NCBI GenBank assembly: GCA_016841825.1
Contig: JAENYK010000021.1
Span: forward strand, 1 to 59,047
Length of the DNA: 59,047 nucleotides
Source: Halothermothrix sp.
GTDB taxonomy: Bacteria; Bacillota; Halanaerobiia; DY22613
Reading direction: 5' to 3'
Within the stretch, counting starts at the first letter, position 1. The number at the start of each line of letters is the position of its first letter. The notes beneath the pieces were generated by a model. That model worked only from the letters and a program-made list of their open reading frames with translations. It was not told where the DNA came from and ran no database searches. The position numbers and the translations under genes are program-made. This document shows positions 1-59,047 of the stretch, piece by piece.

Positions 1-53
1 GCAACTGACTGTTAATCAGTGGGTCGCAGGTTCAAGTCCTGCTCGGGGAGCCA
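1..53 (+). tRNA. tRNA-Asn (GTT), 3' part
   Basis: The window opens inside a tRNA gene. A 5-bp anticodon stem (3-7 with 16-20) encloses a seven-base loop carrying anticodon GTT at 11-13, which reads Asn codons. The T arm follows with a TTCAAGT loop, and the acceptor end finishes in an encoded CCA at 51-53. The acceptor 5' strand and D arm lie before the window. Being cut at the edge, it is probably the last gene of a tRNA or rRNA-tRNA cluster; that is inference. Confidence 0.9.
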
Positions 54-65
54 TATTAGCTAACT

Positions 66-92
66 AAGTTCAGAGCAATCTGAACTTTTTTA
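66..92 (+). terminator. Intrinsic terminator after tRNA-Asn
   Basis: Perfect 8-bp inverted repeat (AAGTTCAG with CTGAACTT) around a 6-base loop, followed directly by a T run. It sits 13 bases after the tRNA CCA, so it ends the tRNA transcript and separates it from the nitrilase genes. Confidence 0.85.
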
Positions 93-220
93 TTGTTTAA
101 TTTAGAGGAGAACTCGGTATTTTTCATATGGTCTAAAGGAAAATAACTGCTAATTGTTGAATTTTTTATTAGGAGGTAAGAGACTTTAAAAGATAAACTG
201 ACGAATAAGAGGGGGTTAAG

Positions 221-1069
221 ATGAAAATTGCGGCAGTGGAATGGATGCCAGGAGAGTTAGAGTTACTGACAAAGATAGATTTTGATAATGTTATAGAACA
301 TTATGTCAAATTGGCTAACTCAAATGATGCAAATCTGATTATTTTTCCAGGTTTTACGGGTATCTTTTATCAGCAGATCTTATCTTCAACTAAAACTATA
401 AATCAAATTTTAAATAAATGTGATTCAGATGGATATTTAGATTATATGAAGACTTTATCTGCAAAATATGGATTAGCTATCTGTCCAGGTAGTTATTGGA
501 GAAAAGAAAACGCTGGATTTTATAATATTTCATCTATAATTGACAATGGAGAACTTTGTCTAGAACAGAAACAACTCTATCTAGCTAAATGGGAACGGGA
601 GAAAGGTTTTATGAGAGGAAGTTTTCAGAATATAATAAATTTATCCGACTGGAAAGTTGGATTACTTTTGACAACAGATATTTTTTACCCTCAGGTTGCT
701 CGTTCTTTGGCGTTGATGGGAGCAGATATTATTTTGGCGCCTATAGGATTTGTTGGGCAAAAAAACCCCTGGCTGCAACTGGCAGGGGTTTGGAAAGATG
801 TTCAACAGAATCAAATCTTTGCTGTTGAAAGTGCTTTTAACGGTCAATTAGGGGAGCAATATTTCTGGGGTGAGACTATTGTTCATGGGCCAGTTGAGAT
901 GACTGAAAAGCAGAATGGATTACTGACGAGAAGTTTTCATAAAAAAGGTTTGATATTTGCTACTTTAGATAATGATGCCAGAAAGAAAGCTATATCAAAT
1001 TGTAATTTTTTGAATCAACTTAATTCAGAATTTTATCGAAAAATGGGAATGTTTGGAGGGTGTAGATGA
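221..1069 (+). CDS. Nitrilase-superfamily protein lacking catalytic residues
   Basis: A 282-residue protein with the carbon-nitrogen hydrolase fold pattern, including MGADIILAPI after the nucleophile region and KVGLLL before it. All three catalytic positions are changed. The Glu of the usual FPE motif is Gly44 (IIFPGF). The Lys of the KxHL motif aligns with Gln118 (QKQLYL). The nucleophilic Cys aligns with Thr151 (LLTTDIF). The alignment is made by eye against the intact paralogue that overlaps it downstream. Family members hydrolyse amides or nitriles; this one is unlikely to do so. I infer a structural or regulatory partner of the next gene, or a binding protein. The start ATG follows a GGGGGT ribosome binding site. 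The frame is open throughout, so this is not obvious decay. Confidence 0.75.
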   Translation: MKIAAVEWMPGELELLTKIDFDNVIEHYVKLANSNDANLIIFPGFTGIFYQQILSSTKTINQILNKCDSDGYLDYMKTLSAKYGLAICPGSYWRKENAGFYNISSIIDNGELCLEQKQLYLAKWEREKGFMRGSFQNIINLSDWKVGLLLTTDIFYPQVARSLALMGADIILAPIGFVGQKNPWLQLAGVWKDVQQNQIFAVESAFNGQLGEQYFWGETIVHGPVEMTEKQNGLLTRSFHKKGLIFATLDNDARKKAISNCNFLNQLNSEFYRKMGMFGGCR

Positions 1070-2136
1070 AAATATTACAAAAAATTTTACATAGATGGGT
1101 TAGTAAGAAGATCACTCTGCAGAAGATTGAAAAATATTGTTTGCAGCTTTCAGTTATTAGAAGCAAAAATTTGGAGAACATTAACTTGGAAAAGATCAAA
1201 GTTAGCTGTGTTCAGAGAACAATTACACCCGTTCAGTGTATAGAGGAATTTATAGATCTGTTACACAGCTTTATTAAACAAGCTGCAGAAGATGGAAGTC
1301 AATTAGTGATTTTCCCAGAATATAATTTCTTTGATTTATTGGGAATGATTCCGGGGTTTAAATTGATAAACAGATATTTGACCCGGAAAGCTCGTTCTTT
1401 AACAACTACTCAAACGGCTCAAGAGGGTGATACAAGACCAGAAATGGCTTCTCCTGTCTGGGTATTTAAAGCCATAACTGACTCAATAGAAAGGGGTATG
1501 GAGGCTATTTTCGCCTATTTTGCTCAAGGATATGGAATTTATATTTATACGGGGAGTTATCTTACCATACAAGATAGTGATATTTATAATGTAGGCGCTT
1601 TGTATGGTCCAGAGGGAGAGCAAATAGGAAAACAAAAAAAATTACATCTAACAAAGTTAGAATCAAGTTTTGCAATGGGCAGAGGTGATGAAATTAGGGT
1701 ATATGATCTTCCTATCGGTAAGATCTCTTTTCCAATTTGTATGGATGCTACTTATTTTGAGACTTTTCGAATTTTGAGTGAGATGGGAGCAGATATTGTA
1801 ATTCTGCCGATAGCTAACCCTGAGGAATACAACCCGTGGAAGGCTTTAAAAGGTATCTGGCCGCGAGTACAGGAATCCTATATCCTGGGCTTGAAATCTT
1901 CTCTGAATGGTTGGTTAGTAGGAATGCACTATACTGGCAGATCGGGAATTTTTGCTCCAATTTCTTTGACGCCCAATAAAGATGGTATTTTGAAGATAGC
2001 TTGTGATTGTGAAGGTAATCATTTGGTTACCGAAGAGGTGAACATAGTGCAGTTAAGGGAGATAAGATTACAGGCAGAATATTTCGGTGATCGGAATTTT
2101 GAGTTTGAACGAGATTATGTGAATCGTGTTTATTGA
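1066..2136 (+). CDS. Carbon-nitrogen hydrolase (nitrilase superfamily), intact triad
   Basis: A 356-residue nitrilase-superfamily enzyme. The Glu-Lys-Cys triad can be seen: Glu85 in VIFPEY, Lys192 in KKLHL, and Cys225 in PICMDATY. It therefore probably hydrolyses a C-N bond of an unknown amide. It carries about 45 extra N-terminal residues before the usual first strand, and a longer segment than usual between Glu and Lys (about residues 95-155). Its ATG overlaps the stop codon of the upstream inactive homologue (ATGA), so the two are very likely translationally coupled and made in similar amounts. The substrate cannot be told from sequence. No partner enzyme genes lie alongside. Confidence 0.8.
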   Translation: MKILQKILHRWVSKKITLQKIEKYCLQLSVIRSKNLENINLEKIKVSCVQRTITPVQCIEEFIDLLHSFIKQAAEDGSQLVIFPEYNFFDLLGMIPGFKLINRYLTRKARSLTTTQTAQEGDTRPEMASPVWVFKAITDSIERGMEAIFAYFAQGYGIYIYTGSYLTIQDSDIYNVGALYGPEGEQIGKQKKLHLTKLESSFAMGRGDEIRVYDLPIGKISFPICMDATYFETFRILSEMGADIVILPIANPEEYNPWKALKGIWPRVQESYILGLKSSLNGWLVGMHYTGRSGIFAPISLTPNKDGILKIACDCEGNHLVTEEVNIVQLREIRLQAEYFGDRNFEFERDYVNRVY

Positions 2137-2315
2137 TGAGGAGACAATAAACGTAATTTTGTGTTATAGAACTATACTAATTATCAATAATTGTAGACTC
2201 TAAATATCGACATGATTGTTCACTAAGGAACAAAATGGGCAATAATCGAGAAAGGAATTGTTACAGTTATGTAGAATACTTTAATGATGAATAAGAGAAA
2301 GGCGGGTAGAGAGGA

Positions 2316-3371
2316 ATGAAGAAACTTCCAATTATAGTATTGTTAATTGTATTAGTAAGCTTTACTGTTCAGGTACACGCTACTCAGATTATTGGTCCAA
2401 AAGCTTTTGGTATGGGTGGTGCTTTTACAGCTGTCGCTGATGATGCCAGCAGTTTGTATTGGAACCCAGCTGGTTTAACTAGAAGTGGTTTTATTGGTGG
2501 AGAGATTTCTTTAGGTTTTAGCACATCTTCATTAGATGATGTTTTAACTCTTGCTGAAGGTTTACAAACTGGAGATTTTCAAAACGTTATTGATACTGTT
2601 GAGACCAGTGAAGGCTTTGATGGTCGATTAAGTGGATTTGTTGGTGCTAATTTGAAAAACTTTAGTGGTGGAATTATTGTTAATGAAGAGATTAGACTTA
2701 ATCCTGATGATCTATATAGCTATCGCTATTCCGAAAGAATCGGAAATATTGGTTTAGGCGTAGATTTAACAAAACCAATTTTTGATCTTGGAAGACTATC
2801 TTTGGGAACCAACTTTAAAATTATTCAAAGAGAGGAAAGCGTGTACACGTATCAGGATGAGGAGTTCGTAATGACTGGAGATTCTATTATAGACCAGGAA
2901 TTAGGATTAGATGTAGGAGCTTTAGCACGGTTCACTGACCTTGTTAATGTTTCGCTGGTAGCCAGGAATATGAAAGTTACTCTTAAAGAGAATAATGAAA
3001 CCCAAATTGGAATCAAGATGCCCGAAGCAGTTACATTGGGTGCAGCTATAAAAACTCCATTTCCACTGAATGCCACAATTGCTGCAGATTTAGAGCATAA
3101 CTTTGGTTATGTTGATCCAACTGGTGAAGATGTGGACTCGGTTGATATTTTGCATGTAGGAATTGAAAGGGGATTTTTATTTGATGCAGTTTCTTTACGT
3201 GCCGGCGTTTATGGTCCATTCCAAACTACAGATAGAGCCTTTCAGGATAAGCTGACTTATACAGCTGGTCTTGGGCTAAATGTTTTGGCTTTGCACATCA
3301 ATACTGCAGTTGGTGTTTCTAATGATATGGAAGAAATCCAGGGTACTTTATCGGCATCTATGAAGTTTTAA
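2316..3371 (+). CDS. PorV/TraF-like outer-membrane beta-barrel protein
   Basis: A 351-residue exported protein. Residues 1-22 form a signal peptide (KK, then a hydrophobic stretch, ending VHA). The mature N-terminus has the block PKAFGMGGAFTAVADDASS followed by YWNPAGL, typical of the PorV/UPF0164/TraF-like and FadL-type barrel families. Alternating hydrophobic residues fill the rest, and the chain ends in Phe (SASMKF), as outer-membrane barrels do. It probably sits in an outer membrane, which implies a diderm Firmicute. The ribosome binding site is weak (GAGAGG). It is alone, followed by a strong terminator. Substrate and exact subfamily are unknown. Confidence 0.75.
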   Translation: MKKLPIIVLLIVLVSFTVQVHATQIIGPKAFGMGGAFTAVADDASSLYWNPAGLTRSGFIGGEISLGFSTSSLDDVLTLAEGLQTGDFQNVIDTVETSEGFDGRLSGFVGANLKNFSGGIIVNEEIRLNPDDLYSYRYSERIGNIGLGVDLTKPIFDLGRLSLGTNFKIIQREESVYTYQDEEFVMTGDSIIDQELGLDVGALARFTDLVNVSLVARNMKVTLKENNETQIGIKMPEAVTLGAAIKTPFPLNATIAADLEHNFGYVDPTGEDVDSVDILHVGIERGFLFDAVSLRAGVYGPFQTTDRAFQDKLTYTAGLGLNVLALHINTAVGVSNDMEEIQGTLSASMKF

Positions 3372-3383
3372 ATTCGTTAACTT

Positions 3384-3417
3384 AACCACTTGTCTTTAAA
3401 AGACAGGTGGTTTTTTT
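3384..3417 (+). terminator. Intrinsic terminator after barrel protein gene
   Basis: Long inverted repeat (AACCACTTGTCTTT with AAGACAGGTGGTT) followed by a T run. The rest of the 344-base gap up to ctsR is AT-rich and holds only the promoter and CtsR operators listed separately. Confidence 0.85.
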
Positions 3418-3610
3418 ATGAAAAAAATTCATTTGGGAAGCATTTTATTCGCACGCAAATATTTAACATCCTCTTTTCATATCATATAGTGTAATCTAGA
3501 AAGATTATTTCGGCTTAAATGATTATAAAATTAAGAGAAAAATGGACATAATAATCATATCCGTGAGTTAATTCGTGAGAATCAAGAATAATGAATATTA
3601 ATAGAATTTT

Positions 3611-3627
3611 TCTGACCTTCTTTGACC
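3611..3627 (-). promoter_or_regulatory. CtsR operator, upstream copy
   Basis: On the minus strand this reads GGTCAAA-GAA-GGTCAGA, a match to the CtsR heptad direct repeat (RGTCAAA, three bases, RGTCAAA) with one change in the last heptad. It abuts the upstream edge of the -35 element, so a bound CtsR dimer would block RNA polymerase. Confidence 0.85.
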
Positions 3628-3656
3628 TTGAAAGATTTTGTTATCAGGAATATAAT
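3628..3656 (+). promoter_or_regulatory. Promoter of the ctsR-mcsA-mcsB-clpC operon
   Basis: TTGAAA, 17 bases, TATAAT: a near-consensus sigma-A promoter. It lies exactly between the two CtsR operators, the arrangement expected for CtsR autoregulation under heat or protein stress. Confidence 0.85.
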
Positions 3657-3667
3657 GTAATTGTAAA

Positions 3668-3684
3668 GGTCAAAGATAGTCAAA
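3668..3684 (+). promoter_or_regulatory. CtsR operator, downstream copy
   Basis: GGTCAAA-GAT-AGTCAAA is a perfect match to the CtsR heptad repeat. It begins 11 bases after the -10 element, so it covers the transcription start. Confidence 0.92.
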
Positions 3685-3715
3685 ATCAAAAATGGGAGGT
3701 GCATAGTCCAGAATT

Positions 3716-4195
3716 ATGGGTAGCTTAGTAGAACAGATAGAAAATTATATTAAGAGATTGTTGAATCAGTCCAATGGTCAATTAAGACTTCAACGAAATG
3801 AGTTGGCCGATTTATTTAACTGTGTCCCCTCTCAAATCAATTATGTATTAAAAACACGTTTTACTTTAGAAGGAGGCTATTTGGTGGAAAGTCAGCGGGG
3901 TGGTGGAGGTTTTATCGAGGTAAGTAAATTAATCTTTGATCACCCAGAAGAAGATTTTTTGTATACAGTAATTGACATAATCGGAGATGAGATAAGTCAA
4001 CAGAAAGCGTTTAATTTGATCCAAAACTTAGAAGAGAAGGGGATTTTGACTGAACGTGAGTGTGCAATATTACTATCATTGTTGCACCGCAGAAATTTAA
4101 GTATCCAGTTACCATACCGGGATTATCTTCGGGCAAAGCTTTTGAGAGCAGCTCTGGGAGCAGTGATGAAGTCTGATGGTGAAGAAAAGCTGTAA
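3716..4195 (+). CDS. ctsR: CtsR, class III heat-shock repressor
   Basis: A 159-residue repressor of clp and related stress genes. The N-terminal winged-helix region contains VPSQINYVLKTRFTLEGGYL and the glycine-rich RGGGGFIEV wing, both diagnostic of CtsR. The C-terminal part is the dimer domain that is the known target of McsB. The GGGAGGTG ribosome binding site lies rather far (about 14 bases) from this ATG, but a stop codon closes the frame just upstream, so no earlier start exists. First gene of the operon with mcsA, mcsB and clpC; two CtsR operators flank its promoter, so it represses itself. Confidence 0.96.
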   Translation: MGSLVEQIENYIKRLLNQSNGQLRLQRNELADLFNCVPSQINYVLKTRFTLEGGYLVESQRGGGGFIEVSKLIFDHPEEDFLYTVIDIIGDEISQQKAFNLIQNLEEKGILTERECAILLSLLHRRNLSIQLPYRDYLRAKLLRAALGAVMKSDGEEKL

Positions 4196-4218
4196 AATTT
4201 TATAAAGGGGGTTCTAAG

Positions 4219-4746
4219 ATGATTTGTCAAAATTGTAATGAACGTCAGGCCAGTGTGCACCTTACCAAGATTATTAATGGTGAGAAGACTGAAATCTATC
4301 TCTGTGAACAATGTGCAAAGGAAAAAGGGGAATTTGGTTTTGCCACTGATCCGTTTTCCATTCATAATCTATTAGCAGGTATTCTTTCCCCTGACGTGCA
4401 TCCGAGTAGAAATTTTGTGAAACAAGAGGTTGAGCAATGTAAAAATTGCAATATGAGTTTTGATGAATTTGGGAAAATAGGTAGATTTGGCTGTAGTGAT
4501 TGTTATGATGAATTTGATCCTAGATTAGCTGTAATGATGCGGCGAATTCATGGCAGTGATCAACATACTGGTAAAGTTCCGGAAAGACAGGGTCAGACTA
4601 TTTTAATCAAGAAGCGAATTAATGAACTCAGAACAGAATTACAGCGAGCTATTGCAAAAGAAGAGTTTGAAAAGGCTGCAAAACTTCGTGATCAGATATA
4701 TGATATGGAAAAGAAAGAGAGCATTGAAGATGGGGGTGTTGAATAA
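4219..4746 (+). CDS. mcsA: McsA, zinc-binding activator of McsB
   Basis: A 175-residue protein starting with CQNC and CEQC knuckles, then a second pair of CxxC motifs (CKNC, CSDC) in the middle. Two zinc sites are expected. The C-terminal third is a UVR motif (about 135-170: LRTELQRAIAKEEFEKAAKL), also found in ClpC. McsA activates the arginine kinase McsB and links it to ClpC. It shares one base with the mcsB start, indicating tight coupling. Confidence 0.95.
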   Translation: MICQNCNERQASVHLTKIINGEKTEIYLCEQCAKEKGEFGFATDPFSIHNLLAGILSPDVHPSRNFVKQEVEQCKNCNMSFDEFGKIGRFGCSDCYDEFDPRLAVMMRRIHGSDQHTGKVPERQGQTILIKKRINELRTELQRAIAKEEFEKAAKLRDQIYDMEKKESIEDGGVE

Positions 4747-5816
4747 TGTCTTTACAGGATCTAATTAAGAAAGAGCTGAGTAAATGGATGATAGCACCGG
4801 GGCCAGAATCGGATGTAGTCGTCTCCAGTAGGGTAAGGTTGGCAAGAAATATTACTGCTATTCCTTTTCCAAATCGAGCTACGACCGAAGAAGCTGAAAA
4901 AATCTTTGATCTGGTGAAAAATGCATTAAAAGAGCACACACCCTTTGAGCTGAATTTAGTAGATTTAGCTCAATTATCAGATATAGATCGTACGGTGTTA
5001 ATGGAAAAACATTTGATCAGTCCTCAATTGGCTAGAGGTGGTCAATATAAGGGGGTAGCGTTTAGTAATGATGAGGTTATAAGTGTTATGGTTAATGAAG
5101 AAGATCATCTTCGAGCACAGGTTATCTATCCGGGTTTCCAGGTAGAAGAAGCTTTTCAGTTAATCAATAAACTGGACGATTATTTAGAATCTAAATTGGA
5201 TTTTGCTTTCTCTGAAAAATATGGGTATTTAACCTCATGTCCAACAAATGCAGGCACTGGGATGCGTGCATCTGTAATGGTACATTTACCTGGTTTGACA
5301 TATACCAATCGAATTCAGCAACTACTGCAAGGAGTTAATCAGCTGGGTCTAGCTGTACGGGGAGTTTTTGGTGAAGGTACAGAAGCTCAGGGCAACCTTT
5401 ATCAAATTTCTAATCAGGTGACTTTAGGAAGAACCGAGGAAGAGATTGTCGACAATCTAAATCGGGTTACTACTCAGATTATCCAACAGGAACGACATTG
5501 GAGAAATCAATTATTGGAAGAGAGAAAAGAAGATTTGACAGACCGAATACTGCGAGCATATGGGATATTAATGTATGCTCACAAAATAAGTTCAGAAGAA
5601 GCTGTTCGCTTACTTTCTAGTGTAAGATTAGGAATAGATTTGGGTATAATTAAAAATGTCAATCCCAGTATTTTAAGTGAATTGATCGTTTTGATCCGAC
5701 CAGGATTTTTACAGATGATCGAAGGAAAACAGTTAAGCACAGAAGAACGGGATTTGCATAGAGCAGCATTAATTCGTAAAAGGATGCGATTGTCTCAAAA
5801 TCAAGGTATAGAATAA
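4746..5816 (+). CDS. mcsB: McsB, protein arginine kinase
   Basis: A 356-residue ATP:guanido phosphotransferase-family kinase. It phosphorylates arginines on proteins, marking them for ClpC-ClpP degradation, and inactivates CtsR. Visible family signatures are VVVSSRVRLARNI near residue 25 and the active-site block CPTNAGTGMRAS near 170. The C-terminal region matches the part that binds phosphoarginine in known McsB. The length is usual. It overlaps mcsA by one base and is followed 29 bases later by clpC. Confidence 0.95.
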   Translation: MSLQDLIKKELSKWMIAPGPESDVVVSSRVRLARNITAIPFPNRATTEEAEKIFDLVKNALKEHTPFELNLVDLAQLSDIDRTVLMEKHLISPQLARGGQYKGVAFSNDEVISVMVNEEDHLRAQVIYPGFQVEEAFQLINKLDDYLESKLDFAFSEKYGYLTSCPTNAGTGMRASVMVHLPGLTYTNRIQQLLQGVNQLGLAVRGVFGEGTEAQGNLYQISNQVTLGRTEEEIVDNLNRVTTQIIQQERHWRNQLLEERKEDLTDRILRAYGILMYAHKISSEEAVRLLSSVRLGIDLGIIKNVNPSILSELIVLIRPGFLQMIEGKQLSTEERDLHRAALIRKRMRLSQNQGIE

Positions 5817-5845
5817 GGTTGATTTATAATTGGAGGTGAATTGAA

Positions 5846-8281
5846 ATGTTTGGAAGATTTACAGAAAGAGCAAAAAAGGTAATGTTGTTAGCTGAAGATG
5901 AAGCTAAACGTTTGAATCATGGTTATGTAGGCACAGAGCACCTTTTGCTAGGTTTGATTAGAGAGGGTCAAGGTGTTGCCGCCAGAGCTTTGAGTGAGGT
6001 AAATGTTAATTTTAGTCAGGTTCAAACAGAGATAGAGAAAATTATCGGGAGGGGAGAACAATCGGTTGAAGGTAAACTGGGATTTACCCCCCGTTCAAAA
6101 AAAGTTTTAAATCTAGCTTTAGATGAAGCAAGACAATTAGGTCATAACTATATAGGTTCAGAGCATTTGCTCCTGGGACTAATTCGTGAGGGCGAAGGAG
6201 TTGCAGCCCGAGTGTTAAAAGAATTAGGAGCAGACTTGGAAGTTGTTAGACGCACTGTTATTAAATTATTGGGAGGACCTCAACCAACACCGGGTTCGGC
6301 TCCCGGTAAGCGTGCTCAGTCTAACACTCCTACACTGGATGAATTTAGTCGTGACCTGACTGAAATGGCAGAACAAGGTAAATTGGATCCGGTTATTGGT
6401 CGGGAAAAAGAGATTGAACGTGTAATTCAGATCCTCAGTCGTCGAACCAAAAATAATCCATGCCTAATTGGTGAGCCTGGTGTCGGTAAAACAGCCATAG
6501 CTGAAGGTCTGGCTCAGCGCATAGTGGAAGAGAATGTTCCCGAAAATCTGTTAGATAAACGGGTTGTTACTCTTGATTTAGGTTCTTTGGTGGCTGGATC
6601 TAAGTACCGTGGTGAATTTGAGAAACGAATGAAGTCTATTATTGACGAAATTCGTCAGGCTGGGGATGTAATTGTCTTTATTGATGAGATTCACACGCTT
6701 GTTGGTGCTGGTGCAGCTGAAGGAGCTATTGATGCTGCTAATATCCTCAAACCCGCTCTGGCTCGTGGTGAACTTCAGACTATTGGGGCAACAACACTTG
6801 ATGAATATCGTAAACACATCGAAAAAGACGCAGCTCTTGAACGAAGATTCCAGTCAATTCAGGTAGATGAGGCTACAGTTGATGAGACTATTGATATTTT
6901 AAAAGGTCTGCGTGATGCTTATGAAGCACATCATAGAGTGAAGATCTTAGATGAAGCAATTATGGCTGCTGCTCATCTTTCAGATAGGTATATTACGGAT
7001 CGGTTCTTGCCTGATAAGGCTATTGATTTGATGGATGAAGCGGGTTCGAAGGTTCGTTTACGGCAGAATACCAGACCGCCCAAGGTTAAAGATCTTAGTG
7101 CCCGATTGGAAGATATTGAAAAAGAAAAAGAGGCAGCTGTTAAATCTCAAGAGTTTGAGAAAGCAGCACAATTGCGTGATGAAGAAAGAAAATTACGGGA
7201 AGATTTAGAGAGCATGCGCAAAGAATGGAACAAACAGAAAGGGATTGACCAATCCATTGTTAATGCAAATGATATTGCAGAAGTGGTCTCCAATTGGACT
7301 GGAATACCTGTTAATAAGATGACCATGGAAGAATCCGAAAGACTTCTACATTTGGAAGAAGAGTTACACAGACGGGTGATTGGTCAGGATGAAGCAATCG
7401 TTGCAGTTTCCAAAGCTGTTCGCCGTGCCAGGGCAGGTTTGAAGGATCCAAAACGACCTATTGGTTCTTTTATCTTCCTGGGACCGACTGGAGTAGGGAA
7501 AACTGAATTGGCTAGAGCTCTGGCTCAGGCGATGTTTAATGATGAAGAGGCGATGATTAGAATCGATATGTCTGAATATATGGAGAAACACGCTGTCTCC
7601 CGTCTTGTTGGAGCACCTCCGGGTTATGTCGGTTATGATGAAGGAGGTCAATTGACAGAACAGGTGCGGCGTCGCCCTTATTCAGTGATTCTCTTAGATG
7701 AGATTGAGAAAGCTCATCCCGAAGTTTTTAATATTTTGCTTCAGGTATTGGAAGATGGGCAATTGACAGATGCTCAGGGTAGAAGGGTCGACTTTAAAAA
7801 TACTGTGGTAATTATGACTTCCAATGTCGGCGCTTCGACAATTGAGAGAAGTGGTCGACTGGGATTTGTCACCGAAACCGAAGAAGAAAAAGAACAGACT
7901 GAATATACAAAGATGAAAGATCGGGTGATGGGAGAACTACGCAGAACATTTAGACCAGAATTCTTAAATCGAATTGATGAAGTAATCGTCTTCCATGCTT
8001 TGAACAGGGAACATATCAAATCCATCGTTTCCCTGATGTTAACTGAATTGAATAGAAAGCTTAAAGATCATGGTTTAGAGGTTGAAGTTACTGACCCAGC
8101 TGTTGAGGTATTAGTTGAGGAAGGTTTTGATTCTGAATTTGGCGCACGTCCATTGAGGAGAGCCATTCAAAGGATGATTGAAAACCCACTTTCAGAAAGA
8201 TTGTTGGAAGGTACGTTTACTGATGAAGACATAATTTTAATTGAGGCCGAAAATTCTGAGCTTAGTTTTAAGAAAAAGTAG
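5846..8281 (+). CDS. clpC: ClpC, AAA+ unfoldase of the ClpCP protease
   Basis: An 811-residue Hsp100 protein. Two Clp-N repeats occupy residues 1-145. The first AAA+ module has Walker A GEPGVGKT at 209-216 and Walker [14 protein letters not shown] coiled-coil middle domain carries the UVR-like [20 protein letters not shown], where McsB/MecA-type adaptors dock. The second AAA+ module has [14 protein letters not shown]. It unfolds tagged proteins and feeds them to ClpP, which is not encoded here. Ribosome binding site GGAGGTG; last gene of the CtsR operon. Confidence 0.97.
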
Positions 8282-8290
8282 AATACGATC

Positions 8291-8319
8291 TTGTAAAAGG
8301 ATGGTGAAAATGTTATAAT
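8291..8319 (+). promoter_or_regulatory. Promoter of radA-disA
   Basis: TTGTAA, 17 bases, TATAAT, with TG one base upstream of the -10 (extended -10). It lies in the 72-base gap between clpC and radA, so radA-disA can be transcribed apart from the CtsR operon. Confidence 0.7.
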
Positions 8320-8353
8320 AAAAGATAGTCTTAGCCTCTGGAGGTATAATTGA

Positions 8354-9718
8354 ATGGCAAAAACTAAAACCCGGTTTGTTTGTCAAGAATGTGGATATGA
8401 AGCTTTAAAGTGGTTTGGTCAGTGCCCTGGATGCAAGGAATGGAATACTCTTGTAGAAGAGACTATTTCATCCACTCAAGCCAATTTGAAGCAAGATTCA
8501 ATAAGCACAATACCCCAATCAATCGTCGAGATTGCAACAGATAAATATCCACGAATGACGACAATGTTTTTGGAATTAGACCGGGTATTAGGTGGTGGAA
8601 TAGTCCCCGGGTCACTGATCCTTATTGGTGGAGACCCGGGGATTGGTAAATCAACTCTTCTTTTACAGGTAGCTGACTATATTGCTCAGCAATATGGAAG
8701 AGTTCTTTATATCACCGGAGAAGAATCTGGCAGTCAGATTCGTTTACGTGCAGAGAGATTGAAGACAATTTCTTCAGAGTTATACATATATCCTGAGACT
8801 AATATTTCTGCTATTGAGCAGGGGATTGTAAATACTAAACCCTTATTGGTTATCGTTGATTCGATACAGACAGTATTCAACCCTGAATTAAGTTCAGCTC
8901 CTGGAAGTGTTAGTCAGGTCAGGGAATGTTCAGGTTATTTAATGAGGATAGCTAAAGAAAAAGGTATCCCTATTTTTATTGTAGGACATGTGACTAAAGA
9001 AGGAAGTCTTGCTGGACCCAGGGTATTGGAACATATGGTAGACACTGTCTTATATTTTGAAGGAGAGAGACATCATTCCTATAGAATTTTGCGGGGAGTT
9101 AAGAATAGGTTTGGTTCGACTAATGAGATAGGTATATTTGAGATGCGTCAGACAGGTCTTCATGAAGTTCCTAACCCATCGGAAGCATTCCTATCAGAAC
9201 GCCCACAGAATGCTCCTGGATCTGTAGTTATTCCATCTTTAGAAGGGAGTCGCCCTATTCTTGTCGAATTACAGGCTTTAGTCAGTGCTGCCAACTTTGG
9301 AACACCTCAGCGAATGACAGCCGGGGTTGATTATAATCGGGTATCATTGGTCTTAGCGGTTTTGGAGAAGAAGATTGGGATGTATATTCAGAGCCAGGAT
9401 GTGTACATAAATATAGCTGGGGGAGTCAGGTTAAGTGAACCTGCGCTAGATCTGGGAATTGCGGTTGCCTGTGCTTCTAGTTACCGAGAGAAGCCCATTG
9501 ATCCTAAAGCGGCTATTATCGGGGAGATTGGATTGGCAGGAGAGATTAGAGCGATTAATCAAATCGAAGCCAGGATTAAAGAAGCTAAAAAGCTTGGTTT
9601 TTCCAGAGTCATTATGCCCTGGAATAATTATAAAGCCATGGAGTTTGACCCTGAACTGGAATTAACCGGGGTTAAGGATTTGCGAGAAACACTATCTCTG
9701 ATGTTAGGAGGTGACTAA
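8354..9718 (+). CDS. radA: RadA (Sms), DNA repair branch-migration ATPase
   Basis: A 454-residue RecA-like repair protein. An N-terminal zinc finger uses Cys10, 13, 24 and 27. The ATPase has Walker A GDPGIGKST at 93-101 and the RadA-specific KNRFG motif. The C-terminal third is a Lon-protease-like domain without proteolytic function in the family. It acts at recombination intermediates. disA starts directly after its stop codon; in Bacillus, RadA restrains DisA activity, so the pairing is functional as well as positional. Confidence 0.96.
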   Translation: MAKTKTRFVCQECGYEALKWFGQCPGCKEWNTLVEETISSTQANLKQDSISTIPQSIVEIATDKYPRMTTMFLELDRVLGGGIVPGSLILIGGDPGIGKSTLLLQVADYIAQQYGRVLYITGEESGSQIRLRAERLKTISSELYIYPETNISAIEQGIVNTKPLLVIVDSIQTVFNPELSSAPGSVSQVRECSGYLMRIAKEKGIPIFIVGHVTKEGSLAGPRVLEHMVDTVLYFEGERHHSYRILRGVKNRFGSTNEIGIFEMRQTGLHEVPNPSEAFLSERPQNAPGSVVIPSLEGSRPILVELQALVSAANFGTPQRMTAGVDYNRVSLVLAVLEKKIGMYIQSQDVYINIAGGVRLSEPALDLGIAVACASSYREKPIDPKAAIIGEIGLAGEIRAINQIEARIKEAKKLGFSRVIMPWNNYKAMEFDPELELTGVKDLRETLSLMLGGD

Positions 9719-10891
9719 ATGGACGAAAAATTATTGGAAGTACTAAAATTGGTTGCTCCTGGTACACCTTTACGAGAGGGTCTGGAGAATGTGCTGCGGG
9801 CGAAGACCGGTGCCATCATCGCAGTAGGTGATACTGAAGATATTCTTGGTATCGTCGATGGTGGATTTAATATTAATTGTGAATTGACTCCGGCAAGATT
9901 ATATGAATTGGCGAAAATGGATGGAGCTATTGTATTAGATAAGGCTGCTGAACGGATTTTGGTGGCTAATGCTCAGTTGATACCTGATCCGTCAATCGCT
10001 TCCTTCGAAACAGGGATCAGACATCGGACAGCGGAAAGGGTTGCCCGGCAAACGGGAGAACTTATTATCTCGATTTCTCAGCGCAGAGATGTTATCTCTC
10101 TTTATTTAGGTAATATGAAATATGTTCTTGAAGATATCAGATTAATTTTATCTAAAGGTAATCAAGCTATTCAAACTTTGGAAAAATACAGAACGGTTTT
10201 AGATCAAGCGTTAAACACTATGAGTTCATTAGAATTTGATGATCTGGTGACTTTGGCTGATGTCACTACAGTTTTACAAAGAATTGAGATGGTTATCAGG
10301 ATTCAAAAAGAGATAGAAGGATATATTTGTGAATTAGGGACAGAAGGTCGTCTTCTTAAAATGCAATTAGAAGAATTAATGACAAACGTTTGGGAAGAAG
10401 GTATATTAATAATTCGGGATTACATTGAAGAGGATTTGTTGCAAGAAGAATTAGGTCATATTGAAGAGATTGTTAGTGACAATGGATCGGATGATAAAGA
10501 TGGCAAAAATAAAGAGAAAGATAAAAACCGAGAGAAGAAAAGAAGTCGTGAGATGATTGCTCAGGAGATCATGAATGATCTAATTGACTGGTCATCCGGT
10601 GATTTATTAAGCCTTTCTACTATTAGCAAATCTTTAGGTCATGGTAGTGGCTTAAATGTTTTAGACCTATCGGTAACTCCAAGAGGATATAGATTATTAC
10701 GAAAGATTCCACGTCTTCCTATGCCGGTTATTGAGAATCTAGTGCAAACTTTTGGAGATTTCCAATTAATCATAAAAGCCTCCATTGACGCTCTGGATGC
10801 TGTGGAAGGAATTGGTGAAGTAAGGGCCAAAGCTATCAAAGAAGGCTTGCGTCACTTACGTGACAGAGTGGGATTAGACAGATATATTTAA
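9719..10891 (+). CDS. disA: DisA, DNA-integrity scanning diadenylate cyclase
   Basis: A 390-residue enzyme that makes cyclic di-AMP from two ATP and scans DNA for branched structures. The cyclase domain shows DGA at 68-70 and RHR at 101-103, the catalytic motifs. The C-terminal end has a helix-hairpin-helix region (VEGIGEVRAKAIKEGL). Between the helical spine and the DNA-binding end lies a very charged stretch (about 253-279) rich in D, K, E and R. It makes the protein some 30 residues longer than typical DisA. No gap separates it from radA; the ribosome binding site AGGAGGTG lies inside radA. Confidence 0.96.
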   Translation: MDEKLLEVLKLVAPGTPLREGLENVLRAKTGAIIAVGDTEDILGIVDGGFNINCELTPARLYELAKMDGAIVLDKAAERILVANAQLIPDPSIASFETGIRHRTAERVARQTGELIISISQRRDVISLYLGNMKYVLEDIRLILSKGNQAIQTLEKYRTVLDQALNTMSSLEFDDLVTLADVTTVLQRIEMVIRIQKEIEGYICELGTEGRLLKMQLEELMTNVWEEGILIIRDYIEEDLLQEELGHIEEIVSDNGSDDKDGKNKEKDKNREKKRSREMIAQEIMNDLIDWSSGDLLSLSTISKSLGHGSGLNVLDLSVTPRGYRLLRKIPRLPMPVIENLVQTFGDFQLIIKASIDALDAVEGIGEVRAKAIKEGLRHLRDRVGLDRYI

Positions 10892-10941
10892 AATCTGATG
10901 TATAATGTTTCGTCAAATAGGAGAAAATATTTTGAGATAGA

Positions 10942-11349
10942 TTAACGCAGGTTAAAGATTCCCAATGTTTTGACACGATTTAACTCTTTGTCCAGAATAT
11001 CTTTAAAATCCAGGTTAAGCAATTCACAAATGGCTGTTGTGTAGAACATAACTTTACCCAGTTCAGTTTCGATAATTTCTTTACAATTGTCGCAAAGATC
11101 TCCTTGAATATGGTCATCCATGTATTGCTTTAATTCAGAAAATGATACGTCTTCTGGAATATTGGGTTTATGTGCTGAGATTTCAATGCATCCACAGGTG
11201 GTTACAGATTTGATGATGGCACGGTTAGTTCTGGCATTAGTTTCTTGAAATTTGGATAAAACGTCTAAGATGCTTTGATGTCTGACCAGGGATTGACTGA
11301 CCTCATTTTGAAAGCTACTACAGAGTTTATTACAGGTTTCTTTATTCAA
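10942..11349 (-). CDS. Small DUF1573-like protein
   Basis: About 135 residues. I recognise the pattern from clostridial proteins annotated DUF1573, but with limited certainty. Four cysteines occur as CGC in the middle and CDNC later, so metal binding is possible. The C-terminal part (ETELGKVMFYTTAICELLNL) resembles the helical core of MazG-like nucleotide pyrophosphatases. A longer GTG-started form begins at 11358, but its ribosome binding site would touch the start codon. The TTG at 11349 has AAGGAG eight bases upstream and is preferred. It is the only minus-strand gene in the window, with its own promoter, and is convergent with disA. Confidence 0.6.
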   Translation of the reverse strand: MNKETCNKLCSSFQNEVSQSLVRHQSILDVLSKFQETNARTNRAIIKSVTTCGCIEISAHKPNIPEDVSFSELKQYMDDHIQGDLCDNCKEIIETELGKVMFYTTAICELLNLDFKDILDKELNRVKTLGIFNLR

Positions 11350-11384
11350 AATACTCACTCCTTAAGTATATCTGCTTTTCTTTC

Positions 11385-11414
11385 ATTATATTGATATTAG
11401 GCGGTCTTTGTCAA
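11385..11414 (-). promoter_or_regulatory. Promoter of the DUF1573-like gene
   Basis: On the minus strand: TTGACA, 18 bases, TATAAT. Placed 36 bases upstream of the chosen TTG start. Back-to-back with the carD promoter. Confidence 0.8.
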
Positions 11415-11465
11415 GGAATTTAAAATACTTTTGATCTGTTCAGGACTCTTTTACTATGGGTTCAA

Positions 11466-11495
11466 TTGACACCTTAAATGGGTGAATGTTATAAT
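11466..11495 (+). promoter_or_regulatory. Promoter of carD
   Basis: TTGACA, 18 bases, TATAAT; about 45 bases before the carD start. Divergent from the promoter of the minus-strand gene. Confidence 0.85.
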
Positions 11496-11539
11496 GATAT
11501 TTAGGAATTTAATGGTTTTCTTTCGGAGGGATTAAAACT

Positions 11540-12025
11540 ATGTTCAAAATTGGCGATAAAGTGGTTTACCCGAAACATGGGGCAGGTACAATTATTGCGA
11601 TAGAAGAAAAGGAAGTTTTGGGTGAGAAGCAGAAATATTATATTATTAAGTTACCTATTGGCGAGATGACTGCTATGTTACCTACAGATAAAGCAGACGA
11701 ACTCGGTATTCGTCGTGTAATTGATGAAGAAGAGGTAAATGATGTAATGAATATTTTAAAGGGTGATAAGAGCAAGATGTCGAAGAATTGGAATAGACGT
11801 TATCGTAATAATCTAGAAAAAATCAAAACCGGTGACATCTATGAAGTTACTGAAGTAGTACGTAATCTTACTCTTCGCGATATTGAGAAAGGTTTATCAA
11901 CTGGAGAAAAGAAAATGCTAAATGATGCAAAACAGATTTTGATCAGTGAATTAGTGCTGGCTAAAGAGATGGAAGAAGACAAAGTAGAGGCTATGATTAG
12001 TGACATCTTCAATTTAAATGATTGA
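11540..12025 (+). CDS. carD: CarD-family transcription regulator
   Basis: A 161-residue protein. The N-terminal half (GDKVVYPKHGAGTI onward) is the CarD/TRCF RNA-polymerase-interaction domain, which contacts the RpoB beta lobe. The C-terminal helical half matches the DNA-binding part of CarD/CdnL proteins. Members stabilise open promoter complexes, notably at rRNA promoters. Single gene with its own promoter, GGAGG ribosome binding site and terminator. Confidence 0.9.
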   Translation: MFKIGDKVVYPKHGAGTIIAIEEKEVLGEKQKYYIIKLPIGEMTAMLPTDKADELGIRRVIDEEEVNDVMNILKGDKSKMSKNWNRRYRNNLEKIKTGDIYEVTEVVRNLTLRDIEKGLSTGEKKMLNDAKQILISELVLAKEMEEDKVEAMISDIFNLND

Positions 12026-12028
12026 GAT

Positions 12029-12055
12029 TAACGTCAGGACTCCTGGCGTTTTGCA
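12029..12055 (+). terminator. Intrinsic terminator after carD
   Basis: Inverted repeat AACGTCAGGA with TCCTGGCGTT around a minimal loop, then TTTTGCATTT. The T run is imperfect but the stem is strong. Confidence 0.75.
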
Positions 12056-12131
12056 TTTACCTTATATATTTTTCTAATTTTGAGAATGAGGTGCAAATTT
12101 TTGGAGATACTATGAAAGGAGGTGTATTTAT

Positions 12132-13214
12132 ATGCTAAAAAAACTTATCAGATTTATTTCTTTGGTGTTTGGTGGTGTTATTGGGTATCAAGTAGCAGAG
12201 ACACTTGTTCCTGCGGGCGCAGCTTTTGATCTTAGTAATCCAGTATTGTTTTTACAAAATCCTTTATTTTTTGGAGTTGTCGGTGGTGCGATTTTAGGTG
12301 TAATAATTATTCCTTTTATTGCCGAACTCGTTATTAGTTTTGAGCGCAGATTACAGAAAGTGCCATTTGGGGAGATCATGGCTGGAGCAATTGGTGCGAG
12401 TGTAGGTCTTATCTTAGGTATACTTTTTAATTATGCTTTTCCAATTTCTACGGTTTCTGGAGTTGGTCGATATTTGCAGTTCTTAATAAATCTGGTTTTA
12501 GCTTATCTGGGATTAACTATTACTATGCGAAAAGCTGAAGATTTATTTGGTCTATTTCAAAAAATTCCTACTGGTTCTAAGAATCGTCGGGAAAAAGTAG
12601 GAGATATTGCAGCGAAAATATTAGACACTAGTGTGATTATTGATGGTCGGATTGCAGATATTTGTAAGACTGGATTTATTGAAGGAACTTTAATTATTCC
12701 TGATTTTGTTTTAGAAGAGTTACGACATATAGCTGATTCCCCAGATTTATTAAAACGTAATCGGGGACGTCGCGGTTTAGATATTTTAAATCAGATTCAA
12801 AAACACATGAATATTAATGTGGATATTGTAGATTCTGATTTTGATGATTTTGAAGAGGTTGATAGCAAATTAGTGAAATTGGGTAAGTTAATGGGTGGAA
12901 AGATTATTACTAATGATTTTAATTTGAACAAAGTAGCTGAATTGCAAGGAGTATCTGTATTAAATATTAATGAGCTATCCAATGCATTGAAACCCATTGT
13001 CTTGCCAGGTGAAGAGATGGAAGTAAAAGTAATTAAAGAAGGTAAGGAATATGGTCAAGGTGTAGCTTATCTAGACGATGGTACGATGATTGTAGTCGAT
13101 CATGGTAAGAAACATATTGGTGAAGAGATCGAGGTTTTAGTTACCAGTATTTTGCAAACAGCGGCTGGTAGAATGATTTTTGCTAAACCAAAAGCATTGG
13201 AACAGGTATTATAA
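12132..13214 (+). CDS. YacL-type PIN-TRAM membrane protein
   Basis: A 360-residue protein. About four transmembrane helices fill residues 5-130. A PIN nuclease-like domain follows, with acidic residues in LDTSVIIDGR (Asp165, Asp171) and later TNDFNLNKVA. A C-terminal TRAM domain (about 290-355) should bind RNA. The combination is the conserved Firmicutes YacL architecture; it is presumed to be a membrane-tethered ribonuclease, with no proven target. It lies directly before ispD, as in many Firmicutes. Strong AAAGGAGGTG ribosome binding site. Confidence 0.88.
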   Translation: MLKKLIRFISLVFGGVIGYQVAETLVPAGAAFDLSNPVLFLQNPLFFGVVGGAILGVIIIPFIAELVISFERRLQKVPFGEIMAGAIGASVGLILGILFNYAFPISTVSGVGRYLQFLINLVLAYLGLTITMRKAEDLFGLFQKIPTGSKNRREKVGDIAAKILDTSVIIDGRIADICKTGFIEGTLIIPDFVLEELRHIADSPDLLKRNRGRRGLDILNQIQKHMNINVDIVDSDFDDFEEVDSKLVKLGKLMGGKIITNDFNLNKVAELQGVSVLNINELSNALKPIVLPGEEMEVKVIKEGKEYGQGVAYLDDGTMIVVDHGKKHIGEEIEVLVTSILQTAAGRMIFAKPKALEQVL

Positions 13215-13229
13215 AAGGTGTGATACATT

Positions 13230-13928
13230 ATGAGAGTTTCTGCAATTGTCGCTGCAGCTGGTCAAGGTAAACGAATGGGCGACACAATTAATAAACAATA
13301 TTTGGCTATTAATGGACGGAAGATTCTAACTATTACATTGCTTCAATTAGATCAGATAATTGAAATTACTGAACTTATTGTTGTTGTGCCAGCTTCAGAT
13401 TTGACTTATTGCGAAAAAGAGATTTTTCAAAAAACCGAATTTAAAACACCATATAAATTAATACCCGGTGGTAAAGAGCGGCAGGACTCGGTATATGCTG
13501 GGCTTGCTGCTCTCTCTAATGAATCTGACTATGTACTCATTCATGATGGTGCCAGACCATTAATTACTATTGAACTAATAGAAAATGCTTTAAAAGAAGC
13601 AGTAACCCATGGTACTGCTGTTTTAGCTGTTCCGGTTAAAGATACAATAAAAGTTGTTAATTCAAATGGTTTTGTTGAATCAACTCCAGATCGGGCGAGA
13701 TTAAGAGCGGTTCAAACACCGCAGGTTTTCTGCCGGGAGCAGATTCTGCAGGCTTATCATCAGGCGCAAGCTATTGGTTATGTGGGTACAGATGATGCTT
13801 CACTGTTGGAAGCGATGGGACAGAGTGTATTTTTAGTACCAGGTTCATATGAGAATATCAAAATTACCACTCCAGAAGATTTACTTCTGGCCGAGGAGAT
13901 ATTACGGAGGAGAGCAAAATGCGGGTAG
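13230..13928 (+). CDS. ispD: IspD, MEP cytidylyltransferase
   Basis: A 232-residue enzyme of the non-mevalonate isoprenoid pathway: CTP plus methylerythritol phosphate gives CDP-methylerythritol. The nucleotide-binding AAAGQGKRMG loop lies near residue 9, and IHDGARPL follows near residue 107. It ends inside the start of ispF (10-base overlap), so translation is coupled. Confidence 0.95.
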   Translation: MRVSAIVAAAGQGKRMGDTINKQYLAINGRKILTITLLQLDQIIEITELIVVVPASDLTYCEKEIFQKTEFKTPYKLIPGGKERQDSVYAGLAALSNESDYVLIHDGARPLITIELIENALKEAVTHGTAVLAVPVKDTIKVVNSNGFVESTPDRARLRAVQTPQVFCREQILQAYHQAQAIGYVGTDDASLLEAMGQSVFLVPGSYENIKITTPEDLLLAEEILRRRAKCG

Positions 13929-14410
13929 GAATTGGTTATGATGTACATAAATTAGGAGAAAATGAAGAATTGGTATTAGGTGGGGTTAATATACCTTTTC
14001 ATAAAGGATTAATTGGCCATTCTGATGCAGATGTCTTGACTCATGCCATTATGGATGCTATACTAGGGGGGTTAGGACGAAGAGATATTGGGTATCATTT
14101 TCCCGATACAGAAGATCAATACAGAGGAATCTCCAGTTTGCAGTTGTTAGCCAGAGTCTTTGCAATCATGGATGAAGAGAGCTATCAATTAGGTAATTTG
14201 GATGCAGTAGTCGCTGCCCAGGCTCCTAAATTGGCTCCCTATATCGAACAGATGGTAAAAAATATAGCACAGATATTGCAGGTATCTGAGAGACAGATAA
14301 ACATAAAGGCTACTACTACTGAAAAGCTTGGCTCTGTCGGTCGGGGAGAAGGAATTACTGCTCAGGCCATTGTCCTATTAGTAAGAAGAGAAGAAGAGAA
14401 AGCGAAGTAG
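13919..14410 (+). CDS. ispF: IspF, MEcPP synthase
   Basis: A 163-residue trimeric zinc enzyme that cyclises CDP-methylerythritol phosphate to MEcPP. Metal ligands lie in GIGYDVHKL (Asp8, His10) and around SDADVLTHAIMDA. The C-terminal signature TTEKLGSVGRGEGI is present. IspE, the step between IspD and IspF, is not in this window. Confidence 0.96.
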   Translation: MRVGIGYDVHKLGENEELVLGGVNIPFHKGLIGHSDADVLTHAIMDAILGGLGRRDIGYHFPDTEDQYRGISSLQLLARVFAIMDEESYQLGNLDAVVAAQAPKLAPYIEQMVKNIAQILQVSERQINIKATTTEKLGSVGRGEGITAQAIVLLVRREEEKAK

Positions 14411-14424
14411 GAAGGTGAATTAAA

Positions 14425-15195
14425 ATGTATGTAAAAGAAATAATGGTGAAAAATCCAATTACTATTTCTCCATCAGCAACACTGCTGGAAGCTGAAAAAT
14501 TAATGACTGTAAACAATATTGGTCGTCTGATTGTTGTTGATGATGGTAATGTAATTGGGATGTTAACTGACAGTGATTTAGTTAATCAACATAACCTGGA
14601 TGTTAAGGTTGAAGCATTAATGTCATGCGAACTTATTAAAGTTTATGAGGATCAAAGTGTACAGGAAGCAGCAACTCTTTTAGCTGATCATCACATAGGT
14701 GGTCTGCCAGTGTTTAATCGGGAAGGAAAGCTTATTGGCATCGTAACCGCAGAAGACCTGGTTTTAGGTTTTGTTCGTGATGAAACTCAGGCGAAAATAA
14801 CCCCGGAAAGTGCAGCTATCTATTTGTCAATGACCCGTAGTCGGGAATATGAAAAATATTGGTTAGATAAGGTAACTGGTTATGGGTACCGGGCTGCAAT
14901 AACTCAGGCGGGTGCTGGCGCAGAAAAATTGGCGATTAAGCTCAGAGAGAGTACTACTGTAGCTGCTATCGCCCGTGGTGTTATCAGTGAAAATTCTCGA
15001 GAAAAGATGGCTGTATCCTATGCAGTCAAGGATGCTTATGCACAGCTGGATCTGGTTAATCCAGGTCTAGGTGGCGGGTTTAAAGTGGCTATCGTTCGTG
15101 GTGAAGGACGAGTGGCGGTTGCGATTTTTGGTAAATTTGGTCATGCTCTAGTTGATGGACCTGAACAGTTAACTATTGGTACTAGTGTCATTTAA
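14425..15195 (+). CDS. CBS-pair protein fused to a HutP-like RNA-binding domain
   Basis: A 256-residue fusion. Residues 1-57 and 62-118 are two CBS motifs (PITISPSATLLEAEKLM; LIGIVTAEDLV), which usually bind adenosine nucleotides. Residues 130-256 resemble HutP, the trimeric antiterminator of the Bacillus hut operon: the start SMTRSREYEKYW is like clostridial HutP-family proteins, and the end FKVAIVRGEGRVAVAIFGKFG fits the HutP core. The histidines that bind L-histidine and magnesium in Bacillus HutP align with Arg192, Ala196 and Gln248, so histidine is probably not the signal. I infer RNA binding controlled by a nucleotide. It lies 15 bases after ispF and is followed by hairpins that may be its target. 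Confidence 0.7.
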   Translation: MYVKEIMVKNPITISPSATLLEAEKLMTVNNIGRLIVVDDGNVIGMLTDSDLVNQHNLDVKVEALMSCELIKVYEDQSVQEAATLLADHHIGGLPVFNREGKLIGIVTAEDLVLGFVRDETQAKITPESAAIYLSMTRSREYEKYWLDKVTGYGYRAAITQAGAGAEKLAIKLRESTTVAAIARGVISENSREKMAVSYAVKDAYAQLDLVNPGLGGGFKVAIVRGEGRVAVAIFGKFGHALVDGPEQLTIGTSVI

Positions 15196-15204
15196 ATTGC
15201 AAAT

Positions 15205-15250
15205 GATACCCCTCTGGTGATTTTTTGTGCTCGAGGGGTATTTGTATTTC
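15205..15250 (+). terminator. Terminator-like hairpin after the CBS-HutP gene
   Basis: A 9-bp inverted repeat (ATACCCCTC with GAGGGGTAT) with an 18-base loop, followed by a T-rich but interrupted run. It lies between the CBS-HutP gene and the DUF1002 gene. The loop is longer than in a typical terminator. Bacillus HutP acts on a terminator in the same relative place, just after hutP. Confidence 0.55.
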
Positions 15251-15288
15251 TGGGGATTTATTTTGTTTTTTGTATATTTTTTTTTGAA

Positions 15289-15322
15289 TTCCTCAAGCTA
15301 ATTTAAAGAAGCATGTGAGGAG
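15289..15322 (+). promoter_or_regulatory. Hairpin that would hide the DUF1002 ribosome binding site
   Basis: TTCCTCA (15289-15295) can pair with TGAGGAG (15316-15322), the ribosome binding site of the next gene, eight bases before its ATG. AGCT/AGCA flank the loop. Pairing would block translation; it is a prediction by eye only. Confidence 0.4.
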
Positions 15323-15330
15323 ATGGGCAA

Positions 15331-16197
15331 ATGAAAATAATCAGGATTTTTTTGCTTACGCTAATAGGTTTGAGTTTATTGACACTGATTGGATTAGCAA
15401 TGCAGACAGGACAAGAATTTATCTCTTTTGGAGCAGATCTGAGTAAAGACCAGAGGAATCAGATGTACGATAATTTTCGACCTCAGAGCCGTCCTCAGAT
15501 GATTGAAGTGACTAATGGAGAAGAGCATGAATATTTGAGTAAATATGTCCCGGATAGACAGATTGGCAGTAGAGCTATTTCGTCAGTTTATCTACAAACT
15601 CTGGAACCTAATTCTGGTATTCGAGTAGAGAGTAACAATATTACCTGGGTCACCAGTGGAATGTATGCCAATGCAGCAGCAACTGCTGGAGTTAAAGATG
15701 TATTAATCAAAGCCGATTCACCTTATCCGGTTTCGGGGACAGCAGCGCTTACAGGTATTATTAAAACTTTTGAACAGGCTCAAGGTGCTTCTATTAGTTC
15801 AGCACGCAAAGACGCCGCATATCAGGAGTTGATTACAACAGGTGAGTTAGGTGAGAAAGTAGGTAAAGAGAATGCAGAATATCTAATCAGAGATGTTAAA
15901 AAAGAGATTGTAGAGAAAAGGGTTAATGACCCAGAGGAGATTAGAATAATTATTGAAAATAAGGCAGAACAGTATAATATTAAGTTAACAGAAACACAGA
16001 TTGATCAGATCCAACAATTAATGGAGAAAATAAATAGTCTGGATCTAAATGTTCAGGAGATCAATAACCAGCTTCAAAATCTTAATACAAAAGTGAAGGG
16101 TATTCAAGACGAGGGGAAGAAAGCCACAGGTATCCTGGCACAGATTTTAAACTTATTACAACAATTGTTCAATTTAATTGCAAAAATTTTTTCGTAA
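15331..16197 (+). CDS. DUF1002 (YpuA-like) membrane-anchored protein
   Basis: A 288-residue protein. Residues 1-23 are a hydrophobic N-terminal signal or anchor. The DUF1002 core follows at about 30-160, recognised from SFGADLSKDQRNQMYDNF, EVTNGEEHEYL, GSRAISSVYLQTL and NITWVTSGMYANAAATAGV. The C-terminal third is a predicted coiled coil (about 200-262) ending in a short hydrophobic amphipathic segment. The function of the family is unknown. It lies alone after the CBS-HutP gene, before the cysE T-box region. Confidence 0.8.
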   Translation: MKIIRIFLLTLIGLSLLTLIGLAMQTGQEFISFGADLSKDQRNQMYDNFRPQSRPQMIEVTNGEEHEYLSKYVPDRQIGSRAISSVYLQTLEPNSGIRVESNNITWVTSGMYANAAATAGVKDVLIKADSPYPVSGTAALTGIIKTFEQAQGASISSARKDAAYQELITTGELGEKVGKENAEYLIRDVKKEIVEKRVNDPEEIRIIIENKAEQYNIKLTETQIDQIQQLMEKINSLDLNVQEINNQLQNLNTKVKGIQDEGKKATGILAQILNLLQQLFNLIAKIFS

Positions 16198-16212
16198 TCG
16201 GTCCTTGACCTC

Positions 16213-16241
16213 TTGAAAATCTCTTTGACTTTAATTATAAT
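16213..16241 (+). promoter_or_regulatory. Promoter of the T-box-cysE unit
   Basis: TTGAAA, 17 bases, TATAAT. A second overlapping candidate (TTGACT at 16225, 16 bases, TATAGT at 16247) could also be used. Both precede the T-box, within the 351-base gap between the DUF1002 gene and cysE. Confidence 0.75.
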
Positions 16242-16261
16242 AAAAGTATAGTAAAATACTC

Positions 16262-16520
16262 GGAAAAACGATGATGGAGAGAGAACAATTTATTATATCC
16301 TTGACAGAGAAGAGATGTCATCGGCTGAAAACATCTTACAGGGATTAAATTTGTTTATGCACTCTGGAGTTGGACGGTTGAAGTTATTACAGTAAACTGT
16401 TCCCGATTGGTGGACGTTATTACACCTTTTAAGAAGAGTCTATGAATTATTAGACTAAACAGAGTGGAACCGCGGATAAAACCGTCTCTGTAGCTTGTGC
16501 TATAGAGACGGTTTGTTTAT
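16262..16520 (+). ncRNA. T-box riboswitch, cysteine specifier
   Basis: The leader ends with the T-box sequence AGAGTGGAACCGCGG at 16461-16475. It is followed by a strong terminator (16478-16519: AAACCGTCTCTGTAGC with GCTATAGAGACGGTTT, then a T-rich end). The likely specifier codon is TGC at 16358-16360, placed just before ACTCTGGAGT as in other T-box stem I elements. The acceptor-binding bulge reads TGGA (16465-16468); its last base would pair with the U discriminator of tRNA-Cys, supporting Cys. Uncharged tRNA-Cys should prevent termination and raise cysE expression. Confidence 0.9.
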
Positions 16521-16548
16521 TGTAATCTAATTTTGGAGGTGGAAAAGG

Positions 16549-17229
16549 ATGTTAAAAACTATTGGTGAAGATATTAGAGCTATAATGGAGCGAGATCCGG
16601 CAGCTAAAAATATATTAGAAGTAATACTTTGTTATTCTGGTCTGCATGCAATAATTTTCCATCGGGTTGGTCATTGGTTTTATAGCAAAAGGTTGACTAC
16701 CATCGCCCGTTTGATCTCCCAGTTTAGTCGTTTTATAACAGGGATAGAGATTCATCCAGGAGCACAGATTGGAAAGGGATTATTTATTGACCATGGTTCT
16801 GGAATAGTGATTGGTGAGACCACTGAGATTGGAGATAATGTAACTATTTACCAAGGTGTAACTCTTGGTGGTACGGGTAAAGAGAAAGGTAAACGACATC
16901 CTACTATTGGGAATAATGTTTTGATTAGTGCCGGAGCTAAAATCTTGGGTTCCATTATTATTGGGGATAATGTTAAAGTTGGTGCAGGTTCTGTGGTTTT
17001 AAATCCCGTGCCTGACAATTGTACTGTGGTTGGAGTTCCGGGAAGAGTTGTTATTCAGGATGGTGCCAAAATTCCGAGCAATGATATGGATCAACATCTT
17101 CCTGATCCATTAATTGAAATTATCCAGGGATTAGAGAAGAGAATCATTGATTTGGAGGAGAGATTGACCAGAAATTCTGATCAAATAACAACAGAGTCAA
17201 TGATAGATGAAAAAATCTCTTATAGGTGA
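16549..17229 (+). CDS. cysE: CysE, serine O-acetyltransferase
   Basis: A 226-residue enzyme making O-acetylserine from serine and acetyl-CoA, the committed step to cysteine. The left-handed beta-helix hexapeptide repeats begin at [20 protein letters not shown] and continue with [18 protein letters not shown], which carries catalytic histidines. The C-terminal tail is somewhat long and charged. It is controlled by the Cys T-box directly upstream. The cysS gene that often follows cysE in Firmicutes is absent here. Confidence 0.95.
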
Positions 17230-17253
17230 ATTGGAGTAAATTGGCAATTATAA

Positions 17254-17282
17254 TTGACATCTGCAAACGAGTAGGGTATAAT
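17254..17282 (+). promoter_or_regulatory. Promoter of mrnC-thyX-rlmB
   Basis: TTGACA, 17 bases, TATAAT: a perfect consensus promoter between cysE and mrnC. The genes after it can be transcribed without passing the T-box. Confidence 0.9.
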
Positions 17283-17346
17283 TTTCTGGAAGATAATAAT
17301 ATCAAAAGGTTTGTATGAGTAAATCTAAAATGGAGAGCGAATAAAT

Positions 17347-17790
17347 ATGGTTAATAGTTTTTTTACAGAAGTTTTACAAAATAGCAAGGTTGACCCTGAA
17401 GATGTTAATCAGATTCCTTCTGGTATCCTGGCTTATATGGGTGACAGTTTATATGAGATAATTATTCGTAATTTTTTTGTTCAACGTAAATATTGGAATT
17501 CTCATAAACTTCATCAGCAGGCTGTTAAATATGTTAATGCAGGTGCTCAGGCTACTATATTTCGGGCTATTGAGGAACAGTTAACAGAAAAGGAAAGGGG
17601 TGTATTCCGCCGGGGAAGAAATTCTAATGCTGGTAATGTACCCCGTAATGCAAATGTTTCAGATTACAGATATAGTACAGGTTTTGAGGCCCTATTAGGT
17701 TATTTATACTTTGTGGGAGATTTGGAAAGGTTAGCTGAAATTATTGAATTGATTGAAGATTATTTAGAGAAGAATATCTCTGCAGAATAG
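17347..17790 (+). CDS. mrnC: Mini-ribonuclease III
   Basis: A 147-residue RNase III catalytic domain without the double-stranded RNA-binding domain. It removes the ends of 23S rRNA precursor in Bacillus. The active-site region LAYMGDSLYEIIIRNF and the second acidic motif in STGFEALLGYLYFVGD are visible. The conserved RRGRNSNAGNVPRNA block of the family is present. Confidence 0.94.
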   Translation: MVNSFFTEVLQNSKVDPEDVNQIPSGILAYMGDSLYEIIIRNFFVQRKYWNSHKLHQQAVKYVNAGAQATIFRAIEEQLTEKERGVFRRGRNSNAGNVPRNANVSDYRYSTGFEALLGYLYFVGDLERLAEIIELIEDYLEKNISAE

Positions 17791-17826
17791 TCAATTGGTT
17801 CAAATTTTATTTATAGGGGGATTTAA

Positions 17827-18624
17827 ATGAGTGGAGTACGCTTAAAAGTGGAGTTATTAGCACATACAGCAGATGCGGAAAAAATTATTACTGCGGCTGC
17901 CAGGTTGTGTTATTCCCCTCTTGGAATAAATGAACTATTAGATAGCATTGATATGGAGACACAGGAGAAGTTTATTCAGATGCTCTTTGGTTTGGGGCAT
18001 GAATCTCCAATTGAACATGTTACATTCACTTTTGGAATAGAAGGTGTAAGTCGAAGCCTCTTGGCACAGCTTACCAGACATCGAATTGCCAGTTACAGTG
18101 TCAAATCACAACGGTATGTAAAGGAAGGTTATTTTAATTACATTATACCTCCAGAGATCGAAGATTGCTCAGAAACTAGAGAAATTTTTATTAAAGCCAT
18201 GAAAGAAGATCAGGAGAGGTATAGTCAATTAAGCGATATTTTGTTCAAAAAACACTATGATTACTTTTTAGATCAAGGGTACACTGAGCAAAAAGCGAAG
18301 TCTTTGGCAGAAAAACGAGCCATTGAAGATGCCCGTTTTGTTTTACCTAATGCCTGTGAGACGAAGTTGGTCATGACGATGAATGCCCGTAGTTTATATA
18401 ACTTCTTTCATCATCGTTGCTGTAACCGTGCTCAATGGGAGATTAGAAAATTGGCTAAAGAGATGTTAAAATTGGTTAGAGAAGTTGCTCCGATTTTGTT
18501 TGTACATGCTGGCCCCAGGTGTTTGACTGGCCCGTGTCCTGAAGGTAAGATGACCTGTGGTGAGAGGGAACAGGTTATCAAAGAATATAGTACATTAGGA
18601 GTGATAACTGATGAGACAGATTGA
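17827..18624 (+). CDS. thyX: ThyX, flavin-dependent thymidylate synthase
   Basis: A 265-residue FAD enzyme that methylates dUMP to dTMP using methylene-tetrahydrofolate and NADPH. The ThyX signature RHRIASYSVKSQRY starts at residue 84 (RHRxxSxxxxSxR). Its C-terminal end has a cysteine-rich stretch (CLTGPCPEGKMTCG), known in a subset of ThyX. It overlaps rlmB by 14 bases. Confidence 0.95.
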   Translation: MSGVRLKVELLAHTADAEKIITAAARLCYSPLGINELLDSIDMETQEKFIQMLFGLGHESPIEHVTFTFGIEGVSRSLLAQLTRHRIASYSVKSQRYVKEGYFNYIIPPEIEDCSETREIFIKAMKEDQERYSQLSDILFKKHYDYFLDQGYTEQKAKSLAEKRAIEDARFVLPNACETKLVMTMNARSLYNFFHHRCCNRAQWEIRKLAKEMLKLVREVAPILFVHAGPRCLTGPCPEGKMTCGEREQVIKEYSTLGVITDETD

Positions 18625-19348
18625 GGGGCGTAACCCGATTATTGAAGCATTAAATGCTAATTTGAAGATTGAAAAGATCATTATTCAGGAAGGGTTAAAA
18701 GCGGGTCCAATTACAGAGATTCAAAACCTTGCTAGATCTAAAAAGGTAACGGTGGTACGAGAGTCCAAAAATGCGATCGACAATATTGCCGATTCCAGTA
18801 CTCACCAGGGGGTTATTGCAATAGCAGAAGACTATCGCTACGTGGATTTGGACGAGATTTTAGAATATGCCAAATCTAAAGGGGAAAAACCTTTGGTTGT
18901 TCTGCTAGATGAGATTCAAGATCCTTATAATCTGGGTTCTATTATTAGGACAGCCAATGCTGCTGGTGTTCATGGAATTGTTATTCCCAAACATCGGGCT
19001 ACAGAAGTGACATCAGTTGTTAGTAAGAGTTCTGCCGGCGCTGTGGAATTTACCAAAGTGGCCCAGGTTACTAATCTGGCCCGGGCGATTGAAGACCTTC
19101 AGAAGGCAGGTTTATGGTTTGTTGGTGCAGATGTGGAAGGTGACCAGGTAATATATCAGGCTGACTTAAAAGGTCCGTTGGGGATTGTTATTGGTAGTGA
19201 AGGCTCAGGATTACGCCGTTTAGTTAGGGAAAGATGTGATTATTTGGTTAAGATCCCGATGTTCGGTCAGATAAATTCTCTGAATGCTTCAGTGGCAGCA
19301 GGTGTTATGATCTACGAAATTGTGCGTCAGCGAAATTTTTCCAAATAG
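18611..19348 (+). CDS. rlmB: RlmB-type 23S rRNA (Gm2251) 2'-O-methyltransferase
   Basis: A 245-residue SpoU-family methyltransferase. An N-terminal substrate-binding domain (GRNPIIEALNA) precedes the knotted SPOUT domain. Motifs 1-3 are visible: DEIQDPYNLGSIIRTANAAG, VIGSEGSGLRRLV and INSLNASVAAGVMIYEI. Its start lies within the end of thyX. Confidence 0.94.
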   Translation: MRQIEGRNPIIEALNANLKIEKIIIQEGLKAGPITEIQNLARSKKVTVVRESKNAIDNIADSSTHQGVIAIAEDYRYVDLDEILEYAKSKGEKPLVVLLDEIQDPYNLGSIIRTANAAGVHGIVIPKHRATEVTSVVSKSSAGAVEFTKVAQVTNLARAIEDLQKAGLWFVGADVEGDQVIYQADLKGPLGIVIGSEGSGLRRLVRERCDYLVKIPMFGQINSLNASVAAGVMIYEIVRQRNFSK

Positions 19349-19389
19349 AAGATAATAAATAAAAACTACACCTTATAATGGGATTGTCC

Positions 19390-19418
19390 TTGACTTCTCT
19401 ATGAGTTGTCATTATAAT
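19390..19418 (+). promoter_or_regulatory. Promoter of sigH
   Basis: TTGACT, 17 bases, TATAAT. Transcription would start near 19425, after the upstream in-frame ATG at 19401, which therefore cannot be the sigH start. Confidence 0.8.
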
Positions 19419-19490
19419 AAATATAGATTAGCGAATGAAGTGGGTTTAAGAGAGACGTCTATAAAACCTGAAGGGCGGAGGGGATTAAGT

Positions 19491-20135
19491 TTGAACGGAA
19501 ACCTAAAGAAAAAGGAATATGAAGCTTATCATGATATGACAGATGACGAACTAGTGGAACTTGCCCATAATGGTAGTCAAGCTGCTCTAGAGTATTTGAT
19601 CAAAAAATACAAAAATTTTGTACGAGCCAAATCTAGATCTTACTTTCTAGTTGGTGCTGATCGGGAAGATATTATTCAAGAAGGAATGATTGGTCTTTAC
19701 AAAGCTATTCGTGATTATAAAACAGACCGATTGGCTTCTTTTCGTGCGTTTGCAGAATTATGTATTACACGTCAGATCATTACTGCAATTAAGACTGCGA
19801 CACGCCAAAAGCACCAACCACTCAATTCATATGTTTCATTGAATAAGCCCATCTATGATGAGGAGTCTGATCGGACTTTATTAGACGTATTACGTGGAAG
19901 CAAACTCACAAATCCTGAAGAACTTTTTATTAGCAAGGAAGCCTATAACATGATTGAAAACAAGATCACCGAGATGTTAAGTGATCTGGAATTGAACGTT
20001 TTGCAAGAGTATCTTGATGGGAAATCCTATCAGGAGATTGCTGATGAATTGGATCGACATGTTAAATCTGTAGATAATGCTTTGCAGCGTGTTAAACGTA
20101 AGTTAGAAGTTTTTCTTGAGAAGCATAATCTATAA
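19491..20135 (+). CDS. sigH: Sigma-H, alternative RNA polymerase sigma factor
   Basis: A 214-residue sigma-70-family factor controlling transition-state and early sporulation genes in Bacillus. Region 2 has EYLIKKYKNFVRAKSRSYFL and GADREDIIQEGMIGLYKAIR. Region 4 has the helix-turn-helix YLDGKSYQEIADELDRHVKS. The start is taken as TTG at 19491, with GGAGGGG seven bases upstream. A longer frame from 19401 has no ribosome binding site and overlaps the promoter. The position before tuf-rpmG-secE-nusG is the usual one. The yacP and trmB-type genes sometimes found before sigH are absent. Confidence 0.93.
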   Translation: MNGNLKKKEYEAYHDMTDDELVELAHNGSQAALEYLIKKYKNFVRAKSRSYFLVGADREDIIQEGMIGLYKAIRDYKTDRLASFRAFAELCITRQIITAIKTATRQKHQPLNSYVSLNKPIYDEESDRTLLDVLRGSKLTNPEELFISKEAYNMIENKITEMLSDLELNVLQEYLDGKSYQEIADELDRHVKSVDNALQRVKRKLEVFLEKHNL

Positions 20136-20199
20136 TTGTGAGAGTTATCTATGTCATGTCACCATGTTTTGGTCTAGATAAGATGGATGATGTGGAGTA

Positions 20200-20315
20200 G
20201 AATTTCTCCTGGCGGGGGGGAGATTTGGACAAACTCTCAAAATGCCCCGCAATTTTCTTTGTTAAAATAATCTGGTTGCCTGCGGTGCGTGCACCGTTAT
20301 ACAGGCGCCGTTTTA
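20200..20315 (+). promoter_or_regulatory. Structured leader before tuf copy 1
   Basis: The 254-base gap between sigH and tuf contains two strong foldable elements. The first pairs GCGGGG (20212-20217) with CCCCGC (20245-20250), with an inner GAGA/TCTC stem, followed by AATTTTC; it could be the sigH terminator. The second is a nested helix at 20277-20308 pairing GCCTG with CAGGC, with CGGTGC/GCACCG inside, then GCCGTTTT. I do not recognise a named RNA family and see no convincing promoter after them. Confidence 0.45.
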
Positions 20316-20370
20316 CATAGATTTAAAGCAATTTTCTATTAAAATTAGAAATTATTTAAAATGATAAGTA

Positions 20371-21584
20371 AAAGGGAGGATGACTGAGAATGGCAAAGGC
20401 AAAATTTGAAAGAACAAAACCACATGTTAACGTAGGAACAATCGGTCACGTTGACCATGGTAAAACTACTTTGACTGCTGCAATTACTATGGTATTGGCA
20501 AATAGAGGATTGGCACAAGCTAGAGCATTTGATTCAATCGATAATGCTCCAGAGGAAAGAGAAAGAGGTATCACTATAGCAACAGCTCACGTTGAGTACG
20601 AAACAGATAATCGTCACTATGCCCATGTTGACTGTCCAGGTCATGCTGACTATGTAAAGAACATGATTACAGGAGCAGCACAGATGGATGGTGCAATTCT
20701 GGTAGTGTCTGCAGCGGATGGTCCAATGCCTCAAACTCGTGAGCATATTCTGTTAGCCCGTCAGGTAGGAGTACCTAATATTGTAGTATTTTTAAACAAA
20801 GCTGACATGGTTGATGATGAAGAATTATTGGAATTGGTAGAGATGGAAGTTAGAGATCTGTTAAGCCAATATGATTTTCCTGGTGATGACATTCCTGTAA
20901 TAACAGGTTCTGCCCTGAAAGCATTGGAAGCACCAGAAGAAGACAATGAGTGGACTGCCAAGATATTAGAACTGATGGCTGAAGTAGATAGCTATATTCC
21001 AGAACCCGAGAGAGACACAGACAAACCATTTCTGATGCCAGTAGAGGACGTGTTCTCTATTACAGGACGTGGAACAGTTGCAACTGGTCGTATCGAGCGT
21101 GGAACCTTGCATCCTGGAGATGAGGTAGAGATTGTAGGATTTAGCGAAACCCGTAAGACAGTATGTACAGGAGTGGAGATGTTCCGTAAGTTATTAGATG
21201 AAGCGGTTGCAGGTGATAACGTAGGAGCTCTGTTAAGAGGAGTGGCCCGTGATGAGATTGAAAGAGGTCAAGTACTGGCTAAACCAAAGAGTATCACCCC
21301 ACATACAAAGTTTTATGCAGAAGTTTATGTATTGAGTAAAGAAGAGGGTGGACGTCACACTCCATTCTTTAACGGTTATAGACCACAGTTCTATTTTAGA
21401 ACTACGGACGTTACAGGTAATATAACCCTTCCGGAAGGTGTAGAGATGGTTATGCCTGGAGATAACATTGAGATGACAGGCGAACTGATTACTCCAATCG
21501 CGATGGAAGAGGGATTACGTTTTGCTATTCGTGAGGGTGGCCGTACTGTAGGTGCTGGCGTTGTAACCAGAATCATTGAGTAGT
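20371..21584 (+). repeat. Duplicated tuf block, copy 1
   Basis: A 1214-base stretch that reads the same as 37121-38334 wherever I compared the two copies. It runs from AAAGGGAGGATGACTGAGA, the ribosome binding site, through the gene to one base past the stop codon. Both flanks differ immediately. The exact boundary suggests gene conversion between tuf copies. Confidence 0.9.
20390..21583 (+). CDS. tuf: Elongation factor Tu, copy 1
   Basis: A 397-residue GTPase that delivers aminoacyl-tRNA to the ribosome. The G1 motif GHVDHGKT is at 19-26, with [20 protein letters not shown] (G3), NKAD (G4) and GSALKA (G5) following. Domains 2 and 3 are complete. The protein is identical to the second copy at 37140. 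Ribosome binding site AAAGGGAGG. It lies between sigH and the rpmG-secE-nusG group and has its own terminator, so it is probably a separate unit from the str-operon copy. Confidence 0.98.
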
Positions 21585-21599
21585 TGAATTAGTTTTTAT

Positions 21600-21632
21600 A
21601 AACTCCTGAAGACGGCACTTCAGGAGTTTTTT
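21600..21632 (+). terminator. Intrinsic terminator after tuf copy 1
   Basis: Perfect 11-bp inverted repeat (AACTCCTGAAG with CTTCAGGAGTT) with a 6-base loop and a T run. Confidence 0.92.
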
Positions 21633-21720
21633 AAACGCTTTTTTAAAAAAGGTATAGGATTTCTCAAAATGAGGAATTATATACATAAAACACGGTCTTA
21701 AATGGGAATAGGCGGGATTG

Positions 21721-22326
21721 ATGATGAGTCAACACTATTTCACTCAAAATCCTGATGTAAAGCATAACTATCAGGAGATTGAAACAGAATTAAGAGGAAG
21801 AAGATATGCTTTTATTACTGACGCAGGGGTTTTCTCCAGAAATAGAATTGATCGAGGTAGTGAGTTGATGATCGAGGCTATGGAGATACAACCTAATGAT
21901 AAGGTTCTGGATATGGGGTGCGGTTATGGCCCTATAGGGATTGTGGCAGCTGACCTTGCTAGAGAAGGTCAGGTTGTAATGGTTGATATTAATCAACGAG
22001 CAGTTGATTTAGTTAAAGATAATTTAAGGCGCAACTATACCTCCAATGCTGAGGTTATTCAAAATGATGGTTTTAACAATCTTTCGGAAACAGATTTTGA
22101 TGTTATTTTAATGAATCCCCCGTTTCGTGCAGGTAAAAAGGTGGTCTATCCAATGGTTGAAAAAGCAAGAGAGTATTTAAAGTCAGGTGGTTCATTGTAC
22201 ACTGTATGTATGACCCGCCAGGGAGCGAAGAGTTTGGCTAAACATATGGGAGAAGTTTTTGGTGAAGTAGATGAGGTAAAAAAGGGCAGTGGTTATAGGG
22301 TTTATCGGGCTACAAAAGTCCAATGA
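21721..22326 (+). CDS. YbxB/RsmC-like SAM-dependent methyltransferase
   Basis: About 201 residues, class I methyltransferase fold. SAM-binding motif VLDMGCGYGPIGI lies near residue 60, and the amino-methyltransferase motif MNPPFRAGKK lies near 135, as in RsmC-type rRNA guanine-N2 methyltransferases. Bacillus YbxB sits in the same chromosomal area near rpoB. The target base is not known from sequence. The frame allows TTG at 21718 and ATG at 21721 or 21724; 21721 is chosen for its distance from AGGCGGG. Confidence 0.8.
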   Translation: MMSQHYFTQNPDVKHNYQEIETELRGRRYAFITDAGVFSRNRIDRGSELMIEAMEIQPNDKVLDMGCGYGPIGIVAADLAREGQVVMVDINQRAVDLVKDNLRRNYTSNAEVIQNDGFNNLSETDFDVILMNPPFRAGKKVVYPMVEKAREYLKSGGSLYTVCMTRQGAKSLAKHMGEVFGEVDEVKKGSGYRVYRATKVQ

Positions 22327-22354
22327 TATTAGGTTGGAACCAGAGAAAATATTA

Positions 22355-22383
22355 TTGACATCCTTAACGAAATATGATAAAGT
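22355..22383 (+). promoter_or_regulatory. Candidate promoter of rpmG-secE-nusG
   Basis: TTGACA, 17 bases, TAAAGT. The -35 is perfect and the -10 is moderate; TATGAT overlaps it but at too short a distance. It is placed about 75 bases before rpmG. Confidence 0.6.
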
Positions 22384-22457
22384 AAAAAAGGTATTCTAGG
22401 AAAAAGTACCGGAGTTGTAAACAACACTGGACTAGCACTGAGTCGGGAGGTGGCATC

Positions 22458-22607
22458 ATGAGAGAGATTATCACACTTGCCTGCACAGAGTGTAAAAGAA
22501 GAAATTATTCTACTACAAAGAATAAGAGGAACATCAAAGAACGATTAGAATTGAAAAAATACTGCAAGTTCTGTCAAACTCACACTCTGCATCGGGAAAC
22601 TAAGTAG
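22458..22607 (+). CDS. rpmG: Ribosomal protein L33 (zinc form)
   Basis: A 49-residue protein read directly from the sequence. It begins [17 protein letters not shown] and has CKFC later, giving the two CxxC pairs of the zinc-binding L33 form. L33 sits near the E site of the large subunit. Ribosome binding site GGGAGGTGG. It comes directly before secE, as in most bacteria of this group. Confidence 0.95.
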
Positions 22608-22656
22608 TTTTTGTTAAGTAGGCTGGATTAATAATTTTACGGGGGATGTGAAACAA

Positions 22657-22863
22657 ATGACTTCTATGGGTTTTTTAGAGCGTACGAAGAAATTTTTCCG
22701 CGAAGTTCGGGCGGAGTTACGCAAAGTAAACTGGCCAAACTGGAATGAATTAATCTCCTACACAACCGTTGTTTTAGTTACTGTTTTTGCTGTAGCAATT
22801 TTTATTGGTGTAGTTGATTTTGCTGTTTCCAATCTCATCGCTCCACTTCTTATTAATAGGTAA
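22657..22863 (+). CDS. secE: SecE, preprotein translocase subunit
   Basis: A 68-residue single-span membrane subunit of SecYEG. An amphipathic cytoplasmic helix with FFREVRAELRKVNWPNWNEL precedes one transmembrane segment (about residues 38-60). The ATG at 22657 is preferred; an in-frame GTG at 22648 is too close to the GGGGGA ribosome binding site. Confidence 0.95.
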   Translation: MTSMGFLERTKKFFREVRAELRKVNWPNWNELISYTTVVLVTVFAVAIFIGVVDFAVSNLIAPLLINR

Positions 22864-22883
22864 GGGAGGTGAGGGTTCTACAG

Positions 22884-22889
22884 ATGTAG
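22884..22889 (+). other. Start-stop (ATG-TAG) element before nusG
   Basis: A good ribosome binding site, GGAGGTGAGG (22865-22874), is followed about ten bases later by ATG immediately followed by TAG. The nusG ATG comes ten bases after this stop and has no ribosome binding site of its own. No other nusG start is possible because TGA closes its frame at 22870. Reinitiation is a plausible reading. Confidence 0.5.
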
Positions 22890-22899
22890 GCCCTTTATT

Positions 22900-23430
22900 A
22901 TGGTAAATGAAAAGGAATGGTTTGTAGTTCATACTTATTCCGGGCATGAAAACAAAGTAAAAGCTAACCTGGAGAGACGTATCGCTACAACTGGTATGAA
23001 GGACAAGATCTTTCGGGTACTGGTACCAACTGAGGAGAAGATTGAAACAAAACAGGGGAAGAAGACAGTTGTTAACAAAAAAATCTTTCCTGGTTATGTC
23101 CTTGTTGAGATGATTATGACCGAAGAGACCTGGTATATTGTGCGCAATACACCCGGTGTTACAGGATTTATTAGTAGTGGTACCAAACCTTTGCCTTTAC
23201 CTGAAGATGAGATTAAGGATATCTTAAAAGGAATGGGTATAAAGGAAGCTCGTCCCGAGATACATTTCCAAAAAGGGCAGTCTGTTAAAGTTATTGACGG
23301 TCCTTTTGAGGAGTTTGTCGGCGTTATTCAGGAGATTTTCCCTGAGCGTGGCAAAATTAAAGTTTTGGTTTCTATGTTCGGGCGGGAGACACCTTTAGAA
23401 TTAGACTTCGACCAAGTCGAAGAAGTTTAG
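22900..23430 (+). CDS. nusG: NusG, transcription elongation factor
   Basis: A 176-residue factor that binds RNA polymerase and links it to ribosomes or Rho. The N-terminal NGN domain starts WFVVHTYSGHENKVKANLE and includes FPGYVLVEM. The C-terminal KOW domain has GQSVKVIDGPFEEFVGVI. The start codon lacks a nearby ribosome binding site (see the ATG-TAG element upstream). It precedes rplK-rplA in the usual order. Confidence 0.97.
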   Translation: MVNEKEWFVVHTYSGHENKVKANLERRIATTGMKDKIFRVLVPTEEKIETKQGKKTVVNKKIFPGYVLVEMIMTEETWYIVRNTPGVTGFISSGTKPLPLPEDEIKDILKGMGIKEARPEIHFQKGQSVKVIDGPFEEFVGVIQEIFPERGKIKVLVSMFGRETPLELDFDQVEEV

Positions 23431-23477
23431 TGGGAGGATTATAATCCGTTTACCACAGAAAAGGAGGTGTAAAGAGA

Positions 23478-23903
23478 ATGGCTAAGAAAGTTACTGGTTT
23501 GATTAAATTACAGATTCCTGCAGGTAAAGCTAATCCTGCTCCTCCTGTTGGTCCAGCTCTTGGTCAACATGGCGTTAACATTATGGAGTTCTGTAAGCAA
23601 TTTAATGCTAAAACTGCAGATCAGGCAGGTTTAATTATTCCTGTAGTAATCACGGTTTATGCTGACAGGTCTTTCTCTTTTATTACTAAGACTCCACCAG
23701 CTGCTGTCCTCTTGAAGCGTGCTGCCGGAATCCCAAGTGGTTCTGGGAGACCTAACACAGAGAAAGTTGCGACAGTAACTCAGGAGCAAGTTAGAGAGAT
23801 TGCCGAACTTAAGATGCCAGACTTAAATGCGGCAAGTGTAGAAGCTGCAATGAGAATGGTAGCCGGCACAGCTCGTAGTATGGGAATTATTGTTGCCGAA
23901 TAG
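23478..23903 (+). CDS. rplK: Ribosomal protein L11
   Basis: A 141-residue L11 of the GTPase-associated centre. The N-terminal part has [20 protein letters not shown], and the C-terminal rRNA-binding part has the family's conserved KMPDLNA. Strong AAAGGAGGTG ribosome binding site. Confidence 0.98.
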
Positions 23904-23963
23904 TTTTTTAAAAATGTGGGAGGATCACTACATCCGATATTACCACTAAGGAGGTTGGAAATA

Positions 23964-24680
23964 ATGGCAAATAAGAGAGGTAAGCGTTATCTTGAAGCTT
24001 CAAAAAAGATTGACAAAGCTAAGCTATATGACCCAAAAGAAGCCCTCGGACTCGTTAAAGAATTAGCGAATGCAAAATTTGACGAATCTGTTGAAGTGGC
24101 AGTTAAGCTGGGTGTTGACCCTAAGCATGCTGACCAGCAGGTTCGTGGTGCTGTTGTTCTGCCGCATGGTACAGGTAAAAATGTCCGTGTTATTGTTTTT
24201 GCTCAAGGCGAAAAAGCAAAAGAAGCAGAAGAAGCAGGTGCTAACCATGTAGGAGCTGAAGATTTAGCTGAAAAGATTGAAAAGCAAGGCTGGATGGATT
24301 TTGACGTAGCTATCGCTACTCCAGATATGATGAGAGTAGTTGGTCGTTTGGGACGAATTCTTGGTCCTAGAGGTTTAATGCCAAACCCTAAAGTTGGTAC
24401 TGTAACCTTTGATGTTGGTAAAGCAGTTGAGGAAGCAAAAGCTGGTAAAGTAGAATATCGTGTTGATAGAACATCCATTGTTCACGTGCCACTGGGTAAA
24501 GCTTCTTTTCCACTGGAGAAATTGGCTGAAAACTTCAAAACTATTCTGGATGCTCTGATCAAGGCTAGACCTTCTGCTGCCAAAGGTAGGTATCTGAGAA
24601 GTATCGCAGTCTCTTCAACTATGGGTCCAGCTGTAAAGATTGATGGTAACTTAGTTGTAAATATGAATGTGAGTGAATAA
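23964..24680 (+). CDS. rplA: Ribosomal protein L1
   Basis: A 238-residue L1 of the mobile stalk at the E site. It shows [35 protein letters not shown] and the C-terminal [20 protein letters not shown]. The start is the ATG at 23964, preceded by AAGGAGGT. A longer frame from 23916 has no ribosome binding site. Confidence 0.97.
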
Positions 24681-24685
24681 AAAAC

Positions 24686-24714
24686 TTGACGACTCAGTTA
24701 AGATATGATATACT
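24686..24714 (+). promoter_or_regulatory. Promoter of the L10 leader-rplJ-rplL unit
   Basis: TTGACG, 17 bases, TATACT, located directly after rplA. Confidence 0.85.
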
Positions 24715-24739
24715 CCTTTTTGTGAGTAAAACTTAAAAT

Positions 24740-24858
24740 TGTTTATAAGCTGTAGACAGTAGGTGCAAAGGCGGTAACCTGATGCTTAATTCCCTACCGA
24801 GGCTGGATATAGATTCGTCTGTAACCAAGACCTTCGTATGTCTGCGAAGGTCTTTTAT
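24740..24858 (+). ncRNA. Ribosomal protein L10 leader
   Basis: The sequence has the Firmicutes L10-leader pattern: GTAGGTGC, a TAA-containing loop, then CCCTACCGAGG closing the helix. A terminator follows (24827-24858: AAGACCTTCG with CGAAGGTCTT and a T-rich end). By known mechanism, L10(L12)4 binding favours termination and lowers rplJ-rplL expression. It fills most of the 316-base gap between rplA and rplJ; the remaining 140 bases show nothing else I can name. Confidence 0.88.
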
Positions 24859-24996
24859 TATTTCATATCCAGTGGATGAACAGCTAAAATGATGCGGTTT
24901 TGAAGACGGGGATCTTCTGTCAGCACATTACTAAACTTGAGTTTCGTCACATATATCGGGTTTAGCCCCATCAAGGTTTACAGAGGAGGTGGAATA

Positions 24997-25518
24997 ATGC
25001 CAAATATTCAGGAAAAGGAACTGATAGTTCAACTGGTAGCAGATAAATTTGAGTCTGCTAAGTCGATTGTAATCGCTGATTACCGTGGTTTGAATGTAGA
25101 ACAGGTAACCGAACTTAGAAAGAAACTCAGAGAAGCAGGTGTTGAGTATAAAGTTATTAAAAATACTATGACCCGTTTAGCTGCTCAAAAGGTTGGTATT
25201 GAAGGTCTTGATGAGATTTTGACTGGTCCAAACGCCATTGCTTTTAGTATGGAAGATGCGGTTTCTGGAGCTAAAATTTTGGTAGACTATGCTAAAGATA
25301 ATGAGAATTTAAAGATCAAGGCTGGTGTTTTAGATAAGCAGATAATCTCAGCGGGTAAAGTTAATGATCTGGCTGAGATCCCACCACGGGAAGTCTTACT
25401 TTCTATGGTTTTACGTGGTATGCAAGGACCTATCAGTGGTCTGGTTAATGTATTACAAGGTAGCATCAGAAATCTGGTTTATGTTCTGTCTGCGATTCAA
25501 GAGCAAAAAGAAGCTTAA
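24997..25518 (+). CDS. rplJ: Ribosomal protein L10
   Basis: A 173-residue stalk base protein. It shows SIVIADYRGLNVEQVTELR, EYKVIKNTMTRLA and the C-terminal helix that binds L7/L12 dimers. Start at ATG 24997 after GAGGAGGTGG; the frame is open 60 bases further upstream but without a ribosome binding site. Controlled by the L10 leader. Confidence 0.97.
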   Translation: MPNIQEKELIVQLVADKFESAKSIVIADYRGLNVEQVTELRKKLREAGVEYKVIKNTMTRLAAQKVGIEGLDEILTGPNAIAFSMEDAVSGAKILVDYAKDNENLKIKAGVLDKQIISAGKVNDLAEIPPREVLLSMVLRGMQGPISGLVNVLQGSIRNLVYVLSAIQEQKEA

Positions 25519-25572
25519 ATACTGTAATTAAGTAAAATTTCAAAACTGATGAATTTCAAGGAGGTATTTTCA

Positions 25573-25941
25573 ATGAATAAAGAGCAAATTATGGAAGCTA
25601 TTGAAAACATGACTGTACTGGAACTGTCCGAGTTAGTTAAAGCTTTAGAGGACAAATTTGGTGTTAGTGCTGCTGCACCTGTAGCTATGGCTGCTATGCC
25701 AGGCGCTGCTGGCCCAGTAGAAGAGGAAAAAACTGAATTTGATGTAGTTCTGGTAGGCCCTGGTGACAAGAAGATTAATGTTATTAAAGTTGTTCGTGAG
25801 CTAACTGGCTTAGGTTTAAAAGAAGCTAAAGAACTTGTTGACAATGCTCCAAACCCAGTTAAAGAAGGGGTTAGCAAAGAGGAAGCTGAACAAGTTAAAG
25901 CTAAACTTGAAGAAGTTGGAGCTAACGTGGAGCTCAAGTAA
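25573..25941 (+). CDS. rplL: Ribosomal protein L7/L12
   Basis: A 122-residue acidic stalk protein. The N-terminal dimer domain is followed by an Ala-rich hinge ([13 protein letters not shown]) and the factor-binding C-terminal domain ([20 protein letters not shown]). Start at ATG 25573 with AAGGAGGT upstream. Confidence 0.98.
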
Positions 25942-25960
25942 TTTTTTTAAAACAGAAAGT

Positions 25961-26001
25961 AGAAAGCACTCTGTAAGGGATTACAGAGTGCTTTCTTTTT
26001 C
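25961..26001 (+). terminator. Intrinsic terminator after rplL
   Basis: Inverted repeat of about 15 bp (GAAAGCACTCTGTAA with TTACAGAGTGCTTTC) followed by a T run. Strong. Confidence 0.93.
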
Positions 26002-26046
26002 ACTGAACTGGATTAATTATATTTAAAAAACTTATCCAAAAAGTTC

Positions 26047-26075
26047 TTGACATCTTGAATGTTCTGTGTTATTAT
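26047..26075 (+). promoter_or_regulatory. Promoter of rpoB-rpoC
   Basis: TTGACA, 17 bases, TATTAT, shortly after the rplL terminator. This makes rpoBC a transcription unit separate from rplJL. Confidence 0.82.
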
Positions 26076-26081
26076 TATACA

Positions 26082-26528
26082 TTGTTATAGTAAGATTATA
26101 ATGGGATTCTAGTGCTATTTACACTCTATTGTAATGAGTTTATCTCATAAGTTTAGCTACTTAGCGATTTTTGGTTTAATAACTGATAATGGATAATTTT
26201 TTATTTTTATAAAGGGAGGTGTTGGGAAGGGGGAAAGGCCTTGCATAATAAGGACATATGCATAGCGTTCTATTTTGAGAGATGTGTTTTAAAAATGTAG
26301 TCTATTAAATCAAAATATCTGGTTTTCATGTATAACCTTTACAGTGTATGGTAACACTAATAATAAATTTTTTGTGCTATGATTAGCTACGGGATGAAGC
26401 AAGGTTTAGACATTCAATATAAGTATTACAATTGTTATTTACTGAAAGCTTATTTAGTATATATTTGAATATCCTTGCTTTTAATACCTTATCGTTTTTG
26501 TGGAAAAAACACGGGGGTGAGGGATTTA
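26082..26528 (+). promoter_or_regulatory. Long untranslated leader of rpoB
   Basis: About 450 bases lie between the promoter and rpoB. The stretch is AT-rich. It includes a ribosome-binding-like AAAGGGAGGTG (26211-26221) and a purine-rich block, with no open frame beyond about ten codons. I see no recognisable RNA family. The rest of the 587-base rplL-rpoB gap is the terminator and promoter. Confidence 0.5.
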
Positions 26529-29500
26529 ATGAATCGTAAAGAACGGCAAGTACCAAGACCAAGAAGAACGTATGCAAGAATTGAAGAGATATTGGACATT
26601 CCATATCTTATCAAAACCCAAAAGGAATCGTATGAGTGGTTTCTAAAAGAAGGTCTGCACGAAATGTTTGCCGAAATCTCACCAATCCAGGATTTTTCTG
26701 ATAATTTAGTTCTGGAATTTGTGGATTACACTCTGGGCAGTCCCAAATATGATGTTAATGAGTGTAAAGATCGGGATGTTACCTTTGAAGCTCCGTTAAG
26801 GGTGAAGGTACGCTTGATTAACAAAGAAACTGGTGAAGTTAAGGAACAAGAGGTCTTTATGGGGAATTTTCCCTTAATGACTGAGAAAGGCACATTCATT
26901 ATTAATGGTGCTGAAAGGGTAGTTGTTAATCAATTGGTTCGTTCTTCAGGTGTTTATTTTGGTGCAGAAAGAACTAAAGATGGGAAATTATTGTTTAATG
27001 CCTCAATTATTCCTAATCGTGGGGCCTGGATTGAATTTGAGTATGACAAAAAAGAGATTCTTGCTGTTCGTGTGGATAGAACTCGGAAGACTCCAGCTAC
27101 AGTGCTATTTAGAGCTTTGGGGTGGGGTTCTGATGCCCAATTAACAGATCTTTTGGGAGATTATGAAGTAGTGCATAACACGTTGGAGAGAGATAATACC
27201 GAGACAAGAGAGGAAGCATTGATTGAGCTTTATAAAAAATTACGTCCTGGTGAGCCTCCAACGGTTGAAAGTGCCCAAAACTTATTAGATTCACTCTTTT
27301 TTGATCCAAAACGTTATGACCTGGCAGGTGTAGGACGTTATAAATTGAACAAGAAATTAGGTCTAAAGATTTCTATCGATCAACGGTGTTTGACAAAAGA
27401 TGACATTGTTGCTACAGTTCATTATTTAATAAAACTTATTGGTAAAGATCCAAATGTTTGGGTTGACGATATTGACCATTTGGGTAATCGACGTTTGAAA
27501 ACTGTAGGTGAATTATTACAGAATCAGTTTAGAATTGGCCTTTCAAGAATGGAGAGGGTTGTTCGGGAACGGATGACTATACAAGACATTGATGTAATTA
27601 CACCTCAAGCTTTGATTAATACTCGCCCAGTCGTAGCAGCAATTAAAGAATTTTTTGGAAGCAGTCAGTTATCTCAATTTATGGATCAGACTAATCCGAT
27701 GGCAGAATTAACTCATAAACGTCGTTTGAGTGCTTTGGGACCGGGAGGATTAAGTCGTGAACGTGCTGGTTTTGATGTCCGTGACGTTCACCATTCACAT
27801 TATGGTCGTATATGTCCTATTGAGACTCCAGAGGGTCCGAACATTGGTTTAATCGGTTCTATGTGTACTTTTGCTAGAACCAATGAGTTTGGTTTTATTG
27901 AAACACCATACCGGAGAGTAGAAGATGGTAAAGTTTTGGATAAGATGGACTATTTAACTGCAGATGAAGAGGACCGTTACATTGTAGCACAGGCTAATGA
28001 ACCTTTAGATGAAGAAAAACGTTTTCAAAATAAACGTGTGGTGGTTAGACATCGCGATGAGATTACTATGACTACTCCAGAAAAAGTTGATTACATGGAT
28101 GTTTCACCCAAACAAATAGTTGGGGTTGCGGCAGCTTTAATTCCATTTCTGGAGCATGATGACGCGAATCGGGCATTAATGGGAGCTAACATGCAGCGTC
28201 AGGCAGTACCATTAATGATTTCCGACGCTCCATTAGTAGGTACAGGTATGGAGTACCGGGCTGCTAAAGATTCAGGTGTATGTATAATTGCGAAAAATGC
28301 AGGTATTGTTACCTATGTAAGCGGTAATCAGATTAAGATTAAGACGGAAAATGGAACTGTAGATACCTATGATTTGTTAAAATTCGTTAGGTCAAATCAG
28401 GGTAGTTGTATTAATCAAAAACCAGTAGTTTATAGAGGTCAATCGGTTGAGGAAGGTCAGGTGATTGCTGACGGTCCATCTGTTGATATGGGAGACTTAG
28501 CATTAGGTCGCAATACTTTATTAGCTTTTATGACCTGGGAAGGTTATAACTATGAAGATGCGATTTTGATCAGTGAAAGATTAGTAAAAGAAGATGCATT
28601 TACATCTATTCATATAGAAGAACATGAATGTGAAGCCCGGGATACTAAATTAGGCCCTGAAGAGATTACCAGAGATATTCCTAATGTTAGTGAAGAAGCT
28701 TTGAAAGATCTTGATGATCGGGGAATTATTCGAGTTGGTGCGGAAGTAATTCCGGGGGATATTTTGGTTGGGAAGGTTACTCCAAAGGGTGAGACTGAGT
28801 TGTCTGCTGAAGAGAGACTTCTTAGAGCCATTTTTGGTGAAAAAGCGCGTGAAGTCAGAGATACGTCACTTAAAGTACCCCATGGTGAATCTGGTATAGT
28901 TGTAGACGTCAAAGTTTTTACTCGTGAAAACGGAGATGACTTAAAACCAGGTGTTAACGAATTAGTTCGTGTTTATATTGCTAAGAAACGGAAGATATCT
29001 GTTGGTGATAAAATGGCAGGACGTCATGGTAATAAGGGGGTTATCTCCCGGATCTTACCTGAAGAAGATATGCCTTTCTTACCAACAGGAGAGCCTGTGG
29101 AAATTGTTCTAAACCCATTGGGGGTTCCGTCCCGGATGAATATTGGGCAGGTATTAGAACTTCATTTAGGAATGGCGGCTAAAGCTTTAGGTATTCATAT
29201 CGAAACACCAGTATTTAACGGTGCATCAGAACAAGATGTTTTTGATGCGCTAGTGGAAGCGGGATTTGACGCCGATGGTAAAACTGTGCTGTATGATGGT
29301 CGTACAGGTCAATCATTTGAGAATCGAGTTGCAGTTGGATATATGTATATCTTGAAACTGCATCATTTGGTTGATGATAAGATTCATGCTCGTTCTACAG
29401 GTCCTTACTCACTAGTTACGCAACAACCACTGGGTGGTAAAGCTCAATTTGGAGGTCAACGTTTCGGTGAGATGGAAGTTTGGGCTTTGGAAGCTTATGG

Positions 29501-30017
29501 TGCGGCATATACTTTACAAGAGATGCTTACAGTCAAATCTGATGATGTGGTTGGACGTGTGAAAACATACGAGGCTATTGTAAAAGGTGAGAATGTGCCT
29601 GAACCTGGTATTCCAGAATCATTTAAAGTCTTGATTAAAGAGATGCAAAGCATCGGTCTTGATGCTAAGGTCTTTACTGAAGATGAGCAAGAACTGCAGA
29701 TTGTCGAAGAAGAAGATGATCTGAATGAAACTGCACGTAAACTAGGTCTAGATATTGACCTGGATGATAAAGATCGATCTGATGAAGAAGACGATGAAGA
29801 AGAGCCGGAAGACGTTGATTTTGAAGGCGATGAACTAGAAGATGAAGACTTTGCAGATAATGATATAGATTTGGATTTTGACGATGATGAGATAGATCTG
29901 GACGAAGTTGATGATGAAGACCTTGATATAGACTTTGATGATGAAGATTTCGATTCAGGGTTTGATGACGATTATGATGATTACAAAGATTATGATGATG
30001 ATTATGACGATTATTGA
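26529..30017 (+). CDS. rpoB: RNA polymerase beta subunit
   Basis: A 1162-residue beta subunit. The rifampicin region is clear: [20 protein letters not shown] followed by [20 protein letters not shown]. Later come [13 protein letters not shown] and the C-terminal [20 protein letters not shown] clamp region. The last 88 or so residues (about 29752-30014) are an acidic low-complexity tail, by hand count about 56 Asp or Glu and only three Lys or Arg. Start at ATG 26529 with GGGGGTGAGGG upstream; the frame runs open to 26475 without a better start. Confidence 0.98.
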
Positions 30018-30087
30018 TTGACACCCATGTGCTGGGAAAATCAGGATGTGTTGAAGGTTATCAAATCCAGAGAAGGGGGCGAGACCC

Positions 30088-33000
30088 TTGTTTAATCTAA
30101 ATAATTTCGATTCAATGAAAATTGGTCTGGCTTCACCAGAGCAAATTCGTGGCTGGTCGAGCGGAGAGGTTAAAAAACCTGAAACCATCAACTATCGGAC
30201 ACTAAAACCAGAAAAAGAAGGTCTTTTCTGTGAGAAGATTTTTGGTCCAACTAAAGACTGGGAATGTCATTGTGGCAAATATAAGCGGGTTCGTTATAAA
30301 GGTGTTGTTTGTGATCGTTGTGGCGTTGAGGTGACTCGTTCGAAGGTTCGAAGGGAACGGATGGGACATATTGAATTAGCGGCTCCCTGTTCACATATTT
30401 GGTATTTTAAAGGGATTCCTAGCCGTTTAGGTCTTGTTATGGATATGTCTCCCCGTGCTTTGGAGAAAGTTATTTATTTTGTTTCTTATATTGTAATCGA
30501 ACCTGGCGAGACTCCTTTAAGTAGAAAACAACTGCTTTCTGAAGGTGAATACCGTGAAGCCCGTCTCAAATATGGTAAATCTTTTAAAGCTGGAATGGGT
30601 GCTGAAGCCATAAAAGAGATATTAAAAGAAATGGACCTGGATAAGATAGTTGAAGATTTACGAAAAGAGATTCGTGATAGCTCGGGTCAAAGGAAAAAAA
30701 GAGCTATCCGTCGTTTGGAAGTTTTGGAAGGTTTAAGGAAATCAGGGAATAGACCTGAGTGGATGATTATGGATGTGATTCCTGTTATTCCGCCAGATTT
30801 ACGACCGATGGTTCAGTTGGATGGTGGAAGATTTGCGACTTCAGATTTAAATGATTTGTACCGTCGGGTAATTAATCGTAATAATCGCTTAAAGCGTCTT
30901 TTAGACCTGGGAGCTCCAGAAATTATTATTCGCAATGAAAAGCGGATGTTACAGGAGGCTGTTGATGCATTAATCGATAATGGCCGTCGTGGTCGTCCGG
31001 TTACTGGAGCAGGTAATCGACCTCTAAAATCTTTAAGTGATATGCTTAAAGGAAAGCAAGGGCGTTTCCGTCAAAATTTACTGGGTAAACGTGTTGACTA
31101 TTCAGGACGTTCAGTAATCGTAGTAGGTCCTGAGTTAAAAATGCACCAGTGTGGTTTACCTAAAAAGATGGCTCTTGAATTATTTAAACCGTTTGTTATG
31201 AAGCGACTCGTTGACGAAGGTTTGGCTCATAATATTAAGAGTGCAAAACGAATGGTAGAAAGAATTGAAGAAGATGTCTGGGGTATTTTGGAAGATGTTA
31301 TTAAAGAACATCCTGTTATGCTTAATCGGGCCCCTACCCTACATCGTTTAGGTATTCAAGCTTTTGAACCAGTTTTGGTAGAAGGTAAAGCAATTAAGAT
31401 TCATCCACTGGTGTGTACTGCATATAACGCTGACTTTGATGGTGACCAGATGGCGGTACATGTTCCGCTGTCTGCTGAAGCTCAAGCAGAAGCAAGACTT
31501 TTGATGTTGTCAACATATAATCTATTGTCACCAGCAGATGGCAGAGCGATTGTAGTTCCTACTCAAGATATGATCCTTGGAAGCTACTATTTGACAAAAG
31601 CTAAAGAAGGAGCTAAAGGAGAAGGGAAATACTTTGCCAGACCAGATGAAGCGATTTTAGCTTATGAAACTGGTAAGATTGAGTTACATGCTATAATCAA
31701 AGTGAGATACTATGATGGCAAAATATTGGAAACAACTACTGGTAGGATAATCTTTAATGATATTTTGCCAGAACGTCTAAAATATCGTAACTATGCTATT
31801 GGTAAAAAAGAACTTGGTTCTTTAGCCAGTGAGTCGTATCGGCATGTTGGAAATTCTAAAACTGCTGAATTGTTGGATAAGATAAAATCACTTGGGTTTA
31901 AATTCTCCACCAAATCGGGAATCACCATTGCAGTTTCTGACGTTCAGGTTCCGCCGGAGAAGAAAACTATCGTTGAAAAAGCTGAGAGTGAAGTTAACAG
32001 AATCGAAGAGCATTATCGCCGTGGTGCGATTACTGAAAGAGAACGTTATCAAAAAGTTATTGATATTTGGACTCAAGCTAAAGAAGACATTACGCAAGCT
32101 TTGTTAACCAATATGGATCCATTTAATTCTATTTTTATGATGTCTGATTCAGGGGCCAGAGGTAACATTTCCCAAATTACGCAGTTGGCTGGTATGCGGG
32201 GTTTGATGGCTGATCCCTCTGGTCGGATTATTGACTTACCAATTAAAGCTAACTTTAGGGAAGGTCTAGATGTATTAGAGTACTTTATTTCTACCCATGG
32301 TGCACGTAAAGGTTTGGCTGATACAGCATTGAGAACAGCAGACTCTGGTTATTTGACTAGACGTCTGGTTGATGTATCTCAGGATGTGATTGTTAGAGAA
32401 CATGATTGTGGAACTGAGGAAGGCATTTATGTGGATGCGATTCGTGAGGGAAATGAAGAGATTGAAACCCTTGATGAAAGATGTGTAGGTCGGACGACAG
32501 CTGAAGATATCATTCATCCGGAGACGAAAGAAATAGTTCTTCCTAGAAATACAGAAATCGACGAAGATAATATGCAGTTAATTCACGAATCAGGCATTAA
32601 GAAAGTTAAAATTCGTTCTACGTTAACCTGTCGTTCAAGATTTGGTGTTTGCCGTCTCTGTTATGGCCGTAACCTGGCAACTGGTAAATTGGTTGATATC
32701 GGTGAAGCGGTTGGGATTATTGCTGCCCAGTCTATCGGTGAACCTGGTACTCAATTAACAATGCGTACTTTCCACACAGGTGGTGTTGCAGGTGATGATA
32801 TTACCCACGGTTTGCCAAGGGTAGAAGAATTATTTGAAGCTAGGACACCAAAAGGTCAGGCAATTATGGCAGACATTTCAGGTGTAGCACGTATTCTGGA
32901 GAAAAAGAACTCTCGTAAGATTATTATCGAAGGGGAGGAAGGTAAGAAGAAGACTTTCCCTGTTCCCTACGGTTCCCAATTAAGAATAAGAGATGGAGAT

Positions 33001-33597
33001 TTAGTAGAACCGGGAGATAGGTTAACTGAAGGTCCTATTGATCCAGAGAATCTTTTGAAAATTCGGGGAGCCCGGGCAGTTCAGCAATACTTGCTCGGTG
33101 AAGTTCAGAGTGTATACCGTTCCCAGGGTGTTGAGATTAATGATAAACATATTGAAGTTGTTATTCGTCAAATGATGAGAAAAGTGAAAGTTCGTCGTTC
33201 TGGTGATACAGATTTGTTGCCCGGCAGTCTGGTGGATATTTTTGAATTTGGTGATGCTAATAAGAAGATCCAGGCTTCTGGCGGTGAGCCTGCAGTTGCT
33301 GAAACAGAACTTCTGGGTATAACTAAAGCATCATTGGCGACCGATAGTTTCCTTTCAGCAGCTTCTTTCCAGGAGACTACTCGAGTTTTAACTGAGGCTT
33401 CATTGAAAGGAAAAGTGGATCCATTATTAGGATTGAAGGAAAATGTTATCATTGGCCAATTAATCCCTGCTGGAACAGGTATGAGAAGATATCGAGAGAT
33501 TGATCTGGAGTATCCAGATTTGGAATCTCAGGCAGATATTAATGAAGAGATTGAAGAAGAGATTATTGATTCAGAATTGGTATCTAATAAAGGATAA
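30088..33597 (+). CDS. rpoC: RNA polymerase beta' subunit
   Basis: An 1169-residue beta' subunit with TTG start and AGAAGGGGGC ribosome binding site. The N-terminal zinc site uses [20 protein letters not shown]. The catalytic magnesium motif is [12 protein letters not shown] near 31430. The second zinc site has [13 protein letters not shown]. The trigger-loop region includes [16 protein letters not shown]. The chain ends in an acidic stretch, shorter than that of RpoB. Confidence 0.98.
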
Positions 33598-33612
33598 AAA
33601 TTACGAAAAGTG

Positions 33613-33641
33613 TTGACATCAATATTAGAAAGTGTTAAAAT
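33613..33641 (+). promoter_or_regulatory. Promoter before the L7Ae-like gene
   Basis: TTGACA, 17 bases, TAAAAT, 16 bases after rpoC. It rules out a start for the next gene at 33610. Confidence 0.82.
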
Positions 33642-33699
33642 ACTTAAGTGTGTGTTAGTTAAACTATCCTACTCTGGAGTGGGGAGGGGGTTGGTGATG

Positions 33700-33957
33700 A
33701 TGCTAACAAGGCTTAAAGAGATTGATCACAAAGTGATCGGGTCAAAACAGACTCTTAAAGCCCTTAAGGGAGAGCTTGTTGAACATCTATTTGTTGCAAC
33801 AGATGCTGAAATCAAAGTCATCAGACCGTTAATTGAATTAGCTGAAAAGATAGCAGTTCCTGTTACCAGGGTTAAAACGATGATCGAGTTAGGTCAAATA
33901 GCGGGGATTGAGATTGGAGCAGCAGCTGTGGCAATTTTAAAAATTCAGGGTGACTAA
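33700..33957 (+). CDS. L7Ae-family kink-turn RNA-binding protein (YbxF-like)
   Basis: An 85-residue protein of the L7Ae/L30e family, the YbxF type found between rpoC and rpsL in Firmicutes. It shows KEIDHKVIGSKQTLKAL, LFVATDAEI and PVTRVKTMIELGQIAGIEIG. Family members bind kink-turn RNAs; the cellular role of YbxF is not settled. Start at ATG 33700 (or 33697) after GGAGGGGG; the promoter lies upstream. Confidence 0.9.
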   Translation: MLTRLKEIDHKVIGSKQTLKALKGELVEHLFVATDAEIKVIRPLIELAEKIAVPVTRVKTMIELGQIAGIEIGAAAVAILKIQGD

Positions 33958-34011
33958 TAAACTTTCGGTTAGGGGTGAAAGATGTCGCAAGAGAATACCC
34001 ATAAAATTTTA

Positions 34012-34046
34012 ACCCCTCTCGCTCATGTGGGTGAGAGGGGCTTTTA
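34012..34046 (+). terminator. Terminator or attenuator before rpsL
   Basis: ACCCCTCTCGCTC with GGTGAGAGGGGC, 5-base loop, then CTTTTAC. It lies between the L7Ae-like gene and rpsL, where no other strong promoter is visible, so partial read-through or regulated attenuation is likely. Confidence 0.8.
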
Positions 34047-34099
34047 CAGTGTTGATTGTTTGAAGATTGTAAGTTACCGAATAAAAGGAGGTGGAATTA

Positions 34100-34474
34100 A
34101 TGCCAACCATTAATCAACTAGTTCGTAAAGGACGTAAAAAGGTTATTAAAAAGGGAACTGCACCAGCTCTACAAAACTCTCCACAAAAAAGAGGGGTTTG
34201 TACCAGGGTCTATACGACAACTCCTAAGAAGCCTAACTCTGCATTAAGAAAAGTTGCTCGTGTTCGTTTGACCAATGGTATTGAGGTTACCGCATATATC
34301 CCAGGTATCGGACACAACTTACAGGAACACAGTGTTGTTCTGGTTCGTGGAGGTCGTGTTAAGGACTTACCTGGTGTTCGTTACCATATTGTTCGTGGTA
34401 CGCTGGACTGTGCAGGTGTTGACAATCGTAAGCAAGCCCGTTCTAAATACGGAGCAAAGAAACCCAAAAAATAA
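34100..34474 (+). CDS. rpsL: Ribosomal protein S12
   Basis: A 124-residue S12 of the decoding centre. It shows [13 protein letters not shown], the conserved [18 protein letters not shown] and the [17 protein letters not shown] loop. Start at ATG 34100 following GGAGGT; the frame also opens at GTG 34091 inside the ribosome binding site. Confidence 0.98.
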
Positions 34475-34524
34475 TCTAATATTTGCCTAAAGAAAGTTAT
34501 AATTTGTGTAAAGGGGGGAAAACT

Positions 34525-34995
34525 ATGTCACGGAAGGGTAGAGCACCAAAAAGAAAAATTCTTCCAGACCCTGTTTTTGGGAGCGAGTTAGTAACCAAGA
34601 CTATTAATCAGATTATGCTAGATGGTAAGAAGAGTACTGCTGAAGAGATCTTCTATTCCGCAATGGATATCGTTAAAGATAAAACTGGTGAGAGTCCAAT
34701 TGAAGTATATGAGACCGCTCTAAATAATATTATGCCTGTGCTGGAAGTTAAATCTCGTCGTGTTGGTGGTTCTAACTATCAGGTTCCTGTAGAAGTTAGA
34801 CCAGAGCGAAGGAGAACATTAGGTTTAAGATGGTTAGTTACTGCAGCTCGTAATCGTGGAGAACGTACCATGGCTACACGATTAGCAGCTGAGATTTTAG
34901 ATGCTGTTAAAAACGAAGGCTCTGCAGTTAAAAAGAAAGAAGATATGCATCGAATGGCAGAAGCTAACAAGGCATTTGCGCATTATAGATGGTAA
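34525..34995 (+). CDS. rpsG: Ribosomal protein S7
   Basis: A 156-residue S7 that organises the 16S 3' domain and contacts E-site tRNA. It shows the [18 protein letters not shown] start, [19 protein letters not shown] and [19 protein letters not shown]. Start at ATG 34525 after AAGGGGGG. Confidence 0.98.
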
Positions 34996-35029
34996 TTTTG
35001 AATGAAGGTTATTTAAGGAGGAGAATATA

Positions 35030-37102
35030 GTGGCCCGAAAATTTTCGTTGGAAAATACCCGAAATATTGGTATCATGGCTCATATCGATGCGGGTAAAAC
35101 AACTACTACAGAGCGAATTCTTTACTACACTGGAAGAGTCCACAAAATAGGTGAGGTGCACGATGGTGCAGCAACTATGGACTGGATGGAGCAAGAACAA
35201 GAACGCGGTATTACTATTACGTCTGCGGCCACTACCTGTGAATGGAAGAATCATCGAATTAATATTATAGACACGCCAGGACACGTGGACTTTACTGTAG
35301 AAGTTGAACGTTCGTTGCGTGTTTTGGATGGTGCAATCGCTTTATTCTGTTCTGTTGGTGGAGTTGAACCTCAATCAGAGACTGTCTGGCATCAAGCTGA
35401 TAAGTATGGGGTTCCGAGAATTGCTTTTATTAACAAGATGGATCGAGTTGGAGCTGATTTTAATCGAGGTGTTGAGATGATTCGTAAACGCCTTGGTGCT
35501 AATGCGATTCCGATTCAGATTCCAATTGGGGCAGAAGATAATTTTGTTGGTATAGTTGATTTAGTCGAGATGGAAGCTTTGATGTATTCTGAAGAAGATA
35601 TGGGTACTACTATTGACCATGTAGCGATTCCAGAGAATATGGTAGCTGAAGCTGAAGAGCAGCGTGAACACTTAATTGCTGCTTTAGGTGAGATAAACGA
35701 AGAGTTAATGATGCTATATCTGGAAGGTGAGGAGATACCTACCGAATTAGTTAAACAGGTCTTACGAGATGCTACTATATCAGTAAGCATCATCCCTGTA
35801 TGTTGTGGTTCTGCTTTTAAGAACAAAGGGGTGCAGGCCCTACTTGATGCAGTTGTTAATTATCTTCCATCACCGGTAGATGTCCCTGCAGTTAAGGGTA
35901 TCAATCCCGACACCGAAAGGGAAGAGGTACGTGAAGCTAAGGATGATGCTCCTTTTGCGGCATTAGCCTTTAAGATCATGACTGACCCATACGTCGGTAA
36001 ATTGGCTTTCTTTAGAGTTTATTCAGGTGTTTTGAATGCTGGCTCTTATGTTTATAACTCTACTAAAGGTATAAGGGAGAGAATTGGCCGAATTCTTCAG
36101 ATGCATGCAAATCATCGCGAAGAACGTGATGCTGTATATGCTGGGGATCTGGCAGCAGCTGTGGGTTTGAAGAGCACTACAACTGGAGACACTTTGTGTA
36201 CTGAGGATTACCCGATTATTCTAGAATCTATGGAATTTCCAGAACCGGTTATCTTTGTAGCAATCGAACCCAAAACAAAAGCCGGTCAGGATAAATTAGG
36301 ACTATCACTTCTAAAGTTAACTGAAGAAGATCCTACCTTCAAAGTTCATACTGATCATGAAACTGGTCAAACGATCATTGGGGGTATGGGAGAACTACAC
36401 TTAGAGATTATTGTTGATCGTCTCTTAAGGGAGTTCAAAGTAGAAGCCAATGTTGGTAAACGACAGGTAGCATATAGAGAAACCATTACTAAAGCTGTTA
36501 CAGGGGTTGAAGGTAAGTTTGTTCGCCAGAGTGGCGGTCGTGGTCAATATGGTCATGTTATTATAGATATTGAACCAGTTGAACCAGGTGGTGGATTTGA
36601 ATTTGTCAGTGCAATTGTTGGTGGCTCGATACCAAGAGAATATATAGCTCCAGTTGAAGCTGGTATTAAAGAAGCTATGGAGAACGGTATTTTAGGCGGT
36701 TACCCAATTGTTGATATTAAAGTTACTTTAAAAGATGGTTCATACCATGAAGTGGACTCTTCGGAGATGGCGTTTAAGATTGCTGGTTCTATGGCTTTAA
36801 AAGAAGGTTGTAGAAGAGCAAATCCTGCTTTATTAGAGCCTGTTATGAAAGTGGAAGTTGTTGTACCTGAAGAGTATATGGGTGATGTGATTGGTGATTT
36901 AAATGGCCGCCGTGGTAGAATTGAAGGTATTGAGACTAGAGCTACTGCTCAAGTAGTAAAAGGTTTTGTGCCACTAGCTATGATGTTTGGTTATGCAACA
37001 GACCTTCGTTCAAAAACTCAAGGGCGTGCCACATATGTAATGCAATTTTCTCATTATGAAGAAGTTCCGCAAAATATTGCAAAAACTATTTTGCAAATAT
37101 GA
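35030..37102 (+). CDS. fusA: Elongation factor G
   Basis: A 690-residue translocase. The G1 motif AHIDAGKT is at 17-24, with [20 protein letters not shown] (G3) and [10 protein letters not shown] (G4). Domains II-V are complete, ending with [18 protein letters not shown] start after AGGAGGAG. In the str order rpsL-rpsG-fusA-tuf. Confidence 0.98.
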
Positions 37103-37120
37103 TATTGAATATTAAAAGGT

Positions 37121-38334
37121 AAAGGGAGGATGACTGAGAATGGCAAAGGCAAAATTTGAAAGAACAAAACCACATGTTAACGTAGGAACAATCGGTCACG
37201 TTGACCATGGTAAAACTACTTTGACTGCTGCAATTACTATGGTATTGGCAAATAGAGGATTGGCACAAGCTAGAGCATTTGATTCAATCGATAATGCTCC
37301 AGAGGAAAGAGAAAGAGGTATCACTATAGCAACAGCTCACGTTGAGTACGAAACAGATAATCGTCACTATGCCCATGTTGACTGTCCAGGTCATGCTGAC
37401 TATGTAAAGAACATGATTACAGGAGCAGCACAGATGGATGGTGCAATTCTGGTAGTGTCTGCAGCGGATGGTCCAATGCCTCAAACTCGTGAGCATATTC
37501 TGTTAGCCCGTCAGGTAGGAGTACCTAATATTGTAGTATTTTTAAACAAAGCTGACATGGTTGATGATGAAGAATTATTGGAATTGGTAGAGATGGAAGT
37601 TAGAGATCTGTTAAGCCAATATGATTTTCCTGGTGATGACATTCCTGTAATAACAGGTTCTGCCCTGAAAGCATTGGAAGCACCAGAAGAAGACAATGAG
37701 TGGACTGCCAAGATATTAGAACTGATGGCTGAAGTAGATAGCTATATTCCAGAACCCGAGAGAGACACAGACAAACCATTTCTGATGCCAGTAGAGGACG
37801 TGTTCTCTATTACAGGACGTGGAACAGTTGCAACTGGTCGTATCGAGCGTGGAACCTTGCATCCTGGAGATGAGGTAGAGATTGTAGGATTTAGCGAAAC
37901 CCGTAAGACAGTATGTACAGGAGTGGAGATGTTCCGTAAGTTATTAGATGAAGCGGTTGCAGGTGATAACGTAGGAGCTCTGTTAAGAGGAGTGGCCCGT
38001 GATGAGATTGAAAGAGGTCAAGTACTGGCTAAACCAAAGAGTATCACCCCACATACAAAGTTTTATGCAGAAGTTTATGTATTGAGTAAAGAAGAGGGTG
38101 GACGTCACACTCCATTCTTTAACGGTTATAGACCACAGTTCTATTTTAGAACTACGGACGTTACAGGTAATATAACCCTTCCGGAAGGTGTAGAGATGGT
38201 TATGCCTGGAGATAACATTGAGATGACAGGCGAACTGATTACTCCAATCGCGATGGAAGAGGGATTACGTTTTGCTATTCGTGAGGGTGGCCGTACTGTA
38301 GGTGCTGGCGTTGTAACCAGAATCATTGAGTAGT
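37121..38334 (+). repeat. Duplicated tuf block, copy 2
   Basis: Same 1214 bases as 20371-21584 (constant offset 16750). Identity starts in the ribosome binding site and ends one base after the stop; flanks are unrelated. Confidence 0.9.
37140..38333 (+). CDS. tuf: Elongation factor Tu, copy 2 (str operon)
   Basis: A 397-residue EF-Tu identical to that at 20390, here in the classical str position after fusA. All five GTPase motifs are intact. The two copies give the cell two separately controlled sources of EF-Tu. Unlike copy 1, no strong terminator directly follows; the first terminator-like hairpin is about 110 bases on. Confidence 0.98.
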
Positions 38335-38391
38335 AGCCCCAAAGCTTTTGTTTGGTCAATTTAAAAAGTTTTAAAAAAAATAAAAAAACAC

Positions 38392-38420
38392 TAGCTTTTT
38401 CACAAAAGATGTAGTACAAT
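38392..38420 (+). promoter_or_regulatory. Weak candidate promoter of the S10 cluster
   Basis: TAGCTT, 17 bases, TACAAT. The -10 is good, the -35 poor. It lies upstream of the hairpin at 38444, so a transcript from it would include that hairpin. Confidence 0.35.
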
Positions 38421-38443
38421 AGATATTGTGTGTTACAAGGGAA

Positions 38444-38482
38444 AAGATGAGGAGCCAACATCCTTGAACTCCTCTTCTTTTT
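38444..38482 (+). terminator. Terminator-like hairpin before the S10 cluster
   Basis: AAGATGAGGAG pairs with CTCCTCTTCTT (one mismatch) around a 14-base loop, followed by a T-rich run. It may end the str operon or act as an attenuator in the S10 leader. Confidence 0.65.
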
Positions 38483-38490
38483 CTGTGTTG

Positions 38491-38650
38491 TTGACAAGTG
38501 ATGATGTGGAAGGTTGCGTCATGTACACGTGACCATGTGTGTTTATTTTGGGGCCAGGTAATAGAACCTGGTTCAATTCTGTTGACAAAATGGACACACC
38601 CGGGCGTGTGGCACATGTATCGGGAATTTTCACGGAGCATGTCCGTTTAT
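38491..38650 (+). promoter_or_regulatory. Structured S10-cluster leader candidate
   Basis: The 346-base gap before rpsJ holds several nested hairpins. ACACGT (38525-38530) can pair with ATGTGT. CCAGGT and ACCTGG form a hairpin at about 38552-38569. A long helix pairs AAATGGACA (about 38588) with TGTCCGTTT (about 38640) and encloses CACAC/GTGTG. This is the expected place for an r-protein leader (L4 in other bacteria). I cannot match it to a named family. Confidence 0.5.
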
Positions 38651-38679
38651 CAAAATGGGCGAAAAGGAGGGAACATTTA

Positions 38680-38988
38680 ATGGCTCAAGAGAAGATTAGA
38701 ATTCGTTTGAAAGCGTATGAACATCAAGTGTTGGATCAATCTGCACGTCAAATCGTTGAAACTGCTAAACGGAGTGGTGCTAAGGTATCTGGCCCAATTC
38801 CGTTACCAACGGAGAAGGAGATTTATACTATCTTAAGATCTCCTCATGTTAATAAAGACTCCCGTGAGCAGTTTGAGTTAAGAACTCACAAAAGATTGAT
38901 TGATATTGTAGAACCTAATCCTAAGACTGTTGATGCTCTTATGCGTCTCGATCTTCCGGCAGGCGTGAATATCGAAATCAAACTATAG
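38680..38988 (+). CDS. rpsJ: Ribosomal protein S10
   Basis: A 102-residue S10 (NusE). It shows [40 protein letters not shown] and the conserved [16 protein letters not shown] loop. It also serves in Nus antitermination complexes. Start at ATG 38680 after AAAAGGAGGG; upstream in-frame sequence belongs to the leader. Confidence 0.98.
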
Positions 38989-39054
38989 ATCGAGATACAA
39001 TAGTCATATATCTGATACTGATTTCTATGATGTGGCACAGAGGAGGTGCAAGTA

Positions 39055-39678
39055 ATGGCTAAAGGAATTTTAGGTAAAAAGATTGGCATGACCCAAATAT
39101 TTACTCCAGAAGGTGAATCTATCCCAGTAACTGTAGTGGAAGTTGAACCCAACGTAGTGGTTCAAAAAAAATCGAACGAAGTTGATGGTTACACTGCATA
39201 TCAGATTGGTTTTGGTAAAGTAAAGGAAAAGAACGTTACTAAACCAGTAAAAGGTCATTTTACTAAAGCTGGTGTTGCATTGAAAAGATATCTTCGGGAG
39301 ATTCAATTTGACAGTGAGTACAATGTTGGTGATGAGATTTCTATTGATATTTTTGAACCAGGAGAAAAAGTTGACGTAGTTGGAACTTCCAAAGGTAAAG
39401 GTTATGCAGGTACTATCAAACGTTGGAATTTCCACCGTGGTCCAATGGCTCATGGTTCTAAATTCCATAGAGCTCCAGGTTCCCTGGGTTCCGTTGACCC
39501 AGCCCGTGTATTTAAAGGCAAAAAAATGTCTGGTCGTATGGGCGGCGAGAGAGTTACCATTCAAAATCTGGAGGTAATTCGGGTTGATGTTGAAAGAAAT
39601 GTTATTCTGATTAAAGGTTCTATTCCTGGACCTAACAAAGGGATTGTATTTATCCGGAATGCAGTAAAAGTTTCGTAA
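39055..39678 (+). CDS. rplC: Ribosomal protein L3
   Basis: A 207-residue L3 near the peptidyl-transferase centre. The start [17 protein letters not shown] and the loop [18 protein letters not shown] are diagnostic. ATG at 39055 with GAGGAGGTG upstream. Confidence 0.98.
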
Positions 39679-39719
39679 TTATTAGTGCGTGTTATAAGAC
39701 ACGAAAGGAGGATTTAGGG

Positions 39720-40346
39720 ATGCCAAAGTTAGCATTATACAATAAAACCGGTAGTCAAGTTGGCGACTTTGAGCTTGACGAACGTGTATTTGGTGTAGAT
39801 GTAAACGTACCAGTTGTCCATCGGTCAGTAGTTGCACAATTAGCTGCAATGCGTGCTGGTACTCACAAAACCAAAACTCGTGGTGAAGTTACCGGTAGTG
39901 GTAAAAAACCATGGCGTCAGAAAGGAACCGGTCGTGCAAGACAAGGGTCCTTTCGTGCTCCACACTGGGTAGGTGGTGGTAACGCTTTTGGGCCTACTCC
40001 ACGTAGTTATGTTCAAAAGGTGAACAAAAAAGAAAAAAGACTGGCAGTTAAATCAGCTTTAACTAGTAAAGTTGAGGAAGGTAAATTAATCATAGTCGAT
40101 GATTTTCAAATCACTGAACCAAAGACTAAAGAGATGGTAAAAGTTTTAAAAGACCTGAATTTGAAAGGAAAGAAAACTTTGATTATTCTTCCGGGCAAAG
40201 ATGAAGTATTATACAAATCTGCCAGAAATATTCCCAATGTTAAGACTCTGGTTACCCAGGCTCTAAACATTTATGATCTATTAAATTACGAGTACATCGT
40301 GATGAGCAAAGATGCAGTTAAAGCTGTCGAGGAGGTGCTAGCATAA
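39720..40346 (+). CDS. rplD: Ribosomal protein L4
   Basis: A 208-residue L4 lining the exit tunnel. The tunnel loop has [19 protein letters not shown] followed by RAPHWVGGG. In several bacteria L4 represses its own operon through the S10 leader, which fits the structured leader before rpsJ. The stop overlaps the rplW start by one base. Confidence 0.97.
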
Positions 40347-40636
40347 TGAAAGATCCTCGCGATATTATTATTACTCCGCATATTTCTGAAAAGAGTATGA
40401 GAGTGATGGAAGAGACAAACACTTACACTTTCAAAGTTGCTTTAAAGGCTAATAAGACTGAGATCAAGAAAGCAATTGAAGAAATTTTTGGTGTCAAAGT
40501 ACTAAAAGTCAACACTGCCAGAATGCCTGGTAAGACAAAGAGAATGGGTGTTCACGTAGGCACTACTCCCGAGTGGAAAAAAGCTATGGTGAAGCTAGCT
40601 CAGGGAGATAGAATTGAGATTTTTGAAGGTATTTAA
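40346..40636 (+). CDS. rplW: Ribosomal protein L23
   Basis: A 96-residue L23 at the tunnel exit, docking site for trigger factor and SRP. It shows [16 protein letters not shown] and [17 protein letters not shown]. Overlaps rplD by one base, so coupled. Confidence 0.97.
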
Positions 40637-40674
40637 TGGTTTTAAGAAATTGAGTTTTAAAGGAGGGGAAAAAG

Positions 40675-41505
40675 ATGGCGATTAAAAAGTTTAAGCCGAC
40701 TACTCCGAGTCGGAGATTTATGACCGTTTCGACCTTTGAAGAGATTACCGCTGTTGAGCCGGAAAAGAGTTTAACTGCGCCTTTGAAGAAATCTGGTGGA
40801 CGTAACTCTTACGGCCGGATTACCGTACGTCATCGCGGTGGTGGTCACAAACGTAGATATAGAATCATCGACTTTAAACGGGATAAAGATGGTGTTCCAG
40901 CTCGTGTTGCTACTATCGAGTATGATCCAAATCGTTCTGCAAGAATTGCATTATTGCATTATGTAGATGGTGAAAAGAGATACATCATTGCTCCTTATAA
41001 ATTGAGTGTTGGCGATGAAGTAATGTCTGGCTCTGAGGCTGATATCAAAGTCGGTAATGCATTACCATTAACTAACATTCCTGTGGGTACTGTCATCCAC
41101 AATATTGAGTTAAAGCCAGGTAAAGGTGCTCAAATGGCACGTTCTGCTGGTGCAATGGCTACTCTGGATGCTAAAGAAGGTAAATATGCGATTATTAAAT
41201 TGCCTTCTGGGGAGACTCGAATGATAAGTCTGAAATGTAGAGCTACCATTGGTCAAGTGGGTAATTTAGATCATCAAAACATCACTATTGGTAAAGCAGG
41301 ACGGAAAAGATGGTTGGGTATTCGACCAACTGTTCGCGGTACTGTTCAAAATCCAGTGGATCATCCGCATGGTGGTGGTGAAGGTAAGAACAAATCTTCT
41401 GGTCGTCACCCAGTTACTCCCTGGGGTAAACCGACTCTTGGCGCTAAGACCCGGAAGAAAGGTAAAGCTTCAGATAAGTTGATTATTCGTCGTAGAAATG
41501 CGTAA
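40675..41505 (+). CDS. rplB: Ribosomal protein L2
   Basis: A 276-residue L2, essential for subunit joining and peptidyl transfer. It shows [20 protein letters not shown] and the active-site-near [20 protein letters not shown]. Confidence 0.98.
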
Positions 41506-41555
41506 ATTTATGAGAATTTACTAACTCAACTCTAGTTTGAGAGGAGGGTATAAAC

Positions 41556-41840
41556 TTGGGTAGATCATTAAAAAAAGGCCCATTTTGTGAGCCAAAATTA
41601 TTGAATAAAATTGATGCGTTGAACGAAAGTGGAAAAAAGCAGGTAATTAAAACTTGGTCTCGTGCCTCTACAATATTCCCTCAAATGGTTGGCCATACTA
41701 TTGCTGTATATGATGGTAAAAAACATGTACCAGTTTATATTACAGAAGATATGGTTGGTCACAAGTTAGGTGAATTTGCTCCAACCAGGAAATTTAGAGG
41801 TCACGGATCACATACTGAACGTTCTACAGCCTTAAAGTAA
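41556..41840 (+). CDS. rpsS: Ribosomal protein S19
   Basis: A 94-residue S19 with TTG start after GAGGAGGG. It shows [15 protein letters not shown] and [15 protein letters not shown]. Confidence 0.97.
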
Positions 41841-41857
41841 GCAAGGGGGGTTAATGA

Positions 41858-42196
41858 ATGGAAGCTAGAGCTATTGCTAAATATATCCGCGTCTCCCCTA
41901 GAAAAGCTCGTCTTGTGATGGATTTAGTGAGGGGCAAGGATGTGGGAACAGCTATAGGTATTTTGCGAAATACACCGAATAAAGCAGCCCGGATAATTGA
42001 GAAAGTACTCAATTCTGCAGTTGCTAATGCGGAAAATAACCATGATATGGTAGCAGAAGATCTATATGTTGCTAAAGGTTTTGTTGATGAAGGTCCGACG
42101 TTAAAACGTTTTAGAGCAAGATCAATGGGTATGGCTACCCGTATTAGAAAGAGAACAAGCCACGTTACAATCGTGGTTAGCGAAAGGGAGGGATAA
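41858..42196 (+). CDS. rplV: Ribosomal protein L22
   Basis: A 112-residue L22 with its tunnel hairpin near residues 80-100 ([20 protein letters not shown]). It shows [15 protein letters not shown]-like text at the N-terminus ([18 protein letters not shown]). Two bases separate it from rpsC. Confidence 0.97.
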
Positions 42197-42198
42197 TT

Positions 42199-42843
42199 TT
42201 GGGTCAGAAGGTTAATCCCCATGGGTTAAGATTAGGTATCATTAAAGACTGGGATGCAAAATGGTATGCTGATAAAGATAAATTTGCAGATTTACTTCAC
42301 GAAGACTTAAAGATTCGAAAGTATGTTAAACAAAGACTTTATGCTGCTGGTATTTCCAGATTGATTATCGAGCGTGCTGCAAACCGTATCAAGTTAGATA
42401 TTCACACAGCTCGTCCTGGTATGGTAATCGGTCGTGGTGGTACTGAAGTTGATTCTTTACGTCAAGACTTAGAAGATATGAGTGGTAAAAAAGTTCAGAT
42501 TAATGTTGTTGAAGTAAAACAACCTGAGTTAGATGCCCAATTAGTCGCTGAAAGTGTAGCAGAGCAACTAGAACGCAGAGTTTCTTTTCGGCGTGCAATG
42601 AAGCAAACAATGATTCGCTCAATGCGTTTGGGAGCTAAAGGTTTCAAAATTATGAGTAGTGGTCGTCTAGGCGGTGCTGAGATGTCACGTACAGAAGGTT
42701 ATAGTAGAGGAAGTGTACCTCTTCATACTCTGCGTGCAGATATTGACTATGGTTTTGCTGAAGCCAATACAACTTATGGCAAAATCGGTGTAAAAGTTTG
42801 GATCAATAAAGGTGAAATTTTGCCTACACGTGAACAACAATAG
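42199..42843 (+). CDS. rpsC: Ribosomal protein S3
   Basis: A 214-residue S3 with TTG start after GGGAGGG, overlapping the end of rplV's ribosomal context. It shows [17 protein letters not shown], the KH-domain GRGGTEVD and the C-terminal [20 protein letters not shown]. Confidence 0.97.
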
Positions 42844-42879
42844 TAGTAAGACTGGTTAGTGAAAGGAGGCCGAACAGCG

Positions 42880-43314
42880 ATGTTGATCCCAAAGCGCGTT
42901 AAATATAGAAAGCAACAACGTGGCCGGATGAAGGGAAAGGCCCAGCGCGGTAACACAATCGATTTCGGCGAATATGGATTACAGGCATTGGAGCCCGCCT
43001 GGATTACCAATCGTCAAATCGAGGCTGCTCGTGTTGCGATGACACGTTATATTAAAAGAGGTGGTAAAGTCTGGATTAAGATTTTCCCGGACAAACCAGT
43101 AACTGCTAAACCTGCAGAGACCAGAATGGGTTCCGGTAAAGGTGCTCCGGAGTACTGGGTAGCTGTTGTGAAGCCAGGCCGAGTTATGTTTGAAATGGCT
43201 GGTGTTAGCGAAGATGTAGCCCGGGAAGCGATGCGTCTTGCATCTCATAAATTGCCCATTAAATGTAAGGTGGTAACCCGGGAAGAAATGGATGGTGAGG
43301 CAAATGAGAGCTGA
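42880..43314 (+). CDS. rplP: Ribosomal protein L16
   Basis: A 144-residue L16 near the A-site tRNA. It shows [20 protein letters not shown], the [20 protein letters not shown] block and [19 protein letters not shown]. Start at ATG 42880 after AAAGGAGG. It overlaps rpmC by 11 bases. Confidence 0.97.
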
Positions 43315-43504
43315 TAAACTTAGAGATTTAACCATGGATGAACTTGCAGTGCAGTTAAGAGAGCTGAAAGAAGAGCTTTTTAACTTGAGATTTCAGCATG
43401 CTACCGCACAATTAGATAATCCTCTACGGATTCGCGAAGTGCGTAGAACCATTGCCCGGGTTAAGACAATTATACGGGAAAAGGAATTAGGAATTAATGC
43501 TTAG
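43304..43504 (+). CDS. rpmC: Ribosomal protein L29
   Basis: A 66-residue helical L29. It shows [20 protein letters not shown] and [20 protein letters not shown]. The ATG at 43304 matches the family start (MRADKLR); ATG 43292 would add four unusual residues. Confidence 0.96.
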
Positions 43505-43552
43505 AGCTAAGTTAAGACTCTTGTTGTATAGATAGGAAGGAGGTTCTGGAAT

Positions 43553-43813
43553 ATGGAGAACACTCGCGGTGACCGCAAAACTCGTGTAGGAGTTGTGGTC
43601 AGTGATAAGATGGATAAAACAGTAGTATTTGAAGTGGAAAGAAAAACTAAACATCCACTTTATAAGCGGGTCGTAAAGCGGAGCAAACGCTTTAAAGCTC
43701 ACGATGAGAACAATGAGTGTCGTGTGGGCGATAAAATTAAGGTTATGGAGACCCGGCCTTTGAGTAAAGATAAACGGTGGAGAGTTATTGAGATTATTGA
43801 GCACGCTGAATAA
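43553..43813 (+). CDS. rpsQ: Ribosomal protein S17
   Basis: An 86-residue OB-fold S17. It shows [20 protein letters not shown] and [28 protein letters not shown] ribosome binding site. Confidence 0.97.
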
Positions 43814-43849
43814 CTCCATTTCCTTGCATTTGAAAGGAGGGAAATCTAG

Positions 43850-44218
43850 ATGATTCAACAAGAGAGTAGATTAAATGTTGCTGATAATAGTGGAGCAAAA
43901 GAACTCTTATGCATCAAAGTTCTTGGTGGCTCAAAACGCCGTTATGCAACGGTTGGTGATATCATCGTTTGCAGCGTAAAAGATGCAATTCCCAATGGTA
44001 TGGTTAAAAAAGGTGAGATTGTTAACGCTGTAATAGTGAGAGTAAGAAAAGAATATAGACGTCCCGATGGCTCCTATATCCGCTTTGATGAAAACGCAGC
44101 GGTTATTATAGATAAAGCTAATAACCCTAGAGGAACTCGTATTTTTGGTCCAGTTGCTCGTGAGTTACGGGAGAGGAACTTTATGAAGATTATCTCTTTG
44201 GCACCAGAAGTATTATAA
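43850..44218 (+). CDS. rplN: Ribosomal protein L14
   Basis: A 122-residue L14 at the subunit interface. It starts [20 protein letters not shown] and has the signature [18 protein letters not shown]. Full family length. Confidence 0.98.
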
Positions 44219-44249
44219 TTTTCTATAGTTTTTGAAAGGAGGTTAATCG

Positions 44250-44579
44250 ATGACTACTCCTAAACTGCATGTCAAAAAAGGTGATAGCGTAATTGTTATC
44301 GCTGGTAAAGATAAAGGCAAGAAGGGTAAAATTTTAAAAGTATTTCCTAAGGGAAATCGTGTAGTTGTGGAAGGTGTGAACATTGTTCATCGCCATACCA
44401 AACCTACTCAACAACTCCCACAGGGGGGAATTGTAGAGAACGAAGGGTCAATTCATGTTTCCAACGTGCAATTAGTTTGCCCGCGTTGCAACGAAGCTTC
44501 CCGAACTGGTAAGAAAGTTCTCGATGATGGTAAAAAAGTAAGATACTGCATTAATTGTGGTGAGGTTGTTGATAAGTAG
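44250..44579 (+). CDS. rplX: Ribosomal protein L24
   Basis: A 109-residue L24, an assembly initiator. The KOW motif lies in [20 protein letters not shown]. The C-terminal part carries two CxxC pairs (CPRC and CINC), so this L24 probably binds zinc; many bacterial L24 proteins have lost some of these cysteines. Confidence 0.97.
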
Positions 44580-44601
44580 TTGGTGAAAGGAGGTTACTGT
44601 A

Positions 44602-45141
44602 ATGTCCGCTTTGAAGGAGATCTATCTGAATGAAACTGTTCCTGCATTAAGAGAAAAGTTTAAATACAATAACGTTATGCAGGTTCCTAAATTAGAGAAA
44701 GTTGTGATTAACATGGGCATTGGTGAAGCTAAGGATGATGCTAAAGTGTTGGATCACGCAGTTGAAGAAATGACATTAATCGCTGGTCAAAAACCAGTTA
44801 TAACAAGAGCCAAGAAAGCGGTTTCTAACTTTAAAATTAGAGCTGGGATGCCTGTAGGTTGTAAAGTTACTTTACGTGGTGAGAGAATGTATGATTTTCT
44901 CTATAAGCTAATCAATATTGCTTTGCCACGGATTCGTGACTTCCGCGGCGTTTCTCCAAAAGCGTTTGATGGTCGTGGAAACTATACAGTAGGCTTACAA
45001 AACCAGACCGTATTCCCAGAGATTCTTCTGGATAAAATCGACAAAGTACGCGGTATGGACATCTGTATTGTTACTACTGCTAATACTGATGAAGAAGCTC
45101 GTGAACTCCTTGCTCTGTTAGGTATGCCTTTCAGAAAATAA
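44602..45141 (+). CDS. rplE: Ribosomal protein L5
   Basis: A 179-residue L5 that binds 5S rRNA and P-site tRNA. It shows [36 protein letters not shown] and [17 protein letters not shown]. Confidence 0.98.
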
Positions 45142-45161
45142 TATCCTAAGGAGGGAATAAT

Positions 45162-45347
45162 GTGGCTAAGAAATCTATGATCAATAAGGCTAATCGTGAG
45201 CCAAAGTTTGAAACTAGACGAGTAAGAAGATGCAAAAGATGTGGACGCCCACGTAGTGTCCTGAGAAAATTTGAATTATGCCGTATCTGTTTCAGAGAAT
45301 TAGCTCATAAAGGCCAGATCCCAGGTATTAAAAAGGCTAGTTGGTAA
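45162..45347 (+). CDS. rpsN: Ribosomal protein S14, zinc type
   Basis: A 61-residue short S14. Two CxxC knuckles (CKRCGRPRS and CRICFREL) mark the zinc-binding type typical of Firmicutes. GTG start after AAGGAGGG. Confidence 0.97.
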
Positions 45348-45378
45348 TTTTTGAGAATTGGAAGGAGGTCAGAACAAT

Positions 45379-45777
45379 ATGGCAATGACTGATCCTATTG
45401 CTGATATGCTAACCAGAATCCGGAATGCAAATATGGTTCAAAAAGAGACTGTAGATCTTCCTGCTTCTAGAATTAAGGAAGAGATAGCTACTGTGCTTCG
45501 AAATGAAGGATTCATTAAGGATTATCAGCGGATAGCTGAAGGTCCTCAAGGCGTATTGCGGTTATATTTAAAATATGGTAAAGACGGACAGAAAGTGATT
45601 TCTGGCCTGAAACGTATTAGCAAACCAGGTTTACGGGTTTATGCTAAAAAGGATGAAATCCCTAAAGTTTTGGGCGGATTAGGTGTAGCGATTATATCCA
45701 CTTCAAAAGGTATTATGGCTGATAAAACAGCTCGTAGTACTGGAATTGGTGGAGAAGTAATTTGCTATATCTGGTAA
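45379..45777 (+). CDS. rpsH: Ribosomal protein S8
   Basis: A 132-residue S8. It shows [14 protein letters not shown] at the start and [14 protein letters not shown] at the end. Start at ATG 45379 after AAGGAGGT. In other bacteria S8 represses the spc operon. Confidence 0.97.
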
Positions 45778-45820
45778 TGATAAATTTAGATATATTTCAA
45801 TGTAAATGGAGGTGTAAACA

Positions 45821-46363
45821 ATGTCCAGAATAGGGCTTAAACCAATTGCTATTCCTGAAAAAGTCGAAGTTAAAATCGACGGTCCTGTTGTGAAAGTTAA
45901 GGGCCCTAAAGGGGAACTTATTCAAGAGTTTAGCCCCCGAATGACTATCTCCATCGTAGATAAAGAGATTAGTATCAGCCGACCATCTGACGCAAAGGGA
46001 GATAAATCTTTGCATGGATTAACTAGAAGTCTGCTTGCAAATATGATTCAAGGTGTAACAAAAGGTTTTGAAAAGAAATTAGAAATGGTAGGCGTTGGCT
46101 ATCGTGCAAATATGAAAGGTAAGAGTCTGGAAATCGAGGCAGGTTATTCTCATCCTGTAGTTGTTGACCCGACTCCTGGTATCGAATTTGAGATCGAAGG
46201 TAAAGGTAAAGATCAAAAAATTGTTGTTCGTGGAATCGACAAACAAAGAGTTGGTCAAACCGCAGCTGAAATTCGGGGAATTCGTCCACCAGAACCTTAT
46301 AAAGGTAAAGGTATTAAGTATGTTGACGAAGTTATTCGCCGTAAGGTTGGTAAAACAGGTTAA
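45821..46363 (+). CDS. rplF: Ribosomal protein L6
   Basis: A 180-residue two-domain L6 near the factor-binding site. It shows MSRIGLKPIAIPEKVEV and the C-terminal IRGIRPPEPYKGKGIKYVDE. Confidence 0.98.
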   Translation: MSRIGLKPIAIPEKVEVKIDGPVVKVKGPKGELIQEFSPRMTISIVDKEISISRPSDAKGDKSLHGLTRSLLANMIQGVTKGFEKKLEMVGVGYRANMKGKSLEIEAGYSHPVVVDPTPGIEFEIEGKGKDQKIVVRGIDKQRVGQTAAEIRGIRPPEPYKGKGIKYVDEVIRRKVGKTG

Positions 46364-46404
46364 GGTTTAAATCTGTTGAAAGGTTTAATGGAAAGGAGTG
46401 AGTC

Positions 46405-46764
46405 ATGGTGGATAAACGTGCTGCACGTTTTAGAAGACATCTTAGAGTGCGTAAAAATGTAACTGGGACTCCAGACAGACCACGCTTATGTGTTTATCGT
46501 AGTTTGAAGCATATGTATGCTCAAGTTATAGATGATGTTAAGGGAGTAACCTTAGTAGCTGTTTCTACTCTTGATCCACAAGTTCGTGACCAGGTAAAAA
46601 ATGGTGGAAATACAGACGCCGCTAAGCTTATTGGTACGCTGATAGCTGAACAGTGTTTAGCAAATGGAATTGAAAATGTAGTATTTGATCGTGGTGGAAA
46701 TCTTTATCACGGACGTGTAAAAGCTTTAGCTGAAGGTGCCCGTGATAAAGGACTGAAATTTTAA
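46405..46764 (+). CDS. rplR: Ribosomal protein L18
   Basis: A 119-residue L18 that binds 5S rRNA. It shows [20 protein letters not shown] and [20 protein letters not shown]. Confidence 0.97.
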
Positions 46765-46782
46765 CGAGGGGGAGGGAAATGG

Positions 46783-47283
46783 ATGAAACTGATTGACCCT
46801 AACGAGTTAGAATTAACTGAACGCGTTGTAAATATAAATCGGGTCGCCAAAGTAGTTAAAGGTGGTCGGAGATTTAGCTTTAGTGCCTTAGTTGTAGTAG
46901 GGGACGGTAATGGCCATGTTGGTGTTGGTTTAGGTAAAGCTAATGAAGTGCCAGATGCCATTCGTAAGGGTGTTGACGATGCTAAAAAGAACTTGATTAA
47001 AGTTCCTATGGTTGGTACAACAATTCCTCATGAAATATTAGGTCGATATGGTGCAGGTTCTGTTCTTTTAAAACCTGCTTCAGAGGGTACTGGTGTTATT
47101 GCCGGTGGTCCTGTTCGTGCCGTCTTAGAATTAGTTGGTATTAGAGATATTTTAACTAAATCTTTGGGTTCCTCTAACTCCATGAATATGGTTAATGCAA
47201 CACTTGCTGGTTTAAAAGAATTAAAATTGGCAGAAGAAGTTGCAGAATTAAGAGGCAAGTCTGTCGAAGAGATGTTAGGCTAA
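46783..47283 (+). CDS. rpsE: Ribosomal protein S5
   Basis: A 166-residue S5, part of the mRNA entry helicase and accuracy centre. It shows [19 protein letters not shown] and GSNNxxN-type text as [19 protein letters not shown]. Directly followed by rplO; the L30 gene normally between them is absent. Confidence 0.97.
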
Positions 47284-47312
47284 AAATAAGAGCCAGCTAA
47301 GGAGGTGTAAGG

Positions 47313-47747
47313 ATGAGACTTCATGACTTAAAACCAGCAGAAGGTGCTAAAAAGGATCGGAAACGAGTTGGCCGCGGTGGTAAGCGAGGTTATACATCCG
47401 GTAAAGGTTCCAAAGGTCAGAAAGCTCGTTCTGGTGGTGGTGTTCGTCCAGGATTTGAGGGTGGTCAAACCCCATTATTCCGGAGATTGCCAAAACGTGG
47501 TTTTAACAATAGATGGGCAACCAAGTATGCTGAAGTTAATTTGAGAGCTTTAAATCGTTTTGATGCTGGTACCGAAGTAACTCCAGATCTTTTACTGGAG
47601 GTAGGCGTTATTGATAAACTCCTGGATGGAGTTAAAATTCTTGGGTCTGGTGAGTTAGAAAAGGCTCTAACTATCAAAGCTCACCGTTTCAGCAAGTCGG
47701 CTATTGAGAAGATAGAAGGGGCTGGCGGAAAGGCAGAGGTGATTTAA
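47313..47747 (+). CDS. rplO: Ribosomal protein L15
   Basis: A 144-residue L15. It shows [20 protein letters not shown], the glycine-rich [20 protein letters not shown] and [28 protein letters not shown] ribosome binding site. One base separates it from secY. Confidence 0.97.
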
Positions 47748-47748
47748 C

Positions 47749-49017
47749 ATGTTTGCGGCATTGGGTAATGCGTTGAAGGTTAAGGAGTTAAGAGGCAAAG
47801 TTTTTTTCGTGTTAGCGATGATTGTTGTTTACCGAATCGGTTCACACATACCCGTTCCTGGCGTAAATGTGAGCCAATTAACTAATTTAGCTCAGGGCGG
47901 TATCTTGGGATTTTTAGATATGTTTGCGGGTGGTGCGTTGAAAAGATTCACCATCTTTGCTATGAGTATCAGTCCTTATATTACCGCTTCCATTATTATT
48001 AATCTTCTGGGTGTAGTAATTCCTTATTTAGAAGAGTTGTCTAAACAAGGTCCAGAAGGTAGGAAGAAGATAGCTCAATATACCCGTTATGGCACTGTTG
48101 TATTGGCGATCATTCAAGGTATAGGGTTGACTTTTTGGATGAGTAATCCTAGTATAAATGCTGTTCCTGACCCAAGCTTTTTCAACCTATTTACAATCGT
48201 AATTACCCTGACAGCCGGTACAGCCTTTTTGATGTGGTTAGGTGAGCAGATCACTGATAAAGGAATCGGAAATGGTATTTCCATTATCATCTTCGCTTCT
48301 ATCGTTTCCGGTTTTCCAACAGCTGTGCTTAGTACTTTTGATAAATTACGTGTAGGTGGTATCTCAATCTTGAATATATTGGTTTTTGCTGTATTAGCAT
48401 TGGTTATTATTGCAGCAGTTATCTTTATTCAACAAGGTGAGAGAAGAATTCCTGTTCAATATTCAAAGCGGGTAGTTGGTCGTAGAGTATACGGTGGTCG
48501 TAATACTCATATTCCAATGAAGGTTAATCAAGCTGGCGTTATACCGGTAATCTTTGCATCATCAGTACTGATGTTTCCGGCAACAATTTTAAAATTTATG
48601 CCGTGGGACTGGGCACAAGGGTTAGCAAGTGCACTAGACCCATCAATTGCGGGTATCTGGTATTTGCTACTTTTCTCAGCTTTGATTATCGTATTTACTT
48701 TCTTCTATACAGCCATCACATTCAACCCCGCTGATGTTGCTGATAACTTGAAAAAATACGGGGGATTTATCCCTGGTTTACGTCCGGGTCGTCCAACTAC
48801 TCAATATTTGGAAAGAGTGTTGTCCAGAATTACTTTATCTGGAGCAATTTTCTTAACATTAGTTGCGATTGTCCCGTATGTATTAAAGCCACTTACTGGA
48901 ATGCAAGTTCAATTTGGTGGCACTTCCCTGCTGATCGTTACTGGTGTTGCGCTTGAAACTATGAAACAGATTGAATCGTATCTGTTGATGCGCCACTATG
49001 AAGGCTTTCTTAAGTAA
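47749..49017 (+). CDS. secY: SecY, translocase channel subunit
   Basis: A 422-residue membrane protein with about ten transmembrane helices. Signatures are [12 protein letters not shown], the [18 protein letters not shown] segment and the cytoplasmic loop [10 protein letters not shown]. It forms the protein-conducting channel with SecE (22657) and SecG. Coupled to rplO and followed by adk as usual. Confidence 0.97.
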
Positions 49018-49067
49018 ACAATACAACCTTATTTGTAAGGACGAGTTTCTTAAAGGAGGGGGAAGTT

Positions 49068-49715
49068 ATGCATTTTATATTAGTTGGTCTCCCTGGTGCA
49101 GGAAAAGGAACACAAGCGGTCAATTTGGTAGAAAAATATCAGATTCCACATATCTCTACTGGAGATATGTTTCGTGCTGCTTTGAAGAACGAAACTCCTC
49201 TGGGGCTTGAAGCCAGAAAATATATGGACCGTGGTGAGTTAGTGCCTGATGAAGTAACTATTGGGATTGTTCGTGAACGTTTGCAAGAGGATGATTGTAC
49301 AAAGGGTTTTCTTCTTGATGGATTCCCACGAACAATCCCTCAGGCTGAGGCATTAGATGGAATCATAGACTCACTTAATCTTAACCTGGATGGAGTAATC
49401 AGTATTGAAGTTCCGGAAGCAGATCTTCTACAAAGATTATCTGGAAGACGAGTTTGTCGAAGTTGTGGTGCTGCTTTCCACATACTTTATAATCCACCTC
49501 ATAAAGAGGGTGTATGTGATCAATGTGGAGGGGAATTGTATCAGCGAGACGATGACAAAGAAGAGGTCATCAAAAATAGATTAGATGTCAACCGTGAGAA
49601 GACACAAGTTTTAAAAGATTATTATAATCAAGCTGGGTTGCTAAGAGAAGTTGATGGTACTGGCGAATTTACAGAAGTGTTTAAACGAATCTGTCAAGTG
49701 ATTGAGGGGAAATAG
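49068..49715 (+). CDS. adk: Adenylate kinase, zinc-LID type
   Basis: A 215-residue enzyme interconverting ATP, ADP and AMP. P-loop GLPGAGKG is at 7-14, then [12 protein letters not shown] and [15 protein letters not shown]. The LID has four cysteines (CRSCG, then CDQCG), the zinc form of Gram-positives. The map start follows its stop directly. Confidence 0.97.
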
Positions 49716-50462
49716 ATGATTATTATAAAATCCGAACGCGAAATCGAATTAATGAAAACTGCAAATCGAATTGTTGCAGAAACCCATGCATTACTTGCGG
49801 AAAGAGTTAAACCTGGAATTACCACAATTGATATTGATCGGATTGCCGAAGAATATATTTTAAAATGTGGTGCGACTCCAGCATTTAAAGGGTATAATGG
49901 ATTTCCTGCTACAGTTTGTATAGCAGTAAACGAGCAAGTTGTTCACGGTATCCCGGGTCAACGAATATTAAAGGATGGGGATATAATCGGTTTAGATATC
50001 GGTGCAGTTAAAAACGGTTACTATGGTGACGCCGCCCGAACATTGCCTGTGGGAGATGTAAGCCCAATAGCAAGAAAACTCATCGAGGTTACCAAAGATT
50101 CTCTTAATCAGGGAATTGCTCAGGCGAGAGTTGGTAATAGATTAACAGACATCTCACACGCGGTTCAACAATATGCCGAGTCTTACGGATTCTCTGTAGT
50201 CAGGCAATATGTTGGGCATGGAATCGGGAGAAAGATGCATGAGGCACCACAAGTTCCTAATTATGGTGTACCAGGTAGAGGTCCTCGGTTAAAGAAAGGG
50301 ATGGCTTTAGCGATTGAACCAATGATTAATGTTGGTGGATGGGAAGTCAAAATACTCTCTGATCGCTGGACTGTTGTAACTGCCGACGGTTCCCTTTCTG
50401 CTCATTATGAGGATACCATTGCAATTACCGATGGAGACCCGATGATTCTTACACGTCTCTAA
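49716..50462 (+). CDS. map: Methionine aminopeptidase, type I
   Basis: A 248-residue metalloprotease that removes initiator Met. The metal ligands are seen in GLDIGAVKNGYYGDAART (two Asp), GHGIGRKMHE (His), AIEPMI (Glu) and the final HYEDTIAIT (Glu). No gap to adk. Confidence 0.97.
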   Translation: MIIIKSEREIELMKTANRIVAETHALLAERVKPGITTIDIDRIAEEYILKCGATPAFKGYNGFPATVCIAVNEQVVHGIPGQRILKDGDIIGLDIGAVKNGYYGDAARTLPVGDVSPIARKLIEVTKDSLNQGIAQARVGNRLTDISHAVQQYAESYGFSVVRQYVGHGIGRKMHEAPQVPNYGVPGRGPRLKKGMALAIEPMINVGGWEVKILSDRWTVVTADGSLSAHYEDTIAITDGDPMILTRL

Positions 50463-50465
50463 AGA

Positions 50466-50495
50466 TTGTATATCAATGAGAAAATATGATATAAT
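50466..50495 (+). promoter_or_regulatory. Candidate promoter before the KOW gene
   Basis: TTGTAT, 18 bases, TATAAT, with TGA before the -10 (extended -10). It lies in the short gap after map and could feed the KOW gene, infA, rpmJ and the alpha cluster. Confidence 0.6.
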
Positions 50496-50518
50496 AAGTA
50501 TATTGGGGTGATTTTTCT

Positions 50519-50800
50519 ATGGACTCGAGCGCGTTTCAGCCTGGTCAAGTTGTTTCATCCAGAGCTGGTCGTGATCAGGGAAGATATTTTGTATTACTTG
50601 AAGTTGTCAGTGATTCATTGGTAAAAGTTGTAGATGGAGATTTGCGACGGATTGAAAAACCTAAGTTAAAAAATATAAAACATCTGGTTCCTCATAACAA
50701 AACAGTACTGTCTATAGCAGATAAGATAAAATCAGGGCAGCGGATTACCAATGAACAGGTTCGGCTAGCTTTGAGGGATACTTTGAGTGTGGAAACCTAA
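50519..50800 (+). CDS. KOW-domain (L14e-like) RNA-binding protein
   Basis: A 93-residue protein. The N-terminal KOW motif (FQPGQVVSSRAGRDQGRYFV) resembles archaeal and eukaryotic L14e/L6e. The function is unknown; RNA or ribosome binding is likely from the motif and from its place between map and infA, which is a recurring position in clostridial genomes. Weak GGGGTG ribosome binding site. Confidence 0.82.
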   Translation: MDSSAFQPGQVVSSRAGRDQGRYFVLLEVVSDSLVKVVDGDLRRIEKPKLKNIKHLVPHNKTVLSIADKIKSGQRITNEQVRLALRDTLSVET

Positions 50801-50821
50801 ATAAGGAGGTTTGAAGACCGC

Positions 50822-51040
50822 ATGTCAAAAGATGATGCCATTGAAGTTGAAGGTACAGTTATTGAACCGTTGCCAAATGCAATGTTTCGAGTTGAATTAG
50901 TCAATGGTCATAAAGTGTTAGCCCATGTTTCCGGCAAAATGAGAATGAACTTTATAAGAATTCTACCAGGAGATAAAGTAACTGTTGAACTGTCGCCATA
51001 TGATTTGACCCGTGGCAGAATAACTTACCGTCATAAATAA
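50822..51040 (+). CDS. infA: Translation initiation factor IF-1
   Basis: A 72-residue OB-fold factor that blocks the A site during initiation. It shows [39 protein letters not shown] and [13 protein letters not shown]. Confidence 0.98.
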
Positions 51041-51067
51041 AGTTCTCTTACAGAAGGAGGGTTCACA

Positions 51068-51181
51068 GTGAAAGTAAAACCATCTGTTAAGCCAATGTGT
51101 GATAAATGTAAAATTATCAGAAGAAAAGGCCGGGTTCTGGTTATTTGTGAGAACCCAAAGCATAAACAACGTCAAGGTTAA
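51068..51181 (+). CDS. rpmJ: Ribosomal protein L36 (zinc form)
   Basis: A 37-residue protein read directly from the sequence: [20 protein letters not shown], then [17 protein letters not shown]. The CxxC, C and H zinc ligands are intact. GTG start with GGAGGG upstream. Between infA and rpsM as usual. Confidence 0.96.
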
Positions 51182-51205
51182 TAAATTAGGAGGTGTGACA
51201 AGAGC

Positions 51206-51574
51206 ATGGCAAGAATTGAAGGTGTCGATCTACCTCGCGACAAGCGAATTGAGTATGGTTTAACCTATATTTATGGTATCGGCTTATCCACTGCACAGAA
51301 GATTTTGGCATCCACAGGAATTAATCCTGATACTCGTGTGCGAGATTTGACCGAAGAAGAAGTAGGTCTGTTAAGAACTGAAATTAGCAAATATCCTGTG
51401 GAGGGTGAACTTCGTCGTGAAGTTCGTGCTAATATTAAGCGTTTGATGGACATTGGTTCTTACCGTGGTTACAGACACCGTAGAGGTTTACCTTTACGTG
51501 GTCAAAGAACTAGAACTAATGCACGTACACGTAAAGGCCCAGCTAAAACTGTTGGTGCAAAACGTGGTAAGTAA
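51206..51574 (+). CDS. rpsM: Ribosomal protein S13
   Basis: A 122-residue S13. It shows [20 protein letters not shown], the helix-turn [11 protein letters not shown] and the tail [23 protein letters not shown] ribosome binding site. Confidence 0.98.
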
Positions 51575-51599
51575 TTTTATGGAAAAGGAGGGATAACCG

Positions 51600-51992
51600 A
51601 TGGCAAAAGGGAAACGTAGAGTTCGTAAGAAGAAGGTAAAAAAGAATGTTGATAAAGGGCAAGCCCATATTCGCTCAACATTTAACAATACAATTATTAC
51701 TTTAACAGATATGAACGGTAATGTTTTATCCTGGTCCAGTGGTGGAAATGTTGGTTACAAAGGTTCCCGGAAAAGTACTCCATTTGCTGCTCAGATGGCT
51801 GCAGAAACTGCTGCTAAATCTGCAATGGAACACGGTTTGAGGGAAGTTGAAGTGTATGTAAAAGGTCCTGGTGCAGGAAGAGAATCTGCTATCAGATCTT
51901 TACAGGCTGCCGGTTTGGAAGTCAGTCTGATTAAAGACGTAACTCCAATCCCCCACAACGGATGTCGGCCGCCAAAACGTCGTCGTGTTTAG
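51600..51992 (+). CDS. rpsK: Ribosomal protein S11
   Basis: A 130-residue S11 of the platform. It shows [18 protein letters not shown] and the C-terminal [16 protein letters not shown]. The 111-base gap after it holds a short hairpin (about 52009-52022) but no clear promoter. Confidence 0.98.
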
Positions 51993-52103
51993 TAGTATTT
52001 GTTTGATTTTGGTTTAGACCAAGATTTTTCTGGTAAGAATATTGATTAGTTATGTTGAATATCATTTAAGAGAATTTTGTAAACAATGGAGGTGTAGTCA
52101 TTA

Positions 52104-52730
52104 ATGGCACGCTATACAGGACCGGTATGTCGTCTTTGTCGTCGTGAAGGCGAAAAACTGTATTTAAAAGGTGAACGTTGCTATACTGATAAATGTGCTA
52201 TCGTAAGACGTGCTTATGCTCCTGGTCAGCATGGTCAAAGTAGATCTAAGACCTCTGAGTATGGTCAGCAATTAAGAGAAAAGCAGAAAGTACGTCGTGT
52301 TTATGGTGTTCTGGAACGTCAATTTAGAAATTATTTTGAAATTGCTGAGAAAAAGACTGGTATTACCGGTGAAAACTTTTTGGCAATTTTGGAAAAACGT
52401 CTGGATAATGTAGTTTATAGATTAGGTTTTGCTGCTTCTCGTAATGAAGCAAGACAATTAATTCTCCATGGTCATATACGGGTTAACGGTGGCAAAGTTA
52501 ATATTCCATCTTTCATGGTATCTGTCGGTGATACTATTGAGATTCGCGAGAAAAGCAAAAATATTCATCGGATGAAAGAGATTAAAGAGCAAAATGAGAC
52601 TTATAAGTCTCCATCTTGGTTGGAATCCAATATAGCTAATCTCTCTGGTTCCGTTTTGGCAGAACCAAAACGAGAAGATATTGATATACCAATCGAAGAA
52701 CACTTAATCGTTGAGTTTTACTCCAGATAA
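52104..52730 (+). CDS. rpsD: Ribosomal protein S4 (cysteine form)
   Basis: A 208-residue S4, a primary 16S binder. The N-terminus has [18 protein letters not shown] and a further Cys in DKCAIVRR, a zinc-binding form. The S4 RNA-binding domain includes [20 protein letters not shown]. Its ribosome binding site is TGGAGGTG. Confidence 0.97.
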
Positions 52731-52803
52731 TATTGATCTGATTGATTACCCTCAAAGATAGAAAAACACCATATGGGTAGTGATAAAGGAGGGTGTTAAG
52801 TTG

Positions 52804-53748
52804 ATGATCGAAATTGAAAAGCCTCGCATAGAAAAAGTAGAGTGCACAAATACCTATGGTAAGTTTGTGATTAGCCCACTTGAGAGAGGATATGGTATAA
52901 CTTTGGGTAATTCTTTACGAAGGATTCTGTTGTCTTCCCTTCCAGGAGCAGCGATTACCTATGTAAAGATTGATGGAGTACGCCATGAATTTACCTCAGT
53001 TCCAGGTGTTGTTGAAGATGTGACAGATATTATTCTTAACTTAAAAGGGTTAATTTTAAAGAACCACTCTGATGAGCCTCAGATTATTCGTTTAGATGTA
53101 TCAGGTGAAGGTGAAGTTACTGGTAAAGATTTTAATACTACAGGTGATGTTGATGTCTTAAATCCAGATCATCTCATTGCCACACTTGATTCAGATGGTG
53201 AGTTACGTCTTGAGGCTACTGTAGAGCGAGGTAGAGGATATCTATCGGCTGAAGAAGTAAAGGAAGAAAGAGAACACATCATTGGGCTCATCCCAGTAGA
53301 TGCAGCCTTTACACCAATCCGTCGTGTGAATTTTTCTGTAGAAGATACCCGGGTGGGTCAGGTCACTGACTATGATCGTTTAATAATCGAGGTATATACT
53401 AATGGTAGTATCGGACCAGACGAAGCAATTAGTCTGGGTGCTCGTATTCTCCAGGAACATTTAGCCCTCTTCATAAATCTTACTCAAGATGTGAGTAATG
53501 TTGAGATTATGATTGAAAAAGAGGAAGAAGAGAAAGATAAGATTATGGAAACTACCATTGAAGAATTGGAACTTTCAGTAAGATCTTCTAACTGTTTGAA
53601 GAGAGCGGGTATTAATACCGTGGAAGAATTGGTTCAGAAGAGTGAGGAAGATTTGATGAAGGTTCGTAATTTGGGCAGAAAATCACTAATGGAAATAAAA
53701 GAAAGACTCGCTGATTTAAATCTTAATATGAAAAAATCGGATTCGTAA
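52804..53748 (+). CDS. rpoA: RNA polymerase alpha subunit
   Basis: A 314-residue alpha subunit. The N-terminal assembly domain has [20 protein letters not shown] and [18 protein letters not shown]. The C-terminal domain that binds UP elements and activators shows [20 protein letters not shown] and [18 protein letters not shown]. The ATG at 52804 is chosen, nine or so bases after GGAGGG. Confidence 0.98.
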
Positions 53749-53762
53749 AGGAGGGAAAGCTG

Positions 53763-54101
53763 ATGAAGCGCAAGTTAGGCAGAGTCTCAGCTCACCGTCA
53801 AGCTATGCTTGCTAACCTGGTTACCTCTTTATTTAGACACGAGAGAGTAGAAACTACTTTAATGAAAGCAAAAGATGCTCGTTCTGTTGCAGAGAAATTG
53901 ATAACTGCAGCTAAAAAAGGTGACCTTCATTCCCGTCGTAAAGTTATGCGCGTTATTAAAGATAAAGATGTTGTTGCAAAATTGTTTGACAACATTGGTC
54001 CACGTTTTTCTGAACGTCCAGGTGGATACACCCGGGTATTGAAATTAGATCCGCGCCGTGGAGATGCTGCTCCAATGGCTATTCTGGAGTTAGTAGAATA
54101 G
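53763..54101 (+). CDS. rplQ: Ribosomal protein L17
   Basis: A 112-residue L17. It shows [38 protein letters not shown] and [19 protein letters not shown]. Last gene of the alpha cluster. Confidence 0.98.
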
Positions 54102-54115
54102 TTTGGCAGTCAAAT

Positions 54116-54171
54116 GCAGCCATTTGAAAGTGTAAGGCAGAAGTAAATGGCTGCCTTATTCTTTATTTTTT
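54116..54171 (+). terminator. Terminator of the alpha cluster
   Basis: GCAGCCATTT (54116-54125) pairs with AAATGGCTGC (54145-54154) across a loop of about 19 bases, followed by a T-rich run to 54171. Confidence 0.75.
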
Positions 54172-54197
54172 AAGATTAAAAAATTAGGTGATCTTTT

Positions 54198-55013
54198 ATG
54201 AGTTTTATTGAAATTAGAAATGTTGAGTATAAATATGCAGAAGATATGGCTGCTCTGAAGGGTATCACTCTAAATATTCAGGAGGGAGAGTTTACCGTTA
54301 TTATTGGGTCTAATGGCTCTGGTAAATCTACTTTGGCAAAACTTCTGAATGTTTTGTTAGTGCCTGATTCTGGTTCTATATTAGTAGATGGCATGGATTC
54401 TAAAGATCAAAACAATGTTTGGGAGATTAGACAACGAGTAGGAATGGTTTTTCAGAATCCTGATAATCAGTTAGTTGCTACCACAGTAGAAGAAGACGTT
54501 GCTTTTGGTCCCGAAAATCTTGGTATAGATCCGAAAGAAATTCGTAAAAGAGTTGATGATTCTTTGCGCCAAGTAGGGATGGATGGTTATCAAAAACATG
54601 CTCCCCATAATCTTTCTGGTGGTCAAAAGCAACGGATTGCTATTGCAGGAGTAATTGCAATGTTACCCAAATGTATTGTTTTAGATGAGCCAACAGCTAT
54701 GCTTGACCCTCAGGGAAGGCGCGAAGTTATTGAAACCATTACTCGTTTAAATCATAATGAGGGGAAAACGATTATTCATATAACTCACTATATGGAAGAA
54801 GCAATAGGTGCTGACCGGGTGATTGTATTGGATAATGGAGAGGTTAAGATGATGGGGACTCCCGCTGAAGTATTTCAAGAGGTTGACAAACTAAAGTCAT
54901 TTCAGTTAGATGTGCCGCCAATAACAGAATTGGCTTATGAATTAAGTCGTTCTGGATTAATAATACCTGGAGGTATTTTAACTGTTGAAGAGTTGGTGGA
55001 AAAATTATGCTAA
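54198..55013 (+). CDS. ecfA1: EcfA1, ECF transporter ATPase
   Basis: A 271-residue ABC ATPase of the energy-coupling factor module that serves vitamin and metal S-components. Walker [10 protein letters not shown] lies near residue 37, the signature is [13 protein letters not shown], and Walker B is [11 protein letters not shown]. It overlaps ecfA2 by seven bases. The S-components are elsewhere in the genome. Confidence 0.95.
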
Positions 55014-55864
55014 TTAAACTTGAAAATGTTAGCCATTTGTATGAAGACCAATCCACAGTGGCTGCATTAAAAGATATTAACTTAACAGTAAATCAAAACG
55101 AATTTATTGGATTGGTTGGTCATACTGGTTCTGGAAAATCAACTTTAATTCAGACTTTGAACGGTTTAATACGCCCTACCAGGGGAAAAATCTTTATTGA
55201 AAATGAAGAAATAACCAGTAAAGGATTTGATTTGAAGACGATTCGACGAAAGATTGGTTTGGTCTTTCAGTATCCAGAGCACCAACTTTTTGAAGAGACT
55301 GTAGAGAAGGATATAGCTTTTGGACCACGGAATTTAGGTTTATCAGCCAATCAGATAATAGACAGGGTTCATTGGGCTATGGATATGGTACAGATGGATT
55401 ATGATGAATTTCGCCAACGTTCACCATTTCAGTTGAGTGGAGGACAGAAACGTAAAGTGGCTATCGCTGGAGTTTTGGCGATGAGGCCTCAAGTACTAAT
55501 TCTGGATGAACCTTCAGCTGGATTGGATCCGATGGGACGGAATCAGTTGTTACAATTGTTGATTAGACTTAATAAAGAATATCAAATGACCATTATCTTG
55601 GTGTCACATCGGATGGAGGAAGTTGCTGAATTAGCAGATCGATTATTGGTTATGAATGAAGGCTATTTGGTTTTAGATGATTCGCCGCGCGAAGTTTTTC
55701 AAAATGTTAATCTTTTAGAAGAGATTGGATTAGGGATTCCGCAGGTTACACGATTGCTCTGGGAGATTAAAAAACGAGGGTATAATATTCGTACAGATCT
55801 CCTTACCTTAAAAGAAGTAAAGGAAGAGATAATCTCGTTTACAAGGGGTAGAGAGCTATGTTAA
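55007..55864 (+). CDS. ecfA2: EcfA2, ECF transporter ATPase
   Basis: A 285-residue second ATPase of the ECF module. Walker [11 protein letters not shown]-loop [15 protein letters not shown], signature [13 protein letters not shown] and Walker [14 protein letters not shown] are intact. It overlaps ecfT by seven bases, so the three subunits are translated together. Confidence 0.95.
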
Positions 55865-56649
55865 AAAGTGTTACTATAGGGCAATATATATATCGGGATT
55901 CTCTCATTCATCGATTAGATGCGCGGATAAAAATTTTGGCTACTCTTATAGTGATGATTGGTTTATTTATGGTCGATCGATTTATTGGTTTTGGTTTAGT
56001 AGCTGTATTTGTAGGTACTCTTATCTCTCTGGCTAAATTACCTTATAAAAGGGTTTTACGTGGATTAAAACCTATAATTTTCATAGCTATATTTACTTTT
56101 ATTTTGCATCTATTTTTCACCCCAGGAGGGGAGTTGCTTTTTAAGATTGGGTTTTTAACTGTTTATGAAGATGGTCTTGTTACAGGTTTATTTATGGTAG
56201 TCAGGATTTTGCTCTTAATATTATTTACATCGTTATTAACACTAACTACATCACCTATTGAATTAACAGATGCTATCGAATATCTGCTTAAGCCATTTCA
56301 AAAAGTGGGGGTACCTGCGCATGAGTTGGCGATGATGATGACGATTGCTTTACGTTTCATTCCCACTTTGATGGAAGAGGCAGATAAGATTATGAAAGCT
56401 CAACAAGCTAGAGGAGCAGACTTTGAATCAGGTAGTTTGTTACGTAAGGCTAAAAGTCTTATTCCGTTATTAATACCGTTATTTATTAGTGCTTTTCGAC
56501 GAGCTGATGACCTAGCTTTAGCGATGGAAGCAAGATGTTATCGGGGAGGAGAAAATCGTACCCGAATGAATCAACTAAAATATCGGGTCCATGATTTTAT
56601 TGCATTTGGCTTAATAATAATTTTTACTGTGACATTAATTATTTTGTAG
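55858..56649 (+). CDS. ecfT: EcfT, ECF transporter transmembrane subunit
   Basis: A 263-residue membrane protein with several transmembrane helices (residues about 25-60, 65-85, 105-130 and 240-262). The two Ala-Arg coupling motifs that grip the ATPases are seen as QQARGADFESG and AMEARCYRGG. Confidence 0.95.
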   Translation: MLKSVTIGQYIYRDSLIHRLDARIKILATLIVMIGLFMVDRFIGFGLVAVFVGTLISLAKLPYKRVLRGLKPIIFIAIFTFILHLFFTPGGELLFKIGFLTVYEDGLVTGLFMVVRILLLILFTSLLTLTTSPIELTDAIEYLLKPFQKVGVPAHELAMMMTIALRFIPTLMEEADKIMKAQQARGADFESGSLLRKAKSLIPLLIPLFISAFRRADDLALAMEARCYRGGENRTRMNQLKYRVHDFIAFGLIIIFTVTLIIL

Positions 56650-56660
56650 GGGATGATTAA

Positions 56661-57407
56661 GTGCGTTATTTTAAATGTATCGTAGAGTATGATGGTACTA
56701 GCTATAGCGGTTGGCAGAGACAAAAAAATACTCCACATACAATTCAAGAAAAGATTGAAAATGCACTTAGGATTATAGCAAAGGAGCAAATTCCTGTAAT
56801 GGCTGCTAGCCGAACTGATGCTGGAGTACACGCATATGGTCAGGTTATTGGGTTTAAGATGAAGAGTGGTATTCCCTTAGAAAAGCTCTCTTTGGCTATG
56901 AATGGTTTACTTCCGACAGATATAAGAATTAAAGAAGCTAGGGAGGTTGACCAGGATTTTCATCCTCGTTTTCAGGCTATTGGTAAGATATACAATTATT
57001 ATTTGGATAATAGAAATATTCAATCAGTTTTTCAAAGAAATTATGCTTACCATATACCTATAAAATTGGATATTAGTAATATGAAAAAAAGTAGTAAATA
57101 CCTCATCGGAACTAATGATTTCTCATCTTTTCGGGCTTCAGGTTGTTCTGCTAAATCTCCAGTTCGTACTCTAAAAAGAATAGATGTCGAAAAAAAAGAT
57201 GATTTTATTCGACTTGAATTCGAAGGTGATGGGTTTTTATATAACATGGTAAGGATATTGACTGGGACGTTAGTTTATGCTGGGATGAATAAATTTACAT
57301 CACTAGATGTGAGGGATATTTTAGATGCTCAAGATCGTACTTTGGCAGGCCCAACTGTACCAGCTCATGGGTTATATTTAGTTAAAGTTTTTTATGGTGG
57401 AAAATGA
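56661..57407 (+). CDS. truA: TruA, tRNA pseudouridine(38-40) synthase
   Basis: A 248-residue enzyme modifying the tRNA anticodon arm. The catalytic Asp is in ASRTDAGVHAYGQVI, near residue 52. It also shows GTNDFSSFRASGC and GDGFLYNMVRILTGTLV. GTG start. The order ecfT-truA-rplM-rpsI is the standard Firmicutes one. Confidence 0.96.
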   Translation: MRYFKCIVEYDGTSYSGWQRQKNTPHTIQEKIENALRIIAKEQIPVMAASRTDAGVHAYGQVIGFKMKSGIPLEKLSLAMNGLLPTDIRIKEAREVDQDFHPRFQAIGKIYNYYLDNRNIQSVFQRNYAYHIPIKLDISNMKKSSKYLIGTNDFSSFRASGCSAKSPVRTLKRIDVEKKDDFIRLEFEGDGFLYNMVRILTGTLVYAGMNKFTSLDVRDILDAQDRTLAGPTVPAHGLYLVKVFYGGK

Positions 57408-57417
57408 TATAAATTCC

Positions 57418-57447
57418 TTGACATGATGTACAATTTTGTATTACAAT
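57418..57447 (+). promoter_or_regulatory. Promoter of rplM-rpsI
   Basis: TTGACA, 18 bases, TACAAT, just after truA. Confidence 0.82.
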
Positions 57448-57454
57448 ATATTTT

Positions 57455-57530
57455 GGAGTTTCGATAAATTACGTATGACCACTAGCCCCGGCGTATGCAT
57501 TTTAGATACTCCGTTTAATTCGTAATTGTA
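57455..57530 (+). ncRNA. Likely ribosomal protein L13 leader
   Basis: Between the rplM promoter and ribosome binding site, AATTACG (57468-57474) pairs with CGTAATT (57521-57527), enclosing an inner helix around ACGTATG and a GGCGTATGC segment. Position and shape fit the Firmicutes L13 leader. I judge by position more than by sequence, so the family call is tentative. Confidence 0.5.
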
Positions 57531-57543
57531 AGGAGGGAAAATG

Positions 57544-57978
57544 ATGAAGTCTTATATGGCTAAACCTCAAGATATCGAACGTAAATGGTATGTTGTTGAT
57601 GCTACTGATCAACCATTAGGCCGCGTAGCTAGCGAGGTTGCTAAAGTTTTGCGTGGTAAGCATAAACCTACTTTTACCCCACATATGGATACTGGTGATT
57701 TTGTAATTGTAGTAAATGCTGAGAAGGTTAAACTTACCGGAAAGAAATGGGACAAAAAAATGTATTATCGTCACACTGGATATCCGGGTGGCTTGAAAGA
57801 GATGAATTATGACAAATTACGTGCAAAAGCTCCTGAGATGATTATTGAGCTTGCAGTCAAAGGTATGTTGCCTAAAAACACTTTAGGTCGTGCTCAATTG
57901 AAAAAACTGAAAGTTTATGCTGGATCTGAGCATCCACATCAAGCTCAGCAGCCTGAAGATTTGAAGTTCAATATTTAG
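57544..57978 (+). CDS. rplM: Ribosomal protein L13
   Basis: A 144-residue L13, an early assembly protein. It starts [20 protein letters not shown] and shows [19 protein letters not shown] and [19 protein letters not shown]. The second of two ATGs (57544) is better spaced from GGAGGG. Confidence 0.97.
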
Positions 57979-58020
57979 TTTTCATAGATGATTACTTTGA
58001 GATCGAAAGGAGGAATACAA

Positions 58021-58416
58021 GTGGCTCAACAAGTACAATATCGTGGGACTGGGCGTAGAAAAACTTCTACTGCTCGTGTTCGTTTAGTACCTGGTGAAGG
58101 TAAGATTATCATTAATAATAGACCTGTTAATGAATATTTTGGTCGCAGTGTTTGTGAGCAGATCGTTAAAGCTCCTCTTGAAGCGACTGGTACTATTGGC
58201 AAATTTGACGTATTAGTAAACGTTAACGGGGGAGGCCAAACCGGTCAGGCTGGTGCTATTCGTCATGGTGTTGCCCGTGCTTTATTGGTGGTAGATAATG
58301 ATTTTCGTCCAACTCTAAAGAATGCTGGTTTCTTAACTAGAGATCCGAGAATGAAAGAGCGTCGCAAGTACGGTTTGAAAAAAGCCCGGAAAGCTCCTCA
58401 GTTCTCCAAGCGTTAA
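58021..58416 (+). CDS. rpsI: Ribosomal protein S9
   Basis: A 131-residue S9 contacting P-site tRNA with its C-terminal tail. It shows [38 protein letters not shown] and the end [19 protein letters not shown] start at 58021 after AAAGGAGG. Confidence 0.97.
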
Positions 58417-58437
58417 AATATTTTTATTATATATTGC

Positions 58438-58470
58438 AAAAAAGCAGTATGATGTTCATGCTGCTTTTTT
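58438..58470 (+). terminator. Intrinsic terminator after rpsI
   Basis: AAAAAAGCAGTATGA pairs with TCATGCTGCTTTTTT (one G-T pair), three-base loop, ending in a T run. The A run before the stem also makes it a possible terminator for the other strand. Confidence 0.9.
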
Positions 58471-59047
58471 AATACAAAGAAGCTTAAAAAAATAATTTAG
58501 GCAAAATGATATTGTATTCTAAAATATAGGTGAAATATTTTAATTATAGTTTAGTTGTTTTTTTATAACTGCTCTATTAATCTATTTAGTTTAGAATTTT
58601 CAGTAAAATGATTTTGCATACTTAAAGATAAGATTTATGAATAAAAGTTTTCATATATTAAATAGTGAATCAATGTCGTGATATAATCAATATATAATTA
58701 TGAAAAATGTTTAATTAGGTATGGTTATATTGATTACGGCAATAATAAAATAATAATTTATTATACTTGCCAAATAAGATGCTATTTGTTATCATAATTT
58801 TCGTCGCTAAAGTATGTGTTGTGTGGGAAAATACAAATGTATAAAATTGGGTATTGACTTTCTAAAACATCCTTGTTATTATAGGTTTTGTTGTTTTTAA
58901 AGGACAATTTTTTTCAAAACGGTGAAAGTGATCTTGACAAACATGTTAAATGATGATAATATATTGGATGTGTGTCGCAAGTTAGATGATATAATGACCT
59001 TTGAAAAGTGAATAGCAATCAGCCAAGTCTAAAGAAATTGACTCTGT
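58471..59047 (+). promoter_or_regulatory. Non-coding rRNA operon upstream region with two promoters
   Basis: There is no gene in these 577 bases. The first 380 are very AT-rich without visible structure and may hold UP elements. Two tandem promoters follow: TTGACT-17-TATTAT (58854-58882) and TTGACA-17-TAATAT (58934-58962), 80 bases apart. The text after them includes CTTTGAAAAGTGAATAGC (about 59002), very like the pre-16S leader of Firmicutes. A 16S rRNA gene probably starts just past the window end. Confidence 0.7.

Follow-up and report, generated by a model that had tools for sequence, protein, structure and literature searches.

HutP is a textbook protein antiterminator; what is known of it comes, to our knowledge, essentially from a single Bacillus operon. 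CBS pairs with an adenosyl-binding signature are found in DarB/CbpB, AcuB and the CBS part of CcpN. The pair stands alone in DarB, while in CcpN it is joined to a DNA-binding domain. The protein described here carries a CBS pair with the same signature, followed by a HutP fold instead of the DNA-binding domain of CcpN and of the different C-terminal part to which the AcuB pair is joined. Its gene (14425-15195, forward strand, ATG start, 256 codons for amino acids) lies in a 59,047-nt stretch of Halothermothrix sp. DNA (contig JAENYK010000021.1), referred to below as the window. Compared with the HutP proteins of Bacillus and Geobacillus (PF09021; 1vea, 1wmq, 4ok9), with which it has a fold in common over ~130 residues as well as a significant profile match, the fusion protein has an added N-terminal CBS pair, replacements of the histidines H73, H77 and H138, and a shorter T99 loop. 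A search of the open-access literature (subscription papers were outside its scope) found no paper pairing HutP with a CBS domain, nor one on the HutP family, the HutP domain or HutP-like proteins, and the CBS-HutP domain fusion is apparently unstudied.

A CBS pair joined to a HutP-fold domain

The fusion gene encodes a real, deeply conserved protein composed of a CBS pair and a HutP-fold domain. As the original prediction had proposed, residues 1-118 comprise two CBS motifs: Pfam PF00571 matched in two stretches (E 1.4e-31), corresponding to motif 1 at residues 3-54 (14431-14586, forward strand, with GMLTDSD at residues 45-51) and motif 2 at approximately residues 58-116 (14596-14772, forward strand, limits set by eye, with GIVTAED at residues 105-111). 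Residues 130-256 had been described as HutP-like, and a PF09021 profile search bore this out, matching residues 129-252 (14809-15180, forward strand) at 105.4 bits, where the cut-off is 25 bits (E 3.3e-30, profile positions 3-124 of 128). When genomes were searched with PF09021, the same interval was recovered (G000:C15:14809-15180, E 3.1e-30) as one of three HutP proteins in the source genome, and B. subtilis was the sole positive among 14 control genomes.

Scanning one genome per species for homologues yielded 49 loci at 50-70% identity, 48 of which were full length or nearly so. These 48 relatives, from Halanaerobiia and some uncultured Bacillota, share the identical two-domain layout; carriers include Halanaerobium, Orenia, Halonatronum, Natroniella, Halanaerobacter and Frackibacter, together with the uncultured Bacillota.

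An AlphaFold2 model of the fusion protein, built from 48 aligned sequences, had a mean pLDDT of 88.8 and a pTM of 0.54, which leaves uncertain how the CBS and HutP halves are positioned against each other. Modelled residues 122-256 matched Geobacillus HutP 4ok9_A with Z 18.6 (rmsd 2.3, 131 residues aligned) and Bacillus HutP 1wpv and 1vea with Z 18.1, and 1wmq, 1wrn and 4h4l were further HutP structures among the fold matches; this agreement speaks against a different fold for residues 130-256. Modelled residues 1-123 matched solved CBS pairs with Z up to 19.7, the value obtained for AcuB with ADP (DarB with AMP, Z 16.9), and the nearest folds include pairs solved with AMP, ADP, ATP, Ap4A, SAM/MTA and c-di-AMP. 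In sequence searches of the PDB, the HutP structures were reached with a 15-sequence profile; HutP was absent among the matches listed for the whole protein as a single sequence (60, CBS entries), and a single-sequence search with the HutP part alone did not reach the HutP structures.

Nucleotide signatures and the altered HutP pocket

In CBS domains the GhxS/TxxD signature marks sites for the ribose-phosphate of an adenosine ligand, and both motifs of the fusion protein match it (GMLTDSD and GIVTAED). In motif 1, G45 and D51 were present in 48 of the 48 aligned sequences and Ser or Thr at position 48 in 39, while in motif 2 G105, Ser or Thr at position 108 and D111 were each found in all 48. 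The fusion protein is probably a regulator answering an adenosine-type signal. The original prediction was more specific, envisaging an RNA regulator with an adenine nucleotide or SAM as its input and hence a direct link from energy state to transcript read-through. Of that proposal, which is a reasonable one, the combination of CBS pair and HutP fold, the loss of the histidine triad and the intact adenosyl signatures are borne out; RNA binding, anti-termination and the energy link would be further, putative steps, and c-di-AMP is as plausible a ligand as an adenine nucleotide or SAM. c-di-AMP is a serious candidate, because the CBS proteins DarB and OpuCA bind it (the OpuCA CBS structure with c-di-AMP is 5ks7) and because disA lies upstream of the fusion gene.

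DarB is a CBS protein that binds c-di-AMP and acts through protein partners (PMC7900238). A comparable explanation of the fusion protein, somewhat unlikely in our estimation, is that its CBS pair reads c-di-AMP and that its HutP domain is an oligomeric scaffold for a protein, e.g. Rel or RNA polymerase, with no RNA binding involved. This mode of action is established for DarB, and a DarB structure (6yj7) is among the fold matches.

With respect to the HutP half, when HutP sequences of Bacillus and Geobacillus taken from the PDB were aligned with the fusion protein, M195 fell at H73 and Y199 at H77 of B. subtilis HutP. The counterpart of H138 was Q248 in one alignment and P246 in a wider one; the position is uncertain by two residues, with no His in the fusion protein at either and His in just a few homologues. 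The triad had been predicted to be replaced by Arg192, Ala196 and Gln248. All three histidines are indeed replaced and Gln248 is acceptable, but Arg192 and Ala196 were placed three residues early. His is absent from the H73 and H77 equivalents in every CBS-HutP homologue, and position 195 is Met, Ile, Ser or Leu across the 48 aligned sequences. On the strength of this alignment, the Mg2+/L-histidine site is gone across the whole CBS-HutP family.

Positions in the pocket region are near-invariant: residue 199 is Asn in 46 of the 48 aligned sequences (the Tyr of the fusion protein and one Ser are the exceptions), residue 248 is Gln in 45, and D203 is present in all 48. This polar set of N199, D203 and Q248 suggests that the HutP pocket may still bind some small molecule. 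It also favours a different explanation, namely that the HutP pocket is the main sensor, for an amino acid or small molecule of changed specificity, and that the CBS pair only oligomerises or provides a second input. A triad-less stand-alone HutP-like group, encoded in some relatives directly before chorismate mutase, DAHP synthase and EPSP synthase, points the same way, in that it suggests tuning to other amino acids. However, the usual N199 is a Tyr in the source protein, and a mere oligomerisation module would have no need of the nucleotide signatures that both CBS motifs conserve. We regard a primary HutP-pocket sensor as unlikely.

The two halves are conserved to different extents, the mean majority-residue fraction among the 48 sequences being 0.85 at residues 129-256 versus 0.56 at residues 1-118, as expected if the HutP half meets a fixed partner. 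The HutP half is also basic, with a median pI of 8.9 versus 5.8 for two Bacillaceae HutPs, which would be compatible with nucleic-acid binding and is weak evidence for it. The loop at T99 is shorter in the fusion protein and the T56 and T128 positions differ; we take these three to be RNA-contacting residues of B. subtilis HutP, and RNA recognition, if kept, must therefore have changed. The loss of these RNA-recognition positions favours the protein scaffold described above; against that scaffold, HutP is a known RNA-binding fold and is here the better conserved half.

Operon position and candidate RNA targets

In nearly all loci the gene order is radA-disA-carD-PIN/TRAM-ispD-ispF-[CBS-HutP]. 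Within the window, ispF (13919-14410, forward strand), the upstream neighbour conserved in nearly all related loci, ends 14 nt before the fusion gene. A perfect sigma-70 consensus promoter (TTGACA-N18-TATAAT, 12/12 matches) lies ahead of carD at 11466-11495 on the forward strand, in surroundings where the total of promoter-like matches was no higher than in shuffled sequence, and likely starts a carD-PIN/TRAM-ispD-ispF-CBS-HutP operon. Two perfect sigma-70 matches, divergent, are present at 11385-11495 between orf137 (reverse strand) and carD (forward strand), and several distant relatives have, at the corresponding place, a small gene on the opposite strand that is related to orf137.

These arrangements bear on the explanation in which the CBS pair reads c-di-AMP and passes the signal to a protein partner. 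It gains from the c-di-AMP synthase gene disA, which in most loci belongs to the gene run that contains the fusion. The order disA-radA-ispD-ispF is standard in Bacillota, however, so the closeness of disA says little, and the perfect promoter before carD suggests a transcript apart from disA in the source genome.

Downstream of the fusion gene, an intrinsic-terminator-like hairpin (15206-15241, forward strand; ATACCCCTC / GAGGGGTAT, then a T-rich tail; -15.9 kcal/mol in the hairpin scan) is the predicted end of the operon in the source genome. In Halanaerobiia the genes that follow are gltX (cysE) cysS mrnC thyX rlmB sigH, and in some uncultured groups a MurA-like gene, identified by eye. In the window gltX has no place after the fusion gene, and the best GltX match, at 40% identity, is on contig 27. 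Where gltX would be expected, the window's lineage has a gene for a DUF1002 protein with an apparent signal sequence (15331-16197; PF06207, E 2e-77). In the nearest relative (L034:7785-13548), an insertion after CBS-HutP contains a lysine riboswitch (8812-8995) that precedes a 519-aa membrane protein, NhaC-type antiporter-like by eye.

No histidine-degradation genes lie beside the fusion gene, whose neighbours are radA, disA, carD, PIN/TRAM, ispD, ispF, gltX, cysE and cysS; in this it differs from Bacillus HutP. That the gene keeps this position among housekeeping genes speaks for a core function and against a niche switch in catabolism.

We considered whether the protein might act in cis and control its own operon, or adjacent gltX, through an attenuator in the gap. 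Consistent with this, gltX is the downstream neighbour in most Halanaerobiia, and at four loci (the window, L055, L063 and L080) the gene is followed by terminator-like hairpins. On the other hand, most Halanaerobium gaps to gltX are ~25-45 nt and lack a terminator, gltX is absent at the window locus, and, in a further difference from Bacillus HutP, the intergenic gaps of the operon in the window contain no NAG-triplet clusters. A general cis-attenuator between the fusion gene and gltX was rejected by gap lengths and the hairpin scan, and we consider autoregulation in cis very improbable.

Across the whole window, the number of NAG clusters was at chance level. At the fusion gene itself Rfam gave no match to a known RNA element; the only nearby leader is a T-box at 16262-16492 upstream of cysE (16549), which scored 90.6 bits (E 1.4e-19) and just missed the Rfam gathering score of 93. 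Farther along, a Ribosomal protein L10 leader (RF00557, 65.6 bits) is found at 24732-24867. These scans of the window thus gave no RNA target in cis, which weighs against an RNA regulator. Because the gaps flanking the fusion gene are short in most relatives, NAG clusters are lacking from the intergenic gaps around it in the window and no Rfam element occurs at the gene, action in trans is more likely.

Our preferred reading, to which we assign a probability of roughly 40%, is that the fusion protein regulates RNA in trans, with an adenine nucleotide or c-di-AMP as the gating ligand. For its ligand, oligomer, RNA binding, anti-termination and targets we infer the following scheme. The CBS pair would bind an adenosine-containing ligand (AMP/ADP/ATP, Ap4A, SAM or c-di-AMP) at its GhxS/TxxD sites, and binding would alter the packing of the oligomeric HutP-fold domain. 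L-histidine and Mg2+ would no longer be the switch of this domain, the CBS pair substituting for them. The HutP domain would then bind or release single-stranded RNA in the leaders of unlinked transcripts, which would change their termination or translation.

Distribution and stand-alone HutP relatives

HutP matches in long open frames indicated that the fusion is present in ~49 of 59 sampled genomes of the source organism's class, among which one family (f4) had no HutP match whatever. Outside the class, a Bacillota-wide sample yielded ~22 genomes from some eight families. In a tree of HutP domains, which has 142 columns and long branches and leaves the relations between groups uncertain, the fused domains formed one group with support 99/95; since they group together in this way, the fusion probably arose once.

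The source genome also encodes two stand-alone HutP-like proteins, L001 and L002 (PF09021 E 1.1e-44 and 6.5e-33, respectively), whose domains resemble that of the fusion but lack a CBS pair. In L002 the His triad is complete, and the protein belongs to a triad-bearing stand-alone group (which includes L002/L113 of the source genome), while L001, with Gly at the H73 and H77 positions, belongs to a large Gly-Gly group with no His. A further stand-alone group, in Halanaerobium-type genomes, has Arg-Arg-His (L117, L121, L124). Because two of the three sampled stand-alone groups are without a complete triad, triad loss alone is not special. Since the source genome also encodes a separate HutP with the triad, the fusion protein need not be its histidine sensor.

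The genomic surroundings of the stand-alone genes vary. The Arg-Arg-His genes (L117:5280-5753, L121:4882-5364 and L124:4811-5296) lie beside corrinoid adenosyltransferase, LpxK-like or ABC transporter genes. At L131:5206-10563, as also at L120 and L132, a triad-less stand-alone HutP-like gene is directly upstream of aromatic-pathway genes, the run at L131 being chorismate mutase type I, aminotransferase, DAHP synthase, prephenate dehydrogenase and EPSP synthase; the HutP-like protein of these loci is possibly a regulator for aromatic amino acids.

Extended from the single protein to all its carriers, the preferred reading becomes more tentative, and we put it forward as somewhat doubtful: the fusions would constitute a class-wide RNA-binding family in which a CBS pair replaces the histidine/Mg2+ switch, so that the level of adenylate or c-di-AMP directly controls RNA binding and the read-through of unlinked genes. 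The occurrence of the fusion in most of the sampled class genomes points to the HutP fold as a regulatory module of general use, which could be coupled to different sensors. A nucleotide-gated RNA-binding protein would unite second-messenger or energy signalling and RNA control in one polypeptide.
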